From the NCBI GenBank assembly GCA_013153635.1, contig JAADDZ010000026.1, positions 56,652 through 120,651 of the forward strand: 64,000 bases of DNA, given 5' to 3'. The position numbers and the translations under genes are program-made. A model generated the notes under the pieces. It made no database searches. It saw only the letters and a list, made by a program, of their open reading frames with translations, and had not been told where the DNA came from. Shown in pieces: positions 1 through 64,000 of the stretch (the first letter of the stretch is position 1; the number at the start of each line of letters is the position of its first letter). This DNA is from Aquificota bacterium (GTDB lineage: Bacteria; Aquificota; Aquificia; Aquificales; Hydrogenothermaceae).

Positions 1-212
1 AAGAAATTAAACGGAAAAATAATCCTTTTGACATCTAAACCCCTCCTAAACTTTTATATAAAAAGTCTTCTTCCACAGTTTTGTTAAGGATTTATATTAA
101 AAGAAATTTCCCCATTTCTATTTTTGTTATCCTAGCTATAAGTTGAAAGACAACAAAATTAGGCATTTTTTTATTTATATTTTTGTTTGTTATTTTCGTA
201 GTAGAATTAAAT

Positions 213-218
213 TATAAT
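213..218 (+). promoter_or_regulatory. Putative -10 box for the murD operon
   Basis: A perfect TATAAT lies 29 bases before the chosen murD start. No good -35 is visible at 17 bases, although the region upstream is very T-rich. The box overlaps an earlier in-frame ATG at 217, so a transcript from here would start too late to use that ATG. This supports the ATG at 247. The remaining 1-212 is AT-rich spacer with no gene that I can support. Confidence 0.45.
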
Positions 219-246
219 GACATTTATAAATAAAACAAGACCTAAG

Positions 247-1515
247 ATGAAAAAAATACTGATATATGGAAAAGGAAAAACTGGAGAAGCAGTTAAAAAC
301 TTTTGCGATAAAAATAAAATAGAAAATGACCTAGTAGATGACCACACCTATAATCCTAATCTACTAAAAAACTATACCACTATAGTAGTGTCTCCCGGGA
401 TACCTTTTTTTCATAGAATCTTTAAAGATGCTAAAAAAAACAATAAAGAAATAATAGGAGAGATTGAGTTTGCATACAGATTCTTAGATAAAAAAAACAA
501 AATAATCGTAATAACAGGAACAGATGGAAAATCCACCACCACAAAATTAATAGCCCACATTCTAAAAAGTTTCTACACTGTGTACATAGGAGGTAATTAT
601 GGGATTCCTTTTATCCAAATAGTAGACAAAGCAAATAGACAACCGGGAATCATAGTCCTAGAACTATCTTCCTTTCAGATATATTCGCTAAAAACTTTTA
701 AACCTGATACTGCTGTGTTTTTGAATTTTTCTAAAGACCATTTAAATTGGCACAAAAAATTATCTCACTATTTTTTGTCAAAAGAAAAACTTTTTAAGAG
801 GCTAGACAAAATGGGTACTGCTATACTAAATTACGATAATGATTGTATTAAACATGTAAAGACTTCTGGAAATAAGATGTTTTTCTCCCAAAAAAACCCC
901 CAATCAGATATTTTTATAAAAGATAAAAAAATTCGTATAAATATCCACAATCGATTGGTGACAATAGAAAATACAAACAAAAAATTGATAGGTACTCACA
1001 ATAGTACAAATATTGGAGTATCTTCAGCTATAGCTCTTTTGTACAAAGTAGATTTAAAAACGATAAAAAAACAAATATCTACTTTTGAACCTCTTCCCCA
1101 TAGACTCGAATTTGTAAAACAGATAAACGGTGTATCATTTTACAATGATTCAAAATCTACCACAGTCCAATCCCTAGAAAGCGCTGTAAAATCTTTTGAT
1201 AAAGATATAATCTTAATATTAGGTGGAATCAATAAAGGGGGAGAATTTTCTGCTATAAAAAAACTTCTATCTAAAAAAGTAAAAAAAGCTTTTATTTTAG
1301 GTAAAAGCAAAAATGAAATAAAAAATATGATTGAAGGCTGTTGTAAAATAGAATTAGTCACTAATATAGAAGAAGCGGTAATAAAAGCTTACAGCAGTGC
1401 CGAAACAGGTGATATAGTACTTCTCTCTCCTGCCTGTGCTAGCTTCGATATGTTTAAAAATTATGAAGAAAGAGGGGAAGCTTTTAAAAAAGCCCTTTTT
1501 AAGATAGATGGTTAG
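247..1515 (+). CDS. murD: UDP-N-acetylmuramoylalanine--D-glutamate ligase
   Basis: MurD adds D-glutamate to UDP-MurNAc-L-Ala in the cytoplasm, using ATP, in peptidoglycan precursor synthesis. The N-terminal nucleotide-binding fold starts directly with MKKILIYGKGKTG. The Mur-ligase ATP loop GTDGKSTTTK is at about residues 91-100. The C-terminal part has the NDSKSTT segment and LILGGINKGG. At 422 residues it is slightly shorter than the usual 430-450. An in-frame ATG at 217 would add ten residues, but it lies inside the putative -10 box, so I use 247. It is first in the division and cell-wall cluster and overlaps ftsW by 8 bases. Confidence 0.95.
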   Translation: MKKILIYGKGKTGEAVKNFCDKNKIENDLVDDHTYNPNLLKNYTTIVVSPGIPFFHRIFKDAKKNNKEIIGEIEFAYRFLDKKNKIIVITGTDGKSTTTKLIAHILKSFYTVYIGGNYGIPFIQIVDKANRQPGIIVLELSSFQIYSLKTFKPDTAVFLNFSKDHLNWHKKLSHYFLSKEKLFKRLDKMGTAILNYDNDCIKHVKTSGNKMFFSQKNPQSDIFIKDKKIRINIHNRLVTIENTNKKLIGTHNSTNIGVSSAIALLYKVDLKTIKKQISTFEPLPHRLEFVKQINGVSFYNDSKSTTVQSLESAVKSFDKDIILILGGINKGGEFSAIKKLLSKKVKKAFILGKSKNEIKNMIEGCCKIELVTNIEEAVIKAYSSAETGDIVLLSPACASFDMFKNYEERGEAFKKALFKIDG

Positions 1516-2641
1516 AGATTTTTATTTTGATAAAGGCATCTTTATAAGTTTTCTTTTTTTACTTATAACAGGTCTTATTTTTATGTTTAGTGCCTCTTCC
1601 ATACATGGAGTAGAAAACAACTCTTTTCCGTATATAGAAAAACATATCATCATAGTTATGATAGGTTTTGTAGCTATGTTTATAGCATACCTAATACCTA
1701 TATCTGTATGGAAAAAGTTTGCCTATCCTTCTATTTTGATAGCTATCTTTTTACTTATTCTTGTTTTGGTATTACCTCCTATAGAGTTAAAAAGCGGAGC
1801 GCAAATCCACAGATGGATAAAAATAGGACCATTTAGCTTTCAGCCGTCAGAATTCGCAAAATTTGCCATAGTTTTGTTCTTAGCAAGGTTCATAGAACTA
1901 AAAAAAGACAGATATTTACAGCAGTTCAAAGCTATCCTTACAGTAGGATTTGTTACAAGCATTGTTATGATTCTCATATTAATAGAACCTCATAACAGCG
2001 GAGCTTTATTTATCGCATTACTGGTACTTTTAATCATGCTGTCTTCGAATTTTTCATTTAAATACATAGCTATACTAGGTTCTATATTTATACCTATAAT
2101 CATTGTAGGAATACTAACCAACAGCTATGCCCTGAACAGATTTTTATCAGTGATTGATCCTTTAAAATATAGAAGCTCTGAAACTTATCAGCCTTTCGAA
2201 GCTATCTTAGCATTTGTCAAAGGAGGTTTTTTTGGAGAAGGTTTTGGAGAAGGAACTCAAAAATTCTACTACCTCCCAAAGATTCATACAGACTACATCT
2301 ACGCTCTTATAGGAGAAGAAACAGGTTTTATTGGAGCAGTGATTGTACTGATACTATTTTTGTACCTCTTAATAAGAGGTATCTCTATTTCTTTACAAAA
2401 AGAAGATAGATTTGTCCAAGCCCTTGGGGTAGGAATCACATACATAATCTCTCTACAAGCTTTTTTACATATATTGATAAATCTAAGCTTGTTCCCTTCT
2501 ACCGGATACACTTTACCATTTATTAGCTATGGGGGTTCATCTCTTGTACTAAATATGGCATATATAGGCATTTTACTTAGAATATCAAAAGAGAGAAACA
2601 AACCTAAACTAGCAGGAGGAATTAATTATCGAAAAAGGTAA
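1508..2641 (+). CDS. ftsW: Peptidoglycan glycosyltransferase FtsW (SEDS family)
   Basis: A SEDS-family integral membrane protein of 377 residues that polymerises lipid II at the septum together with a class B penicillin-binding protein. About ten hydrophobic segments span most of the chain. The family signatures are visible: GAQIHRWIKIGPFSFQPSEF near residue 96-115 and LPFISYGGSSLV near the C-terminus. RodA is the alternative, but the position between murD and murG is that of ftsW. The start overlaps the end of murD with no clear ribosome-binding site, so translation is probably coupled. Confidence 0.93.
   Translation: MVRDFYFDKGIFISFLFLLITGLIFMFSASSIHGVENNSFPYIEKHIIIVMIGFVAMFIAYLIPISVWKKFAYPSILIAIFLLILVLVLPPIELKSGAQIHRWIKIGPFSFQPSEFAKFAIVLFLARFIELKKDRYLQQFKAILTVGFVTSIVMILILIEPHNSGALFIALLVLLIMLSSNFSFKYIAILGSIFIPIIIVGILTNSYALNRFLSVIDPLKYRSSETYQPFEAILAFVKGGFFGEGFGEGTQKFYYLPKIHTDYIYALIGEETGFIGAVIVLILFLYLLIRGISISLQKEDRFVQALGVGITYIISLQAFLHILINLSLFPSTGYTLPFISYGGSSLVLNMAYIGILLRISKERNKPKLAGGINYRKR
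2614..2620 (+). promoter_or_regulatory. Strong Shine-Dalgarno for murG inside ftsW
   Basis: AGGAGGA lies within the last codons of ftsW. It stands 4 bases before an in-frame ATT (2625) and 7 bases before an in-frame ATC (2628). It fixes the murG start to this small interval even though no standard start codon is present. Confidence 0.7.
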
Positions 2642-3698
2642 AGTCTTCATAGCTGGAGGAGGTACTGGAGGACATTTCTATCCAGCTTTATCCCTTGCGG
2701 AAAAGTTATATAACGAAGGGTATCAGATACTATTCCTAGGAGGAGAAAGAGGAATAGAAGCCGTAGAAAATTTTCCCTATGGGGAAAAACTCTTATTCGA
2801 CATATCTGCAGTAAGAGGAAAAGATATAAAATCAAAAATAAACTCTATCTACAGGTTATTAAAATCTTCTCAAAAAGTAAAAAAACTGATAAAAGAAGAA
2901 AAACCAATATTCTCCATAGTATTTGGCGGATATACAGCAGTACCTTTAGGACTTGCCTCTTTTTTTTCAAGAACTCCGCTATTTATACACGAACAAAACT
3001 CAATACCCTCCTCTTCCAATCAATTATTATCAAAATTTTCAAAAAAGATTTTTTATACTTTTGATTACACTCAAAAATTTTTTAGAAAAAAATCTATAAA
3101 ATCTGGCATACCTTTAAGAAAGAAAATAAAAGAAAGACTATCCCTATCAAAACAAGAAGCTAGAAGTATCTTAAACCTCTCCCAAGAAGATAAAATAATA
3201 CTTATCTTAGGGGGAAGCCAAGGAGCAAAAATATTTGAAGACGTAACTTGGCGGTTGTCTAAAGAGTTAAAAGATTTTAAATTTATTTTAATACGAGGAA
3301 AAAATATAAAAAGAGATTTTTTTGAGAAAAACGTGATTACATATGATTATCTTCAAGACATAGGTCTTGTGTATAAGGCTTCTGACCTAGTAATATCAAG
3401 AGCTGGAGCAAGTACTGTAAATGAGCTAATCGCTTACGGTAAATACGCAATATACATACCTTATCGGTTAGCTACATCAGACCACCAATACTACAACGTG
3501 AGATGGTTAGCAGATAAAGGTCTATCAAAAGTTATTAGAGAAGAAGACCTCTCTATAGAAAGACTAAAAGCAAACATAAATGAATTTTTCAAAAAAAATC
3601 CAGAAGATATACAAACAAAACTAAAATCCTATGCCATACTAAATAGTGAAGAAATAATACTAAGAGAGATAGAAAATGTCATCTTTAAAAAAGATTGA
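2625..3698 (+). CDS. murG: UDP-GlcNAc:undecaprenyl-PP-MurNAc-pentapeptide GlcNAc transferase, non-standard start
   Basis: MurG transfers GlcNAc to lipid I to make lipid II on the inner face of the cytoplasmic membrane. Translation in this frame gives KVFIAGGGTGGHFYPAL (first GT-B glycine loop), then FGGYTAVPLGLA, IHEQNSIPS, LILGGSQGAK and SRAGASTVNEL, all MurG hallmarks. A stop (TAG) at 2610-2612 bounds the frame. Between it and the glycine loop there is no ATG, GTG or TTG, only ATT at 2625 and ATC at 2628. Both follow the AGGAGGA well. The chosen start is therefore a near-cognate codon, or base 2630 is an error (G there would make ATG). The first ATG, at 3255, would remove the whole N-terminal domain. 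The gene overlaps ftsW and murB. Confidence 0.88.
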   Translation: MIEKGKVFIAGGGTGGHFYPALSLAEKLYNEGYQILFLGGERGIEAVENFPYGEKLLFDISAVRGKDIKSKINSIYRLLKSSQKVKKLIKEEKPIFSIVFGGYTAVPLGLASFFSRTPLFIHEQNSIPSSSNQLLSKFSKKIFYTFDYTQKFFRKKSIKSGIPLRKKIKERLSLSKQEARSILNLSQEDKIILILGGSQGAKIFEDVTWRLSKELKDFKFILIRGKNIKRDFFEKNVITYDYLQDIGLVYKASDLVISRAGASTVNELIAYGKYAIYIPYRLATSDHQYYNVRWLADKGLSKVIREEDLSIERLKANINEFFKKNPEDIQTKLKSYAILNSEEIILREIENVIFKKD

Positions 3699-4557
3699 TA
3701 CCTTAGAAAATGTTAACTTAGAAAAGTTATGTACAATAAAAATTGGAGGCATCGGTAAACACATTTTTTTCCCAAAAACAGAAGAAGAATTCAAAATAAT
3801 CCAATCACAATCACTAGACAAGGACAAAAAACTAATCCTCCTAGGTATAGGAAGCAACACAATTTTTAAAGATGGGAAATTAGATTACTTCTTCATATCA
3901 ACAAGAAAATTTAAATACATAAAATACTGGGAAAAAGGAGATTACTTTTATATACACACATCAGCAGGAGTTTCTTTTAAAGAGATAACATCTATAGTAA
4001 AAGAAAAAAACTTAGAAGGTTTTGAGAATCTCGCTGGTATACCAGCAACCATCGGAGGGGCTATATCTATGAATGCTGGTGCATTTAACACAGAAATTTT
4101 TGATATAGTAGAAAAAGTATACTGGCTAAATAGACATAACGAAATAATCGAGAGCAAAAAAGAAGACATACTGTATGGATATAGGTATACCCAGTTCCAA
4201 CAGGAAGGCATAGTACTCTCTGCTATTTTAAAACTAAAAAAAACAAACAAACCTATCTCAAAAATAATAAAACAGATAATAATAAATAGAAACAAAAAAC
4301 AGCCAGTAAACATACATACCTGTGGCTCTACCTATAAAAATCCAAAACAGTACCCTGCTGGATTTTTACTAGAACAATCTGGACTAAAAGGATACAAAAT
4401 AAAAGAGATAGCCTTCTCTAATAAACACGCAAACTTCCTTGTAAACCTTGGAAAAGCAACCTACAGCGACTTAATAAAACTGTTAGAATACGCCGAAAAT
4501 CTTGTAAATTCTAACTTTGGCATAAAACTTCAAAGAGAGGTAAAAATAGTTGAATAA
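3676..4557 (+). CDS. murB: UDP-N-acetylenolpyruvoylglucosamine reductase
   Basis: MurB is the FAD-dependent enzyme that reduces UDP-GlcNAc-enolpyruvate to UDP-MurNAc with NADPH. The FAD-binding motifs LGIGSNTIF (about residue 56) and LAGIPATIGGAISMNAGAF (about 116-135) are clear, as is CGSTYKNP with the catalytic-region serine. The C-terminal segment has SNKHANFLVN. At 293 residues it has the type II (short) MurB length. It overlaps murG by 23 bases. murC, which usually sits between murG and murB, is absent. Confidence 0.96.
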   Translation: MSSLKKIDTLENVNLEKLCTIKIGGIGKHIFFPKTEEEFKIIQSQSLDKDKKLILLGIGSNTIFKDGKLDYFFISTRKFKYIKYWEKGDYFYIHTSAGVSFKEITSIVKEKNLEGFENLAGIPATIGGAISMNAGAFNTEIFDIVEKVYWLNRHNEIIESKKEDILYGYRYTQFQQEGIVLSAILKLKKTNKPISKIIKQIIINRNKKQPVNIHTCGSTYKNPKQYPAGFLLEQSGLKGYKIKEIAFSNKHANFLVNLGKATYSDLIKLLEYAENLVNSNFGIKLQREVKIVE

Positions 4558-5476
4558 AAACTTAAAAATAGCACTTTTATACGGAGGAGCATCTTCAGAA
4601 AGAGAAATATCTATAAAAAGTGGAAAAGCGGTAGAAAACTCCCTAAAAAGACTAGGGATACCTTACAAAGTTTTTGACCCTATAGACAAAAAAAGATTTA
4701 TAGACAAAATAGTCCAATACCAGCCAGACCTTGCATTTATAGCTCTCCACGGTAAAGGAGGAGAAGATGGAACTATTCAAAGTTTACTAGAATTTTTAAA
4801 CATAAAATATACTGGTTCTGACCCAAAAGCTAGCGCTATAACTATAGATAAAAGTATAACAAAAAGTATACTTTCAGCATATAAAATCCCTGTACCAAGT
4901 GGAATAACCCTAACTTCTTCCCAAAGAGAGATACCAAAAATAGAATTTCCAGCTGTAGTAAAACCTGCTACAGAAGGCTCTTCCGTAGGAGTATTTATAG
5001 TTAGAAACAGACAGGAACTAGAAAAAGCGGTAAAAGAAGCCTACAAACTAGATTCTAAAATTGTAATAGAAAAATATATAGAAGGTCGAGAAATTACAGT
5101 AGGTATACTAAACGAAGAACCCTTAGAGATTGTAGAAATCTTAGTAGAAGAAGGTTTTTACGATTACAAAAACAAATATCTATCTACAAAGACAAAATAT
5201 ATCTGTCCAGCAGAAATAGAAAAAAATACATACCAGTTGATAAAAGCAATAGCCAAGAGAAGCTGTGAGCTATTAGGAGTAAAAGGAACAGCAAGAGTAG
5301 ACTTCATTTTAGACAAAAATGATACACCTTATCTACTAGAGATAAATACGATACCCGGTATGACAGACCACAGCTTACTGCCAAAATCAGCATTAGCATC
5401 AGGATTAGATTTTGATACACTTATAGAAAACATAATAATGGGGGCTTTATATGGTAAAGAAAAAAAGAAAACCTAA
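4550..5476 (+). CDS. ddl: D-alanine--D-alanine ligase
   Basis: An ATP-grasp ligase that joins two D-alanines for the pentapeptide stem. Visible are the N-terminal LYGGASSEREISIKSG, LHGKGGEDGTIQ, the ATP-grasp VVKPATEGSSVGV (about residue 134-146), ARVDFILD and the metal/ATP-binding LLEINTIPGMT. Its 308 residues are normal for the family. Translation starts at TTG, 8 bases before the end of murB, with GAGAGG upstream. It overlaps ftsQ by 26 bases. Confidence 0.96.
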   Translation: MNKNLKIALLYGGASSEREISIKSGKAVENSLKRLGIPYKVFDPIDKKRFIDKIVQYQPDLAFIALHGKGGEDGTIQSLLEFLNIKYTGSDPKASAITIDKSITKSILSAYKIPVPSGITLTSSQREIPKIEFPAVVKPATEGSSVGVFIVRNRQELEKAVKEAYKLDSKIVIEKYIEGREITVGILNEEPLEIVEILVEEGFYDYKNKYLSTKTKYICPAEIEKNTYQLIKAIAKRSCELLGVKGTARVDFILDKNDTPYLLEINTIPGMTDHSLLPKSALASGLDFDTLIENIIMGALYGKEKKKT

Positions 5477-6161
5477 AAAGGTTATAAAACTGCGATTCAT
5501 ACTTGTATCAATCTGGCTTATCATATGTGCATCTTTAGGTTTATTTTTACCACAGATACCAATAATAAACGAGCTAATAAAAATCGACAAAATAGAAATA
5601 GAAGGATATACCAAAATAAATCAAAAAGAAATAAAAAAAATTTTTGAAAAAGAAAGCTGGGTATTTTTAAACACAAATAAAATAGAAAAAAAGATAAAAG
5701 AAAAATATCCAATATTAGAGAATGTGAACATCAAAGTAATCAAGCCTAAAGTCATAAAAATAAAACTCCAAAAGAGAACTCCCTTAGCCTTGATTAAATT
5801 TAGAAAGGAAAAGTTCGTTTTAGACAACAAATTTGAAATAATTGGTTTAAAATATTTTAATCAAGAGGATTTAGAAAACATAAAATATAAAATTATTTAT
5901 AATGATTCTATGATGGATAAAAAAACTATAAAAAATATACAAAAAATAAGTGAATCGTTTAATGACTTAAATATAAAAAAATATATAATAAATATTAGTC
6001 AGATTGCATGTATTTTAGAAGATGGAAAAACGTTAGTATTTAGCAAAGAAAACTTAAACAAAAGTATAAAAAGGGCGAAAAGCTTTTTTAGAAAAGTAGA
6101 TATTAGTAAATATAAATATATAGATTTTAGTTTTGATTCAATAGTAGTGGCAAGGAGATAA
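5451..6161 (+). CDS. ftsQ: Cell division protein FtsQ/DivIB
   Basis: A bitopic division protein that links early and late divisome parts in the periplasm. A basic cytoplasmic tail (KKKRKPKK) is followed by one membrane helix at about residues 14-34. A POTRA domain then begins with IDKIEIEGYTKINQKEI and contains the typical leucine/valine pattern up to about residue 112. The rest is the variable beta domain. Identification rests on domain order, 236-residue length and position between ddl and ftsA, because the family diverges strongly in sequence. Confidence 0.88.
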   Translation: MVKKKRKPKKVIKLRFILVSIWLIICASLGLFLPQIPIINELIKIDKIEIEGYTKINQKEIKKIFEKESWVFLNTNKIEKKIKEKYPILENVNIKVIKPKVIKIKLQKRTPLALIKFRKEKFVLDNKFEIIGLKYFNQEDLENIKYKIIYNDSMMDKKTIKNIQKISESFNDLNIKKYIINISQIACILEDGKTLVFSKENLNKSIKRAKSFFRKVDISKYKYIDFSFDSIVVARR

Positions 6162-6163
6162 AA

Positions 6164-7402
6164 ATGGAAAAAGAAAAAGTTATAGTAGCTATTGATATTG
6201 GAACATCAAAAGTTACTACTGTTGTAGGAGAAGTTGATGAATTAGGAGATTTACATATTATTGGATTTGGCGAATCTAAATCAAAAGGCATAGACAAAGG
6301 AGTAATCACAAATAGAAACGACGCTATAAAATCAATTAGAGAATCTGTAAACTTAGCAGAAACAACATCAGGATTTAAAATAGTAGACGCAATAGTAAAT
6401 ATAGGAGGTCCCCACATAGAGTATCAAAACGACAAAGAGTTTTTGACATTTGGAGTAAGCCAAAAAGAAATCACACATGAAGATATAGAAAGCCTACACG
6501 CAAAAGTTATATCAAAAGCATCAAAAGAAAACTACGAAATAATCCACGCTCTAGCAAAGAGATACATAATAGACGATGAAAATGATGTTCTTGACCCTGA
6601 AGGAATGATAGCATCTAAATTAGAAGCAGAATTTCACATAATATTAGATAAACAAACTTCATACTACAACCTCAAAAAAGTTATAGAAAGTGCCGGAATC
6701 TTTCCTGCTGAATTCGTTGCAAATTCAGTAGCTTCTGCTACATCAGTTTTATACAATGAAGAAAAAGAAATGGGAGTTATCCTCTTAGATATAGGAGCTG
6801 GCACGACAGACATCGCAATATACATAGAAGGAGCTATAGAATACACAAAATCAATACCTATAGGTGGAAACCAGATAACTATGGACATAGCTCATAGATT
6901 CAAAGTCTCCAAAGAAGATGCAGAAGCCCTAAAAAAAGAACATGGAGTAGCGATAGTAGAAGCGGTTGACCCCGAGGAAACTATTAACATATACCCAAGA
7001 GGTTACGAAGAACCTATAGAAATAAATAAAAGTTTACTAGTAGAAACAATAGAAGCAAGAGTTTTAGACATCTTTGACCTTATCAAAAAAGAACTCCAGT
7101 TAACCCAGCTCCTAGGAAAAGTAAACGCAGGAATAGTCATAACAGGAGGAGTTGCAAATATTCAGCATCTAAAAACCTTAGCAGAAGCTTCCTTTGGAAC
7201 TGATGTAAGAATAGGAAAACCAAAAGATTACAGAGGATTCAGTGAAAAACTATCCTTCCCCCAATACGCAACATCAATAGGAATGTTAACAATGTTAAGA
7301 GACAGTACTAATATAATTTCATCTCCAGAACTAAACAGAAATCACGGCTTTTTTAACAAAATAAAAGAATTTATGGATACAGTTAGAAACTGGTTCTATT
7401 GA
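6164..7402 (+). CDS. ftsA: Cell division protein FtsA
   Basis: An actin-like ATPase that tethers FtsZ to the membrane. The phosphate-1 motif AIDIGTSKV is at the N-terminus. The phosphate-2 loop LLDIGAGTTDIAIY is near residue 207 and the adenosine motif VITGGVANI near residue 325. The C-terminus ends in a short helix (FFNKIKEFMDTVRNWFY) suitable as the amphipathic membrane-targeting helix. Its 412 residues are typical. It starts 2 bases after ftsQ and is followed directly by ftsZ. Confidence 0.96.
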   Translation: MEKEKVIVAIDIGTSKVTTVVGEVDELGDLHIIGFGESKSKGIDKGVITNRNDAIKSIRESVNLAETTSGFKIVDAIVNIGGPHIEYQNDKEFLTFGVSQKEITHEDIESLHAKVISKASKENYEIIHALAKRYIIDDENDVLDPEGMIASKLEAEFHIILDKQTSYYNLKKVIESAGIFPAEFVANSVASATSVLYNEEKEMGVILLDIGAGTTDIAIYIEGAIEYTKSIPIGGNQITMDIAHRFKVSKEDAEALKKEHGVAIVEAVDPEETINIYPRGYEEPIEINKSLLVETIEARVLDIFDLIKKELQLTQLLGKVNAGIVITGGVANIQHLKTLAEASFGTDVRIGKPKDYRGFSEKLSFPQYATSIGMLTMLRDSTNIISSPELNRNHGFFNKIKEFMDTVRNWFY

Positions 7403-7424
7403 TACAAAGAAGATTCAGCTTTAT

Positions 7425-7430
7425 GGAGGA
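7425..7430 (+). promoter_or_regulatory. Ribosome-binding site that sets the ftsZ start
   Basis: GGAGGA stands 7 bases before the ATG at 7438. An in-frame TTG at 7399 overlaps the ftsA stop but has no comparable site, and its product would carry 13 extra non-conserved residues. Confidence 0.7.
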
Positions 7431-7437
7431 TAAAATT

Positions 7438-8568
7438 ATGGAAAATTTTAACTATGATGCTAAAAATCCCTGTACAATTAAAGTGATTGGTGTAGGAGGA
7501 GGAGGAAGTAACGCAGTAGCAAGAATGTACAACGAAGGTCTCCAAGATGTAGACTTATACATAGTAAACACAGACCTTCAGCACCTTAACTCCCTTCCTG
7601 TACCAAATAAAATCCATATAGGAGAAAACATAACAAAAGGAAGAGGAGCAGGTTCAAAACCAGAGTTAGGAGAAGCCGCCGCAAAAGAAAACCTAGAAGA
7701 GATAAAAAGCGCTATGGAAGGAGCTGACATGATATTTATAGCGGCTGGACTAGGAGGTGGTACAGGAACAGGAGCCGCACCAGTAATAGCAGAAGCCGCA
7801 AAAGAGATGGGAATATTAACTGTCGCAGTAGTAACAAAACCATTTAACTTTGAAGGAAAGATAAGAGCGCAGTTAGCAGAAGAAGGACTAAACAAACTAA
7901 AAGAAAAAGTTGACACTTATATAGTAATTCACAACCAAAGAATCCTATCTATAGCAGGAAGGAACCTAGCCTTCTCACAAGCTTTCAAACTAGTAGATGA
8001 CATACTATACAGAGCAGTAAAAGGAATAACAGACCTAGTACTAGTACCGGGACTTATAAATGCAGACTTTGCAGACATAAAAACCATTATGGAAAACGGT
8101 GGAAAAGCATTAATAGGTGTAGGAAGTGGGAAAGGAGAAAATAAAATAGCAGAATCAGTACTAGCCTCCACAACCTCCCCACTACTTGAGGATACCACCA
8201 TAGACGGAGCTAGAAGACTTATTATAAATATAGAAGTAAGCCCTGACTTATCTATAGTAGAAGTAGAAGAAGCAGTATCCCAGATAAAAGAAAAAGCCCA
8301 CGAAGAAGCCCACATAATATTTGGAGCATCTATGTCTGATAGTCTAGACAACGAAATGAAAATAACAGTGATAGCCACAGATTTTGCCCAAGAAAAAACC
8401 GCTGACATAAAACCAAAAGAAGCCATTAAAACAAGACTAAAGAGCAAAGATAAAAAAGAAGAAAAAGTCGATGATAATTCAGGAATAAAAAGTCCCTTTA
8501 TAAAAGAGACTATATATGATGACCTAGACATACCTGCTTACATACGAAGGAAAGGTGGCATAAATTGA
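7438..8568 (+). CDS. ftsZ: Cell division GTPase FtsZ
   Basis: A tubulin-like GTPase that forms the Z ring. The GTP-binding start GVGGGGSNAVARM and the tubulin signature GLGGGTGTGAAPV are intact, and NADFADIKTIMENGG forms the T7 (catalytic) region. A charged linker of about 50 residues precedes the conserved C-terminal peptide DDLDIPAYIRRK, which binds FtsA. The product is 376 residues long. The start is chosen at the ATG after GGAGGA. It closes the mur-fts cluster, and pgsA follows with a 4-base overlap. Confidence 0.97.
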   Translation: MENFNYDAKNPCTIKVIGVGGGGSNAVARMYNEGLQDVDLYIVNTDLQHLNSLPVPNKIHIGENITKGRGAGSKPELGEAAAKENLEEIKSAMEGADMIFIAAGLGGGTGTGAAPVIAEAAKEMGILTVAVVTKPFNFEGKIRAQLAEEGLNKLKEKVDTYIVIHNQRILSIAGRNLAFSQAFKLVDDILYRAVKGITDLVLVPGLINADFADIKTIMENGGKALIGVGSGKGENKIAESVLASTTSPLLEDTTIDGARRLIINIEVSPDLSIVEVEEAVSQIKEKAHEEAHIIFGASMSDSLDNEMKITVIATDFAQEKTADIKPKEAIKTRLKSKDKKEEKVDDNSGIKSPFIKETIYDDLDIPAYIRRKGGIN

Positions 8569-9077
8569 TAAACGTTGCTAATCTTGTTACTCTCTCAAGA
8601 TTAGCAATTATACCAGTCTTGATATATTCAATCCAGCAGGAGATATACCTCCTGTCTGGATTTTTAGTTTTATCTGCACTTGTATCTGACTGGTTAGATG
8701 GAATCATAGCTAGAAAAACAAACGAAGTAACCCAGCATGGAAAATTGCTAGACCCAGCAATAGACAAAATATTTATAATATCGGTTCTTGTAGCTTTCGT
8801 AGAAAAACATTATATAAACAGTTATCCTGTTTTCCTTATAGTAACACGAGAATTCTTAGTTACATGGCTTAGAAGCGTAATGGTAAACAAAGGTATAGTT
8901 ATTCCTGCATTTTTTCTTGGGAAACTCAAAACGACCTTTCAACTATTGGCAGTATTCTTATTATCCATAGGATACATAACTATAGGAGCAGTAGTCTTAT
9001 GGATTTCGATTATTATGGCTTATGTATCAGCTATCCAATATTTTCAAATCTTCTATAAAAACCGGGCTTGGGCATGA
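8565..9077 (+). CDS. pgsA: CDP-diacylglycerol--glycerol-3-phosphate 3-phosphatidyltransferase
   Basis: A membrane enzyme that makes phosphatidylglycerophosphate, the precursor of phosphatidylglycerol. The CDP-alcohol phosphotransferase motif is complete: DWLDGIIARKTNEVTQHGKL followed by LDPAIDK gives the D-G-AR-G-D-D pattern at about residues 42-66. Several membrane helices are visible over 170 residues. The TTG start overlaps the ftsZ stop. The neighbour plsY supports a phospholipid role. Confidence 0.93.
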   Translation: MINVANLVTLSRLAIIPVLIYSIQQEIYLLSGFLVLSALVSDWLDGIIARKTNEVTQHGKLLDPAIDKIFIISVLVAFVEKHYINSYPVFLIVTREFLVTWLRSVMVNKGIVIPAFFLGKLKTTFQLLAVFLLSIGYITIGAVVLWISIIMAYVSAIQYFQIFYKNRAWA

Positions 9078-9688
9078 TAGACTACACACTTTTATTTTAT
9101 TTAACAGTTACTTACCTTATAACATCTATTCCTTTTGGATACATAGTAGGAAAAATCTTTGGTAAAGATGTTACAAAAGAAGGTAGCGGTAATATAGGAG
9201 CAACAAACGTAGCAAGAACCATAGGAAAAAAAGCGGGTATCTTGGTACTGATTTTAGATGCACTAAAAGGATACATACCTGTTTACTACGCTTACGATTA
9301 TTTCTTCTACGATACACGAGCAGTGATGCTTGTAGCTATTGTGGCAATCCTTGGACACTGCTTCTCAATATTTATGAAATTCAAAGGAGGAAAAGGTGTA
9401 GCAACAGGTTTTGGAGTACTTTTGGCACTTTCACCTCAAACAGCGTTAATAGTGTTTCTATTTTGGTTGGGAGTTTTCCTTGTATCTGGGTATGTATCTT
9501 TGGCGTCTATAATGGCATCTTCTATCTCTTGGGTAATACTTTTTTATATAGAAAAGGACATATATTTGGCTTTAGGAGCATTTATCGTATCTTTGATAAT
9601 CATTATAAAACATTCATCTAACATAGAAAGACTTATAAAAGGTACAGAAAACAGATTTTTATACAAAGCAAAAATCAAGGAGGATTAA
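9074..9688 (+). CDS. plsY: Glycerol-3-phosphate acyltransferase PlsY
   Basis: PlsY uses acyl-phosphate to acylate glycerol-3-phosphate, the first step of phospholipid synthesis, in the cytoplasmic membrane. The three family motifs are visible: SIPFGYIVGK, then GSGNIGATNVART with the catalytic serine, and FKGGKGVATGFG. The chain is about 200 residues and hydrophobic. I use the ATG at 9074, which overlaps the pgsA stop as ATGA. A TTG six bases earlier is also possible. Confidence 0.94.
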   Translation: MIDYTLLFYLTVTYLITSIPFGYIVGKIFGKDVTKEGSGNIGATNVARTIGKKAGILVLILDALKGYIPVYYAYDYFFYDTRAVMLVAIVAILGHCFSIFMKFKGGKGVATGFGVLLALSPQTALIVFLFWLGVFLVSGYVSLASIMASSISWVILFYIEKDIYLALGAFIVSLIIIIKHSSNIERLIKGTENRFLYKAKIKED

Positions 9689-9690
9689 GA

Positions 9691-11127
9691 TTGGTTAGAG
9701 TTAGATTCGCACCTAGCCCAACTGGTTATCTTCACGTTGGAAATGCTAGAACAGCTTTATTTAACTATCTATTTGCAAAACACAACAGAGGAAAGCTAAT
9801 CCTTAGAGTCGAAGACACAGACAAAGAACGTTCCAAAAAAGAGTATGAAGATATGCTTATAGAAGACCTAAAATGGCTTGGTATCCAATGGGACGAAGGT
9901 CCAGATGTTGGTGGAGAATATGCTCCATATAGGCAGTCTGAAAGATTAGATATATACAAAACATATATAGAAAAACTCTTAGAAACTGGACACGCATACT
10001 ACTGTTACTGTCTACCAGAAGAGTTAGAAAAAGAAAGACAAAAAGCTCTATCAGAAGGAAGACCCCCTAGGTACAGCGGAAAATGTAGACATCTAACCCC
10101 AGAAGAAAAAAAACGATATGAAGAAAAAGGTATAAAACCTGTAGTTAGATTCAAAGTTCCAGATGGAAGGACAATAATATTCGATGACCTTATAAGAGGT
10201 CATATAGAAATAAATGTAGATGAGTTTGGAGATTTTGTAATAGTAAGACAAGATGGAATGCCTACCTACAATTTTGTAGTGGTTGTAGATGACGCTTTAA
10301 TGAAAATATCTCATGTTATAAGAGGAGAAGACCACCTATCAAATACTCCAAAACAGATATTAATCTATGAAGCATTAGAGTTTCCAATACCAGAATTTGC
10401 CCACTTGCCAATAATATTAGGAGAAGATAGAAGTAAACTGTCTAAGAGACATGGGGCTGTATCTGTACGAGCATTTAAAGAAGAAGGGTATATGCCAGAA
10501 GCATTATTTAATTTTTTAGCCCTTCTTGGTTGGCACCCAAAAGAAGACAGAGAAATCCTATCAAAAGAAGAAATCATAAAAGAGTTCGATATTAAAGATG
10601 TACACAAGTCTCCAGCAGTCTTTGATAGAACAAAACTAAGATGGCTAAATGGAGTGTATATAAGGGAGATAATCTCTCTAGATGAGCTTACAAGAAGAGC
10701 TGAACCCTTTTTTAAAAAGTTTGGATACATAGCAGATTTTGAGTATTACAAAAAAGTTCTTAATGCTATAAGAGACAGTATAGAGACGCTAAGTGAGATA
10801 AAAGATAGGGCGCGTCCATTTTTCGTTCAGGAGTTCGAATTTGATGAAAAAACAAAAGAAGAGTTAAAAAGTGAAACCGCTTATAAAGTTATCCAAAAGT
10901 TTTATGAAAAAATAAAAGACAGAGACAGCCTAACAAGCCAAGATTTTAAAAAAATTATGAAAGAGATACAAAAAGAACTAGGAGTCAAAGGAAAACAGTT
11001 ATACCACCCGATAAGACTAGCATTAACAGGAGAACACTCTGGTGTAGGGTTAGACCTTCTGATTGATGTAATCGGTGTAGAGGAAGTAAAAGCCCGTATC
11101 AAAAGGGTTTTAGAGCTATTTGAATAA
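9691..11127 (+). CDS. gltX: Glutamyl-tRNA synthetase
   Basis: A class I synthetase that charges tRNA-Glu (and perhaps tRNA-Gln if the organism uses transamidation). The HIGH-type motif is APSPTGYLHVGNARTALFNY at residues 7-26 and the KMSKS-type motif is SKLSKRHG near residue 250. The 478-residue length matches bacterial GluRS. The TTG start has a strong AGGAGG upstream. It ends the plus-strand run that begins with murD. Confidence 0.96.
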   Translation: MVRVRFAPSPTGYLHVGNARTALFNYLFAKHNRGKLILRVEDTDKERSKKEYEDMLIEDLKWLGIQWDEGPDVGGEYAPYRQSERLDIYKTYIEKLLETGHAYYCYCLPEELEKERQKALSEGRPPRYSGKCRHLTPEEKKRYEEKGIKPVVRFKVPDGRTIIFDDLIRGHIEINVDEFGDFVIVRQDGMPTYNFVVVVDDALMKISHVIRGEDHLSNTPKQILIYEALEFPIPEFAHLPIILGEDRSKLSKRHGAVSVRAFKEEGYMPEALFNFLALLGWHPKEDREILSKEEIIKEFDIKDVHKSPAVFDRTKLRWLNGVYIREIISLDELTRRAEPFFKKFGYIADFEYYKKVLNAIRDSIETLSEIKDRARPFFVQEFEFDEKTKEELKSETAYKVIQKFYEKIKDRDSLTSQDFKKIMKEIQKELGVKGKQLYHPIRLALTGEHSGVGLDLLIDVIGVEEVKARIKRVLELFE

Positions 11128-11174
11128 AAAGTTATGAACTTTTGGAAGTGGTTATTAACTTTTTGTAAAAGTTA

Positions 11175-11201
11175 TTGACAATAAATTTTAGTTATTATAA
11201 A
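11175..11201 (+). promoter_or_regulatory. Putative sigma-70-type promoter of the C-rich RNA
   Basis: A perfect TTGACA at 11175-11180 is followed by TATAAA at 11196-11201, a 15-base spacer. TAAATT at 11198 would give 17 bases. It lies after the gltX stop and points to the C-rich segment. A start near 11208-11210 is predicted. The short spacer with the better -10 box is a weakness. Confidence 0.5.
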
Positions 11202-11208
11202 TTAATTA

Positions 11209-11266
11209 GAACCTCCCCCCTTCCCTCCCCCAAATCCTGGGGCCTCGCAATGAGGCCTCTTTTTTA
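11209..11266 (+). ncRNA. Candidate C-rich small RNA between gltX and pyrE
   Basis: This spacer stands out sharply: 33 of 50 bases in 11211-11260 are G or C, in a genome that looks about one third GC. From a promoter-like TTGACA/TATAAA, a transcript of about 58 bases would hold CCTCCCCCCTTCCCTCCCCC and then a strong terminator hairpin ending in a run of T. In AT-rich thermophiles, GC-rich spacers are a known sign of structured RNA. The single-stranded C/U tract resembles an anti-Shine-Dalgarno sequence, so it could bind G-rich ribosome-binding sites. An alternative is simply the 3' end of the gltX transcript. No known RNA family was recognised. Confidence 0.5.
11241..11266 (+). terminator. Rho-independent terminator after gltX / candidate RNA
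   Basis: The stem GGCCTC (11241-11246) pairs with GAGGCC (11252-11257) across the 5-base loop GCAAT and is followed by CTCTTTTTT. A competing CCCC/GGGG pairing (about 11227-11231 with 11239-11242) uses part of the same stem. The T run is on the plus strand only, so it does not terminate pyrE. Confidence 0.85.
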
Positions 11267-11278
11267 GAAATTTTAATC

Positions 11279-11836
11279 TTAGTAGTTATTATTATAATTA
11301 AGAAGTTGTGAAACTCTAAAAACTGGGTAAAATTCTAGACCTTCTTTTTTTATATTTTCAGCTCCCCCTTCTTCTCTATCAACAAGAGCGATTATACCTA
11401 AAACCTCTAAGCCACTTTCCTTTGCCACTTTTGCGGCTTTTAAACAAGAAGAAGCTGTAGTGACAACATCTTCTACAATAAAAACCTTCTCTCCTTTTTT
11501 AATATTTCCTTCTATCTGTTTTCCTGTTCCATGTTTTTTAGGTTCTTTTCTTACAATAAATGGCTTTATAGGTTTATTCCTTATGTAAGATACTATAGCA
11601 GTAGCATAAGATATTGGGTCTGCTCCTAAAGTAAGACCTCCTATAGCATCTGGATTCTTTTCTTTCACCATATCAAAAATGACATTACCAATGATATATC
11701 CCCCTTGTGAATCTAATGTAACTGTTCTAAGGTCAAGATAATATGTGCTAAGCTTTCCAGAGGAAAGCTTGAATATAGGTTTATCTGAAACCTTTAAAGC
11801 TCTCTCTAAAATAAGCTTTTTTAACTCTTCTTTCAT
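11279..11836 (-). CDS. pyrE: Orotate phosphoribosyltransferase
   Basis: PyrE joins orotate and PRPP to form orotidine 5'-phosphate in pyrimidine synthesis. The PRPP-binding motif is VFIVEDVVTTASS, with FKLSSGKLSTYYLDLRT near the N-terminus and PFIVRKEPKKHGTGKQIEG as the flexible catalytic loop. The product is 185 residues. Two adjacent ATG codons follow AGGAGA; I use the inner one for better spacing. An upstream in-frame start would extend the protein by ten non-conserved residues. It is divergent from asd and convergent with gltX. Confidence 0.93.
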   Translation of the reverse strand: MKEELKKLILERALKVSDKPIFKLSSGKLSTYYLDLRTVTLDSQGGYIIGNVIFDMVKEKNPDAIGGLTLGADPISYATAIVSYIRNKPIKPFIVRKEPKKHGTGKQIEGNIKKGEKVFIVEDVVTTASSCLKAAKVAKESGLEVLGIIALVDREEGGAENIKKEGLEFYPVFRVSQLLNYNNNY

Positions 11837-11866
11837 CATTCTCTCCTTTTGTATTGATAAAACCAA

Positions 11867-11872
11867 TATAAT
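11867..11872 (+). promoter_or_regulatory. Putative -10 box of asd
   Basis: A perfect TATAAT sits 29 bases before the asd ATG. It abuts the oppositely oriented -10 box of pyrE. No convincing -35 is seen. Confidence 0.45.
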
Positions 11873-11878
11873 ATTATA
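11873..11878 (-). promoter_or_regulatory. Putative -10 box of pyrE
   Basis: On the minus strand this reads TATAAT, placing a start near 11866 and a leader of about 30 bases that contains AGGAGA. It lies next to the asd -10 box, so the two promoters would compete for polymerase. Confidence 0.45.
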
Positions 11879-11901
11879 AAAGCTACTAACGGAGGATTTT
11901 A

Positions 11902-12915
11902 ATGAAGCTTTATAATGTGGCTATTTTAGGAGCTACTGGAGCTGTAGGACAAACGATGCTTAAAGTACTAGAAGAAAGAAATTTTCCTATAGGTAAACTA
12001 AAGCTCCTTGCCTCTAAGCAGTCAGCAGGAAAAGAAATAAACTTCAAAGGAGATACCTATACAGTAGAACCAGTAAGTAGTGAATCCTTTGAAGGTATAG
12101 ATATAGCCCTATTTTCAGCAGGCTCTACAAGGAGCAAAACATGGGCTCCAATAGCTGTAGAGAAAGGAGCGGTAGTTATAGATAACAGTTCAGCTTTTAG
12201 AATGGAGCCTCAAGTCCCTCTAGTAGTACCAGAAGTAAATCCTGAAGATGTTAAAAACCATCAAGGAATAATAGCAAACCCTAACTGTTCTACTATTCAG
12301 ATGGTAGTAGCTTTGTATCCAATACACAGAAAAAAAACGATTAAAAGAGTAATAGTATCTACATATCAAGCTGTATCTGGAGCTGGAGCAAAAGCTATAG
12401 AAGACTTACAAAAAGAAGTGAAGGCTAGATTTGAGGGAGAACACTACACCCCACAAGCTCTTCCAGCTAGTATAGCTTTTAATGTCATTCCAAGGATAGA
12501 TATATTTTTAGAGAATGACTACACAAAAGAAGAGATGAAAATGCTAAATGAAACACGAAAAATCATGCATGCTCCAGACATAAAGGTTTCTGCTACTTGT
12601 GTTCGAGTCCCTGTATTTATAGGGCATAGTGAAAGTGTAACAATAGAAACCCAAGAACCTATAACCCCTCAAGAAGCAAAACAGATTTTGTCTTCTGCTC
12701 CGGGAATAATTATGGAAGATGACCCTAAAAATAATGTATATCCTATGCCTATAGATGTGGAAGGCAAAGATGATGTTTTTGTAGGTAGAATCCGAAAAGA
12801 TTTGGCTTTTGATAATGGGTTGTCTATGTGGGTTGTGGCAGATAACCTAAGAAAAGGTGCGGCTACAAACGCTGTACAAATAGCACAGCTACTCGTTGAT
12901 TATGGTCTTGTTTAA
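11902..12915 (+). CDS. asd: Aspartate-semialdehyde dehydrogenase
   Basis: Asd reduces aspartyl-phosphate to the semialdehyde for lysine/DAP, threonine and methionine synthesis. The NADP-binding N-terminus is VAILGATGAVGQ. The catalytic cysteine lies in NPNCSTIQ (about residue 130), with VVSTYQAVSGAG following. The active-site histidine region is FIGHSESV. Its 337 residues are typical. It has GGAGG before the ATG and is followed 12 bases later by a cyclophilin gene. Confidence 0.96.
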   Translation: MKLYNVAILGATGAVGQTMLKVLEERNFPIGKLKLLASKQSAGKEINFKGDTYTVEPVSSESFEGIDIALFSAGSTRSKTWAPIAVEKGAVVIDNSSAFRMEPQVPLVVPEVNPEDVKNHQGIIANPNCSTIQMVVALYPIHRKKTIKRVIVSTYQAVSGAGAKAIEDLQKEVKARFEGEHYTPQALPASIAFNVIPRIDIFLENDYTKEEMKMLNETRKIMHAPDIKVSATCVRVPVFIGHSESVTIETQEPITPQEAKQILSSAPGIIMEDDPKNNVYPMPIDVEGKDDVFVGRIRKDLAFDNGLSMWVVADNLRKGAATNAVQIAQLLVDYGLV

Positions 12916-12927
12916 GGAGGTAAGAAT

Positions 12928-13509
12928 ATGAAGTTTTTAATTGGTATGTTTGCAGTTTTGTTTATGTTTTTCAATACTTTTGCAGAAGAAAAAAACCCAG
13001 TAGTTTTATTAAAAACTAATTTAGGTGAGATTTATATAGAGCTGTATCCAAAAAAAGCTCCAAAAACTGTAAAACAATTCTTAAGATATGTCAAAGAAGG
13101 GTTTTACGATGGTTTAATATTTCACAGAGTCATACCTAACTTTGTAATCCAAGCTGGAGGATTTGATAAAAACTTTAAATACCGGGAACCAAAATATCCT
13201 CCTATACCAAATGAAGCTGATAATGGTCTGAAAAACCTTAGAGGAACTGTAGCTATGGCAAGGTCTTCAGACCCTCACAGTGCAAATGCCCAATTTTTTA
13301 TAAACCTAAAGGACAACCATTTCTTGGATTTTAAAAGCAAAACACCTCAAGGTTGGGGATATACAGTCTTTGGAAAAGTAATAAAAGGAATGGAAGTAGT
13401 AGACAAAATAGCCAAGATACCTACAAAAACAGCTATAACTCCTTATGGTTATATGAGAGACGTACCTACCAAGCCAGTGGTTATAGAAAAAGCTGTAATT
13501 TTAAAATGA
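12928..13509 (+). CDS. Periplasmic peptidyl-prolyl cis-trans isomerase, cyclophilin type
   Basis: A cyclophilin of 193 residues that speeds proline isomerisation during folding. An N-terminal signal peptide is visible (MKFLIGMFAVLFMFFNTFAEE), so it acts in the periplasm. The cyclophilin core follows with FYDGLIFHRVIPNFVIQAG, RGTVAMARSSDPHSANAQFF and GYTVFGKVIKGMEVVDKI. It has a strong AAGGAGG site and follows asd closely. It overlaps the endonuclease V gene by 4 bases (ATGA). Confidence 0.93.
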   Translation: MKFLIGMFAVLFMFFNTFAEEKNPVVLLKTNLGEIYIELYPKKAPKTVKQFLRYVKEGFYDGLIFHRVIPNFVIQAGGFDKNFKYREPKYPPIPNEADNGLKNLRGTVAMARSSDPHSANAQFFINLKDNHFLDFKSKTPQGWGYTVFGKVIKGMEVVDKIAKIPTKTAITPYGYMRDVPTKPVVIEKAVILK

Positions 13510-14207
13510 TGAAACCTGAAAATATAGACATTAAAGATTTAGAAAAAGAACAGATAAGACTCTCTTCAAAAATAAATCTTAAAGATAAGATTCCTCCACA
13601 GAAAGTAAAACTTGTAGCTGGTGTAGATGTAACTTTTACAAATATCTGGACTAACCCAACTACTAGTATTGCATGTATAACTGTATTTGATATAGATACT
13701 TTTGAGCTAAAAGATATTGTTTATGCTGAAAAGAAGATAGATTTTCCCTATATACCTACCTTTTTGGCATACAGGGAGCTTCCTGTTATATTAGAAGCTT
13801 ATAAAAAACTCAAGATAAAACCAGACGTTTTCCTTATCGATGGTCAAGGTATTCTTCACCCTAGAATGATGGGAATAGCATCTCATTTTGGTGTTGTTAC
13901 AGACGAAGTATCTGTAGGAGTCGCAAAATCGAAACTTGTAGGGAATTTTAAAGAGCCTGAAAACAAAAAATTTTCAGCTAAGCCTATCTACATAGATAAA
14001 CAGTTAAGAGGTTATGCAGTTAGAACAAGAAAAAACTCAAAACCTCTCTTTATCTCTCCGGGGAATAATATATCTGTAGACAGCGCTGTAAAAGTAGCTA
14101 TCCGTTCTATAAAAGGTGACTATAAACTCCCTGAACCTATACGAACTGCTCATAACTCTCTTCAAGAGTATAGAAAAAATCTTTTGAAGAAAAAGTATAA
14201 ATCGTAA
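13506..14207 (+). CDS. nfi: Endonuclease V (deoxyinosine 3'-endonuclease)
   Basis: Endonuclease V nicks DNA one base 3' of deoxyinosine, the product of adenine deamination, a common damage in hot environments. Catalytic motifs are in place: AGVDVTF (Asp), YIPTFLAYRELP (Glu) and FLIDGQGILHPRMMGIASHF (Asp). GVAKSKL follows. The product is 233 residues, the family norm. A longer frame from 13353 overlaps the cyclophilin out of frame and is not conserved, so I start at the ATG that overlaps the cyclophilin stop. Confidence 0.93.
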   Translation: MMKPENIDIKDLEKEQIRLSSKINLKDKIPPQKVKLVAGVDVTFTNIWTNPTTSIACITVFDIDTFELKDIVYAEKKIDFPYIPTFLAYRELPVILEAYKKLKIKPDVFLIDGQGILHPRMMGIASHFGVVTDEVSVGVAKSKLVGNFKEPENKKFSAKPIYIDKQLRGYAVRTRKNSKPLFISPGNNISVDSAVKVAIRSIKGDYKLPEPIRTAHNSLQEYRKNLLKKKYKS

Positions 14208-14215
14208 CAGTAAAA

Positions 14216-15802
14216 TTATTGTTTTATTAGTTTGTTTGCTAGCTGAATAGAGCTTTCGTCTATACTTCCGCTAAGCATTCGTGCTATCTCTTTCCTTTTT
14301 TCTTCTAATGAAAGCTCTTTAACCACAGCTATAGTTTCTTTTGGGTGTGTTAATTTATCTACATAGATATGTTTATCTGCTACTGCGGCTACTTGTGGTA
14401 GATGGGTAATAAGTATCACTTGGAATTTAGATGCAAGAGACTTTAGTTTGTCAGCCATAAGGATTCCTGTTTTTCCACCTATGCCTGTATCAATCTCATC
14501 AAAAATCATACAGTCTACAGATTGACCAGATACTAATTTTAGGGCAAGGGCTAGTCTAGATATTTCACCTCCAGATGCAGTCTCATCTATAGGCTTTGGC
14601 TCAAAACCGGGATTGGCAGAGAATAAGAATAATATCCTATCTTTTCCGTACTGGTCTAATGGTTTTTCTTCGATTAAAACTTTAAAAATGCTATTTTTTA
14701 GTGCTAAATCTTTTAGATGTTCATTTATCTGCTTACTAAATTTTGAGGAAGCTTCTTTTCTTTTTTTAGAGATTTTTTCAGCTAATTCAACTACTTTTTC
14801 GTATACTTTTTTTCTTTTTTCTTCTATTATTGGAAGTCGCTCTTCTAAGTTCTCTAAAGCAGAGATTCTATTTTGAATTTGGTCTATTAACTGTATTAAA
14901 CCTTTTTCATCTGTATTATACTTCTTCTCTAACCAATTGATAGTATCTAGCCTTGATTCTATAAATTCTAATTCCTTTGGGTCTACCTCTATCTCTATCT
15001 TTGATAAAGAGTAGGATACATCAGATAGTATAGATAGGGCAGTATCAAGGTTTTCTAGTATTTGTTTTATATCTCCGCTAACGTTGGAAATTTTTTCGAG
15101 AAGTTTTTTTACTGAAGAGATTTGGATATTTACACTTTTTTCATCTTCTTCTAAGAGATGAAGGGCAGAGTATATATTCTCTTTTATAAAGTTTATGTTA
15201 GATAGATATTCGTACCTTTTCTCTAACTCTTCTTTCTCTCCTTCTTTTAAAGATGCAGACTCTAGTTCATTAAGCTGAAATTTTAGTATATCAAGCTCTT
15301 TTAGGCTGTTTATCTGCTGATTTTTAATATCTTCCTCTTCTTTTAGCAACTTTTTATACTCATTGTACAGCTCGCTATACCTATCTAAAAGAGGTTTTAT
15401 CTGGGCAAAACTATCTAGTATCTGTCTGTTAAACTCTTTTTTTAATAGTTTTTGCTGATGGTGCTGGCTGTGTAGCTCTATTATGTTTGAAGTAGCTTCT
15501 TTTAGAGTAGATAAAGTAGCTCTTCTACCGTTTATATAGTAGACATTTTTCCCATTTTTAACCTGCCTTGCCACGATAAGGGTACTGTCTTCTGCATACT
15601 CATTTTCTACATTGTCAAACACAAGCTCTACATAGTCTCCCTCTTCAAATTTACCTCTTTCTCCTAAGGCAAACAAGATAGCATCTATAATCAAAGATTT
15701 ACCTGCTCCTGTTTCCCCTGTTATAACATTTAGTTTTTCTGAAAAGGAGACTTCTATATCTTTAAAATATAAAAATTTTTTTATGAAAATCTGTGAAAGC
15801 AT
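14216..15802 (-). CDS. recN: DNA repair protein RecN
   Basis: An SMC-like ATPase involved in double-strand break repair. The Walker A motif NVITGETGAGKSLIIDAI is at about residues 25-42. A long coiled-coil region (about 130-350) follows, then the ABC signature TASGGEISRLALAL and Walker B MIFDEIDTGIGGKTG near residues 430-440. At 528 residues it is slightly shorter than typical RecN (about 550). It is convergent with nfi and divergent from fabL. Confidence 0.95.
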   Translation of the reverse strand: MLSQIFIKKFLYFKDIEVSFSEKLNVITGETGAGKSLIIDAILFALGERGKFEEGDYVELVFDNVENEYAEDSTLIVARQVKNGKNVYYINGRRATLSTLKEATSNIIELHSQHHQQKLLKKEFNRQILDSFAQIKPLLDRYSELYNEYKKLLKEEEDIKNQQINSLKELDILKFQLNELESASLKEGEKEELEKRYEYLSNINFIKENIYSALHLLEEDEKSVNIQISSVKKLLEKISNVSGDIKQILENLDTALSILSDVSYSLSKIEIEVDPKELEFIESRLDTINWLEKKYNTDEKGLIQLIDQIQNRISALENLEERLPIIEEKRKKVYEKVVELAEKISKKRKEASSKFSKQINEHLKDLALKNSIFKVLIEEKPLDQYGKDRILFLFSANPGFEPKPIDETASGGEISRLALALKLVSGQSVDCMIFDEIDTGIGGKTGILMADKLKSLASKFQVILITHLPQVAAVADKHIYVDKLTHPKETIAVVKELSLEEKRKEIARMLSGSIDESSIQLANKLIKQ

Positions 15803-15885
15803 CTTTCCTGTTGTTTTCCCGATTTTAAAAATTTTGATTTAAGATAAAGATTTTACCATTTTTTTTATAAAAACTATAATTTTGG

Positions 15886-15891
15886 TATAAT
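15886..15891 (+). promoter_or_regulatory. Putative -10 box of fabL
   Basis: A perfect TATAAT lies 31 bases before the chosen fabL ATG, in GGTATAATG. The -35 position at 17 bases (TTTATA) is poor. It is embedded in GGTA-N7-TACC, a short inverted repeat. Confidence 0.45.
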
Positions 15892-15921
15892 GTTTACCAA
15901 AAAAATAACAAGGAGAACTTG

Positions 15922-16713
15922 ATGGACAAAGTGTTAGAGGGGAAGTTAGCTTTTATAACAGGAGGAAGCAGAGGGATAGGCAAAGCAGTGGCTCTCAAAC
16001 TTGCAGACTGGGGAGCTGATGTAATAATAAACTATTACAAAAATAAGGAAAAAGCTGACCAAGTAATTAAAGAGATAGAAGCAAAAGGAAGAAAAGGTTA
16101 TGCGATTCAAGGAGATTTTGGGAAAAAAGAAGACATAGATAGAGTCTTTGAGGAGATTAAAGATAAGTTTGGATATTTGGACATCTTTGTAAGTAATGCT
16201 GTTGCTTCAGGTAGAGAGGTGGTTGGAGGATTTGCACCTTTTTTAAAACTAAGAGAAAAAGGTACAGATAGGATATTTAACATAACGGTAAAAGGTTTTA
16301 TTTGGTCTGCACAAAAAGCGGTACCTTTGATGAAAGATAGGAAGGGTAAAATTATAGCTATCTCTTCCACAGGGACAAAAGACTACATGCCTTATTACGC
16401 TATTCATGCGGCGGCTAAATCTGCTCTAGAGGCACTCGTAAGGTACTTAGCTGTAGAGGTTGGTCCTATGGGTATTAATGTGAATACTGTATCTGGAGGT
16501 CCTGTTGATACAGAAGCTCTTCAGCTTTTTCCTGATTATGAGCTTATCAAAGAAAGAGTATCCAAAATGACTCCGTTAGGCAGATTTGGTACTGCTGAAG
16601 ATTTGGCTAATGTTGTAGCTTTACTGTGTCTTCCTGAAGCTGAATGGATTCAAGGGCAGACTATCGTTGTTGACGGTGGGTTATCTCTTATAAGGGGAAC
16701 TAAAGAGAGTTAA
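15922..16713 (+). CDS. fabL: Enoyl-[acyl-carrier-protein] reductase, FabL type (SDR)
   Basis: A short-chain dehydrogenase of 263 residues that probably carries out the last reduction of fatty-acid elongation. The NADPH-binding motif FITGGSRGIGKAVAL is at the N-terminus. The FabL-like features are SNAVASGREV, the spaced tyrosine-lysine region YYAIHAAAKSALEALVRYLA, NTVSGGPVDTEALQLFP and GQTIVVDGGLSL. These match FabL of Bacillus closely from memory, better than FabI or FabG. ATG follows AGGAG; a TTG three bases earlier is less likely. It overlaps the convergent unknown gene by 4 bases. A FabG-like ketoreductase is the main alternative. Confidence 0.82.
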   Translation: MDKVLEGKLAFITGGSRGIGKAVALKLADWGADVIINYYKNKEKADQVIKEIEAKGRKGYAIQGDFGKKEDIDRVFEEIKDKFGYLDIFVSNAVASGREVVGGFAPFLKLREKGTDRIFNITVKGFIWSAQKAVPLMKDRKGKIIAISSTGTKDYMPYYAIHAAAKSALEALVRYLAVEVGPMGINVNTVSGGPVDTEALQLFPDYELIKERVSKMTPLGRFGTAEDLANVVALLCLPEAEWIQGQTIVVDGGLSLIRGTKES

Positions 16714-17201
16714 TGCTCTTTTTGTGATTCTTTTATAAGCTTTTGCACGTATCCAAAACTCATATTTAGGTCTTGCATAGAGTCTATAATGTCTGGATAG
16801 AAAAATTTTAGTTTATCTGGTTTGTCTATTAGTTCATCTAAAAGTATCAAGTTCTCCCCAAGATGGTCTATTATATGTTTTTTTCCGATTTTAAAATCGT
16901 ACATCAGTATTTCTAAATTTTTTTCTATAGAGGGGAAGGAAAATATTATCCACGAAAGCATCTCTGATGATAGTATACATACATCTCGTATAAGATTTGG
17001 ATTTTTTGTCTCTTTTAGATGTTTGAAAAGGTTTGTTGTTTTATCAAAGCCTTCTACTAGGTAGTCAAAGATAAATATACTGTCTTTATAAGTTATAAAT
17101 TGTTTATCTTTTATGTACTCATCTATCTTTTGTCTTTTAGAAAAAAGAAAAAACTCTAAATCACTTATTAGATACTCTAGATATGTATTATTTTCCTTCA
17201 T
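16710..17201 (-). CDS. Unknown helical protein, coupled to the sigma-28 gene
   Basis: A 163-residue protein of a family I do not recognise. It has no signal peptide or membrane segment and looks mostly helical, with acidic and aromatic residues such as SSEMLSWIIFSFPSIEKNL and a C-terminal IDSMQDLNMSFGYVQKLI. Its ATG lies 14 bases before the end of the upstream sigma-28 gene, so the two are probably translated together. This arrangement suggests a partner or regulator of the sigma factor, for example an anti-sigma role, but nothing in the sequence proves it. No FlgM similarity is visible. Confidence 0.8.
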   Translation of the reverse strand: MKENNTYLEYLISDLEFFLFSKRQKIDEYIKDKQFITYKDSIFIFDYLVEGFDKTTNLFKHLKETKNPNLIRDVCILSSEMLSWIIFSFPSIEKNLEILMYDFKIGKKHIIDHLGENLILLDELIDKPDKLKFFYPDIIDSMQDLNMSFGYVQKLIKESQKEH

Positions 17202-17919
17202 TGGATAGATATTTATGTATCATGTTCCTTATTTTCATCATAGTTTTCGTATGTATCTGGGAGATTCTCGATTCAGTAAGACCTAAAACCTCTCCAATCT
17301 CTTTCATTGAAAGCTCTTCATAGTAATAAAGGCTGATAACTAATCTCTCCTTTTCGTTTAATTTAGATATTATATCAGATAATATCTCTTTCAACTGCTG
17401 TTCCTCTACAAATTTATCAGGGGTATCATCATTGATAGCTATAATCTGCCAAAGTTTTGTAGTACCTTCTTCGTCATTTCCAATACCTTTTTCTATAGAT
17501 ACTAATGTGGAGTTAGATACTTTTTGTGCATATTTCATATACTCTTCTACAGAAATTCCTAGATATTTAGCCACTTCTTCAGCTGTAGCTTCTCTCCCTA
17601 GTCTGCTTTCTACCTCTAGGATTGCATTTTCTATCTCTCTAGCTTTTTGTCTTACATTTCTTGGAACCCAATCAAGCTTCCTAAGACTATCTATTATGTG
17701 ACCTCTGATTCTAATCTCTGCATATGTAGATAGTTTTACTCCTTTTGATGGGTCGTATTTTTCTATAGCATCTATAAGCCCAAGAACTCCTGTATTTATG
17801 AGGTCTTCTTCTGTAACTGTTGGGGGTAAAGATTCTTGTTTTAGTCTATTTACTATGTAATTTATCCTTGGAAGGAACTCCATTATTATTTTGTTTCTCT
17901 CTTCTGTTGATATTTTCAT
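17188..17919 (-). CDS. fliA: Sigma-28 family RNA polymerase sigma factor (first copy)
   Basis: A 243-residue sigma factor of the flagellar sigma-28/WhiG class. Region 2 shows EEDLINTGVLGLIDAIEKYD and EIRIRGHIIDSLRKLDWVP, the latter typical of FliA. Region 3 is complete (LGREATAEEVAKYLGISVEE). Region 4 carries LSMKEIGEVLGLTESRISQI for -35 binding. It follows aroK and acpS on the minus strand and overlaps the next, unknown gene. Its ribosome-binding site is inside a perfect hairpin and a sigma-54-like site lies upstream. A second sigma-28 gene is found at 61659. Confidence 0.94.
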   Translation of the reverse strand: MKISTEERNKIIMEFLPRINYIVNRLKQESLPPTVTEEDLINTGVLGLIDAIEKYDPSKGVKLSTYAEIRIRGHIIDSLRKLDWVPRNVRQKAREIENAILEVESRLGREATAEEVAKYLGISVEEYMKYAQKVSNSTLVSIEKGIGNDEEGTTKLWQIIAINDDTPDKFVEEQQLKEILSDIISKLNEKERLVISLYYYEELSMKEIGEVLGLTESRISQIHTKTMMKIRNMIHKYLSNEGK

Positions 17920-17926
17920 TTTGATA

Positions 17927-17949
17927 CCTCCAAAGTTTCTTTTTGGAGG
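17927..17949 (-). promoter_or_regulatory. Hairpin that hides the sigma-28 ribosome-binding site
   Basis: In the mRNA, CCUCCAAA (from 17949 down) pairs perfectly with UUUGGAGG (ending at 17927) across the loop AAGAAAC. GGAGG is the ribosome-binding site, 7 bases before the ATG at 17919. The site is thus fully paired. It could work as an RNA thermometer or as a target for a regulator, provided transcription starts upstream of 17949. Confidence 0.65.
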
Positions 17950-17957
17950 ATATGTAT

Positions 17958-17973
17958 ATCAAGTTGTGTGCCA
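17958..17973 (-). promoter_or_regulatory. Sigma-54-like promoter upstream of the first fliA
   Basis: On the minus strand this reads TGGCAC-ACAAC-TTGAT. The sigma-54 consensus is TGGCAC-N5-TTGCA/T, so the -24 element is perfect and the spacing correct, but the -12 GC is GA. The start would fall near 17947, right at the left arm of the hairpin. A palindrome-like GCAATTGC lies further upstream. Confidence 0.4.
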
Positions 17974-18045
17974 AAAATGAGAATCGCTTTAAAATCAAGC
18001 AATTGCGGTTTTTTTTCTTTTTCATGGTGCATATTTTTTTCTGCA

Positions 18046-18429
18046 TTAAACTATGATAATTACCGCTATAGCTACTGAATAATTCTTTTCATGAGAAAGG
18101 GAAATCCTTATTTTAAAAGGCTTGTTTAGGAGTTTTTTATTTTTGTCTTTGAGGTGCAGTAAAATTTCTGCAGGGCTGTTCTCTTTTCCTTTTACCTCTA
18201 TCTCTTTAAAAGAGAGATTTACCCCAAAAGCTAAATTAACAGCCTTTATAGTGGCTTCTTTTGCCGCAAATCTTACTGCAAGACATTCATATTTATTTAT
18301 TTTTTTCTTACAGTATTGGATTTCGGAGTCAAAATAGATTTTCTTTAAAAATCTATCTCCATATCTTTTGCAAGCCCTTTCTATCCTTATGTTTTCTACA
18401 ATGTCTATACCTGTAAACAAATCTGTCAT
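18046..18429 (-). CDS. acpS: Holo-[acyl-carrier-protein] synthase
   Basis: AcpS transfers 4'-phosphopantetheine from CoA to acyl carrier protein. The metal-binding GIDIVEN is at the N-terminus and RFAAKEATIKAV near residue 53. SLSHEKNYSVAIAV is the conserved C-terminal strand. The 127 residues are normal. It overlaps aroK by 4 bases, and the first fliA lies 126 bases downstream on the same strand. Confidence 0.93.
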   Translation of the reverse strand: MTDLFTGIDIVENIRIERACKRYGDRFLKKIYFDSEIQYCKKKINKYECLAVRFAAKEATIKAVNLAFGVNLSFKEIEVKGKENSPAEILLHLKDKNKKLLNKPFKIRISLSHEKNYSVAIAVIIIV

Positions 18430-18935
18430 AGTATCCCTGCTAATTTTAATAAAAATGTGATTTCTTTGACAGTATCTTCTGGAGTTTGTTTTTCTGTATC
18501 TATTTTAAAGTCTGCCAATTTATAGATAGTTTCCCTTTCTTTGAACAGTTGCGTTAACTTATCTTTTGGTAAATTTAAAATAGGTCTTGTTTTGTCGTTT
18601 ATGCATCTTTTTAAGACTGTATCTAAAGATACCTTTAACCATATGACTGTACCTGTTTTTTTCATAAGGTTCATATTTTCAATATCTGCTCCAAGACCGC
18701 CTCCTGTAGACACTATCAATCCTTTTTTTTGGGATATTTCTTTCATCTTTTCTTTTTCTAGCTGTCTAAAATATTCTTCTCCATAGTTTTTAAATATATC
18801 TGCTATTTCGGTTTTTGTTTCTTCCTCTATTAATTTATCTATATCCACAAATTTTAAACCTGTCTCTTTTGATAGTAGCTTTCCGATGGTGGTTTTCCCA
18901 CTACACATAAAACCAACTAAATATATATTACTCAT
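18426..18935 (-). CDS. aroK: Shikimate kinase
   Basis: A 169-residue P-loop kinase that phosphorylates shikimate on the route to chorismate. Visible are the Walker A VGFMCSGKTTIGKLL, the shikimate-binding FVDIDKLIEEE, FRQLEKEKM and VSTGGGLGAD, and the lid arginine region KTRPIL. AGGAG precedes the ATG. It is first in the aroK-acpS-fliA run. Confidence 0.95.
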   Translation of the reverse strand: MSNIYLVGFMCSGKTTIGKLLSKETGLKFVDIDKLIEEETKTEIADIFKNYGEEYFRQLEKEKMKEISQKKGLIVSTGGGLGADIENMNLMKKTGTVIWLKVSLDTVLKRCINDKTRPILNLPKDKLTQLFKERETIYKLADFKIDTEKQTPEDTVKEITFLLKLAGIL

Positions 18936-19013
18936 ACTTTATATACTCCTGAATATTTGTGGTATGATAAAATTATCTGTCAAAAAAATTATAGAATACA
19001 AATGGGGTTAAAG

Positions 19014-19529
19014 ATGAGGTTTCTCTTTATCGCTTTTTCTAGTTTATTTATTACTAGTTTTTCCTCTGGAAAAGATAACACTTACCTGTATGAGAATTAT
19101 GCATACAAAGACTTAAGCAGAAAAATAATAGTAAAAGGCAAAGTTTGGGACGAAATAGTAGCGTTAGAAGCTAGTACAAGATACGAATTTATAATACCTA
19201 TCTCTGTTTTTCTAAACAAAGAGCCTTTTTTCTTATTTAGGAACAAATATCTAAAAAATCCTAACTACAAAAGATGCTTCCTAAATGGGAAAGCAGGTTC
19301 TAATCTAGAATTAAAGAAGGTATTTGTTATCCTCAACGAGTTAGTCTGTGTGAATTCAGATGGAGTTCCCACTTTGAAAAAACCGATAAAAGGTTACCTT
19401 TTAGATGAAAATACTGACCTTGGTGTGTCTGGAAAAGTTGTAAAAATAGAACTGTTAAAAGGAAAAAAGTTAAAAGCTATAAAACTAAATGGAAATCAAA
19501 AGGTTATATCTGTATTTGAACTAGAGTGA
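19014..19529 (+). CDS. Predicted secreted protein of unknown function
   Basis: A 171-residue product that begins with a signal peptide, MRFLFIAFSSLFITSFSSG, so it is probably exported. The mature part is soluble and beta-rich in appearance, with one cysteine pair candidate (KRCFLNGKAG and ELVCVNSDG). I do not recognise the family. In-frame ATGs lie at 18957 and 19002, but a -10-like TATGAT at 18963-18968 makes the later start at 19014 more likely. It stands alone between aroK and tadA. Confidence 0.7.
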   Translation: MRFLFIAFSSLFITSFSSGKDNTYLYENYAYKDLSRKIIVKGKVWDEIVALEASTRYEFIIPISVFLNKEPFFLFRNKYLKNPNYKRCFLNGKAGSNLELKKVFVILNELVCVNSDGVPTLKKPIKGYLLDENTDLGVSGKVVKIELLKGKKLKAIKLNGNQKVISVFELE

Positions 19530-19531
19530 CA

Positions 19532-19987
19532 TCATTTTCGTAATGATTTAAAAAATTCTTGTAAAAGCTCTTTTGGTTTATCCATCTGGATAAACTCATA
19601 ATCCACACGAAAAGGAAGTCCTGAATCAAAGATATTTAGATTACTTACAACCGCTCCCCCTTTTGTATCAGTTACACAAAATATGACCTTTTTGATTCTT
19701 GCCTGCATTACAGCTCCAGCACACATCGCACATGGTTCTAAAGTGGTATACAAAATACAGTCATCAAGACGCCAGCTGTTTAGTTTTTTTGATGCTTCTT
19801 GTATGGCTACTATCTCTGCATGGTATAGAGGGTTTTGTTTAGATATTCTTTGATTATGCCCTTTGGATATGATTTTCCCATCTTTAACGACTACTGCACC
19901 TACAGGAACTTCTCCTTTTTTTAGTGCTTTTATAGATTCTAAATAGGCTTGCTCCAAAAATCGTTTGTGTTCCAATATCTTTTCCAT
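19532..19987 (-). CDS. tadA: tRNA-specific adenosine deaminase
   Basis: TadA converts adenosine 34 to inosine in the anticodon of tRNA-Arg(ACG). The zinc and catalytic motifs are HAEIVAIQEA (His, Glu) and PCAMCAGAVMQARI (two Cys). Its 151 residues match the family. Other deaminases of the same fold are less likely, given the NSWRLDDCILYTTLEPCAMC context. It is convergent with the unknown secreted protein gene. Confidence 0.93.
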   Translation of the reverse strand: MEKILEHKRFLEQAYLESIKALKKGEVPVGAVVVKDGKIISKGHNQRISKQNPLYHAEIVAIQEASKKLNSWRLDDCILYTTLEPCAMCAGAVMQARIKKVIFCVTDTKGGAVVSNLNIFDSGLPFRVDYEFIQMDKPKELLQEFFKSLRK

Positions 19988-19991
19988 AGAA

Positions 19992-19997
19992 TATAAT
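19992..19997 (+). promoter_or_regulatory. Putative -10 box of the ygfZ-folP operon
   Basis: TATAAT lies 39 bases before the ygfZ ATG, just upstream of tadA on the other strand. GAGGA precedes the ATG. No clear -35 is seen. Confidence 0.4.
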
Positions 19998-20035
19998 TAT
20001 TTATAAAAATTTTTTTTGTTCAAGAGGAAAAAGAT

Positions 20036-20947
20036 ATGAAATGGATAAAAATAGATAGAACCAAAATAAAAGTATACGGCAAAAAGGGGAAAGTTTTACC
20101 AAAAGGCTTTTTAGAAGAACATATATCTTTCTTACAAAGTACTCTAACAAATGATATAGCATCTTTAAAAAGTGGGGAGTTTAACTACAACCTATGGCTA
20201 ACTGGAAACGGTCAACCTAAAGAAGAGTTCTATGTGTATAGAGATGATAACTTCTTTATATTAGATACTTGTGCTGATGCAAAAAAGATAATAGATGAGT
20301 TTACAAAAATAAAACTCTCTCTTCAAGTATTTTTTGAAGATTTAACATTAGAATACGCACACATCTATATCTTTGGAGAAGACAGTGAAAAATTTCTAAA
20401 AAACATATTTGAAAATATACCTGAAAAATTTAAATTTTTCAAAAAGGATAACATCTACATAGCACAAAACCCTCTTAGGATAGGAGAAACAGGATTTGAT
20501 ATTTTTGGAAAAATCGAAAAGATAAGAGACCTTTTCCCGAAAAACCAAAAAATAGAAGAGGAAGAATTCGAAGATATAAGGATAAAAAACTGTGTGCCTA
20601 AAATACACAAAGAGTTAAAAGAAGGTTTTCACCCACTAGAAGCGAATATAGGACAGTACGCTTTTTCATTTACAAAAGGCTGTTATATAGGACAAGAAGC
20701 GATAGCTAGAGTACATTTTAGAGGAAGGACTCCAAGAACCCTTACCAAGTTTGTACTACAAGGAGATATTAAAGAAGATGACCAGATATTTGAAGGTGAA
20801 AAAAAAGTAGGAGTTATAACTTCAGTTAGTCCAAAATCAGAAGTAGGTCTTGGCTACATATTAAGAACAAAATTAAAAGAAGATACCCAGTTTCTTACAC
20901 AAAAAGGAAAAGTAAAACCACAAAAAGAATGTGTTCTAAAACTATAA
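20036..20947 (+). CDS. ygfZ: Folate-binding protein YgfZ family (iron-sulfur cluster repair)
   Basis: A GcvT-like protein of 303 residues that uses tetrahydrofolate to help maintain iron-sulfur enzymes. The family signature KGCYIGQEAIARVHFRG, with the conserved cysteine, is at about residues 216-232. The N-terminal GcvT-like region contains LQSTLTNDIASL. The absence of the full GcvT catalytic region separates it from glycine cleavage T protein. It is followed by folP, which fits a folate theme. Confidence 0.9.
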   Translation: MKWIKIDRTKIKVYGKKGKVLPKGFLEEHISFLQSTLTNDIASLKSGEFNYNLWLTGNGQPKEEFYVYRDDNFFILDTCADAKKIIDEFTKIKLSLQVFFEDLTLEYAHIYIFGEDSEKFLKNIFENIPEKFKFFKKDNIYIAQNPLRIGETGFDIFGKIEKIRDLFPKNQKIEEEEFEDIRIKNCVPKIHKELKEGFHPLEANIGQYAFSFTKGCYIGQEAIARVHFRGRTPRTLTKFVLQGDIKEDDQIFEGEKKVGVITSVSPKSEVGLGYILRTKLKEDTQFLTQKGKVKPQKECVLKL

Positions 20948-20957
20948 GGAGAAAAAT

Positions 20958-22031
20958 ATGGAAAAACCAGTATTTTTAAGACCTATAGACACAAAAATAT
21001 ACAAAGCCTACTTTAAAGACCCTTTTTTAAAACCTATAGAGATAAGGAACAAAGAAGACCTAAAAGATTTGGTTTCATACCTAAAATCAGAAGGAAAAAA
21101 TGAAACAGCAAAAGAGATAACCCAACAGTGGGTCAACTTACACAAACAGCATTTTAAGATAAACTACAAAGGAAAATTTCTAAATTTGGGAACAAGAACA
21201 GCAATAATGGGGATACTAAATGTTACCCCTGATTCTTTTTCAGACGGAGGCAACTTTTACAAAGATGTAGATAGAGCTGTCAGTAGAGCTTCAAAAATGC
21301 TAGAAGAAGGAGCTGACATAATAGATATAGGAGGGGAATCTACCAGACCCGGTGCAAAACAGATAACTCAAGAAGAAGAACTACAAAGAGTAATCCCTGT
21401 AATAAAAGCTATAAGAAAAGAGCTAGGAGATAACTTTCTTATATCTGTAGATACATACAAAGCACCAGTAGCTCAAGCTTCTTTAGATGCAGGAGCAGAC
21501 ATTGTAAACGACATAAGCGGACTTAGCTTTGATAAAAACATGCCAAAAGTAGTAGCAAGGTATGACTGTCCCGTTGTGATAAATCACATCAAAGGTCGTC
21601 CTGAAGACATGCAAAAAGGAGAAATATACTATGATGATGTAGTAGAAGAAATCATAAACTTCCTAGATACACAGATAAACTACGCCAAAAATTACGGTAT
21701 AAGAGAAGATAGATTTATAATAGATGTAGGTATAGGTTTTGGAAAAAAAGTAGAACACAATGTAGAAATAATAAAAAGGTTGGAAGAGTTCAAAATATTA
21801 GGATTTCCTATTTTGATAGGAATATCTAGAAAATCATTTATAGGGACTATTTTAAAAAACCTACTAAGTTACCTAGATATTCCTAGTCCAAAAGACAGAC
21901 TCTTTGGAGGATTGGGAGCTACCGCCATAGCGGTACTAAATGGAGCAAACATTATAAGAACCCATGACGTAAAAGAAACAAGAGAATTTCTTACCATGTT
22001 AGATGTGATTAGAGGATACAAACTTGTATAA
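20958..22031 (+). CDS. folP: Dihydropteroate synthase with N-terminal extension
   Basis: FolP condenses p-aminobenzoate with dihydropterin pyrophosphate in folate synthesis. The core begins with AIMGILNVTPDSFSDGGNFY near residue 84. IIDIGGESTRPGA and the C-terminal RTHDVKETREFL follow. The enzyme core is about 275 residues. About 80 extra residues precede it, rich in lysine and glutamate, with no recognised domain; similar extensions occur in some thermophile and archaeal forms. It overlaps cdaA by 8 bases. Confidence 0.93.
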   Translation: MEKPVFLRPIDTKIYKAYFKDPFLKPIEIRNKEDLKDLVSYLKSEGKNETAKEITQQWVNLHKQHFKINYKGKFLNLGTRTAIMGILNVTPDSFSDGGNFYKDVDRAVSRASKMLEEGADIIDIGGESTRPGAKQITQEEELQRVIPVIKAIRKELGDNFLISVDTYKAPVAQASLDAGADIVNDISGLSFDKNMPKVVARYDCPVVINHIKGRPEDMQKGEIYYDDVVEEIINFLDTQINYAKNYGIREDRFIIDVGIGFGKKVEHNVEIIKRLEEFKILGFPILIGISRKSFIGTILKNLLSYLDIPSPKDRLFGGLGATAIAVLNGANIIRTHDVKETREFLTMLDVIRGYKLV

Positions 22032-22851
22032 AAATTTTTACTGGATTTTAGAAAAAATTCAAAATATGGGATTTAACGATATACTAGATATACTGATAAT
22101 ATCTGTTCTCATATATCAACTGCTAAAATTCCTATCAGGTACTAGAGGTTGGCAGATACTCATAGGCTTGATTTTTATACTTTCTATATGGCTGTTTGCA
22201 AAGATACTTCAGCTTCCCACTGTATTATGGATATTTGACAATATCTGGCAGATAGCATTATTCTTGCTTATAGTAGTGTTTCAACCAGAGCTAAGGAGAG
22301 GTTTGGCAAAACTAGGAGAAAGTGGGCTATTCAGCCTTGGAGCCCAATCCCAAAAGAGAGTTATAGATGAAGTTGTAAGGGCGGTTACCTTTCTCGCAGA
22401 GAGAAAAATAGGAGCATTGATAGTCTTTGAAAGAAGTGTAGACCTTGAAAACTACATAGAAGGTTGTGTAAAAATAAACGCAGAGGTAAATCTAGAGTTA
22501 CTTATAACCATTTTTATACCCCAAACACCTCTGCACGACGGAGCGGTTATCATAAAAGACAAAAAAATAGCATCTGCCCACTGTTTTCTCCCACTTACCA
22601 TAAACCCAAACATACCCAAACATATGGGAACACGACACAGAGCGGCTATAGGTATTTCAGAAGAAACAGACGCTATAGCTATAGTAGTATCAGAAGAAAG
22701 AGGAGAAATCTCAATAGCTGTGGACGGTAAACTGATAAAAAATCTAGATGCAATCTCTTTAAAACAACACCTTATAAAATTCTTAGGTCAGCCTCCACCT
22801 TTAATGGAACAGATAAAAAGGAAATTCAAGAAAAAAGGTAAAAAATCATGA
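22024..22851 (+). CDS. cdaA: Diadenylate cyclase CdaA
   Basis: A membrane-bound enzyme that joins two ATP into c-di-AMP. Three N-terminal membrane helices occupy about residues 15-90. The DAC domain follows, with PLHDGAVII (DGA motif) and GTRHRAAIGIS (RHR motif), both essential for catalysis. It is 275 residues. The TTG start has AGAGGA seven bases upstream and overlaps folP. The next gene encodes its usual regulator, CdaR. Confidence 0.93.
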   Translation: MYKNFYWILEKIQNMGFNDILDILIISVLIYQLLKFLSGTRGWQILIGLIFILSIWLFAKILQLPTVLWIFDNIWQIALFLLIVVFQPELRRGLAKLGESGLFSLGAQSQKRVIDEVVRAVTFLAERKIGALIVFERSVDLENYIEGCVKINAEVNLELLITIFIPQTPLHDGAVIIKDKKIASAHCFLPLTINPNIPKHMGTRHRAAIGISEETDAIAIVVSEERGEISIAVDGKLIKNLDAISLKQHLIKFLGQPPPLMEQIKRKFKKKGKKS

Positions 22852-23231
22852 AATTCCTAAAAAATCTAATATTCCACAACTTCCATTTAAAACTGTTATC
22901 TTTAATCGTAGCGTTTTTAATGTGGCTAAATGTAACCTCCCAAAAACAGACCCATCTAGAGATATACAGTTATATAGATGTTATAAACCTTAGAGAAGAC
23001 CTAGAGATAGAAGCTATTGAACCAGAAAGAGTAAAAATCATACTAGAAAGCACAGCAAAAAATATACAAGAGCTAGACATCTCAAAGATACATGTCTTTA
23101 TAGACGGCTCTAAACTAAAAGAGGGAGAGAACAAACTCCCAGTAAAAGTTGCAGTAGAAGGTCTAGAACATATTAAAATAATTACTATATCTCCTCCAGA
23201 AGTAATAGTTTATGCTAGGAAAAAACATTGA
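22848..23231 (+). CDS. cdaR: YbbR-domain protein, CdaR-like regulator of CdaA
   Basis: A 127-residue protein with one membrane helix at about residues 12-30 (LLSLIVAFLMWLNVTS) and a single YbbR-type beta domain outside the cytoplasm (from EIYSYIDVINLREDL to SPPEVIVYARKKH). CdaR of Firmicutes has several YbbR repeats, so this is a minimal form. The 4-base overlap with cdaA supports a role in controlling c-di-AMP synthesis. Confidence 0.85.
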   Translation: MKFLKNLIFHNFHLKLLSLIVAFLMWLNVTSQKQTHLEIYSYIDVINLREDLEIEAIEPERVKIILESTAKNIQELDISKIHVFIDGSKLKEGENKLPVKVAVEGLEHIKIITISPPEVIVYARKKH

Positions 23232-23249
23232 AATCTTACCTAAAGATTT
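23231..23249. repeat. Inverted repeat before the thioredoxin-TPR gene
   Basis: AAATCTT and AAGATTT, perfect 7-base arms around ACCTA, lie directly after the cdaR stop and in the expected -35 area of the next promoter. It could be a weak terminator or an operator; no T run follows. Confidence 0.3.
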
Positions 23250-23258
23250 ATAGATTAT

Positions 23259-23264
23259 TATAAT
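23259..23264 (+). promoter_or_regulatory. Putative -10 box of the thioredoxin-TPR gene
   Basis: TATAAT lies 26 bases before the ATG, which has GGAGG upstream. The -35 is unclear. Confidence 0.4.
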
Positions 23265-23289
23265 ATTCTAATATCAGTGGAGGTACAAA

Positions 23290-24108
23290 ATGAGTTACTC
23301 GATAGATGTAAATGAAGATAACTTTGAAGAAGCTGTAATCGAAAAATCTTATGAAAAACCTGTAGTGATAGATTTTTGGGCGCAGTGGTGCGGACCTTGT
23401 CAGATATTAAAACCAATACTAGAAAAGCTTGCACAAGAATATGGCTTTGTTTTAGCAAAAGTAAACGTAGATGAAAATCAAAACCTTGCACATCAGTTTG
23501 GAGTTCAAGGGATTCCAGATGTAAAAATTATGATAAATGGAAAAGTAGTAGATGAATTTGTAGGAGCTTTACCAGAATCAAAAATAAGAGAGATTCTATC
23601 AAAACATATCAAGACAGATGTAGACAAACTCTTAGAAGAAGCAAAAATAGAAGTATTAAACGGAAACAGAGAAAAAGCAGAAGAGATTTTTAGATACCTA
23701 CTAGACAAACATCCCCAAAACAAAAAAGTGATTCTAGAAGCCGCAAAATTCTTTATAAATGAAAACAAATTAGACATTGCCCAAAAACTTATAGATGAGA
23801 TAAAAGAATACGATAGAGAATATTTTAACGAAGCCCAAGCTATAAAAGAGCTAATAACCTTCAAAAAGGTATGTGAGTCTTCCCAACCAGAAACAGAACT
23901 AGACAAACTATTCAAAGAAGCTTCCTGCGCAGTTTTAGAAGGAGATTACAAAAAAGCTCTAGATTTATTTTTGAAAATCGTCCAAACAGATAGAAAATAC
24001 CGAGATGATGGAGCAAGGAAAGCCATGATAGCCATATTTAATCTTCTTGGGGAAAACGACCCTCTAACTAAAGAGTACAGAAAAAAACTAGCTATGGCTC
24101 TGTACTAA
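23290..24108 (+). CDS. Thioredoxin-TPR protein, YbbN/CnoX-like
   Basis: A 272-residue protein with an N-terminal thioredoxin fold (about 1-105) carrying the active-site WAQWCGPCQILKP, then a helical TPR-like region (about 115-270, with NGNREKAEEIFRYLLDKHP). This is the YbbN/CnoX layout, a chaperone-linked thioredoxin. Here the CGPC site is intact, so redox activity is likely. No signal peptide is seen, so it is cytoplasmic. It overlaps lolA by one base. Confidence 0.88.
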   Translation: MSYSIDVNEDNFEEAVIEKSYEKPVVIDFWAQWCGPCQILKPILEKLAQEYGFVLAKVNVDENQNLAHQFGVQGIPDVKIMINGKVVDEFVGALPESKIREILSKHIKTDVDKLLEEAKIEVLNGNREKAEEIFRYLLDKHPQNKKVILEAAKFFINENKLDIAQKLIDEIKEYDREYFNEAQAIKELITFKKVCESSQPETELDKLFKEASCAVLEGDYKKALDLFLKIVQTDRKYRDDGARKAMIAIFNLLGENDPLTKEYRKKLAMALY

Positions 24109-24698
24109 TGGTCAAGAAAATATTTTTAACTTTACTTTTGATATTCTCTCTATCAAAAGCTAACTCTTTTGAAGAGTTTATAGAAAAAGCAAAAAAACAC
24201 AAAGGTGTATATATAGAGTTTACCCAGATTTCTCTAATAGAAGGGTTTGACCAGCAAACTTTCGAAGGAAAAGCTTTTATACTAAAAGACAAAAAAATAA
24301 AAATCGAATACACCTCACCACAAAAACAGTATATCCTCATAGAGGGAGAAAAATCTATAACCTATATACCCTCTGAAAATCAAGTAATTATAACAAAGTT
24401 AGACCAAGACCTAGCACTTATAGATATATTCAAACTACTAAGCGGTGCTTTAGAGCTAGAAAAAATATTTTCTATAAAAGCTGAAAAAGATAAATATATC
24501 CTGTTACCTAAAAACCCAAAAATAAAAGAGATAAAAAAAATTGTGATACATTTCAAAGATAAAAAACCCCATGAAATAAAGCTGTACGATACAGAAAACA
24601 ATGTAGTAATAATAAAGATAAAAAAGATAAAATATCTTGATAGTGAACCGAACCTTGATATAAATTATCCAATAGATGTAGAAATCATAACTTATTAG
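24108..24698 (+). CDS. lolA: Outer-membrane lipoprotein carrier protein LolA
   Basis: A periplasmic chaperone that carries lipoproteins from the inner membrane to the outer membrane. A signal peptide (MVKKIFLTLLLIFSLSKANS) is followed by GVYIEFTQISLIEGFDQQTF and GKAFILKDKKIKIEYTSPQK, the typical LolA N-terminal half. The C-terminal half is more divergent. Its 196 residues fit. It indicates a two-membrane cell. Confidence 0.88.
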   Translation: MVKKIFLTLLLIFSLSKANSFEEFIEKAKKHKGVYIEFTQISLIEGFDQQTFEGKAFILKDKKIKIEYTSPQKQYILIEGEKSITYIPSENQVIITKLDQDLALIDIFKLLSGALELEKIFSIKAEKDKYILLPKNPKIKEIKKIVIHFKDKKPHEIKLYDTENNVVIIKIKKIKYLDSEPNLDINYPIDVEIITY

Positions 24699-24706
24699 GA
24701 GCTAAT

Positions 24707-25156
24707 ATGAGTTTAGGAAAGATTGTTGCGATTATTATTACGATAACAGCCTTGGCTATTGTGCTATCTTTTGTTTTCTTAAAAACCAAGTACAGCTATA
24801 CTGTAGCTTTGATAGGGTCTTCTATAATTGTCTTTTCTTTCCTTATATGGCTAAACGATAAACATTTTAACGAAAGGATAAATATAAGGGTATTCTCTAT
24901 AAAAGATAAAAAATTTGTCCAAGATGTAATAACAAGACAGATGAATATGCACGGAATCACAAAAGTGGTAGAAAAAGAAAACACTGTTGAGTACTACAGA
25001 GGAAAACATCTAGCTGGAAAAGTAAAATTTAGAACAGACCAAGAGGGAAAACCTGTAAAAGTTGATGATAAATATATTATAGAAGTAGAAGCCCCAGAAT
25101 ACATACTTCATAATATAGACCATGAAGTATGGAGTCTCATAGGTAAAAGAAAATGA
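24707..25156 (+). CDS. Small membrane protein of unknown function
   Basis: A 149-residue protein with two N-terminal membrane helices (about 7-25 and 31-48), followed by a soluble, probably cytoplasmic domain rich in charged and aromatic residues (for example EYYRGKHLAGKVKF). I do not recognise the family. It overlaps the next cupin gene by 4 bases and follows lolA by 8 bases, so it is likely the same operon. Confidence 0.75.
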   Translation: MSLGKIVAIIITITALAIVLSFVFLKTKYSYTVALIGSSIIVFSFLIWLNDKHFNERINIRVFSIKDKKFVQDVITRQMNMHGITKVVEKENTVEYYRGKHLAGKVKFRTDQEGKPVKVDDKYIIEVEAPEYILHNIDHEVWSLIGKRK

Positions 25157-25455
25157 GTGTAAGCGTAAAAAGGACAAACATTATAGACAAAGAAAAGATA
25201 AAAAAACTTTTACAAAAAGAAGGCTACACAAACATATATATATGGTGTGATGATAAAGATACTTTTTACGACTGGCATACCCACCAATACAATGAAGTAA
25301 GGTGGGTGTATGACGGCTCTATCATAATAGGACATAAAGAGGGAGAGATAAAATTAGAACCCGGAGATAGATTAGAGATAAAAGCAGGAACTAAACATTG
25401 GGCTAAAACAGACACAGGTGTATGTTATGTATGTGCAAGTAAGTATGAGTCATAA
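25153..25455 (+). CDS. Single-domain cupin protein
   Basis: A 100-residue cupin. The metal-binding pattern is visible: FYDWHTHQYNEVRWVYDG (two His and a Glu) and LEPGDRLEIKAGTKHWAKT (final His). The substrate is unknown; small cupins of this type often bind a metal and act as sensors or isomerases. It ends overlapping the convergent truB by 6 bases. Confidence 0.85.
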   Translation: MSVSVKRTNIIDKEKIKKLLQKEGYTNIYIWCDDKDTFYDWHTHQYNEVRWVYDGSIIIGHKEGEIKLEPGDRLEIKAGTKHWAKTDTGVCYVCASKYES

Positions 25456-26313
25456 AAAAACCTTTTGAGGTTTTAGAATATCTTGAGAATCTATCTCCCC
25501 AATACCTAAAAAATCCCCTCCTTTACCAAAGACTTGAACCAGTCCTATCTTGTCAAAAGGTACTTTGAATCTCTGTCCATACAGAAACCTTTTGTCAAAA
25601 CCTTCATCGAGGATAACTTTAGGTAAAAATCTGATAGATTTTTCTAGAGGAATTATCATATCTTTTATCTGTCCTACAGACATTTTTAACAAGCTTTCTA
25701 GTGGTAACGCCTCATCTATATGGTAACCATCTATCCTTGTTCTACGCAAAGAGAAAAGATACGCTCCACAACTCGTTTTATCTCCTATCTCTTTTATCAA
25801 AGTTCTTATGTATGTTCCTGAAGAACAGCTCACTTTTATCTCAAAGAATGGAAGGTCTACACTTAAAATATCGATTTTTGATACTGTTATAATTTTCGGT
25901 TTTAGCTGGACTTCTACCCCTTTTTTAGCAAGCTGATAAGCTCTTTTTCCTTTTATCCTTTTCGATGAGAAAGGAGGTGGGTATTGAGGATAAGTACCCT
26001 GAAAGGATTTTATCGTTTCTATCAATTGGTCTTTTGAGATTTTGCACTCCCTTTGCTCTAAAATTTTACCTTCTTTATCATAAGTATCTGTTATCTTTCC
26101 AAGTTCCCCAACAGCTATATACTCTTTATCTAATCCTTGAAAGTATTCTGTTAGCTTTGTTGCTTTTCCAACTGTAAGAATCATAAGTCCAGTAGCCGCA
26201 AAATCTAATGTTCCTGTATGACCTACCTTTTCCTGAAGTTTTTTCCTTACCTTAACAGTAAGGTCATTAGAAGTTATACCGTATGGTTTATCTACCAATA
26301 AAATCCCGTCCAT
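25450..26313 (-). CDS. truB: tRNA pseudouridine(55) synthase
   Basis: TruB makes pseudouridine 55 in the T arm of most tRNAs. The catalytic aspartate is in GHTGTLDFAATGLMIL (about residue 38). GILLVDKPYGITSND is the N-terminal family start, and RAYQLAKKGVEV and SGTYIRTLIKEIG are also conserved. A shortened PUA-like C-terminal domain is present (287 residues in total). It lies 18 bases downstream of folC. Confidence 0.95.
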   Translation of the reverse strand: MDGILLVDKPYGITSNDLTVKVRKKLQEKVGHTGTLDFAATGLMILTVGKATKLTEYFQGLDKEYIAVGELGKITDTYDKEGKILEQRECKISKDQLIETIKSFQGTYPQYPPPFSSKRIKGKRAYQLAKKGVEVQLKPKIITVSKIDILSVDLPFFEIKVSCSSGTYIRTLIKEIGDKTSCGAYLFSLRRTRIDGYHIDEALPLESLLKMSVGQIKDMIIPLEKSIRFLPKVILDEGFDKRFLYGQRFKVPFDKIGLVQVFGKGGDFLGIGEIDSQDILKPQKVFL

Positions 26314-26331
26314 ATATCTCTCTTAAAAGAT

Positions 26332-27552
26332 TTATTTTTGCATCAGTTTAAGAACTTCTCCTACCAGATACAAAGACCCGGTAACAAACAAAATAGTGTC
26401 GCTGTCTATTCCATCTAGTCCTGTCTTAAGAGCTTTTTCTATAGAGTCTATATATTCCACCTCTGTAATACCCAAAATATCTTCTCTATCAATTGTTCTA
26501 CTCACTGGCATTTTTGTCAAAATAAGTCTATCACTGTAGTTTTTTATAATATTTAACATTTTTTTGTACTTCTTGTCTTTCATTGCTGAATAGATAGTGG
26601 TAATTTTTTTGTTTGGATACATATCTTTTAATTCTTGGAAACTTTTTTTGACAGCATCTTCGTTATGGGCTCCATCTACGATAACTATAGGATTATCACT
26701 TAAAACCTGTAATCTCCCTAACCAGTAACTATCTTTTAAAGCTTTTTTTACCTTTTCTATGTCGTATTTTCTCCAATAAGATAAAAACCCTGTCAAAGCG
26801 GTAGCACTATTTATAGCTTGGTATCTTCCTAGCATAGAGATAGATAAATCATTTTGGACTATTTCTTTGAATCTATAGTCAAAAACTATAGGGTTTGTAG
26901 ATTTTATTTTTATATCAAAATCTTTCTTATATGCTAAGATAGGTTTTATTTGCTTTTTTTGAGCTAGCTCTAACAGTTCTTTTTGGTTAGAACCTAATAT
27001 TAAAGGTTTATCTTTTCTAGCAATACCTAACTTCTCTTCAGCTATCTGTCTAAGGGTGTCTCCTAATAGATGAGTATGGTCTAAGGAAACATTTGTAATT
27101 ATTGAAAATTCTGGCTCTAAAATATTTGTAGAATCCCACCTTCCACCAAGTCCTACTTCAAACACACCAATATCCACTTTTTCATCACGAAAATACAAAA
27201 AAGCTAACAGTGTACAAGCTTCAAAGTATGTTAGGTTGTATCTATCTATAACAGGCTTTATTTGAGATATATAAAACTCTAACTTCTCATCAGATATTTC
27301 TCTCCTGTTTATCTGCCATCTTTCGTTTTCTTTCAAAAGATGGGGAGATGTAAATAGTCCCGTCTTAAGGTTGTGATGCCGAAATAGAGACTCTAAAAAC
27401 ACAGCGGTAGAGCCTTTTCCATTTGTCCCAGATATAAGTACAGACTTAAAGGTGCTATGAGGATTGCCAAAAGCTTTGGAAGCTTTTTTTATTCTCTCTA
27501 GTCCCGGGTTGATAAAAAACTCTTTTTTCTGAAAAAGAGAGTAAAGTTTCAT
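26332..27552 (-). CDS. folC: Folylpolyglutamate / dihydrofolate synthase
   Basis: A Mur-ligase-like enzyme that adds glutamate to folates. The ATP loop is LISGTNGKGSTAVFLE (about residue 39-54), then GLFTSPHLLKENERWQIN, FEVGLGGRWDSTN and SLDHTHLLGDTL. C-terminal DGAHNEDAV is the second conserved block. At 406 residues it is typical. It overlaps purQ by 4 bases. Confidence 0.94.
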   Translation of the reverse strand: MKLYSLFQKKEFFINPGLERIKKASKAFGNPHSTFKSVLISGTNGKGSTAVFLESLFRHHNLKTGLFTSPHLLKENERWQINRREISDEKLEFYISQIKPVIDRYNLTYFEACTLLAFLYFRDEKVDIGVFEVGLGGRWDSTNILEPEFSIITNVSLDHTHLLGDTLRQIAEEKLGIARKDKPLILGSNQKELLELAQKKQIKPILAYKKDFDIKIKSTNPIVFDYRFKEIVQNDLSISMLGRYQAINSATALTGFLSYWRKYDIEKVKKALKDSYWLGRLQVLSDNPIVIVDGAHNEDAVKKSFQELKDMYPNKKITTIYSAMKDKKYKKMLNIIKNYSDRLILTKMPVSRTIDREDILGITEVEYIDSIEKALKTGLDGIDSDTILFVTGSLYLVGEVLKLMQK

Positions 27553-28238
27553 AATCGGTTTTCTATAATTGATTCTAATATAGAAAGTCCATCTACAGAA
27601 CCTAAGATGCTTTCTGATGCCCTTTCTGGGTGAGGCATAAGTCCAAAAACATTACCTTCTTTATTTGTTATTCCAGCTATATTTTGTATAGAGCCGTTAG
27701 GATTAGCTTCTTTAGAGATATTGCCATCTTTGTCACAGTATCTAAGGATTATCTGTCCATTTTTTTCCATAGATTCTAAAGTCTCTTCATCACAAAAATA
27801 GTTACCGTCATGGTGAGCTATAGGGATTTTTAGTATCTGTCCTTTTTTGGTTTTCTTAGTAAAGATACTGTTATCATTTTCTACCTTTAGGTACTGATGT
27901 TTGCATATAAACCTTCCGTGGATATTTGGAAGCAAAGCTCCCGGTAATAGATGTGCTTCTGTTAGTATCTGGAATCCGTTACATATACCAATAACGATTC
28001 CACCTCCTTGTGCAAAATCAACTACTGCTTGGGTCAAAGGGGTATGTGCGGCTAATGTCCCGGGTCTTAGATAATCTCCAAAAGAGAAACCTCCCGGCAG
28101 TATCATACAGTCTATATTTTGGATTTTTGTCTCTCTATAGTCTAAAAATTTGGCTTCTTTTTTTAGAATGCCTGTAATTATCCTGTAAGTATCATAATCA
28201 CAGTTAGACCCCGGATAAACAGCTATTCCGAATCTCAT
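27549..28238 (-). CDS. purQ: Phosphoribosylformylglycinamidine synthase, glutaminase subunit
   Basis: PurQ supplies ammonia from glutamine to PurL in purine synthesis. It is a class I glutamine amidotransferase: the nucleophile is the Cys in VIGICNGFQIL (about residue 86), and LMPHPERAS carries the His-Glu pair. The N-terminal IAVYPGSNCDYD is typical. It is 229 residues and abuts purS by one base. Confidence 0.96.
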   Translation of the reverse strand: MRFGIAVYPGSNCDYDTYRIITGILKKEAKFLDYRETKIQNIDCMILPGGFSFGDYLRPGTLAAHTPLTQAVVDFAQGGGIVIGICNGFQILTEAHLLPGALLPNIHGRFICKHQYLKVENDNSIFTKKTKKGQILKIPIAHHDGNYFCDEETLESMEKNGQIILRYCDKDGNISKEANPNGSIQNIAGITNKEGNVFGLMPHPERASESILGSVDGLSILESIIENRL

Positions 28239-28483
28239 CAGCTCTCCACTATCTCTATTTCATATTCTTCTATAAGCTCATTAACTAAAACTTTTTTTGC
28301 CATTTGATACGCTTGTTTTTCAGCTTCTTCTTTAGGAATATCTGTTATATAGACTTCGATATATTTTCCTACTTTTACATCTTTTACATTCTCAAATCCA
28401 AGGGAACGAAGACTCTCTGCAACAGCTCTACCTTCGGGGTCTAACACTCCTTTCCTTGGTTTTATAAAAAATTTAATGAGCAT
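28238..28483 (-). CDS. purS: Phosphoribosylformylglycinamidine synthase subunit PurS
   Basis: An 81-residue dimeric subunit that bridges PurQ and the small-type PurL. The characteristic start KPRKGVLDPEGRAVAESL and LGFENVKDVKVGKYIEV are visible. Its presence implies a three-part enzyme; purL is not in this window. Confidence 0.93.
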   Translation of the reverse strand: MLIKFFIKPRKGVLDPEGRAVAESLRSLGFENVKDVKVGKYIEVYITDIPKEEAEKQAYQMAKKVLVNELIEEYEIEIVES

Positions 28484-28514
28484 AGATAGACCTCTTTATG
28501 TTTTGAACTACCTA

Positions 28515-28520
28515 ATTATA
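28515..28520 (-). promoter_or_regulatory. Putative -10 box of the purS-purQ-folC-truB operon
   Basis: On the minus strand this reads TATAAT, in the short gap after the HAD gene. It would start transcription about 25 bases before purS, with AGAGG near the ATG. The -35 is weak. Confidence 0.4.
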
Positions 28521-28526
28521 TCACTG

Positions 28527-29294
28527 TTACAACGAATAGTTATAGCTGTTTAACACATCACACAAGTCATCAGGTTCTTTTATGATAATTTTTGTATCTA
28601 TATCTTTATTATGTTCATTTTGATTTAATATAAACTGAACATTTTTCTGTTCCTCTTTATTGAAGTTCTCTACCATCTGCTTGTCTGAAATAGTATCCCC
28701 TATGTAGAAAACTGGCTCTGTATACTGGAATTTTTCAAAGAATAACTTTAACGGATAAGCAGAAGGTTTCCTAAGGTGAGGTTTTGGTATATCATCTTCT
28801 GTAATCACTAAATCAAAATATTTATAAAGGTCGAAATGTCTAAAAGAAAAGTCCAAATCTTCATACGGTCTTCCTGTAATAACCCCTGTTATGTCTGCTT
28901 TTTCTCTTATTCTCTCTAAAGCTTCGTGGGGGAAAATCATCTCTTCTTTTAATCGATGTTTTCTGTAGCTGTTTTCAAAGTAATCTACCAGCTCTTTATA
29001 CTTGGGAAGGTTTAGGTTGTTTTCTTTGGCATACTGATACATCTGCTCTAAAGTAGAAGCATACTTTTTAAAATCTTCCTTGAACTGTTCTAAAGTCAGT
29101 TGGGAATTTGCATATAAAATACCTGCTACAGATACGTCCCAATCGTTGTTAATACCGAAGCTAAATTTTATATCTCTTAACTGTTCAAGGGGAACATCTC
29201 TTTTAGTAAAAAAGTCAACTGTATCTTTTATAGAAAGATGATAAGATTTTGAAACATCTATCAAAACTCCGTCAACATCAAATATAACTATCAT
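28527..29294 (-). CDS. HAD-superfamily phosphatase, subfamily IA
   Basis: A 255-residue HAD hydrolase. Motif I is IFDVDGVLIDVSK at the N-terminus. A long helical cap follows (about 25-125), then motif II in GVITGRPYED and motif IV in YIGDTISDKQM. The substrate cannot be read from the sequence; the layout resembles phosphoglycolate phosphatase-like proteins and a group of hypothetical HAD enzymes in thermophiles. It sits 1 base after typA. Confidence 0.85.
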   Translation of the reverse strand: MIVIFDVDGVLIDVSKSYHLSIKDTVDFFTKRDVPLEQLRDIKFSFGINNDWDVSVAGILYANSQLTLEQFKEDFKKYASTLEQMYQYAKENNLNLPKYKELVDYFENSYRKHRLKEEMIFPHEALERIREKADITGVITGRPYEDLDFSFRHFDLYKYFDLVITEDDIPKPHLRKPSAYPLKLFFEKFQYTEPVFYIGDTISDKQMVENFNKEEQKNVQFILNQNEHNKDIDTKIIIKEPDDLCDVLNSYNYSL

Positions 29295-29295
29295 C

Positions 29296-31116
29296 TTAGT
29301 TCCTCTTATTTTTTTCTAATATTTTTTTTCTTATTCTAACAGCATCAGGAGTAACCTCTACCAGTTCATCGTCATTTATCCATTCTATAGCTTTTTCGAA
29401 ATCCATCTTTTTAGGGGGTGCTATCTTTATCGCCTCATCTGCCGCCGCCGCTCTAACATTAGTCAGTTTTTTCCCTTTTGTTATGTTTACATCAAGGTCT
29501 TTGTCTCTATTATGCTCTCCTATCACCATTCCTTCGTAAACTTGGGTACCTACTTCTATAAAGAAAACACCCCTATCTTGTAAACTATGTATAGCGTAAG
29601 CTGTAGCTGTACCGCTTCTATCAGCTATGATAGCTCCGTTTATCCTTGTTCTTATATCTCCTTGCCATTCTTCCCACCCTTCTAATACTGTATTTATAAT
29701 GCCTTCGCCTTTGGTGTCTGTTTTAAACTCTGACCTATAACCTATAAGCCCTCGAGATGGAATTATAAATTCAAGTCTAACTCTACCATACCCGTGATTT
29801 GTCATGTTTATCATTTTGCCTTTTCTTGCTCCAAGTTTTTGGGTAACAGTACCTACAAACTCTTCTGGAATATCTATTATCGCTTTTTCTACTGGTTCGT
29901 ATTTTCTTCCATCTTTTTCTTTTATTATTACCTCTGGTCTTGAGACTTGAAATTCGTAACCTTCTCTTCTCATCATTTCAGCTAAAATAGAGAGCTGTAG
30001 CTCTCCTCTTCCTTTTACTAAAAAGGCTTCAGGACTGTTTGTAGGTTCTACCTGTAGAGCTACATTTGTAAGAGTTTCTTTTTCTAATCTTTCTTTTAGA
30101 TGTCTTGAGGTCAAGAATTTTCCGCTTTTCCCTGCAAAAGGGGAGTCATTCACAGAAAAGACCATAGATATGGTAGGTTCTTCTACTGTAATAGGCTCAA
30201 GAGGCTGTGGATTTTCATAATCGGTGATTGTATCTCCGATGTTTATATCTTCTAATCCTGCTATAGCTACTATATCTCCTGCTTTTGCTTCTTTTGTTTC
30301 TACTTTTTTTAAACCTTCGTATGTATAAAGTTTTCTCACAGTCCCTTTTACTACTGTTCCATCTTTTTTTATAAGAGATACTTGCTGGTTTAGTTTAACT
30401 GTCCCGTTAAAGATTCTCCCTATTGCTAATCTCCCTACAAAGTTGTCATAATCTAAAGATGTTATTAGAAACTGAAGGACTTTATCTTCATCGTACCTTG
30501 GGGCTGGTATGTAGTTTATTATCTTTTCAAAGAGAGGTTTAAGGTCTTTACTAGAATCTTCTAAGCTCTCCTTTGCTATCCCTTCTTTTGCCACTGTGTA
30601 CAAAATAGGAAAATCTAACTGTTCTTCTTCAGCGTCAAGGTCTATAAACAGGTCGTATATCTCATCGATAACTTGGTTTATTCTTGCATCAGGTCTATCT
30701 ATCTTGTTTATAACAACCAATGGTGTTAAACCTGCTTCTAACGCCTTTTTTAGTACAAATCTCGTTTGAGGCATTGGACCTTCTGCCGCATCTACTAAAA
30801 GCAGTACTCCATCTACCATTTTTAGTGTCCTTTCCACTTCTCCTCCAAAGTCTGCGTGTCCCGGAGTATCTACTATATTTATTTTTATGTTTTTGTACCT
30901 AATTGCTGTATTCTTCGCCATAATAGTTATGCCTCTTTCTTTTTCTAGGTCTATATTATCTAGAACTCTCTCTTCTACTTCCTCATTCTCTCTAAAAATC
31001 CCACTCTGTTTTAAAAGGGCATCTACTAAGGTTGTTTTCCCATGGTCTACATGAGCTATTATGGCTATGTTTCTTATGTCTTCTCTTACTGCTTTTCTTT
31101 CTTTTGTTTGATACAT
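29296..31116 (-). CDS. typA: Ribosome-associated GTPase TypA/BipA
   Basis: A translational GTPase of 606 residues that helps 50S assembly and stress adaptation. The G1 motif is [17 protein letters not shown] (about residue 19), with [31 protein letters not shown] and [11 protein letters not shown]. The C-terminal region holds [15 protein letters not shown], a BipA-specific block, which separates it from EF-G and LepA. Confidence 0.96.
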
Positions 31117-31130
31117 TTTTACCTCTTTTA

Positions 31131-31706
31131 TTATTTTATTTTTCTTGCTATTAGAATATATCTATATTCTTTTTTAACATATTCACTTTCAAAATGAAAA
31201 TCTTTTAAAAGGTGTTTTAGTTTTTTGGGTTCAAAAAAGTTCGCTGGTTCTCCAAACATTTTTTCAAATCTGTATATAAGTCTGCCTTTTTTCTGGGTTG
31301 GGTCAAAATCAAAAATAAAAAGGTAACCATCTTTTTTCATAACCCGGTTTATCTCTCTAAGTCCTGTTTCTATATCTTTTATGTGATGTAGGGTTTCTCC
31401 CAAAGTTACCATAGAGAAAGTATTTTCTTTAAATGGTAAATACTCGGCTTTTGCTACAACTTTTTCTACAGGTTTTTGTATGTATTTTAACATTCCATAA
31501 GCAGGGTCTACGGCTACATACCTTGGATTTGGGTTCTGCTTAAAAGCTTCTTCTATCAATACTCCTGTTCCTGCTCCTATGTCCAAAAAGTAATCATCTT
31601 TTTGTAGGTTGCTAACGAGTTTTTCCAAAGCAGAAAATACCCAACTAGGGTATATACCTTTTCCAAATAGCTTAAAAGCCCACCCTAAGTAATTAAAAGG
31701 AATCAA
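31131..31706 (-). CDS. Class I SAM-dependent methyltransferase
   Basis: A 191-residue methyltransferase with motif [16 protein letters not shown] (about residue 42-56), an acidic post-I position in YVAVDPAYG, and [18 protein letters not shown]. It resembles the UbiE/MenG-like group, but the substrate is not evident. It overlaps der by 4 bases. Confidence 0.85.
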
Positions 31707-33043
31707 ACTTTATCCCTTTTCCTTTCTTTGAGTATCAGTTTTATTGGAGCATGGTGCATATCTAACATCTGTCTTAGGTTGTTTTCTATAAATTTTATGT
31801 ACGATTCTTTAAATCCTTCTGGATAATTTACAAATATGAGAAAAGCTGGGGGTTTTCCTTCTAACTGTGTTCCATAAAACATCTTTAGAGGTTTGCCATT
31901 GTAAGATGGTGGTTGTCTTAATTTCATAATCTTTTGTAAGGCTCTGTTTAATTTTCCTGTATTTACCCTTTTCCAAGCTTCTTCGTATACTTGTACTATC
32001 GTTTGTAATAAATTCTTTATACCTTGTCTGTTTTTTGCGGATACTAGGACTATTGGAGCATAGGATATAAAATAGAGTCTATCTTTTACCTGTTTTATCA
32101 GTCTGTTTCTAGCTTCTGAAGAGGGAGGTATTTTATCTATTTTGTTTATCACTATAACTGCAGGTTTGTGATATTTTTGAATCAGTCCTGCTATCTTTGT
32201 ATCTTGTTCTGTAACTCCTTGCTCTGCATCTATAACAAGTACTACTACATCTGCTTTTTTTATGGCATCTAAAGTACGACCTACACTAAAAAATTCTATT
32301 CCGTAATCTACTTTGGACTTTTTTCTCAAACCAGCTGTATCAAGAAACAAAAATTCTCTATCTTTCCATTTAAAGTAGGTATCTACCACATCTGTGGTAG
32401 TTCCGGGTATGTCAGAGACTACCGCTCTTTCCTCTCCTAAAATCGCATTTAATAAAGATGATTTTCCAGCGTTTGGCTTCCCTACTATAGCTACCTTTAT
32501 CTTACGGGTTCTATCCTTTTCTTTTTCTTCTTCAAAATCTTCTGCCTTTTCTCTTGGTATATTTTCAACGATAGCATCTAAAAGGTCTGCTACTCCATAT
32601 TTTTGTATGGAGGAAACAGGATAAACTTGGTCAAAACCTAATTCATAAAACTCATATATCCTATCTTCCATATTTGGATTATCTATTTTATTAACCGCTA
32701 TGTAGACAGGTTTTTTTTCTTTTTTCAATAAAAGAGCTATATCCTTATCTGCAGGGGTCAGCCCTTCTTTCCCATCAACTACCAAAACAAAGGCATCTGC
32801 ATCTTTTAACTCTTTTTCTATCTGTTTTCTTATATAAGAGGCAAAGCTATCTCTGTCTGCCTGTATGTATCCTCCTGTATCTACTAGCTCAAAAGGTACA
32901 CCTCTCCATTTTGCCTTGGACACTAATCTATCCCTTGTTACACCCGGTATATCTTCTATAATTGCTTTTCTTTTTCCTATAATCCTATTAAAAAGTGATG
33001 ATTTCCCCACATTTGGTCTTCCTACTATCGCTACTCTATACAT
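31703..33043 (-). CDS. der: Ribosome biogenesis GTPase Der (EngA)
   Basis: An essential double GTPase for 50S maturation. Two G domains are clear: VAIVGRPNVGKSSLFNRIIG at the N-terminus and VAIVGKPNAGKSSLLNAILG near residue 180. Each has its own NKID motif. A KH-like C-terminal domain follows (LRQPPSYNGKPLKMFYGTQL). Its 446 residues are typical. It is first in the der-methyltransferase-typA run. Confidence 0.97.
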   Translation of the reverse strand: MYRVAIVGRPNVGKSSLFNRIIGKRKAIIEDIPGVTRDRLVSKAKWRGVPFELVDTGGYIQADRDSFASYIRKQIEKELKDADAFVLVVDGKEGLTPADKDIALLLKKEKKPVYIAVNKIDNPNMEDRIYEFYELGFDQVYPVSSIQKYGVADLLDAIVENIPREKAEDFEEEKEKDRTRKIKVAIVGKPNAGKSSLLNAILGEERAVVSDIPGTTTDVVDTYFKWKDREFLFLDTAGLRKKSKVDYGIEFFSVGRTLDAIKKADVVVLVIDAEQGVTEQDTKIAGLIQKYHKPAVIVINKIDKIPPSSEARNRLIKQVKDRLYFISYAPIVLVSAKNRQGIKNLLQTIVQVYEEAWKRVNTGKLNRALQKIMKLRQPPSYNGKPLKMFYGTQLEGKPPAFLIFVNYPEGFKESYIKFIENNLRQMLDMHHAPIKLILKERKRDKV

Positions 33044-33096
33044 AATTTCCCCTTTTTGTTAAAATTTAGTTTAAATTTAAAATCTTGGAGTAGATA

Positions 33097-33504
33097 ATGC
33101 CTAAAAATATATTGATACTCTTTATTGTAGCATTATCTTTCGGTCTTTCTTACGGAGAAAGCAACCTAAAATTTATCGCAAAAAAAGAAAAATTCAAGGT
33201 TGGGGAAGATGTCTGTTTTGAACTTATAAATGAAGACAATAAAACCTACTATCTCCCCTCTTCAGCCCCTTGGGCTGTTTTTGATGCTGAATCTGACAAA
33301 ATCATATACTCTCCTATCGCTTTACAGAGGATAGTTAAACTAAAACCAAACCAAAAAAAACAGTGGTGCTGGAAACAGGTTGATATAAATGGGGAGAAAG
33401 TTCCTACAGGTAGATATAAGATACGTATCACTATATTTGACGATAAGGGACACAAGATTTTTAAATCTTTAGAAGTGGAGATAATACCGGAATATAAAAA
33501 TTGA
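33097..33504 (+). CDS. Predicted secreted Ig-like protein (BsuPI-type fold)
   Basis: A 135-residue protein with a signal peptide (MPKNILILFIVALSFGLSYG) and a single beta-sandwich-like domain. The pattern KFKVGEDVCFELINEDNKTY ... LKPNQKKQWCWKQ ... VPTGRYKIRITI resembles BsuPI-type (intracellular proteinase inhibitor) domains. Function is unknown. It has GGAG before the ATG and overlaps murJ by 4 bases, which may be chance or a link to the envelope. Confidence 0.75.
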   Translation: MPKNILILFIVALSFGLSYGESNLKFIAKKEKFKVGEDVCFELINEDNKTYYLPSSAPWAVFDAESDKIIYSPIALQRIVKLKPNQKKQWCWKQVDINGEKVPTGRYKIRITIFDDKGHKIFKSLEVEIIPEYKN

Positions 33505-34991
33505 GGTTTATTAAATACACTCTCTCTTTTTCCTTTGCTACTCTTATCAGTAGGATTCTTGGTTATATAAGAGATTTGGTAATAGCTTATATCTTTGGAG
33601 CTAATGGGTTAACTGATGCTTTTTTTATAGCTTGGAGACTTCCTAACACATTTAGACAAGTCCTAGGAGAAGGTAGTCTAAATGCTGTATTTATTCCTAT
33701 CTATAAAAAGTTAGAAAGAGAAGGAAAGGATACTTCAAAATTTGCAAATGCAGTTTTTACATATCTATCTGTAGCACTTTTTGGGATTACTATATTTTTT
33801 GTGAGTTTTGCTCCTTATATTACTGCTGTTTTAGCTCCGGGTTTTGTTGGAGAAGCTTTTTTTGATGATGCAGTAAATATAGTAAGGTTAGTATTTCCTT
33901 ACATCATTCTTATTGGGTGGGTTGCCTTTTTTATGGCTCTTTTAAACATCAAAGGCAATTTTTTCCTTCCAGCTTTGACTCCGGCTTTACTCAATATCTC
34001 TTTTATCTTTAGTGCTATATTTTTGGCTTCTTATTTAGATATATATGCTCTTGTAGTTGGGGCTATTTTAGGGGGGGTACTTCAAGTTTTGATATTATTA
34101 AAACCTGTACTTTCTTTTTTTAAACCTAAGGTTATTCTTTCTTTTGATGATGATATTAAAAGTTTTTTTAAAAGAATTCTACCTACCACAGCCTCGTTTG
34201 GGGTTACACAGGTAGGTTTTGTTATAGATACAGTGATAGCATCTATGGTTATGCCCGGAGCGATTTCTTATCTGTACTACGCAAATAGACTCTTACAGCT
34301 ACCTTTAGGTATATTTGGTATCGGTTTAGGGAATGCTGTTTTAGTATCTGTGTCTAATTATTCTATAGATGAAGAAGCAGAAAAAATAAAAAGAGAGCTT
34401 ACGTTAGCTGTTAGATTAGCTGTACTTATCTCTATTCCAGCTACTATTGGACTTGTACTTCTATCTACTGAAATAATAGATATTCTGTTTCATAGGGGTA
34501 AATTTTCACTACAAGACCTAAATCAGACCTCTCTAGCTGTTATAGGTTTATCCATCGGTCTTATTCCTATCATCATACAAAAACCTATAAAAAGTGTGTT
34601 CTTCTCTTTGGAAGATGTCAAAACTCCTCTATATGCAACCACGGTTGGTGTACTTACTGGAGTAATTTTTGCCCTTTTTTTGGTTTTTGTTTTTGATTTA
34701 GGTGTTTTTGGACTTGCGGTAGCTACCAGTATAAATTATTTTGTAACTCTCTTATATCTGTATATATTCCTACCAATAAATATCTCTACTGTGGACATAC
34801 TAAAAACTCTCTACAAATCTACTATTTCAGGTATTTCTATGGGGTTATTTATCTTTTGGATAAAATCCTTTTTCCAAGATAGTCTACTCATTGTGACAAT
34901 ATCAATTTTTATTGGAAGTTTGATATACTTTTTGACAGCTCTTATACTAAGAGAAAGTAGTCTAAAGATAATCTTTAGGATAAGAAGATAA
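33501..34991 (+). CDS. murJ: Lipid II flippase MurJ
   Basis: An integral membrane protein of 496 residues (about 14 helices) of the MOP superfamily that flips lipid II outward. The N-terminal block SRILGYIRDLVIAYIFGANG and FRQVLGEGSLNAVFIPIY are MurJ hallmarks. The start is TTG at the stop of the preceding gene. It complements the wall-synthesis cluster at the left end. Confidence 0.95.
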   Translation: MRFIKYTLSFSFATLISRILGYIRDLVIAYIFGANGLTDAFFIAWRLPNTFRQVLGEGSLNAVFIPIYKKLEREGKDTSKFANAVFTYLSVALFGITIFFVSFAPYITAVLAPGFVGEAFFDDAVNIVRLVFPYIILIGWVAFFMALLNIKGNFFLPALTPALLNISFIFSAIFLASYLDIYALVVGAILGGVLQVLILLKPVLSFFKPKVILSFDDDIKSFFKRILPTTASFGVTQVGFVIDTVIASMVMPGAISYLYYANRLLQLPLGIFGIGLGNAVLVSVSNYSIDEEAEKIKRELTLAVRLAVLISIPATIGLVLLSTEIIDILFHRGKFSLQDLNQTSLAVIGLSIGLIPIIIQKPIKSVFFSLEDVKTPLYATTVGVLTGVIFALFLVFVFDLGVFGLAVATSINYFVTLLYLYIFLPINISTVDILKTLYKSTISGISMGLFIFWIKSFFQDSLLIVTISIFIGSLIYFLTALILRESSLKIIFRIRR

Positions 34992-35501
34992 CTATTTTTT
35001 GTAAGTTTTTCTTCTAAAAAGGTCTTTTGTGGAAAAGATTCTATCTAAAAACAGTTTTCCTTCCAAATGGTCTAACTCATGCTGGATTACTACCGCCTCA
35101 AAACCTTGTGTATCGAAAGATATATATTTACCATACTGGTCGTAAGCTTCCACTTTTATCCAGTTGTACCTTTTTACATTTCCAGTATAGTCTGGAACAC
35201 TTAGACAGCCTTCTCTTAGAATGATTTCTCCATCTTTCTGTACAATTCTTGGATTGCACAGCACCATAAGACCGTGGTTGGTTTTATTCTTTTTGTGTTT
35301 ATAGTTAGATGCATCTATGATAATCGCCCTTATATGTTTATTAACTTGAGGTGCCGCAATTCCTACTCCTGCTGGTGAGTTATACATAGTGTATACTAGG
35401 TTATCTATAAATTGATGTAGGTCTTTATCAAACTGCTGTATCTCTTTAGACTTTATCTTTAGACGTTTATCTGGATATGTAAGAATCTCTAGTTTCTTCA
35501 C
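34992..35501 (-). CDS. def: Peptide deformylase
   Basis: A metalloenzyme that removes the formyl group from new proteins. All three motifs are present: GVGIAAPQV (about residue 45), EGCLSVP (metal Cys, about 108) and QHELDHLEG (two metal His, about 150). Its 169 residues are normal. It is convergent with murJ with no gap. Confidence 0.96.
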   Translation of the reverse strand: MKKLEILTYPDKRLKIKSKEIQQFDKDLHQFIDNLVYTMYNSPAGVGIAAPQVNKHIRAIIIDASNYKHKKNKTNHGLMVLCNPRIVQKDGEIILREGCLSVPDYTGNVKRYNWIKVEAYDQYGKYISFDTQGFEAVVIQHELDHLEGKLFLDRIFSTKDLFRRKTYKK

Positions 35502-35503
35502 GG

Positions 35504-36034
35504 CTACATCTCTACTGTATCTATCTTTTTACAGCTTATATCTACATTTAGTTTCTCTTTCAAATTCTGTAACTGCTCTTCTAAATCTGAAAGGTTGATA
35601 TTCTGTGGAAGCTCTGCTTCTATAAGCATTACATAGAGGTCTTCCGCTTTTTCTGTCCGAAGGTCTGATATGTTTATCCCTCTGTCTGCCAGAAGATTCG
35701 CAACGTTGAACACTATTCCCGGTTTATCTGCTCCATAAACTATCAAATTTATAATTTCTTTAGGCTTTTTCTCTTTTTGAATCTGCTCTACAGGAATCTG
35801 TTTCACTGTAATAGTAAGTCCCAAACTATCAGAAAGAGCTTTTAGCTCTCTTTTTAAATCTTCTTCCTTTGTGATGTCGTCTGTTTGAACGATGAGCATA
35901 ATAGCAAACTCATTGTTTAACCTTGTCATAGCAGAATCTTCTATATTAAACCCATGCTTATACAGTATCTCGGCAACAGCCTTTACTATCCCCGGTTTAT
36001 CTTCTCCAAAAGCGGTAATCAAGAAATGTTTCAT
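35504..36034 (-). CDS. Double ACT-domain regulatory protein (GcvR-like)
   Basis: A 176-residue protein made of two ACT domains: ITAFGEDKPGIVKAVAEILY at the start and LIVYGADKPGIVFNVANLLA from about residue 97. ACT domains bind amino acids. This layout is that of GcvR, which controls glycine cleavage in enterics. It overlaps the gcvH gene by 4 bases, and that pairing supports a glycine or lipoyl-protein link. The ligand is not shown. Confidence 0.85.
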   Translation of the reverse strand: MKHFLITAFGEDKPGIVKAVAEILYKHGFNIEDSAMTRLNNEFAIMLIVQTDDITKEEDLKRELKALSDSLGLTITVKQIPVEQIQKEKKPKEIINLIVYGADKPGIVFNVANLLADRGINISDLRTEKAEDLYVMLIEAELPQNINLSDLEEQLQNLKEKLNVDISCKKIDTVEM

Positions 36035-36444
36035 TCCTCTTCCTCTGCTAAAAGCTCCTCTAGATATGCTTCGTAGTCCTGTGAGGTCATTAGGTCTTCT
36101 ACTTCTGTAGGGTCTGCCATCTGCATTTCGTATATCCAGCCGTCTCCATAAGGGTCTGTATTTATCAAGCTAGGCTCTTCTTTTAATTCTTCATTTACAG
36201 ACAGTATCTTTCCGGTAAGTGGAGAAAACACATCTACAACCGCTTTTATAGATTCTACTGATGCCACTTTTTCCCCTGCCTCTACTTCTTTTTCTGGTTC
36301 AGGAAGCTCTACAAAAACCACATCTCCAAGTTGAGCTTGTCCATAATCAGAGATACCTATTACAGCTATATTTTCGTCTATTTTCACCCATAGGTGGTCT
36401 TTTGTGTAGTACAGTCCCGGTTCTACTTTGTACTGGTCTTGCAT
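36031..36444 (-). CDS. gcvH: GcvH-like lipoyl carrier protein
   Basis: A 137-residue lipoyl-domain protein. The H-protein start YTKDHLWVKI is present, and the lipoyl lysine lies in VASVESIKAVVDVFSPLTG (about residue 70). The C-terminal tail is acidic. Aquificota carry several GcvH-like proteins, some serving the Hdr-like sulfur oxidation system rather than glycine cleavage; the sequence alone does not decide. The ribosome-binding site is GAGGGGG. Confidence 0.88.
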   Translation of the reverse strand: MQDQYKVEPGLYYTKDHLWVKIDENIAVIGISDYGQAQLGDVVFVELPEPEKEVEAGEKVASVESIKAVVDVFSPLTGKILSVNEELKEEPSLINTDPYGDGWIYEMQMADPTEVEDLMTSQDYEAYLEELLAEEEE

Positions 36445-36468
36445 AATTACCCCCTCTTTAATATTTGA

Positions 36469-36488
36469 AATTTAATAAGAATTAAATT
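36469..36488. repeat. Perfect inverted repeat at the gcvH promoter
   Basis: AATTTAAT-AAGA-ATTAAATT, with 8-base arms and a 4-base spacer, covers the predicted transcript start of gcvH. It has the size of an operator. Because it is made only of A and T in an AT-rich genome, chance is a real alternative. Confidence 0.35.
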
Positions 36489-36491
36489 ATA
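36486..36491 (-). promoter_or_regulatory. Putative -10 box of gcvH
   Basis: TATAAT on the minus strand, about 42 bases before the gcvH ATG, overlapping the inverted repeat. The -35 is poor. The rest of the 153-base gap towards yggS is AT-rich and holds no gene. Confidence 0.4.
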
Positions 36492-36597
36492 TATTATTTT
36501 CCCCGTTGGCTACATTAATATTGAAACAGGTTGAAAATCTGTGTTAAATTTAATCTAAAATCCTAAGGTTTTATCTTCTTTTAGTATTAAAGGTTTT

Positions 36598-37290
36598 ATG
36601 AGCATAAAACACAATTTAGAAAAAATCTTTGAAATAGTTAAGCTCTCCGCAGAAAAATCTGGAAGAAAATTTGAAGATATTACTGTTCTTGGAGCCTCTA
36701 AAACCCAGCCTCCAGAAAAACTGTTTGAGGCTTACAAAGCTGGTCTTAGATACTTTGGAGAAAACAAAGTCCAAGAAGGAATAAAAAAGATAGATTTACT
36801 AAAGGACAAAATGCCAGATGCTCACTGGCACCTTATAGGCGGACTTCAAACAAATAAAGCAAAGTACGCAGTTAAATATTTTGAGCTTATACATTCCCTT
36901 GATAGGGAATCCCTTGCAGACGAGTTAGACAAAAGAGCAAAAAAGATAAACCGTATTCAAGATGTCCTAATTGAGGTTAACATAGGGGAGGAAGACACCA
37001 AGTACGGCGTCCACCCAAATGACTTAAAAGCTCTATTTGAATACACCTTGACCAAAAAAAACCTTAATGTCCAAGGTCTTATGTGTATCCCTCCCTATTT
37101 TGAAAACAAAGAAAGCTCAAGACCTTACTTCGTAAAACTTAGACATTTAAAAGAGAATCTAGAAAAGGAGTTTGGGATTGAACTTCCTCATCTTTCTATG
37201 GGAATGTCTCACGATTTTGACATAGCGGTAGAAGAAGGAGCAACTATCGTTAGAATAGGAACAGCTATTTTTGGAGAGAGGGATTACTAA
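36598..37290 (+). CDS. yggS: PLP homeostasis protein, YggS/PLPBP family
   Basis: A 230-residue, single-domain PLP-binding barrel that balances free pyridoxal phosphate. The PLP lysine is in TVLGASKTQPPEKL (about residue 35). FGENKVQEG, WHLIGGLQTNKAK and LSMGMSHDFDIAVEEGATIV are conserved, ending with RIGTAIFG. It starts a run with nfeD. Confidence 0.95.
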   Translation: MSIKHNLEKIFEIVKLSAEKSGRKFEDITVLGASKTQPPEKLFEAYKAGLRYFGENKVQEGIKKIDLLKDKMPDAHWHLIGGLQTNKAKYAVKYFELIHSLDRESLADELDKRAKKINRIQDVLIEVNIGEEDTKYGVHPNDLKALFEYTLTKKNLNVQGLMCIPPYFENKESSRPYFVKLRHLKENLEKEFGIELPHLSMGMSHDFDIAVEEGATIVRIGTAIFGERDY

Positions 37291-37292
37291 AC

Positions 37293-38594
37293 TTGAAAGA
37301 AAAAAAACCTTATACAAAAAGCTTAACGATAATTTTATTAATGCTCATATTTTTTTCTTCTTCTTACTCTAAAGTGATAGTTGCAAAATGGAGTGATGCT
37401 GTTACTCCTGTTATGGCAGACTATATAAAAAGAGTGGTTCAAAAAGCAGAAAAAGAAAACGCATCTGTAATAGTCTTAGAGCTAGACACTCCCGGCGGAT
37501 TAGATACAGCTATGAGAGATATAATAAAAACGATAATGGGAACACATATCCCTTTTGTAGTGTTTGTGTATCCCCCGGGAGCAAGAGCCGCATCAGCAGG
37601 AGCGATTATCACCATATCCGCAGATATTGCAGTGATGGCACCTTCTACAAATATAGGTTCTGCCAGTCCTGTTCAGATGGGAGGTAAAGACATAGATGAA
37701 ACGATGAAAAAAAAGATAGTAAACGATATGGTTGCATATGTGAAGTCTATAGCAAAACAAAAAGGAAGAAATGTAGATGTTATAGTAAAAATGGTTACAG
37801 AGAGTATAAACCTACCAGCAGAGGAAGCTCTAAAAAAGAAAGTTATAGACCTTATAGCCAATGATATATACGACCTACTCCAAAAAATAGACGGAAAGAA
37901 GATAAAAAAAGGAAGTTACCAAATTACCATAAAAACAAAAGACCAGAGTATAGAATATACAAACCCGGGATTTAGAGAAAAATTCTTATCAATCATCGCA
38001 AACCCAACCTTAGCATACCTACTTCTCATGATAGGGTTTTATGGTATATTCTTTGAACTTTACAACCCGGGAGCGATTATTCCGGGTACTATAGGAGCTA
38101 TATCTCTTCTATTAGCCCTCTATGCTCTTAACGCAATATCTGTAAATTGGCTTGGAGTCCTATTGATAGCCCTTGGAATACTGTTCTTTGCTCTTGAGAT
38201 GATAACACCTACCTTTGGAGCTTTAGCTATTAGTGGTGTAATATCTATGTTGATAGGCTCTATAACCCTTATAAATCCAGATTCACCATACGGAGATATT
38301 TCCCTTCAAGTTATCGTTCCTGTAGTTGCTGTAAGTACAGCATTTTTTCTAACTGTTGCTTATCTAGGTTTAAAAGCACAAACTAGAAAAAAACTAACAG
38401 GAAAAGAAGGAATGATAGGCAAAATAGCTGTAGCACAAACAGATATAGACCAAAATGGAGGAAAAGTTTTTATAGAAGGTGAAATATGGAACGCCTATTC
38501 TAAAGAGCCTATCAAAAAGGGAGAAAAAGTCAAAATCGTAAAAGTAGAAGGACTAACCTTAGAGGTTGAGAAAGTCGTAGAAAATAAAGTTTAG
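37293..38594 (+). CDS. nfeD: Membrane-bound serine protease, NfeD family (full length)
   Basis: A 433-residue protein with a signal-like N-terminus, a ClpP-like protease domain (about 25-215), about five membrane helices (about 230-360) and a C-terminal OB-fold domain (GKEGMIGKIAVAQTD onward). The catalytic serine is in GARAASAGAIITISADIAVM, and the lysine is likely in EEALKKKVIDLI. NfeD proteases act with SPFH/stomatin partners; none is seen here. TTG start. Confidence 0.9.
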   Translation: MKEKKPYTKSLTIILLMLIFFSSSYSKVIVAKWSDAVTPVMADYIKRVVQKAEKENASVIVLELDTPGGLDTAMRDIIKTIMGTHIPFVVFVYPPGARAASAGAIITISADIAVMAPSTNIGSASPVQMGGKDIDETMKKKIVNDMVAYVKSIAKQKGRNVDVIVKMVTESINLPAEEALKKKVIDLIANDIYDLLQKIDGKKIKKGSYQITIKTKDQSIEYTNPGFREKFLSIIANPTLAYLLLMIGFYGIFFELYNPGAIIPGTIGAISLLLALYALNAISVNWLGVLLIALGILFFALEMITPTFGALAISGVISMLIGSITLINPDSPYGDISLQVIVPVVAVSTAFFLTVAYLGLKAQTRKKLTGKEGMIGKIAVAQTDIDQNGGKVFIEGEIWNAYSKEPIKKGEKVKIVKVEGLTLEVEKVVENKV

Positions 38595-38611
38595 AGGGAA
38601 AAGAGGTAAAA

Positions 38612-39349
38612 ATGGAGCTAGGACAAAGGTATCTTATAGCTTTACCTGTTGACGATAGATTTTTAGAAGAGTACCACCTAGAGTCTTTAAAAGACAAGGT
38701 TGACCTATTTGAGTTTAGAGTAGACCAGTTTAAAAACAAAGATGTAGAGTATATAAAAAAATTAGCCCAAAAGGTAAAAAGTTTAGGTTTAGGGATTATC
38801 CTAACAATCAGGTCTAAAGAAGAGGGAGGAGCTGATATACCAGATAACATTAGAATAGATATGTTTAAAAAACTCATTCCCTTTGCTGATATAGTCGACA
38901 TTGAGTTAAACTCTAAGATAAATAAAGAGATAATCACCACAACCAAAAACTATAAAAAATTAGCCCTTGTCTCATACCACGACTTTGAAAAAACTCCCGA
39001 AGAAAACGAGATACAAAAGATAATAGACAAAGGGAAAGAGCTTAAAGCAAACATTATCAAGTATGCCTTTAAAGTTAATAAAGAAAAAGATGTAGGAAAG
39101 ATTCTATCTGTAACTTATAAAAACGCAGATGTATTCCTTGTTGCTATTGGAATGGGAGATTTGGGAAAAATAACTAGGATAGCTGGTTTCTTCTTTGGCT
39201 CTATTATGACATATACATATGTAGGGCAATCTTTTGCACCGGGACAGATAGAACTACACAAACTCATAGAAGAGTTACGATTTTTAAATCTTCATACCAA
39301 ATCGTTGAGAAACTCCAAAAATAATAAAGAAAATACCTACAACCCCTAA
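38612..39349 (+). CDS. aroD: 3-dehydroquinate dehydratase, type I
   Basis: AroD makes 3-dehydroshikimate by Schiff-base chemistry. Catalytic sites are visible: LFEFRVDQF (Glu), LTIRSKEEGG, VSYHDFEKTP (His) and ANIIKYAFKV (Schiff-base Lys). The core ends near ELHKLIEELRFL. About 20 more residues, rich in Lys/Asn, form an unusual tail that overlaps an antisense small gene. The 245 residues are longer than the usual 220. Confidence 0.93.
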   Translation: MELGQRYLIALPVDDRFLEEYHLESLKDKVDLFEFRVDQFKNKDVEYIKKLAQKVKSLGLGIILTIRSKEEGGADIPDNIRIDMFKKLIPFADIVDIELNSKINKEIITTTKNYKKLALVSYHDFEKTPEENEIQKIIDKGKELKANIIKYAFKVNKEKDVGKILSVTYKNADVFLVAIGMGDLGKITRIAGFFFGSIMTYTYVGQSFAPGQIELHKLIEELRFLNLHTKSLRNSKNNKENTYNP

Positions 39350-39460
39350 GATAACTACAATCTTCGCTGTAGATATAAGGTCAGAAGTATAGAGAAACAG
39401 GAAAAAGAAGATAACACTTAGGGCAAATAAAAAAATCAAAATCTTTTCTACTATAGCCAT
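39284..39460 (-). CDS. Small predicted membrane protein, 58 residues
   Basis: This frame encodes a 58-residue protein with two hydrophobic helices: IVEKILIFLFALSVIFFFLF (about 3-22) and IVVILGVVGIFFIIFGVS (about 34-51), separated by YTSDLISTAK. It ends in RFGMKI. AGGGA stands 6 bases before the ATG. The last 66 bases are antisense to the 3' end of aroD. Its clear two-helix pattern with a hydrophilic loop supports a real gene; the family is unknown. It is too short for common gene-length cut-offs. Confidence 0.6.
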   Translation of the reverse strand: MAIVEKILIFLFALSVIFFFLFLYTSDLISTAKIVVILGVVGIFFIIFGVSQRFGMKI

Positions 39461-39501
39461 AGCGATTCCCTATAAGTTATTAATATTTAAGATAATTTCG
39501 T

Positions 39502-39518
39502 AAGATTTTCAAAATCTT
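39502..39518 (+). terminator. Possible weak terminator in the aroD downstream gap
   Basis: AAGATT and AATCTT pair across TTCAA and are followed by TTAATTTTA. The stem is short and AT-only. The rest of the gap 39461-39624 is AT-rich; it probably contains promoters for the flanking genes, but no box is convincing. Confidence 0.25.
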
Positions 39519-39624
39519 TTAATTTTAGTTTTTAATAGTGAAAAACTATATTTTAGGCTGTCAAAAATTGATAAAATAAACTATCAAAAACAAACCGTTA
39601 CAACTATATCAAAGGAGAAATCAG

Positions 39625-40848
39625 ATGGGAATACGACATCTACCAGAAGAGATAAAGAAAAATATAAGAGAGCTTTCTTTTAATATAAAAGATGAGGTAA
39701 TAAACTGGAGAAGACATATCCATATGTACCCAGAATTAAGTGGGGAAGAAGAAAAAACAGCAAAATTCGTAGCCCAAAAACTAAAAGAGATAGGAGTAGA
39801 TGAAGTTATAGAAAACTTTGGAGGTACTACTGCCGTAGTAGGACTGATAAAAGGTAAGCATAACGTAACTGTAGCCCTTAGAGCTGATATGGACGCTTTA
39901 CCAATGATAGAGAAGATAGAGGTTCCCTATAGGTCTAAATACGAAGGTGTTATGCATTCTTGTGGTCACGATGCTCATACGGCTATACTCCTTGGTGCGG
40001 CAAAAGTCCTAGTTGAGATGAAAAAATATCTAATGGGGAACATAAAGCTTATATTCCAACCTTGCGAAGAAAGACACGACTGTGACGGAGCTAAAAAATT
40101 GATAGAAGCTGGTGTACTAGAAAATCCAGAAGTTTCAGCTATTTTTGGAATGCATATGTTTCCAGAACTCCCAGCTGGCAAAGTTGGTACAAAACCGGGC
40201 TATTTTATGGCTTCTAGCGATATTTTTAAAGTAGTGATAAAAGGGAAAGGGTCTCACGCTTCCCGTCCTCATCTAGGAGTAGACCCTGTAGTGATAGCAT
40301 CACAAGCAATTAGCTCTATTCATCACATAGTTAGTAGAAAGGTAGACCCTCTTCACCCTGCGGTAGTCACAATAGGTAAAATAGAAGGAGGTTATGCAGA
40401 AAATATCATACCTGATGAGATAAAATTCTCGGGAACAGTTAGAACCTTGAGCATAGAGCTTAGAGATGAAATTCCTAAGTGGATGGAACATACAATCTGG
40501 GGGATAACCTTAGCCTATGGAGGAGCTTACAAATTTGAATATGAACATGGGACACCTCCAGTGATAAATGATGAAAAAACTACCAAATTTGCTTTAGGTA
40601 TGATGAAAGACCTGTTAGGTGAGGAAAATGTGATAGAGTTAGAACACCCAAGTATGGGTGGGGAGGATTTTGGAGAATATCTTTTAAAAGTTCCGGGAAC
40701 ATTCATAAGAATAGGGATAAGAAATGAGGAAAAAGGGATAACCGCTCCTTTACACAGTCCAGTTTTTGACATTGATGAAGATGCTCTTCCTGTAGGCGTT
40801 GCTGTTATGTCTTATCTTGCGTTTAAATGGGTTGAAGAACATTCTTAG
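39625..40848 (+). CDS. M20-family amidohydrolase (N-acyl amino acid / hippurate hydrolase type)
   Basis: A 407-residue metallopeptidase of the M20D group. The conserved metal region is GVMHSCGHDAHTAILLGAAK. IFQPCEERHDCDGAKKLIEA carries the catalytic Glu (usually PAEE, here PCEE). GMHMFPELPAGKVGTKPG and GKGSHASRPHLGVDPV follow. It probably removes acyl or acetyl groups from amino acids; the substrate is open. AAAGGAG precedes the ATG. The next gene starts 3 bases later. Confidence 0.9.
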   Translation: MGIRHLPEEIKKNIRELSFNIKDEVINWRRHIHMYPELSGEEEKTAKFVAQKLKEIGVDEVIENFGGTTAVVGLIKGKHNVTVALRADMDALPMIEKIEVPYRSKYEGVMHSCGHDAHTAILLGAAKVLVEMKKYLMGNIKLIFQPCEERHDCDGAKKLIEAGVLENPEVSAIFGMHMFPELPAGKVGTKPGYFMASSDIFKVVIKGKGSHASRPHLGVDPVVIASQAISSIHHIVSRKVDPLHPAVVTIGKIEGGYAENIIPDEIKFSGTVRTLSIELRDEIPKWMEHTIWGITLAYGGAYKFEYEHGTPPVINDEKTTKFALGMMKDLLGEENVIELEHPSMGGEDFGEYLLKVPGTFIRIGIRNEEKGITAPLHSPVFDIDEDALPVGVAVMSYLAFKWVEEHS

Positions 40849-40851
40849 TAT

Positions 40852-41979
40852 ATGTTAAAAAAACTCTCTTTTGCTTTGTTTGATAGTGGAGAAACTATCC
40901 TTGGTGCGTTAATCTTTTCTACTTTGTTCCCTTTGTATATAACCAAATATGTAGACCCTAAGATATACAGTGTTGTATATGGATTGGCTTTTTTTATCTC
41001 TTTTTTATTTGCTCTATTTTTGGGTAAACTAGCTGATGAAAAAGGGCTAAGGAAAACTTTTTATGTTCTTTTTGTAGGTCTTACTAGCGCTATGTCTGTA
41101 TTTTTGTGGCTAGTATATGAGAATCCCTTTTATTCTCTACTGTTTTTTGTACTTATGACTATCTTCCACCAGCAAGCTTTTGTTTTTTATAACTCTCTTC
41201 TTTTAGACTTTGAGAGAAGAGGTTTTGTGTCTGGGCTTGGAGTAGCTTTTGGTTATGTAGGTTCGGCAGTTGCTTTAATATTTTTGGCTAAATATTTACA
41301 ACTTCCTAACGCTTACATAGTTGTGGGGTTTATATTTTTCGTTTTGGCTTTACCTTCTTTTTTCTTTTTAGAAAATCCTACACAAAAGGCAAAGGTCTCC
41401 TTAAAAGAGGTTTTTAAAGATAAAGGTTTTTTGGTTTTAATTATATCTATACTTTCTCTAACCGAAGTTGCAAATACAGTTGTAGCTATGATGGGTATAT
41501 ATCTAAAAGAGGTCTACTCTCTTAATCAGCTTGATATTTATAAAACTATAGGTTTTTCAGCTGTAGGAGGTATCTTTGGGGGTATCTTTTGGGGAAAATT
41601 AGTAGATATTTTTTCTGTTAGAAAGATTTTTCCTTTTGGTTTTGTTTTGTGGATATGTTTTGTCTTGATTTTGCCTTTTGTACCAAAAAGTTTGGTTGTA
41701 TTTGCAGGTTTTTTAGCTGGTATATCCCTTGCTCATTTATGGACTACTTCTCGGGTTTTTGTAATAGACCTCTTCCCAGATTCTCAAGTATCTGTTAGGT
41801 TATCATTTTTATCTTTAACAGAAAGGGTAGCTTCTACTACAGGACTATTGGTGTGGAGCTTTTTCTTGTATGTTACAGATAATAATTTTCGGGTTTCTGC
41901 TTTTTTAATGGTAGGATTTCCCATAATCGGTGCTTTCGTATTTTTTGTGTTTTTTAGAAGATTTATTCAAAAAGCTTAA
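40852..41979 (+). CDS. MFS transporter, UMF1/Atg22-like
   Basis: A 375-residue integral membrane protein with about 11-12 helices. The start FALFDSGETILGALIFSTLF resembles the UMF1/Atg22-like MFS group, and the MFS loop motif appears as LGKLADEKGLRKTFYV. Substrate unknown. It follows the amidohydrolase by 3 bases, so it may export or import its substrate or product. Codon choice is strongly T- and G-rich compared with the flagellar genes. Confidence 0.85.
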   Translation: MLKKLSFALFDSGETILGALIFSTLFPLYITKYVDPKIYSVVYGLAFFISFLFALFLGKLADEKGLRKTFYVLFVGLTSAMSVFLWLVYENPFYSLLFFVLMTIFHQQAFVFYNSLLLDFERRGFVSGLGVAFGYVGSAVALIFLAKYLQLPNAYIVVGFIFFVLALPSFFFLENPTQKAKVSLKEVFKDKGFLVLIISILSLTEVANTVVAMMGIYLKEVYSLNQLDIYKTIGFSAVGGIFGGIFWGKLVDIFSVRKIFPFGFVLWICFVLILPFVPKSLVVFAGFLAGISLAHLWTTSRVFVIDLFPDSQVSVRLSFLSLTERVASTTGLLVWSFFLYVTDNNFRVSAFLMVGFPIIGAFVFFVFFRRFIQKA

Positions 41980-42010
41980 GAACTGGGAAGGAACTACCGT
42001 TCCCAGTCTT
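41978..42010. terminator. Hairpin between convergent transporter and chemotaxis genes
   Basis: ACTGGGAA (41982-41989) pairs with TTCCCAGT (42000-42007), extended by AAG/CTT outside a bulge. On the minus strand it is followed, four bases later, by CTTTTT, so it may end the chemotaxis operon. It overlaps the mcp stop codon. No T run follows on the plus strand. Confidence 0.5.
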
Positions 42011-43796
42011 AGGCTGTAGGTTGTAAAAGGGTATGGTCTTTTTTCAAGATTATCATCGTTAATCTGTCTAATAGGTCTATTATGTGTTGGGAGTATGATA
42101 ACATCTCCGCTACTAACTGATATGACTCTTCATATTTTCCTTCTTGATGTTTCTTTATCGCTTCTATACCTATTTTGTGTAGACCTGCGTGGTATTCTTC
42201 CATCTCTTCAAATATCTTGACCGCTTCTTCTCCATACTGTTCTATCTGTTTTCTTCCTTCTGAATAGTACCACTTTCCAAGATTACACTGGGTATGGTCT
42301 GTAGGTGTCCACTGTATCTCTCCTTTTATCGATTTTATTACATTTCTCATCCATATAGCGTGGTCTACTATTCTTTTTAGTATCTCTACACCAAGCTCTG
42401 TTTTAAATTCTGCTATCATATCCCAAGATTTTTTGAGTCTTTCCATTGTTTTTATAGATATTTCTGTTATTTCATCAGATATAGCATCTACTTCGTTGAA
42501 CCCTTTTGACAGACCATCTGCATTTTTTACTACTGATTGGACATAGCTTGCTTGAGATTTCATAAACTCTGTCTGTTTTTTTATCATCTGGGAGATTTTG
42601 TTCACTTTTGCTTTTATCTCTCTAAATATCTCACTTACATTGGTTGTATATCTTACAGATTCGGAGACTGTCTGTTTTGCTTTTTCTACTTCTTTTATTG
42701 TCTTTTCCATCTCTTCTACTATTGCGTTTACTACTTCTCTTATTTCGTTTGCACTTTTTGATGTTTTTTCTGCTAGTTTTCTTACTTCATCTGCTACTAC
42801 TGCAAAGCCTCTACCTACTTCTCCAGCTCTTGCGGCTTCTATAGCGGCGTTTAGGGCTAGTAGGTTGGTCTGCTCTGTTATTTCTAGGATTACATCTAAT
42901 ACATGGTCTATTCCGCTTATTCTTTTCTTTAGTTCTTCTGTTGATTGGGCTAGCTGTTCCATTACCGCTGATGATTTTTCTATACTTTGCACAGAATCTT
43001 CTATGACTTGCGCTCCGTTTTCTACTTTTTGGGTTATATTTTTCTGGGTTTGTTCTAGTTCTACTGTACTTTGGGTCATCTGTTGGATAGATTCGTTTAT
43101 GCTTTTTATTGCTGATAGAATTTCGTCTATATCTCTTCTAAAAAATACTAGTTTTGTTTTTAGTTTGTATGCACTGCCTCCAACTATAGAGCTTTTATAG
43201 ATGGATTTTGCTATGTTTGGAACGGTTTTTATAAACAGTTCTTCTATCTTTCTGTCTTGGGTTATATCTTTTAGATAGACAGAGTAGGCTAAGAGCTGGT
43301 TGTTGCTATATGGTAAGGCTCCTATTCTTGTTTCATATATATTTTCATTTATTTTTAGTTCTTTAAATGGTTTTACCGTACCTAAAGGCACAGATGCTAA
43401 GAACTGACTGATTTTCTCTGGAGTTTCTTGTAGTAGTGAGTGAACTGGCATTCCTGTATGTGCTGATAGTTTCTCTTTTAGTAGGTTGTTTACATAGTAG
43501 ATGTTGTAAGAATCTGGTTCTAACAGTGCTATTCCTTCGCATGATAGATGGTCTATTATCTGTAAGCTCTGGTCTGTGTTGTTTCTTAGGTTGTTTAGCA
43601 GGCTTTCTAGTTTTTTTAGCTCTTCTTTTAGTGTGTGTTCTTTCTGCTCTTTTTTTTCTAATTCTTGTCTTAGACGCTCTAATTCTAAGTTTTTTTCTTC
43701 TAGTTTTTCTTTGAGTTTTTCTATCTCTAGATTTTTTACTCCTAGTTCATCTTTTAGCTCTTCTATCACTTTTTTGTGTCCATTAAAAATCATCAT
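42009..43796 (-). CDS. Cytoplasmic methyl-accepting chemotaxis protein with PAS and CZB domains
   Basis: A 595-residue receptor without membrane helices. Order: N-terminal coiled coil (about 5-75), PAS-like domain (about 80-190), helical linker, signalling domain with the hairpin tip [20 protein letters not shown] (about 310), and a C-terminal CZB zinc-binding domain. In [33 protein letters not shown] and [12 protein letters not shown] give the His/Cys/His/His set. It probably senses an internal signal such as zinc or redox state. The ribosome-binding site is GGGGG. Last gene of the che operon. Confidence 0.92.
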
Positions 43797-43812
43797 AATA
43801 ACTAACCCCCTT

Positions 43813-44202
43813 TTATTTTTGTAGCGCTGTATATATTTTTTCTAGTTTTTCTTTTAAGGTTTCTGCTGTGAATGGTTTTACTACATAGTTGTTGACTCCA
43901 GCTTTTATTGCCGCTATAACGTTTTCTTTTTTGGCTTCTGCTGTTACCATGAGAACTGGTATGTCTTTTAGCTGTGGGTCTTTTCTTATCTCTTGAACTA
44001 GCTCTAGTCCTGTCATGTTTGGCATGTTCCAATCTGTTATCACTAGGTCATAGCTTCCGCTTTTTAGTTTCTGAAGAGCTATCGCTCCGTCTTCTGCTTC
44101 GTCTATGTTTTTAAATCCAAGCTGGTCTAAAAGGCTTTTTATTATTCTTCTCATAGTTGCCATGTCATCAACTACAAGGACTTTTATCTCTTTGCCAAAC
44201 AT
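43813..44202 (-). CDS. cheY: Chemotaxis response regulator CheY
   Basis: A 129-residue single receiver domain that binds the flagellar switch when phosphorylated. [14 protein letters not shown] carries the acidic pair, [13 protein letters not shown] the phosphorylated Asp (about 58), and VTAEA and [11 protein letters not shown] the Thr and Lys. It abuts cheV and precedes the mcp. The DWNMPNMTG motif is typical of true CheY. Confidence 0.95.
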
Positions 44203-45180
44203 CTATCTTGCCTCCTGTTTTTTAATTGCATATTTATGAACGAGTTTTAATAAATCTGGAGCATCGAATTTTACTAAGTGTGCGTCGGCGTTTACGAATG
44301 CGGCTTTGTCTACAGTGGCTTTATCACTTAAAGAGGTGTTTATGATAATCGGTAGTTTTGAAAGTTCTGGGTGTTCTTTTACTTTTTTGGTGAAGGTTAG
44401 TCCGTCCATTCCGGGCATCTCTATATCTGACACGATAAGCTGTATGTACTCTGTTATATCTTTTCCTTCTTCTTGGGATTCTTGTAAGAATTTGTTTAAG
44501 AAGTCTAATCCTTCTAGTCCGCTAGAAGCTTCGAATACTTTGTGTCCGTCTTTTTCTAAGATTTTTCTTATTATCTTTCTTGCTACTGGACTATCATCTA
44601 TTATTAGTATGTTGTAGTTCTGTTTTTCTTCGAAGTTGACGATTTCTTCATCTACTTCTTCTATTCCAAATATCTTTATCATTCCTAGCTCATCGAGTAT
44701 GCCTTCAAAGTCTAGCAGGAGTAAAAGCTCTTTGTTTTCTATCTCTACTACTCCTATAACTTTTCCTCCTAATCTTTCGTATATACTTGGAGGTGCCTTG
44801 TTTATATCTCCCCATTTGATTCTTCTGATTCTTTTTGCATCGTGAACGATAACTCCTATTATCTCTCTTAAAAATTCCATTATGATTACATATCTACCTT
44901 CTGAAGCTTCTTTTATTTTCATCCATTTTGCAAGGTTTACTATTGGGACTATCTCGTTTCTAATTTTTGCCATTCCTTCTACTTCTGGGGGCATTCCCGG
45001 AGATTTTATTATGTTTTCTGGTCTTAGGATTACTTCTTTTACTTTTGCTACATTTACTCCTAATATCCATTCGTATGTTTTACCGTTTCCTATATCTTCG
45101 TACATTCTAAATTCGATTATCTCTAGCTCATTTGAGCCTGTCTCTAGTACTTTAGGAAGTAAATCTTTGCTTTTTGACAT
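44203..45180 (-). CDS. cheV: Chemotaxis coupling protein CheV (CheW-receiver fusion)
   Basis: A 325-residue fusion: CheW domain (about 15-170, with NGKTYEWILGVNVAKVKEVI and MPPEVEGMAKIRNEIVPIVN) and receiver domain (about 195-320, with LIIDDSPVARKIIRKIL and IVSDIEMPGMDG). CheV couples receptors to CheA and can help adaptation when phosphorylated. A longer in-frame start at 45219 exists, but GAGGAG precedes the ATG at 45180, which I use. Confidence 0.93.
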   Translation of the reverse strand: MSKSKDLLPKVLETGSNELEIIEFRMYEDIGNGKTYEWILGVNVAKVKEVILRPENIIKSPGMPPEVEGMAKIRNEIVPIVNLAKWMKIKEASEGRYVIIMEFLREIIGVIVHDAKRIRRIKWGDINKAPPSIYERLGGKVIGVVEIENKELLLLLDFEGILDELGMIKIFGIEEVDEEIVNFEEKQNYNILIIDDSPVARKIIRKILEKDGHKVFEASSGLEGLDFLNKFLQESQEEGKDITEYIQLIVSDIEMPGMDGLTFTKKVKEHPELSKLPIIINTSLSDKATVDKAAFVNADAHLVKFDAPDLLKLVHKYAIKKQEAR

Positions 45181-45184
45181 ATTT

Positions 45185-45676
45185 TTACTCCTCGTTTTTG
45201 AAAATCTTTGTAATATCAAGGATTATTAGAAGCTCTTTGTTTCCATTCTTTTCGACCATAACTACCCCTTTGATAAATTCTGGGTCTATTCCTATAGAGT
45301 TCATCGGTGGGGGAAGTATCTCTTCTGAATTTATCATTATCGCTCCGTCTATCTGGTCTACTAAACAACCTATGTAACCAAGGTCTGTATCTACTACTAC
45401 TATGATTTTTTCTTCTATGTTTCCTCCTGTATCGTTGAGTCCTAGCTTTTTCTTGAGGGTTACTACTGGTATGATATTCCCTCTTAAGTTCATCACTCCT
45501 AAAACATGGTCAGGTGTTTTAGGTACTGGTGTTATATCTGTTGTTTTTGTTATCTTTACTACATCTGTGATGTCAACTCCTACTAGTTCGTTGTTTAGTT
45601 TGAATGCTATTAGTCTTTGTTCTTTTGTTATTGGCTTGTCATAAATCTCTTTTATTCCTACTATTTCCATAGTCAT
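45185..45676 (-). CDS. cheW: Chemotaxis coupling protein CheW
   Basis: A 163-residue adaptor that joins receptors and CheA. LIAFKLNNELVGVDITDVVK, PDHVLGVMNLRGNIIPVVTL and GYIGCLVDQIDG are CheW-type. An ATG two codons later is an alternative start. It lies between cheA and cheV. Confidence 0.93.
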   Translation of the reverse strand: MTMEIVGIKEIYDKPITKEQRLIAFKLNNELVGVDITDVVKITKTTDITPVPKTPDHVLGVMNLRGNIIPVVTLKKKLGLNDTGGNIEEKIIVVVDTDLGYIGCLVDQIDGAIMINSEEILPPPMNSIGIDPEFIKGVVMVEKNGNKELLIILDITKIFKNEE

Positions 45677-45677
45677 T

Positions 45678-47657
45678 TTAAGCTACTCCTATTAATTGAT
45701 TTTTTAGGTTTCCTATTAGGGAATTTGTATCTATGATAAGGACTACTTTTCCGTCCCCTGTTATGGTTGCCCCTGCTACTCCCGGTGTGTTGTTTAATAA
45801 TTTTCCAAGAGGTTTTATAACTATTTCTTCCTCTCCAAATAACTCTTCTACAGCTATCGCTATATTTTTCTCTCCAACTCTTACTATGATTACAAACTGT
45901 TTGTGGGGATTTTCTTCTACTTCAAAAAGCTCGTTTAGGGTAAACATTAGAAATACTTCATCTCTTAGCATAAATGATTTAAACTGACCTACCTGTTTTA
46001 CGCTAGTTGGGTCGTATTTTACGATTTCTACTACTGAAAATAGGGGTATAGCAAAGATTCTATCTTTTATTCCTACCATTAGTGTTCTTATTATGGCTAC
46101 TGTTAGTGGTAACTTCATAAGTATCTTTGTACCTTTTCCTAGCTCACTTTCTATCTCTATACTTCCTCTTAGAGAGTGTATCGTCGAAGCTACCACGTCC
46201 ATACCAACTCCTCTTCCAGAAACATCACTCACTTGGTCAGCTGTAGAAAATCCGGGCATCAATATTAGCTCGTATGCTTCTTTGTCTGAAAGATTTTCAG
46301 CTTGTTCTGGGGTTATGAGTCCTTTTTCTATAGCTTTTTGTTTTACTTTTTCTACGTCTATTCCTTTACCGTCGTCTTCTATAAGGAGTATTATTCGGTC
46401 TCCTTCTTGGTATGCGGCAAGCCTTATAGTCCCTGTTTCTGGTTTACCTTTTGCTGTTCTCTCTTCTGGAGTCTCGATACCGTGGTCGATAGCGTTTCTT
46501 ACAAGGTGAATTAAAGGCTCTTCTATCTTATCTAGTATAGACCTGTCTATCTCTGTTTCTTCTCCTTCTAATTCTAGCTGTACTTTTTTGTTTAGTTTTT
46601 TGGCAAGGTCTCTTACTATTCTTGGGAATTTGCTAAATACTCTTTTAACTGGTTGCATTCTTAGTTTCATTACAGCGTCCTGTAAGTCACTAACAGTCCT
46701 GCTAAGCCCTGTTATCGCTTCTAAAATGTCTTCTACCGCTTCTTCTGAACGGTCTCCATTCGTCAAATTGGTATATGCTAGTCTTACTATTCTGTTCCTG
46801 TCTAATACTAGCTCTCCAACGAGATTCATTAGAGTCTCTACTCTGTCTACATCTACTCTTATCACTTCTTCTTTTTTCTCTTTTTTTTCTGTTTTCTGTT
46901 TTTGGGGTTTTTGGTTGTTTGAGTTATCTTTTGAAGGGAGTGGCTGTTTTACCGAAGGTGCAGAACTAGACTGTTTTTGGTGAGTCTCTTTTGATTTTTC
47001 GTTTGAGTCTTTTTTCTTTATAAAATCTGATATGTCCTTTCCTTGGGCTATTAGAGCTTCTAGTTTTTCTATCACTGTCATGTCTGGTCTTTCGTCTGGA
47101 GGAAGTAGGATAATCTCTTCTAATATGTCTTCTAAAGACTTACCTTTGAATTTCTCAAAAAGTTTTTTTAACTCTGGGTCTAGGTCATCTACAAACTCTA
47201 GACTATCTTCTGTAGATTCGCTGTGGATGGGTTCTTCTGGAGGTTCTTCCTGTGAAGACAATATCTTCTCTAATTTTGTCAAAACCGGTTTTATCTCTTC
47301 AATATCTGGAATCTCATAGTTTTCTTTTAGGTTTTCAATAGAAGATTTAAGGTAATCTATACCTTCAAAAACGACGTCCATCTTATCTGAATCCAAAGAC
47401 AGTTCATCATTTCTAAGCTTGTTAAAAATATCTTCTAGTTTGTGTGCTAGCTCTACTATAGATTCTAGGTTTAAAAAACCAGCACCACCTTTTAGAGTAT
47501 GCATACCCCTAAAGATTTTATTAAGGAGGTCTTTGTCTGTTGGATTTTGTTCCAACTCTATCAAATCTTGGTCTAAGCTATCTAATATCTCTTCTGCTTC
47601 TATCAAAAATTCATTTAGTATCTCTTTCATATCATCTGTAAACTCTAATTTCATCAC
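45678..47657 (-). CDS. cheA: Chemotaxis histidine kinase CheA
   Basis: A 659-residue kinase. P1 (about 5-110) carries the phosphorylated His in MHTLKGGAGFL. A long acidic and low-complexity linker (about 115-265) replaces a clear CheY-binding P2. Dimerisation domain P3 starts near VDRVETLMNLVGELV. The P4 ATPase has LIHLVRNAIDHGIE, DDGKGIDVEKV and GRGVGMDVV. The P5 CheW-like domain ends the protein. It follows cheZ. Confidence 0.96.
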   Translation of the reverse strand: MMKLEFTDDMKEILNEFLIEAEEILDSLDQDLIELEQNPTDKDLLNKIFRGMHTLKGGAGFLNLESIVELAHKLEDIFNKLRNDELSLDSDKMDVVFEGIDYLKSSIENLKENYEIPDIEEIKPVLTKLEKILSSQEEPPEEPIHSESTEDSLEFVDDLDPELKKLFEKFKGKSLEDILEEIILLPPDERPDMTVIEKLEALIAQGKDISDFIKKKDSNEKSKETHQKQSSSAPSVKQPLPSKDNSNNQKPQKQKTEKKEKKEEVIRVDVDRVETLMNLVGELVLDRNRIVRLAYTNLTNGDRSEEAVEDILEAITGLSRTVSDLQDAVMKLRMQPVKRVFSKFPRIVRDLAKKLNKKVQLELEGEETEIDRSILDKIEEPLIHLVRNAIDHGIETPEERTAKGKPETGTIRLAAYQEGDRIILLIEDDGKGIDVEKVKQKAIEKGLITPEQAENLSDKEAYELILMPGFSTADQVSDVSGRGVGMDVVASTIHSLRGSIEIESELGKGTKILMKLPLTVAIIRTLMVGIKDRIFAIPLFSVVEIVKYDPTSVKQVGQFKSFMLRDEVFLMFTLNELFEVEENPHKQFVIIVRVGEKNIAIAVEELFGEEEIVIKPLGKLLNNTPGVAGATITGDGKVVLIIDTNSLIGNLKNQLIGVA

Positions 47658-47665
47658 TTACCTCC

Positions 47666-48199
47666 TTATAAACCAAATTCTTTGAGTATATCGTCAACAT
47701 CTTCTTGGGAAACTTCCTTTTTCCACTCTATCTCTTTTAGCTTTTCTTTTAACTCCCTTTTTTCTTCTTCTGATTTTGTATTATCATTTAGTCCAAAAAG
47801 GAGGATAATTTTTAAAATTTCTCTTTCTAAGTCTTTCATAAAACTTGCCACTTTCAATAACCGTTGAGAAAGAATGTCCTGAAATTCTAACTTGGTCAAA
47901 TCATTAACAAGAGTGTCGTAAATATTTTTTACCAACTGGTTATTTTCTTCTATAAGTGGGTCGTTTCCATAGATTTTGAGCAGAGCTTTATTGTTATCCT
48001 GTACCTTTTTTAATACTGACAGACTAGCGTTTATATCATTTATGATTTCTGAAGTGTACTTTTCACTTTCCTCTATAGATAGGCGTATATGACGGTCTAC
48101 ACTTTGGAAACCATCTTTTTTAACATCTAGATTTTCTAACTCCTTTTTATAATTTTCGATTATGCTCATAAGCTCTCTAACTTCTTCTATTAAACTCAT
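47666..48199 (-). CDS. cheZ: CheY-P phosphatase CheZ
   Basis: A 177-residue helical protein that dephosphorylates CheY. The catalytic pattern is visible in [18 protein letters not shown] (Asp and Gln, as in E. coli DFQDLTGQV). The C-terminal CheY-binding tail is [14 protein letters not shown]. It is shorter than enteric CheZ (214). A longer frame from 48247 exists, but the ATG at 48199 follows GGGGG and starts the coding pattern [11 protein letters not shown]. First gene of the che operon. Confidence 0.87.
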
Positions 48200-48238
48200 A
48201 TATTTACCCCCTTTTGTGTTTGTTAAATATTTCGTACC

Positions 48239-48265
48239 TAAAGCCAATTACATTAATGCCGAAAA
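48239..48265 (+). promoter_or_regulatory. Sigma-28 promoter of the flagellar operon
   Basis: TAAAGCCA, then exactly 11 bases, then GCCGAAAA. The FliA consensus is TAAAGTTT-N11-GCCGATAA, so the key TAAA and 7 of 8 bases of the -10 match with exact spacing. It lies about 40 bases before the chosen mcp start and rules out the two earlier in-frame ATGs. Confidence 0.8.
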
Positions 48266-48303
48266 ACCTTTTCAAGAAAAAGACAAAAATTTTTAGGAAA
48301 AAA

Positions 48304-49884
48304 ATGAGAATCAAAACAAAACTTATCCTTTCTGTTGTAGTAGAAGTTTTGATAATCTTTTTGATGACTGAATATGTACATCACTTGATAGTCGACTATC
48401 AAAAGCTACAAAACCATCTAACAGATATAGAAAAAGAAAAACAGCAAGCTTTAAAACAGGGAAACATACAGATATACACTCACATGTATCTAAAACAGCA
48501 AGAAATAAAGAAAAAAGCTGAAAATACTTTAGAAAAAGCCTCCTTTTTAGTGGTGATTATACCTATATTTAGTCTAATAATAATAGGTATTGGCGGATAC
48601 CTCACCTATAGAAACATAGTGATACCCATCAATAAAATGATACTCACAATGCGTAAAATCCAAGAAGGAGACCTAACAAAACAGCTGAATATAAACAAAA
48701 ACGATGAACTAGGATTATTAGCCAAAGAGTTTGATAGTTTTGTAAGCTGGATTAAAACGGTACTTTTAAACCTTACAAAACTAACCTCAAATGTATCTTC
48801 CCATTCTATAAAAACAATAGTAGAGCTACTATACACAAAAAACAAAAACTCAAAAATACAAGACAGCTCCTTGGAACTTTCCTTATCATCTGAACTTTTG
48901 ACCCACTCCATAATAAATGTAAGCATAGAAACAGGAAACATATACAAAAGTGCAAAAGATATGAACGAAGAAGCAGAAAAAGGAAACCAAACCATAGACA
49001 GTTCTATCAAAAGCGTACAAAAGTTAGCTGACGATGTAATCCAATTTCAAAAAGAGATGGATAACTTTTTAGAAGATTCAGAAAAAATCAAAGAAGTAGT
49101 AGGAACTATAAAAAGTATAGCAGAGCAGACCAATCTACTAGCTATAAATGCCGCCATAGAAGCCGCAAGAGCCGGAAAGTATGGAAAAGGCTTTTCAGTA
49201 GTAGCAGAAGAAGTAAGTAATCTAGCAGAAAGAACAGCCCAAGAAGTACACCAAGTAAAAAACATAGTAGACAACCTTACAAAAAGTATAAACAACCTAG
49301 CACAAAGCCTCCAAATGCAGGCAAAAGAAGCCACAAACGTAAAAAAAGACATCAATTATTCTAAAGAGGCTTTCTACAAAATAAAAATGATGAGTCAAAA
49401 ACTATTTGAATCCTCCCAAACGATAAACACATTGGTAAACGAACAACTTGGTATCCTAGACATAGTAAAAAACAATGTAGTATCTATAGAACAAAAAATA
49501 TCAGAATTTGGGAAAATCTTTTCCCACCTAGCAGAAGAAATAATAATACAAAGAGAAGCTATAGATTCAGTAGAAGAAAATATATCCCAGTTCAAACTAG
49601 AAAAAAACCCTCTCCTAATAATAAAACTAAAAGTATTTCACTGGATAGGAACAACCCTTTCAGAACTAACTTACTATCCACCTAAACAGATAATAGACCT
49701 TATCCAAGAAAACCACCTCCCAGAAAAGGAAAAACTCCTTATTTACATTAAGAACATAGACACCTCTTTGAAAAAAATCACAGCACAAACAGAAGAAACA
49801 GAAAAAGAACAAGCTTTCGAAGAACTTATAAAAGATACAAAAGCGGTTATAAAATTTTTCTTACAAAAAGAAAAAGGAATATAA
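48304..49884 (+). CDS. Membrane methyl-accepting chemotaxis protein with HAMP domain
   Basis: A 526-residue receptor. A first membrane helix (about 7-24) and second (about 79-99) enclose only about 50 periplasmic residues, too few for a standard sensor domain. HAMP follows ([20 protein letters not shown]), then the signalling hairpin [20 protein letters not shown]. The last 90 residues (from [19 protein letters not shown]) form an unfamiliar extension. The start follows AGGA and lies downstream of the sigma-28 promoter; in-frame ATGs at 48214 and 48256 lie upstream of or within that promoter. First gene of the flagellar operon. Confidence 0.92.
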
Positions 49885-49885
49885 C

Positions 49886-50482
49886 ATGAAATACCTAAAA
49901 TCAGGAAAACGATATTCAGGATACATAAACCTACCAAACAACTGCCACATAGATAGAGACATCTACTTTCAGATGTTTTTCAGTGCCATAATAACACAGC
50001 AAGACCAAACTATAACCCTACATACATTCAACCCACTAAAAACAGGAAAAATCATTCAAAAATGTGGTGAATTCAACCTTTTCTTTCCAGAAGAAATCGT
50101 AACCTACAGATTCAAGGTTATCTCCTACATTCAAGACACAATAAAAGGAACATTTGTAAACTCTTTCAAAGAAAAAAGGAGAGCCTTTAGACTACCTATC
50201 TGTGACCAAGGGTTCAGCATAAACGGAAAAAATATAATCCTCATAAACATAAGCGTCTCTGGTGTACTCTTTATCTCTACACAGAGCCTAACAAACACCA
50301 TAACGATAAAACACAGCGATGGAAAAACAATAAAAGCCAAAATAATAGAAAAAACACAAAAAAATAAAGAATTTATATATAGAGCAAAAATAACAGATTC
50401 AAACTTTAACATATCACAATTTTTATCCGAAAAATATCTACAAATGTGTAAAAAGATACTAACCGAAAACTGCAAGGAGTAA
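49886..50482 (+). CDS. PilZ-domain protein, YcgR-like flagellar brake
   Basis: A 198-residue protein with an N-terminal YcgR-like half (about 1-90) and a C-terminal PilZ domain. The c-di-GMP-binding pattern is visible as KRRAFRLPI (RxxxR) and NISVSGVLF (NxSxxG). YcgR proteins bind the motor switch and slow it when c-di-GMP is high. The gene follows the mcp by 1 base and precedes fliG, encoding a likely target of the protein, by 2 bases. Confidence 0.82.
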   Translation: MKYLKSGKRYSGYINLPNNCHIDRDIYFQMFFSAIITQQDQTITLHTFNPLKTGKIIQKCGEFNLFFPEEIVTYRFKVISYIQDTIKGTFVNSFKEKRRAFRLPICDQGFSINGKNIILINISVSGVLFISTQSLTNTITIKHSDGKTIKAKIIEKTQKNKEFIYRAKITDSNFNISQFLSEKYLQMCKKILTENCKE

Positions 50483-50484
50483 AA

Positions 50485-51510
50485 ATGCCTGAAAACGCTA
50501 CCCAAGAACAGATACCAAACCCAAAGAAAGCGGCTATCTTACTATCAGCCCTACCTGAAGAAACAGCATCAGAGATATTCAAACATCTAAAAGACCACGA
50601 AATAGAAAAACTAATAAAAGTAATCATATCACTAGAACCCCCCACAAAAGAGATGGTAAAAGCGGTCTTAGAAGAAGCTTTCGAACAACTCAAAAAAATA
50701 TCACCGATACGACTAGCTCCAGACAAGCTAAGGAAGATACTAGAAAGCTCCCTTCCTCCAGAAAAATTACAGAAACTACTAGAAGAAACCTTCGTAACAG
50801 AAGAAGGAAAAGCTATATTCAGAGAGCTAGAAAAAATGGATCCAAAAATAGTAGCCAGCATCTTACAAAACGAACACCCCCAAGTTATAGCTATGGTTCT
50901 ATCCCAACTAAATCCAATGAAAGCCGCTGATGTAATACAATTCTTACCTAAAAGATTAGGAGTAACAAACGTACAAGAAGAAGTAATAAAAAGAATAGCC
51001 ACCTTAGAAAAAATACCCACCCAGATGCTAAAAGTAGTTGCAAACACCTTAGAAGAAGAACTTCTAACCCTAGGAGCAGGAAAAGGAGAAAGTTTAAGCG
51101 GTATAGATATAGCCGCAGAGATAGTAAATGCACTACCTAAAGACATGCAGATAGAAATACTAGACGAAATAAGAAAAGAAGACAAAGTCCTCGCTGACAC
51201 AATAGAAGAGAAGATGTTTAAATTCGAAGACATAGCAAAACTAGACAATAGAGCCATAATAGAGATACTCAAAAATGTTGATAAAAACGACCTCCTCCTC
51301 GCACTTAAAGGCGCTCCTCAAGAAATTATCGACAAATTCTTATCTAACATGTCAAAAAGAGCCGCCCAAATGTTTATGGAAGACATGGAAGTACTTGGAC
51401 CAGTCAAAAAGTCAGACGTAGAAAACGCACGGAAAAAAGTTATCGCCAAAATAAAAGAGCTTATAGAAGCAGGCGTAATAGAATATGGAGCATCAGAAGA
51501 ATACCTTTAA
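50485..51510 (+). CDS. fliG: Flagellar motor switch protein FliG
   Basis: A 341-residue rotor protein that interacts with the stator. KKAAILLSALPEETASEIF is the N-terminal domain start. The EHPQ motif is NEHPQVIAMVLSQL (about residue 132), and the C-terminal torque helix has LDNRAIIEILKNVDKNDLL. fliF, its usual upstream neighbour, is not here. AAGGAG precedes the ATG. Confidence 0.96.
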   Translation: MPENATQEQIPNPKKAAILLSALPEETASEIFKHLKDHEIEKLIKVIISLEPPTKEMVKAVLEEAFEQLKKISPIRLAPDKLRKILESSLPPEKLQKLLEETFVTEEGKAIFRELEKMDPKIVASILQNEHPQVIAMVLSQLNPMKAADVIQFLPKRLGVTNVQEEVIKRIATLEKIPTQMLKVVANTLEEELLTLGAGKGESLSGIDIAAEIVNALPKDMQIEILDEIRKEDKVLADTIEEKMFKFEDIAKLDNRAIIEILKNVDKNDLLLALKGAPQEIIDKFLSNMSKRAAQMFMEDMEVLGPVKKSDVENARKKVIAKIKELIEAGVIEYGASEEYL

Positions 51511-51521
51511 AGGAAAACAAA

Positions 51522-52472
51522 ATGAGTGAAGAATTTCTATCCCAAGAAGAAATAGATGCCTTACTAGGAGGAGAAAAAAAAGAAGAAAAAGAAAAGAAAG
51601 ATGTAGAACCCTTTGATTTCTCCCAGATAGAAAGTGTAAAAAAAGGTAGCCTTCCGGGACTAGACCTTATATACGAAAGATGGGTAAAACTCTTTAGAGA
51701 AGAATCAAGAAAACTCATAGCCCAGATAAACATGGTAAGTAAAGAAGACATATATATAACAAGATTCAACTCATTTATGTCAAAAATTCCCCTCCCTTCA
51801 GCATATGTAATATTTTCAATGAAACCTCTAAAAGAAAATGCATTACTAGTACTAGACTCTAGACTAGTATTCACAATAATAAGCGTTCTCTTTGGAGGAC
51901 CCGCTAAACCATTCAAAGTAGAAGGAAGAGAGTTCACAAAATTAGAGATGAAAGTAGTAAATGACTTTATCCAAACAGTACTAAATACATTTGAAACAAC
52001 ATGGGACACCCTATATCCAGTAAGCATAGAAACAAAATCTATAGAACTAAACCCAAACCTAGCAAAAATAGTAGCAGGAAACGAAAAAGTTATAATAGTA
52101 GAAATCATGGTAGATATAGACGGATACGAAGCCCCTTTGTACTTCTGTTTTCCTCACGGACTCTTCCTACCAATAAAAGAGATAATACATTCAGAATTTT
52201 CCGTAGAAGAAGACGCAGAATGGAAAGAAAAACTCCTAAACAAAATATCAACCCTTGAAGCTAAACTCCACCTAGAACTATGCCGAAAAAGTTTTAAAGT
52301 AAAAGAACTCCTAGAATGGAAAGAAGGGACACAGATAGAACTAAAAGTAGACAAAGAAGACGACCTAATTTTATTTGTAGAAAACGCTCCAAAATTTTAC
52401 TCAAAATTAGGAAAAATAAAAGAAAAATACGCCGCCCTCATAAAAGGTAGGATAGAAAAAAATAATGAGTGA
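51522..52472 (+). CDS. fliM: Flagellar motor switch protein FliM
   Basis: A 316-residue C-ring protein. The N-terminal CheY-binding peptide is FLSQEEIDALLGG. A charged linker follows. The middle domain has FEGREFT-like VEGREFTKLEMKVV and LFGGPAKPF. The SpoA domain is at the C-terminus (about 235-310). It overlaps fliN by 8 bases. Confidence 0.95.
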   Translation: MSEEFLSQEEIDALLGGEKKEEKEKKDVEPFDFSQIESVKKGSLPGLDLIYERWVKLFREESRKLIAQINMVSKEDIYITRFNSFMSKIPLPSAYVIFSMKPLKENALLVLDSRLVFTIISVLFGGPAKPFKVEGREFTKLEMKVVNDFIQTVLNTFETTWDTLYPVSIETKSIELNPNLAKIVAGNEKVIIVEIMVDIDGYEAPLYFCFPHGLFLPIKEIIHSEFSVEEDAEWKEKLLNKISTLEAKLHLELCRKSFKVKELLEWKEGTQIELKVDKEDDLILFVENAPKFYSKLGKIKEKYAALIKGRIEKNNE

Positions 52473-52968
52473 AGAAGAAAAAAATCAACAAGAAAATAAG
52501 GAAAACCAACAAGAAGAAACCCAAGAAGACCTAGCATCAGCTTGGGAAGAGATGGTAAACCAACAAGAACAAGAGACAGAAGAAAATACCCAAGAAGACT
52601 TAGCATCTGCTTGGGAAGAAGCTCTCTCACAGCAACAACCTACAGAAGAAAAAACAGAAGAACCAGAAGAAAAACAGACAGCAGTAACCCTCACAGAAGA
52701 AGAAAAACTCGTATTTCTTATGGACATACCCCTAGAAATCTCCGTAGAAATAGGAAGTACAAAAATGCCCTTAGAAGAGATACTAAAACTAAATCCAAAC
52801 TCTGTAGTAGAGCTAGACAAATTTATAAACCAGCCAGTAGACCTAAAAATAAATGGAAGACTAATAGCCCAAGGAGAACTCTACACCGTAAAAAATCACT
52901 TTGGAATAAAAATAACAAACATAATAACCCCCCAAGAAAGACTAAAAATATTAGACGAAATCATATAA
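52465..52968 (+). CDS. fliN: Flagellar motor switch protein FliN, duplicated N-terminal motif
   Basis: A 167-residue protein. The C-terminal SpoA domain (about 85-165) has LMDIPLEISVEIG and INGRLIAQGELYTVKNHFGI. The N-terminal part is acidic and glutamine-rich and holds TQEDLASAWEE twice, at residues 19-29 and 42-52. This resembles the conserved FliN N-terminal motif (DDLWAEAL in E. coli), here doubled. It joins fliM in the C-ring. Confidence 0.94.
   Translation: MSEEEKNQQENKENQQEETQEDLASAWEEMVNQQEQETEENTQEDLASAWEEALSQQQPTEEKTEEPEEKQTAVTLTEEEKLVFLMDIPLEISVEIGSTKMPLEEILKLNPNSVVELDKFINQPVDLKINGRLIAQGELYTVKNHFGIKITNIITPQERLKILDEII
52519..52620 (+). repeat. Two 33-base direct repeats in fliN
   Basis: Copies at 52519-52551 and 52588-52620 encode the same 11 residues, TQEDLASAWEE. 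They differ at only three bases, all silent. The third-position changes suggest an older duplication kept by selection, or a recent copy with few mutations. Confidence 0.9.
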
Positions 52969-52979
52969 CGAGGAAAAAA

Positions 52980-53699
52980 ATGGGAATAAACTTCCAGCCT
53001 ATATACATACTAGCATCAGGAGCAGAAAGAGCAAAAGACAAACTAGACACAACATCAAACAACCTAGCCAACGTCAACACCCCGGGGTTTAAAAAGATAA
53101 TCCTAAGAGAGATGAGCCAAAACATACCAAACAACCCAAAAGACGCAAAAGAGCTATTTACCTTTGTTAGATTCAACGATACCCCTGTAATCCTAGAACA
53201 AGGCTCTTTAAAAAAAACAGAGCGAAATCTAGACCTAGCCATTCAAGGAGATGGATTCTTCACCATAAGAGACAGTGCTGGAAACACATTTCTAACTAGG
53301 AATGGACACTTTTTTGTAGACCCATCAGGAACACTAATAGACCAAAATAACAACCTAATCTTAGACCAAAACAACAACCCAATAACAATAGACCCAACCA
53401 AAAACATAACCATCACCAAAGACGGCACAATATACCAAAACAACACCCAAATAGCAAAACTACAAATCCTCACCTACCAGTCTGTAAACCCAGTAGGAAA
53501 CTCCTACTACACAGGAACAGGAAATCCAATACCCCCAAAATACCAGATACATCAAGGATTTTTAGAAAACTCAAACACAAATAGCATAAAAGAGATGATA
53601 AATCTAATAGAAGCCCACCGAAGATTCGATATATACGGCAACCTAATGAGAGCATTAGACCAACTAGAACAAAAAACCCATGAAATAGGAAGAGCATAA
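52980..53699 (+). CDS. flgF: Flagellar basal-body rod protein FlgF
   Basis: A 239-residue rod protein of the FlgE/F/G family. N-terminal TTSNNLANVNTPGFKK and the central RNLDLAIQGDGFFTI are family marks. The C-terminal NSIKEMINLIEAHRRFDIYG completes the helical pair. Called FlgF because it is shorter than and directly before flgG. A longer frame from 52542 overlaps fliN and is not coding; the ATG at 52980 has AGG upstream. Confidence 0.88.
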   Translation: MGINFQPIYILASGAERAKDKLDTTSNNLANVNTPGFKKIILREMSQNIPNNPKDAKELFTFVRFNDTPVILEQGSLKKTERNLDLAIQGDGFFTIRDSAGNTFLTRNGHFFVDPSGTLIDQNNNLILDQNNNPITIDPTKNITITKDGTIYQNNTQIAKLQILTYQSVNPVGNSYYTGTGNPIPPKYQIHQGFLENSNTNSIKEMINLIEAHRRFDIYGNLMRALDQLEQKTHEIGRA

Positions 53700-53713
53700 A
53701 GGAGGTAAAAAAA

Positions 53714-54514
53714 ATGATAAGAGCCCTTTGGACATCAGCATCAGGAATGGAAGCACAACAGATAAACCTAGATGTAATATCCAACAACATAGCAAACGTA
53801 AATACAACAGGTTTCAAGCGAAGTAGAGCAAACTTCGAAGACCTAATATACCAGACGATAAGAGACCCGGGAGTCATGAGTTCCAATCAAAACAGAGTAC
53901 CCTCTGGAATACAGATAGGACTTGGAGTAAAACTATCAGATGTTTCAAAAATACACTCCCAAGGAAGCCTAATAAAAACAGACCGAAACCTAGACCTAGC
54001 CATTCAAGGAGACGGATACTTTAGAATAGAACTTCCAAACGGAGGAGAAGCATACACAAGAGCAGGGAATTTCCACATAGATAATGAAGGATTCCTAGTA
54101 ACCTCTGAAGGTTACAGGCTAAGCCCAAACATACAAATAAGCTCACCAGAAACCTTAGTAAGCATATCCATAAGCCCCAACGGAAAAGTATTCCTAGTTA
54201 GAAACGAAGGAGGTCAACAAACAACAGAAGAGCTAGCAGACATAAAACTCTACAAATTCATAAACCCAGCAGGACTAAAATCAATAGGACAAAACCTATA
54301 CCTATTCACAGATGCATCAGGAGAACCAGTAGAAGGAGACCCAAATACAGACGGATTTGGGAAAATAGCACAAGGCTTCCTAGAAGCCTCAAACGTTAAC
54401 ATCGTAGAAGAAATGGTAAACCTAATAGTAGCTCAAAGAGCATACGAAATAAACTCAAAAGGGATAATAACCGCAGATGAAATGCTTAGAACAGTTGGAA
54501 CTCTCAAATCCTAA
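53714..54514 (+). CDS. flgG: Flagellar distal rod protein FlgG
   Basis: A 266-residue protein. It begins MIRALWTSASGMEAQQINLD, with SNNIANVNTTGFKRSRANF, RNLDLAIQGDGYFRI and the C-terminal VEEMVNLIVAQRAYEINSK, all as in FlgG. AAAGGAGG precedes the ATG. The end overlaps flgA by 38 bases. Confidence 0.96.
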   Translation: MIRALWTSASGMEAQQINLDVISNNIANVNTTGFKRSRANFEDLIYQTIRDPGVMSSNQNRVPSGIQIGLGVKLSDVSKIHSQGSLIKTDRNLDLAIQGDGYFRIELPNGGEAYTRAGNFHIDNEGFLVTSEGYRLSPNIQISSPETLVSISISPNGKVFLVRNEGGQQTTEELADIKLYKFINPAGLKSIGQNLYLFTDASGEPVEGDPNTDGFGKIAQGFLEASNVNIVEEMVNLIVAQRAYEINSKGIITADEMLRTVGTLKS

Positions 54515-55433
54515 AAAAACCATACTTCTGCTCCTCCTCCTTTCCCTTTTTTATACTAGTTATCCAGCATCAATCAATCTAAAAGAATTTGCAACAGTCC
54601 AAACAGAAAAAATATATCTAAAAGATATAGCCACCATAAAAACAAAAAACACAGAATTCAAACAGTTTCTAGAAAGAATCCCCATAGACAAAGCACCCCC
54701 ACCACAAAAAACAAAAGTCATAACCCCTCAAAAAGTAATAACCACCCTAAAATACTACCATCTAGACACAACAACGATAAAAATAACAGGAAACAAAACA
54801 ATAGTCGCATCAGCCCAAAGAGAAATTCCCCAACAACAGATAAAAAAAGAGATAACAACCTTCCTAAAAAACAGCTATCCAAAAATAAAGATAAACAGCA
54901 TACACCTACCACCTACCAAAATATACACTCCAAAAAACTACCAAACACAAATCCAAATTCGAAAAAAAACAAAAAACTACATATACATAGACTACACAAT
55001 AACCTACAGCAACAAAAAAACAAAAATCCCAATATCAGTAAAATACTCCCAAACAAAAAAAATCATAATAGCAAAACACCAAATCCCAAAAGGACACAAA
55101 ATAACTGAAGAAGACCTAAAAACTGTCGAAATGTCTAATGTTCGAGATGAATTTATCGAAAATATAGAACAGGCAGTAGGAAAAATAGCAAAAAGAAAGA
55201 TACCAAAAGACAGCCCGATAAAAGAATACGACCTAAAACCAGACTTTATAATAAAGAAAAAAGACAGAGTAAAAATAATCTATGACAGTGGAACAATAAG
55301 AGTAGAACTAACAGGAATAGCACTAGAAAATGGAGAAAAAGGAAAAACAATAAAAATTAAAAACTTATCATCAGGAAAAAAGATAAAATGCAAAATAATA
55401 GACCAAAAAACAGTCTTATATATAGGAAAATAA
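54477..55433 (+). CDS. flgA: Flagellar P-ring assembly chaperone FlgA
   Basis: A 318-residue periplasmic protein that helps P-ring assembly. A signal-like segment (KKTILLLLLLSLFYTSYPAS) begins at about residue 13. The C-terminal SAF domain has KHQIPKGHKITEEDLKTVEM, IAKRKIPKDSPIKEYDLKP and LSSGKKIKCKIID. The start is uncertain: the ATG at 54477 lies inside flgG with a poor ribosome-binding site, and a TTG at 54495 is possible. It has extreme A and C content. Confidence 0.88.
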   Translation: MKCLEQLELSNPKKTILLLLLLSLFYTSYPASINLKEFATVQTEKIYLKDIATIKTKNTEFKQFLERIPIDKAPPPQKTKVITPQKVITTLKYYHLDTTTIKITGNKTIVASAQREIPQQQIKKEITTFLKNSYPKIKINSIHLPPTKIYTPKNYQTQIQIRKKTKNYIYIDYTITYSNKKTKIPISVKYSQTKKIIIAKHQIPKGHKITEEDLKTVEMSNVRDEFIENIEQAVGKIAKRKIPKDSPIKEYDLKPDFIIKKKDRVKIIYDSGTIRVELTGIALENGEKGKTIKIKNLSSGKKIKCKIIDQKTVLYIGK

Positions 55434-56089
55434 CCATAACCGCCCTAACTATCCTAATTGTAGGGTGTGCAACAAAACAACCCCAAAAACCCCAACAACA
55501 CAGCAATATACCCCCAAAAGAGATAACAAAATACCAAAAGAGACCACCGGGTTCACTATTTACAGGAAATCCAAACAACCTCTTCACCGACGATAAAGCC
55601 TTCCAAGTTGGAGACATAATCACAATAAAAGTTATCGAAAACCCAACAGGCTTTGGAAGTGCATCAACAAAAGCAAAAGAACAAGCCAACCTCGGGCTAG
55701 ATTTCCCTTCAGTAACAATACTAGGAAAACAGATACCAAAACAGACCCCAGTAGCATCAGTAAAAACAGCATCAGGACAGAACTACCAAGGGACAGGAGA
55801 TACCTCACGAAAAGCCAAACTGATAGCAACCATTTCAGCCCGAGTAACAAAAGTATATAAAAACGGAAACCTATACATAGTAGGTAAAAAAATAATAAAA
55901 ATAAACAACGATACCCAACAGATAACAATATCTGGAATAGTAAAACCCACATACATACAGCAAGATAACTCAATACTTTCAACCCAAATATCCGATATGT
56001 ATGTAGAATATAACGGAAAAGGATATATAACAGACAGTCAGGAGCCGGGATGGTTAACAAAAATATTAACAAAAATATGGCCTTTTTAA
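55388..56089 (+). CDS. flgH: Flagellar L-ring protein FlgH
   Basis: A 233-residue outer-membrane lipoprotein. The lipobox is in LTILIVGCAT, with Cys near residue 27. RPPGSLF and QVGDIITIKVIENPTG match FlgH, as does ISGIVKPTYIQQDNSILSTQ (usually ISGVVRPxDI). It overlaps flgA by 46 bases and flgI by 40, if the starts are right. AGGA precedes the start at some distance. Confidence 0.93.
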   Translation: MQNNRPKNSLIYRKITITALTILIVGCATKQPQKPQQHSNIPPKEITKYQKRPPGSLFTGNPNNLFTDDKAFQVGDIITIKVIENPTGFGSASTKAKEQANLGLDFPSVTILGKQIPKQTPVASVKTASGQNYQGTGDTSRKAKLIATISARVTKVYKNGNLYIVGKKIIKINNDTQQITISGIVKPTYIQQDNSILSTQISDMYVEYNGKGYITDSQEPGWLTKILTKIWPF

Positions 56090-57165
56090 TAGGTTTTCTA
56101 ATACTATCTCTTACCCAATTCGTGTTCCCAAAAGAAACAAAAATAGGAACAGAAGTCAACGTAATGGGAGTTAGAACCAACTATCTAACAGGATACGGAA
56201 TAGTAGTAGGTCTAAACGGAACAGGAGACGGAACAACCAGCAGGTTCACCCTATTTAGCATAGCTAACATGCTTCGTAAAATGGGAATATTCATAGACCC
56301 TAACCTAGTTAGGACTAGAAACGCCGCCGCTGTAATAGTAACAGCAAACATGCCCCCATTTGCAAAATCAGGAATGAGATTCGACGTTACAGTAGCATCT
56401 ATGGGAGACGCAAAAGACATAGGAAACGGAGTTCTAATAAGAACACCCCTATTTGGAACAGACGGAAAAGTCTATGCATTCGCCCAAGGAACAGTATCTA
56501 CAGGAGGAGGTTTTACCATATCTAACAAAGGAGGAAAACTACAAAAAAACTTCTCCACAACAGGAGTAATCATAGACGGAGGAATAATAGAAAAAGACCT
56601 ACCCTTTAGCATAGAAAACATAGAAAAAATAAAACTCACCCTAAAACACCCAGACTTCTCAAAAGCATTCAGCATAGAAGAAGCTATAAACAAAACCTTC
56701 GGTAAAAATATAGCAAAAGCCCTAGACACATCAACAATAGAACTAACAATACCCAAAAAAGAAGACCCAGTAGCCTTTCTATCCAAAGTGATGAACATAA
56801 AAATAAAAACAGACAGCGAACCAGTCGTCGTCATATATGAAAGAACAGGCACAGTAATAATGAGTGGAGACATAAAAATAGATACCCCTGTGTACGTATC
56901 TCACGGCAACATATACGTAGCAGTAGTAAAACGCCCAGTAATCTCCCAACCAGCACCATTCTCCACAGGACAAACCATAGAAACAGAACAAGTAAAAACA
57001 AAAATCGTAGAAGAAACAGGAAGAATATTTGAGATAGACTCCCCAAAACTAAAAGACCTAGTAAAAGTATTAAACGAACTAGGAATATCACCAAGAGACC
57101 TAATAGCAATAATACAAGCCATAAAAAACGCAGGAAAATTACACGCAAAAATAGTAGTAATGTAG
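56050..57165 (+). CDS. flgI: Flagellar P-ring protein FlgI
   Basis: A 371-residue periplasmic ring protein. After a signal peptide (MAFLIGFLILSLTQFVFPKE from the tenth residue) come NYLTGYGIVVGLNGTGD, RNAAAVIVTANMPPFAKSG and DVTVASMGDAKDIGNGVL, all FlgI marks. AGGAG stands 5 bases before the ATG at 56050, which favours this start over the ATG at 56077. flgJ follows 10 bases later. Confidence 0.96.
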   Translation: MVNKNINKNMAFLIGFLILSLTQFVFPKETKIGTEVNVMGVRTNYLTGYGIVVGLNGTGDGTTSRFTLFSIANMLRKMGIFIDPNLVRTRNAAAVIVTANMPPFAKSGMRFDVTVASMGDAKDIGNGVLIRTPLFGTDGKVYAFAQGTVSTGGGFTISNKGGKLQKNFSTTGVIIDGGIIEKDLPFSIENIEKIKLTLKHPDFSKAFSIEEAINKTFGKNIAKALDTSTIELTIPKKEDPVAFLSKVMNIKIKTDSEPVVVIYERTGTVIMSGDIKIDTPVYVSHGNIYVAVVKRPVISQPAPFSTGQTIETEQVKTKIVEETGRIFEIDSPKLKDLVKVLNELGISPRDLIAIIQAIKNAGKLHAKIVVM

Positions 57166-57175
57166 GGAGGAAAAC

Positions 57176-57475
57176 ATGAACAAAATAAACCAAACAACCC
57201 CATACTGGGACGTAAAAAACCTAAAAAACATAAAAACAGCCCAAGAAGCATCACAAACATTCGAAGCATTCTTTATAAAAACATTACTAAAAGAATTTAG
57301 AAAAACTATCCCTGAAGGACTATTTAACACCTCCTTCTCATCAAAAATGTACCTAGACCTATTCGATATGCAAATAGCCCAGACCATAAGCCAAACAGAC
57401 CAACTTGGGATAAAAGAACATATACTAACCGGACTAAACCAGATAAACGCCTCAAAAATATACAGGCAAAAATAA
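57176..57475 (+). CDS. flgJ: FlgJ-like rod-binding protein (no hydrolase domain)
   Basis: A 99-residue protein matching the N-terminal rod-capping part of FlgJ: QTFEAFFIKTLLKEFRKTIP and YLDLFDMQIAQTISQTDQLG. The peptidoglycan hydrolase domain of enteric FlgJ is missing, as in many other phyla, so a separate lytic enzyme is expected. GGAGG precedes the ATG. It touches flhA by one base. Confidence 0.87.
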   Translation: MNKINQTTPYWDVKNLKNIKTAQEASQTFEAFFIKTLLKEFRKTIPEGLFNTSFSSKMYLDLFDMQIAQTISQTDQLGIKEHILTGLNQINASKIYRQK

Positions 57476-59562
57476 TGGAAGAAACCATCACACTTATTTT
57501 CACCAGATTCCAAAAATACGCAGACGCAATAATAGTCATACTAATATTAGCGATACTAGGCTCTATGATACTACCAGTACCACCCTTTTTATTAGACATA
57601 CTCCTTACCTCAAGTATAACATTCTCCTTAGTAATACTTATGGCAACCATATATATAGGAAACCCTTTACACCTTAGCTCCTTTCCCTCCCTACTTCTAC
57701 TAGCAACACTATTTAGACTAGCCCTAAACGTAGCCTCAACTAGAAGAATACTCCTCCACGGACACGAAGGACCAGACGCCGCAGGACAAGTAATCCAATC
57801 CTTTGGAGAATTCGTAGTCGGTGGAAGTTATATAGTAGGAATAATAGTATTCATCATACTAGTAACAATAAACTTCATAGTAATCACAAAAGGAACAGAA
57901 CGAATATCAGAAGTAGCCGCAAGATTCACATTAGACGCACTACCGGGAAAACAGATGGCTATAGACGCTGACCTAAACGCCGGTCTCATTGACGAAAAAG
58001 AAGCCCAAAAAAGAAGACAAGAAATCGCAAAAGAAGCAGACTTCTATGGAGCAATGGACGGAGCAAGCAAATTTATAAGAGGAGACGCCATAGCAGGAAT
58101 CATAATAACCCTAGTAAACATCATCGGAGGGATAACCATAGGAATGCTCCAGTACGGTATGCCTCTAGAAACAGCCCTACAAAACTTCACAATCCTAACA
58201 ATCGGAGACGGCCTAGTTAGCCAAATTCCCGCTTTACTAACATCTACAGCGGCAGGTTTAATGGTAACTAGAGCAATATCAGAAACAGACCTAGGACATG
58301 AGATATTCAACCAGCTAACAGGATACCCAAAAGCCCTTCTAATGGCATCTGGAGCATTATTCATAATGGGTATAATTCCCGGAATGCCTACAATTCCATT
58401 CTTTTTACTAGGAACACTCCTAGCGCTAACAGCATACATGGTAGAAACCTCCATAAAAGAAAAGCAAAAACAACAATCAGAAGAAAAAGCAAAAGAACTT
58501 ATAAAAAAATCAGAAGAAAAAGAAGAAAGACCAGAAGATTTCATAACTCAACCAGAACCCCTAGCCCTAGAAATCGGATACGCCCTAATACCATATGTAG
58601 ACGAAAACCAAAACGGAGAAATAGTAAAAAGAATAAAAGCCCTTAGAAAAACTTTAACAAAAGAACTAGGAATAATTATCCCCCTCATACACATAAAAGA
58701 CAATCTAGAGCTAAAACCCGGAGAATATAGAATCCTACTAAAAGACATAGAAATCGCAAAAGCACAAATCCAGCCGGGAAAACTACTCGCAATAGATACA
58801 GGAACAACCAGAGGGAAAATAGAAGGAGAACCAACAAAAGAACCAACATTCGGACTAAACGCCTATTGGATAGACGAAAGCCAAAAAGAAAAAGCAAAAA
58901 TGTTAGGATACACAATAGTAGACATACCAACAATAATAACAACCCATCTATCTGAAACAATAAAAAAACATGCCCACGAGATACTAGGAAGAGAAGAAAC
59001 AAAAAAACTGATAGATAAAATAGCAGAAAAATATCCAGTGATAAAAGAGATAGTACCAGACCAAGTCCCATTAAACATCATACATAGAGTACTTCAAAAT
59101 CTACTAAAAGAAGGAATCCCAATAAAAGACCTACTAACAATAATAGAAACCCTTTCCGACAACATAATAAAAACAAACGACCCAGACATACTAACAGAAT
59201 TTGTAAGACAGTCTCTATCTCGATTAATCACAAATCTATACGCAAAAGAAAACACTCTATACGCAGTAAGCCTCTCCCCATCAGTAGAAAACTACATACT
59301 AGAAAAAATAAAAGAAAATGACGGAAATCTTCCACCATTAGACCCAATATTTGTACAGAAACTAGTATCAAATCTAGTAAAACAGGTAGAACAGTTTGTA
59401 CTCCATCAAGCAAATCCAGTTTTACTTACATCACCCGCAATCAGAAGATATGTAAAACAGATAATCCAACCATATTTAAACAACTTTTCAGTCTTATCTT
59501 ATTCAGAGATAGAGCCGAAAGTAAAAGTAAACATATTATCAACGGTGGAAGTTGAATGGTGA
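57475..59562 (+). CDS. flhA: Flagellar export gate protein FlhA
   Basis: A 695-residue export protein with about eight membrane helices in the N-terminal half and a large cytoplasmic domain. Family blocks are FPSLLLLATLFRLALNVAST, GEFVVGGSYIVGIIVFIIL, FTLDALPGKQMAIDADLNAG and GDAIAGIIITLVNIIGG. The TTAAGLMVTR-type motif reads STAAGLMVTRA. It overlaps flhF by 7 bases. Confidence 0.97.
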   Translation: MEETITLIFTRFQKYADAIIVILILAILGSMILPVPPFLLDILLTSSITFSLVILMATIYIGNPLHLSSFPSLLLLATLFRLALNVASTRRILLHGHEGPDAAGQVIQSFGEFVVGGSYIVGIIVFIILVTINFIVITKGTERISEVAARFTLDALPGKQMAIDADLNAGLIDEKEAQKRRQEIAKEADFYGAMDGASKFIRGDAIAGIIITLVNIIGGITIGMLQYGMPLETALQNFTILTIGDGLVSQIPALLTSTAAGLMVTRAISETDLGHEIFNQLTGYPKALLMASGALFIMGIIPGMPTIPFFLLGTLLALTAYMVETSIKEKQKQQSEEKAKELIKKSEEKEERPEDFITQPEPLALEIGYALIPYVDENQNGEIVKRIKALRKTLTKELGIIIPLIHIKDNLELKPGEYRILLKDIEIAKAQIQPGKLLAIDTGTTRGKIEGEPTKEPTFGLNAYWIDESQKEKAKMLGYTIVDIPTIITTHLSETIKKHAHEILGREETKKLIDKIAEKYPVIKEIVPDQVPLNIIHRVLQNLLKEGIPIKDLLTIIETLSDNIIKTNDPDILTEFVRQSLSRLITNLYAKENTLYAVSLSPSVENYILEKIKENDGNLPPLDPIFVQKLVSNLVKQVEQFVLHQANPVLLTSPAIRRYVKQIIQPYLNNFSVLSYSEIEPKVKVNILSTVEVEW

Positions 59563-60803
59563 TAAATATTTACGAAGGATACACCCTAGAAGAAGCCATA
59601 CAAAAAGCAAAAGAAGAACTTGGAGAGAACATAAAAGTCCTACACTACGAAATAACAGAACAAAAAACATGGATACCCTTTAAAAAAAGAAAAAAATACA
59701 AAGTCTTCATAGAACAAACAGAAGAAGAAACTGAAAAATTCGACACCCAACTAGAAGAAATATATAGCCACCTAGAAGAAGAACCCCAGATACAAGAAGA
59801 AGAGATAAACACATACTCTTTTACAAACCTAACACCCAAAAACCAAACACCACAACAGCCAAACACCCCAGAAATAGACTATCAAAAACTACTAGAAAAA
59901 ATAGAAACCATTATAGACAAAAAACTTCAAAACATAACACCACCTCCTCTAAACCCAAACCAAAACGGTATCTGTAATGAAGAGATAAACGAAATCCTAA
60001 AAGAATTCACAGGAGAAGCTATAGACCTTATAAAATATCTAATAGAAAGAGAAGTAGACCCACAAGTAGCAAAAGAGATAGTAAAAGTCTCATGTGGGTT
60101 AGACCTAGACAGCAACAAAATGGACTTAACCACACCTACCTTTAAAGAAGCAGTACTAAAAGGAATCAGAGAGAAAATAACCTTTACTGGAAACTTCGAC
60201 AAAACAGAAAACCAGCTAAAAGTCATAACATTCGTAGGACCAACAGGAGTAGGAAAAACAACAAATCTATTCAAAATAGCATCAGAGCTAATCATAAACA
60301 AAGACCTTAAAGTAGGAGTAATCAGTACAGACACATTCAAAGTAGGAGCAGTACAACAAGCAAGAGCATACTCTAGCATTTTGAACATACCATTTTACAC
60401 AATAACCGACTCAAAAAACCTAAAAAAAACCCTCCTAGAACTGTCAAACATGGACATAATACTCATAGATACAGTAGGAAGAAGCCACTATGACTACTGG
60501 AGACTAGGAGAAATAAAAGAAATACTTAGCGGTGGAACAGATTGGATGGAAGTGGTATTAGTACTAAGCTGTAACTACAAGTACAAAGAAGCTCTAGAAA
60601 TAGTAAACAGATACAAATCATTCTTCTACGTAAGCTCCTTACTTTTCACAAAAGTAGATGAAACCAAAACACCGGGAATACTACTAAACCTCCCATACAA
60701 AACAAAACTGCCCCTATCCTATCTAAGCACAGGACAGAGAGTTCCAGAAGACATAAAAATACTAAACCCTGAAAACTTAACAGAATACATATTAGGTGAA
60801 TAA
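59556..60803 (+). CDS. flhF: Flagellar SRP-like GTPase FlhF
   Basis: A 415-residue GTPase that sets flagellum position and number. The N-terminal part (about 1-130) is basic then acidic and low in complexity. The NG domain has FVGPTGVGKTTNLFKIA (about residue 226-242), VISTDTFKVGAVQQARAYS and LIDTVGRSHYD. The partner flhG follows immediately (TAATG). This pair usually means polar flagella. Confidence 0.94.
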   Translation: MVINIYEGYTLEEAIQKAKEELGENIKVLHYEITEQKTWIPFKKRKKYKVFIEQTEEETEKFDTQLEEIYSHLEEEPQIQEEEINTYSFTNLTPKNQTPQQPNTPEIDYQKLLEKIETIIDKKLQNITPPPLNPNQNGICNEEINEILKEFTGEAIDLIKYLIEREVDPQVAKEIVKVSCGLDLDSNKMDLTTPTFKEAVLKGIREKITFTGNFDKTENQLKVITFVGPTGVGKTTNLFKIASELIINKDLKVGVISTDTFKVGAVQQARAYSSILNIPFYTITDSKNLKKTLLELSNMDIILIDTVGRSHYDYWRLGEIKEILSGGTDWMEVVLVLSCNYKYKEALEIVNRYKSFFYVSSLLFTKVDETKTPGILLNLPYKTKLPLSYLSTGQRVPEDIKILNPENLTEYILGE

Positions 60804-61657
60804 TGGAAGAACAAATTCAGGGACTTAGAGAACTAATAGGAAAAGAAGACAAATTTGTAAACAGCAAATTTATATCCATAGCCAGTGGAAAAGGCGGTGT
60901 AGGAAAAACAAACTTTGCAGTAAACTTTGCATACATACTAGCCAACAACTTTGGAAAAAAAGTACTTCTCATAGATGCAGACATAGGAATGGCAAATGTA
61001 CACATACTCCTAAATGCTGACTTGAAAAAAAATATAAAAAAAATAATAGACGGAGAAAACATAGAAAATCTAGTGATGAACATAAAAGGATTTGATACCT
61101 TGTTTGGTTTTTCAGGTATAGATAGTATAGCTGAACTAGAAGACTTCAGAATACACAAACTCATATATCAACTAAACAAAATATCCCAAAAGTACGACTA
61201 CATCATTATAGACAACTCACCGGGAATAGGAGAAAAAGTCATAAGCTTCCTTAGAGCTTCCAACTCCTCATACATAATAACAACCCCAGAACCAACAGCC
61301 ATAATGGACTCATACGCCCTTATAAAATCACTATACAAACTCTACAGATACTCAAGATTCAAAATAGTAGTAAACATGTGTAAAAGAAAATTTGAAGAAA
61401 AAGAAGTATTCAATAAATTAAACTTCTCTGCAAACAAATTCCTAAATCTGAACCTAGAACTAGCAGGGAAAATATCATTTTCTCAAAACCTAGAAAAATG
61501 CGTAAAAGAAAAAAAACTAATCGCCGAAGTATACCCATCAGACCCATATACCATAGACCTAAAAAACATAGCATCAAAAGAAGTAGGAGAACCTATAAAA
61601 GAAAAAAATAACAACTTCTGGGAAAAAGTACTAACCTTTTTAAAACAAAGAGTATGA
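60803..61657 (+). CDS. flhG: Flagellar number regulator FlhG (MinD-like ATPase)
   Basis: A 284-residue deviant-Walker ATPase. The N-terminal EQIQGLRELIG resembles the FlhF-activating DQAxxLR motif. The P-loop is IASGKGGVGKTNFAVNFAY (about residue 26-44), with LIDADIGMANVHILL and YIIIDNSPGIG. It limits flagellar number together with FlhF. A sigma-28 gene follows 1 base later. Confidence 0.93.
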   Translation: MEEQIQGLRELIGKEDKFVNSKFISIASGKGGVGKTNFAVNFAYILANNFGKKVLLIDADIGMANVHILLNADLKKNIKKIIDGENIENLVMNIKGFDTLFGFSGIDSIAELEDFRIHKLIYQLNKISQKYDYIIIDNSPGIGEKVISFLRASNSSYIITTPEPTAIMDSYALIKSLYKLYRYSRFKIVVNMCKRKFEEKEVFNKLNFSANKFLNLNLELAGKISFSQNLEKCVKEKKLIAEVYPSDPYTIDLKNIASKEVGEPIKEKNNNFWEKVLTFLKQRV

Positions 61658-61658
61658 A

Positions 61659-62291
61659 ATGAGTACCAAAATAAAACAAAAGAAAAAAGAAGAACTAATA
61701 CTAGAACATCTACCGTTAGTAAAAAAAGTAGCCGCAAAAATCTACCACAAACTACCAGACTGCGACCTAGAATTTGACGACTTAGTAAACACAGGAATAA
61801 TAGGACTGATAAAAGCTATAGACAAATACGACGAAAGAAAAGCCAAATTCTCCACCTACGCTTACATAAAAATAAGAGGAGAAATATTAGATTTCCTTAG
61901 AAGCATAGAAGTAGTACCTCGTTCTGTAAAAGACAAAATAAAAAAAGAGTACGAAAACACCGACGAACTTAGTATCCCCCTTTCAAACACAGCAGTACTA
62001 GTATCTATAGAAAAAGCCATATACGACAAAGACCCAACCCTAAAACTAATAGACACTCTAGTATCACAAAAAATATCCCCAGAAGAGCATATAATAAAAC
62101 AAGACCTAAAAGAAAAAATCCTAAAAGCTATGGAAAAACTATCCCACAAAGAAAAAGCGGTATTACAAATGATATTCTTTGAAGAAAGAGACCTTAAATA
62201 TATATCTTTAGAACTAGGCATATCAATATCAAGAGTATCCCAGCTAAAAACAATAGCAATTCAGAAAATCAAAACCATTTTAAAACTCTAA
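61659..62291 (+). CDS. fliA: Sigma-28 family sigma factor FliA (second copy, flagellar operon)
   Basis: A 210-residue sigma factor at the end of the flagellar operon. Region 2 has DLVNTGIIGLIKAIDKYD and YIKIRGEILDFLRSIEVVPR. Region 3 is shortened compared with the copy at 17188 (243 residues). Region 4 ends with LGISISRVSQLKTIAIQKI. The flhF-flhG-fliA order is the classical place for the flagellar sigma factor. Compared with the first copy, several residues differ in the -10 and -35 recognition segments. Confidence 0.92.
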   Translation: MSTKIKQKKKEELILEHLPLVKKVAAKIYHKLPDCDLEFDDLVNTGIIGLIKAIDKYDERKAKFSTYAYIKIRGEILDFLRSIEVVPRSVKDKIKKEYENTDELSIPLSNTAVLVSIEKAIYDKDPTLKLIDTLVSQKISPEEHIIKQDLKEKILKAMEKLSHKEKAVLQMIFFEERDLKYISLELGISISRVSQLKTIAIQKIKTILKL

Positions 62292-62341
62292 ACTCACCTC
62301 AAAACATTATCAACACCAGATAAAAATATCTAAGTTTTTAG

Positions 62342-62347
62342 TATAAT
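62342..62347 (+). promoter_or_regulatory. Putative -10 box of the porin gene
   Basis: TATAAT lies 45 bases before the porin ATG, in TTTTTAGTATAATAAC. A weak AGATA/TATCT hairpin just upstream may end the flagellar transcript. GGAGG precedes the ATG. Confidence 0.45.
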
Positions 62348-62392
62348 AACACCTTTTATAAAATCACAAATAAGACAATACGGAGGTATCTT

Positions 62393-63379
62393 ATGAAAAT
62401 AAGACAGATAATAATACATACAACAGCTATATCATGTATATCATATGCCCAAGAAATCACAGAAAAACCCTTTATACTTGAACACTTATATCATACCCAC
62501 AAAGTAGACCTTACGAACACAACAGTCTATCAACAGATAAGAGATTTTGGAGCATTTTACAACACAACAAACATCTTTTTTTCTTACTACCTTACCCAAA
62601 AAGACCACTTTTTCGTCAGTTTATCTATAGCTCTTGGCAACGGTATCGTATCCTACACCCAAAAACTTGGATACTCTGTAGAACCTACAGGCGCAAACTT
62701 AGAAGATTATATAGAAAACATCAATGATACAGGGAGGAAACACCTTACAGAGGTATGGTACCACAAACAAGCTACCAAACTTGACTTAGTTGCTGGGCTT
62801 ATAGACAGTGCATCTTTTGTAGACGAAAATAGATTCGCCAACGATGAAAATGTACAATTCTTAAATAATGCCTTTATAAACAACCCTGTACTTAATATGC
62901 CTTCTTTTAATCCCGGATTATATATACGAATACCTTACAAAAACATAGAATACAAATTTTTATTCATGGATAACGAACCCACAAAAGGTAACTTTTCTAT
63001 ATTCCAAGTAAATTACACCAAAAACGACCTCATAATCCGACCGTACATCTACAAAACTTTCGGCATAAAGAAAAGTGAAGGATTTGGTATATCTGGAGAT
63101 TACTCAACAAAAAACACAGGATACTTTTTTAGAGTAGGAATCCCATTTTATCAAGAATCCCAATTCTACAGTGTAGGTATCCAAAAAACCAACATAGATA
63201 CAAAAGACAAAATAGGGATAGCCCTTGGAATGTTAAACAAAGACAAAAATGCATACATGTCAGAAATTTACTACAACAAAGAAATAAGTTCCCATATAGT
63301 ATTAACCCTTGATTTTCAATACACAAAAGAAAACGAAGAAGATTTTATAGTAGGAAGTAGGGTTTACCTAAGTTACTAA
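62393..63379 (+). CDS. Outer-membrane porin, OprB-like
   Basis: A 328-residue exported protein. A short signal-like N-terminus (MKIRQIIIHTTAISCISYA) precedes a beta-rich chain ending with an aromatic residue (GSRVYLSY), typical of barrel proteins. The block LVAGLIDSASFVDENRFAND resembles the carbohydrate-selective porin OprB family. It is shorter than most OprB. Substrate unknown. It has its own promoter-like box and is not clearly part of the flagellar operon. Confidence 0.75.
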   Translation: MKIRQIIIHTTAISCISYAQEITEKPFILEHLYHTHKVDLTNTTVYQQIRDFGAFYNTTNIFFSYYLTQKDHFFVSLSIALGNGIVSYTQKLGYSVEPTGANLEDYIENINDTGRKHLTEVWYHKQATKLDLVAGLIDSASFVDENRFANDENVQFLNNAFINNPVLNMPSFNPGLYIRIPYKNIEYKFLFMDNEPTKGNFSIFQVNYTKNDLIIRPYIYKTFGIKKSEGFGISGDYSTKNTGYFFRVGIPFYQESQFYSVGIQKTNIDTKDKIGIALGMLNKDKNAYMSEIYYNKEISSHIVLTLDFQYTKENEEDFIVGSRVYLSY

Positions 63380-63487
63380 AAATTATAATTATGCATATTA
63401 TTCTAATAAATATTTTATTCTTTCAAATTTAAGAAAATTGAATAACTTACGAAACCATTAAACAGAAAAAACAAAAAGGAGGTTAGA

Positions 63488-63865
63488 ATGAAAAAAACTT
63501 TACTAAAAACATTTTTAATCTTGATACTCTTTTTTCCTGTATCTGCACAGGAAATTAAATGTATCAGCTCCATAGAAAAATACAAAAGCAAACTAAACTT
63601 TACCGAAAAATTAGGCAAAATAAAATTATCCCAAGAAAAAGGAAATTTTATATTACACACCAAATTTATATCCTATGAACTCTACAACAGAGAAACACTA
63701 AACTTTCTAAAAGAATGTATGTACGAAATCTATACAAAACTTGACTGTAAAGGAGAAAAAGAGCTAAGAAAAGTAACTTTTGAAGAAAAAAGCAAACTCT
63801 TCTCCGACCTCTTCAAACTAAAAACAACAGCCGTGTGTAAATTCACAGTAGCTAATAAAAAATAA
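63488..63865 (+). CDS. Small secreted protein of unknown function
   Basis: A 125-residue protein with a signal peptide (MKKTLLKTFLILILFFPVSA) and a lysine-rich mature part. Four cysteines (in IKCISS, KECMYE, LDCKGE and AVCKF) could form two disulfides in the periplasm. I do not recognise the family. AAGGAGG precedes the ATG. The 108-base gap before it is AT-rich without a clear promoter box. Confidence 0.75.
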   Translation: MKKTLLKTFLILILFFPVSAQEIKCISSIEKYKSKLNFTEKLGKIKLSQEKGNFILHTKFISYELYNRETLNFLKECMYEIYTKLDCKGEKELRKVTFEEKSKLFSDLFKLKTTAVCKFTVANKK

Positions 63866-63898
63866 GAACTAAAAGTTATCTCTTTCCAAAATTTTGGG

Positions 63899-63935
63899 CT
63901 AGTTTTTAGGGTTACTTCACCCTTTCCCAAACTAG
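63899..63935. terminator. Hairpin at the convergent gene ends
   Basis: CTAGTTT (63899-63905) pairs with AAACTAG (63929-63935), and inside it AGGGT pairs with ACCCT. It covers the stop codon of the minus-strand gene. No good T run follows on either strand, so its role as a terminator is uncertain. Confidence 0.35.
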
Positions 63936-64000
63936 CTCTTTGATACTCTTTTGCTCCTTGTCAATGACTATACCAACGAGATAGACCTCTTTGTAATTTA
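63912..64000 (-). CDS. C-terminal end of an unidentified gene cut by the window edge
   Basis: On the minus strand an open frame runs in from the right edge and stops at TAA (63914-63912). The visible 28 residues include YKEVYLVGIVIDKEQKSIKE and end LVWERVK. The pattern of alternating hydrophobic and charged residues looks coding. Too little is present to name the protein. Confidence 0.55.
   Translation of the reverse strand, partial: NYKEVYLVGIVIDKEQKSIKELVWERVK

Follow-up and report, generated by a model that had tools for sequence, protein, structure and literature searches.

The window analysed here, a stretch of 64,000 nt from a genome of the family Hydrogenothermaceae (Aquificota), contains a short C-rich locus located between gltX, encoding glutamyl-tRNA synthetase, and a convergently oriented pyrE-like gene (Table 1). 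The locus is composed of a promoter, a C tract and an intrinsic terminator, and is referred to below as the type I small RNA (sRNA) locus. Its hairpin and T run form the sole terminator-like site found in the region 10000-13000. The inverted repeat preceding the promoter was seen solely in the genus of the window and in one neighbour; its assignment as a genome-wide operator was rejected (the BLAST neighbours were coding or unrelated).

Table 1. Features of the type I locus in the window, and the type II locus in the same genome.
Feature	Position	Strand	Remarks
gltX (glutamyl-tRNA synthetase), upstream neighbour	9691-11127	+	Same strand as the sRNA
Inverted repeat AAAAGTTATGAACTTTT	11127-11143	+	Precedes the promoter; may be an operator or UP element
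-35 hexamer TTGACA	11175-11180	+	TTGA invariant among aligned loci; promoter located as expected in the 20 scored type I loci
-10 hexamer TAAATT	11198-11203	+	17-nt spacer; relatives mostly TATATT
Predicted type I sRNA	11210-11265	+	About 55 nt; 5' end predicted from promoter spacing, 3' end from the terminator
C tract, RNA CCUCCCCCCUUCCCUCCCCC / DNA CCTCCCCCCTTCCCTCCCCC	11212-11231	+	20 nt; proposed seed; conserved; unpaired in the fold
Terminator hairpin GGGGCCTC-GCAAT-GAGGCCTC	11239-11259	+	8 bp; short linker between tract and hairpin
U run of the intrinsic terminator	11260-11265	+	6 T; candidate Hfq-binding 3' end
pyrE-like phosphoribosyltransferase gene, convergent neighbour	11279-11866	-	
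Type II sRNA	C15:13003-13063	-	R2 match; behind palindrome ATGATGAATATCATT

The first-pass annotation of this DNA had proposed an RNA of about 58 bases behind a TTGACA/TATAAA promoter. The small RNA and its -35 hexamer were retained, but the length is nearer 55 nt, and TATAAA (11196-11201), with a spacer of 15 nt, was replaced by TAAATT at 17 nt. The reported GC content of 66% was reproduced by counting over 11210-11259, and the strong hairpin followed by a T run was found as described. The minimum free energy fold of the predicted RNA consists of the terminator hairpin alone and leaves the C tract free, in agreement with the exposure originally claimed for it (unpaired with a mean probability of 0.99 at 37 °C, and of 0.98 when folded at 70 °C). 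Within the window alone, promoter-like sites are common and the fold has a z-score of -1.6, so the evidence from this single site, though suggestive, is not significant; it is the comparative evidence that places the sRNA locus beyond chance. Because gltX and the sRNA promoter are not separated by a terminator, transcripts running on from gltX may be a further source of the RNA. On the minus strand, a terminator for pyrE was looked for in the segment 11205-11279 and none was found; read-through from pyrE would therefore yield a G-rich RNA antisense to the sRNA.

A DNA search of 41 genomes (that of the window and 40 relatives) recovered the type I element in many members of the family. The covariance model built for it (R1) matches the window at 11209-11265 with 74.3 bits. 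Full-length copies scoring above 60 bits were found in 22 of the 41 genomes, one further copy scored 52 bits and two were cut by contig ends, giving a total of approximately 25 Hydrogenothermaceae genomes with E values down to 1e-19. Such a covariance search across relatives had been set beforehand as a test of the sRNA, and both the C tract and the hairpin proved to be conserved. The R1 search found no type I copy in three genomes of one genus (g9), which was counted against the sRNA explanation. In a scan of 84,980 species, only Hydrogenothermaceae/Aquificota loci exceeded 60 bits (carriers were Persephonella, Hydrogenothermus and metagenome-assembled genomes) and all others scored at most 28.1 bits. 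Pattern matches outside Aquificota in these species had low scores and were judged to be due to chance.

The aligned type I loci have in common the TTGA of the -35 hexamer, a -10 box, the C tract, a GCAA loop and the U run. Their tract takes the form [AC]CCUCCCCC(C)U(U)CCCUCCCCCAA, to which the window copy conforms, and its C content is maintained while the exact run lengths vary. Each has its own sigma-70-type promoter, with 6-9 nt from the end of the -10 box to the tract, and the window copy shares this arrangement. The promoter match at the expected place averaged 10.35 out of 12 for the 20 type I loci that were scored, compared with 7.6 for shuffled sequences (maximum shuffle mean 8.25). 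In the terminator stem all 102 of 102 cells were paired (100%, vs 85% in shuffles), and seven of the eight stem pairs had changed on both sides (vs 2.9 in shuffles), a value matched by none of 500 shuffles. This covarying stem, together with the GCAA loop and the U run, is also found in the window copy. The loop itself (11247-11250 in the window; columns 41-44 of alignment A2) is invariant in 13 of 13 aligned type I RNAs, whereas the stem varies.

Type I occupies at least four gene neighbourhoods: gltX/pyrE, gltX/glnA, M16 peptidase and cbb3 FixO/rhomboid. In the genus of the window it lies 3' of gltX, with either pyrE or glnA on the other side, and gltX is kept as a neighbour solely within this genus. 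A second genus carries it adjoining a gene for an M16 peptidase, and several others, including Persephonella, between cbb3 oxidase genes (FixO) and a rhomboid gene. Since the neighbours differ between genera while promoter, tract and terminator are kept, the element should be a trans-acting RNA gene rather than a cis element of one particular gene. The idea of a C-rich sRNA with its own promoter and terminator is borne out by the relatives, in which all of these parts persist despite the changing surroundings. Judged from sequence comparison, the locus is almost certainly an independent sRNA gene. In genera g6 and g8 a C-rich tract and hairpin lie directly 3' of a ccoG-like 4Fe-4S gene, with no obvious promoter of their own. 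Two genera have a C-rich tract with a terminator immediately 3' of an ORF whose product ends in D(D/E)DVPF, a tail resembling that of single-strand-binding proteins (ssb), and this may represent a 3'UTR-derived C-rich RNA.

The R1 model also revealed a paralogue, type II (GCATCCCCCTCCCTCCCCCTCCATTTCCTGCGGGT...ACCCGCCTTTTT), which in most members is located between gatC/recA and topA; topA as its neighbour is known from relatives. Its own covariance model (R2) has matches in approximately 31 genomes of the family and in that of the window. Upstream of type II there is a palindrome, ATGATRAWWATCATT. This 15-mer occurs 44 times in the 41 genomes, compared with six occurrences of the reversed control; 20 of the 44 sites are type II loci and two more belong to the same locus broken by contig ends. 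Other sites precede genes encoding peroxiredoxin (in the genome of the window), superoxide reductase and a Rieske protein, all three of which were checked against Pfam; further ones, read from sequence, precede genes for POR/OGOR subunits, a NifU-like gene, a ribonucleotide reductase-like gene and nadA. The genome of the window has genes for three Fur-family proteins. Compared with the E. coli Fur consensus, individual sites agree at only 12-15 of 19 positions and often fall short of significance when taken singly, and the Fur link of type II rests on its membership in the ATGATRAWWATCATT regulon, not on consensus matches. The ATGATRAWWATCATT sites probably constitute a Fur-family iron or redox regulon of Hydrogenothermaceae. 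Upstream regions of type I were likewise scored for a Fur box, and their matches were no better than those of shuffled sequences; Fur control of type I was not supported.

At E ≤ 0.001, R1 matched 67 of the 136 genomes of the phylum, including two further families with weaker but clear matches. The run order CCCCCUCCCUCC is largely kept in these relatives; a terminator comes after it, and many of them have a visible promoter. They are called a family by their architecture, since 12-20 C-rich bases cannot separate common descent from partial convergence. One of the families (f5, probably Desulfurobacteriaceae) has a promoter overlapped by a Fur-like box, AATGAGAACTATTATT, which agrees with the Fur consensus in 13-15 of 19 positions (shuffle p 0.065 or less).

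In Aquifex aeolicus the R1 matches are located at 989758-989814 (+) and 1168993-1169050 (-). Both fall, on the same strands, inside published transcripts: n68 (989704-989840, +), earlier called Aae-65, and n75 (1168974-1169071, -) (Lechner et al. 2014, PMC4227106). As a check of the coordinates, the tmRNA and SRP RNA of A. aeolicus were found at the positions given in PMC4227106. Aae-65 was first reported in an RNomics paper cited by Lechner et al. 2014 (PMC4227106). According to PMC4227106, n68 and n75 were both detected by dRNA-seq, and n75 also by Northern hybridization, on both strands. The main text of that paper assigns neither a family nor a C-rich motif or function to n68 and n75, and leaves the polarity of n75 open. 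These published data demonstrate transcription of close architectural relatives in Aquifex, not of the window copy itself. The Aquifex RNAs and the window sRNA share a core of C runs and the terminator architecture, but in n68 and n75 the leader before the tract is longer and the loop is different.

A search of Rfam 15 with gathering and permissive thresholds yielded no credible match. The initial statement that the RNA belongs to no described family therefore holds for Rfam 15, but two of its Aquifex counterparts had already been detected experimentally. FsrA of Bacillus subtilis requires the proteins FbpA, FbpB and FbpC. It is Fur-regulated, and its C-rich motif binds the Shine-Dalgarno (SD) sequence (binding mode as stated in PMC9410917). 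It belongs to a different phylum, and the window sRNA has no Rfam match. In the AT-rich genomes of staphylococci, the C-rich single-stranded regions of IsrR also target the SD, and its Fur boxes are comparable with that of type II (PMC9410917). However, IsrR is 174 nt long and contains three stem-loops as well as three short C-rich regions, and of the two RNAs described here only type II has a Fur-like box at its promoter. The window sRNA shows no homology to IsrR or FsrA by Rfam. In alpha-r14/NfeR1 an ultraconserved anti-SD motif, CCUCCUCCC, serves as a redundant seed within three hairpins (PMC10746234), whereas the window sRNA has one linear 5' tract of 20 nt and no hairpin before the terminator; repeated CCUCCUCCC in tandem hairpins, as in alpha-r14/cuckoo-type RNAs, was not found. 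The Xanthomonas sRNA sX13 (PMC3771888) and Helicobacter HPnc5490 similarly pair a C-rich UCCCCCU-type seed with G-rich motifs in target mRNAs, but there the seed lies in C-rich loops of a structured RNA, sX13 is Hfq-independent, and sequence and taxa are unrelated to the window sRNA.

The ability of the tract to pair with translation starts was assessed by hybridization with 55 genes of the window. The mean energy was -6.2 kcal/mol for the 22 nt that precede the start and -3.4 for positions inside genes. The 16S anti-SD gave -6.5 in the same test, so the tract performs no better and the result speaks for an ability, not for specificity. In these genomes the dominant SD is GGAGGU, whose complement, ACCUCC, occurs at the 5' end of the sRNA. 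In eight genomes, the exact complement GGGGGAGG was no more common than the reversed control, and its sites lie mostly inside genes and almost never at a start codon. In the genome of the window, GGGGGT before ATG was not enriched (34 vs 33 controls); in a sister species G5 runs before ATG numbered 32 vs 14 controls, with no consistent signal overall. As these searches for extended complementarity at start codons were negative, the target step is one that we infer. Unusual GGGGGU SDs were noted on the minus strand of the window, at 48207-48211 (cheZ-like gene), 43806-43810 (MCP gene) and 36450-36454 (gcvH). That of cheZ was rejected as a conserved target: it is kept in three species of the window's genus only, and other genera have GGAGG or GGAGGG. 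Hfq genes are present in 130 of the 136 genomes of the phylum; Hydrogenothermaceae usually have two Hfq matches per genome and family f5 three.

We propose that the locus encodes an sRNA that acts in trans, probably with assistance from Hfq, and uses its single-stranded C tract to cover purine-rich ribosome-binding sites, a reading to which we assign a probability of roughly 0.7. RNA polymerase would start at a strong promoter of the housekeeping type and stop at the sRNA's own intrinsic terminator; the product would consist of hardly anything beyond a stable, U-tailed 3' hairpin and the exposed 20-nt C tract in front of it. The tract would most likely pair with G-rich or SD sequences at the translation starts of several mRNAs and block initiation, probably with the help of Hfq. 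The very high C content would keep this pairing stable at high growth temperature, and paralogues would be expressed from different promoters. Such SD blocking is suggested by the exposed C-rich seed and terminator, the occurrence of several copies, the Hfq genes and the GGAGGU SD, and it fits the precedents of IsrR, FsrA, NfeR1/alpha-r14 and sX13. The anti-SD function of the tract is a predicted one.

Instead, the locus might merely form the 3' UTR, including the terminator, of whichever gene lies upstream (gltX, or elsewhere cbb3 genes), with the C tract pausing transcription or protecting the mRNA end. This would suit the position of gltX on the same strand with no intervening terminator, as well as the C-rich hairpins that follow ccoG in g6/g8 and the end of the ssb-like ORF elsewhere. 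However, the 20 scored loci have nearly the same promoter spacing, different genera have different upstream genes and the Aquifex homologues appear as discrete ncRNAs, which makes this explanation unlikely. Rho prefers C-rich unstructured RNA, and the tract could act as a decoy binding Rho or another C-binding protein, not mRNAs. Its very high C content, lack of structure and variable run lengths are compatible with such a role, but a full Rho site would normally be longer than 20 nt, and composition-based binding would not need the run order CCCCC-U-CCC-U-CC, which is largely kept across the phylum; we regard this as improbable too.

The gonococcal pilE G-quadruplex (G4) is accompanied by a small RNA promoter. 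The complement GGGGGAGGGAAGGGGGGAGG might by analogy act as a DNA or antisense element, given the adjacent promoter, the G-rich antisense RNA that pyrE read-through would give and the sense and antisense transcripts of Aquifex n75. This is very unlikely, since the motif is not conserved: four runs of three are absent from the window copy and from all 22 type II loci, and occur in only five of 20 type I loci; moreover, a G4 requires neither a covarying terminator nor a conserved promoter. A chance C-rich stretch ahead of an ordinary terminator, for which the weak promoter and fold statistics of the window could be cited, is refuted by the occurrence in some 25 family genomes, the E values and the stem covariation.

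These RNAs form a new sRNA family, absent from Rfam 15 and reaching across Aquificota, most likely with a mode of action of a known kind. As one paralogue (type II) belongs to an iron/redox (Fur-like) regulon, the family probably adjusts translation connected with iron and respiration. It is possible, although we consider it rather doubtful, that such multi-copy minimal anti-SD-like RNAs are a main post-transcriptional regulator of the phylum, their copies answering different signals (iron/redox via the Fur-like box; a cbb3-/gltX-linked copy) with one C-rich seed adapted to hot pairing. To our knowledge, Hfq and base-pairing sRNAs are poorly characterized in deep-branching thermophiles. A structure of Aquifex Hfq exists (PMC5379935), and the family supplies natural candidate ligands with a defined seed. 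The orphan Aquifex RNAs n68/Aae-65 and n75, earlier not recognized as relatives, are joined to a phylum-wide family, whose interest lies in the connection that it draws, among deep-branching thermophiles, between these RNAs, Hfq and an iron/redox regulon. The suggested iron/redox-linked circuit would follow a logic like that of IsrR and FsrA with an unrelated and minimal RNA, and it raises the question of how sRNA-mRNA pairing stays stable at 65-85 °C.
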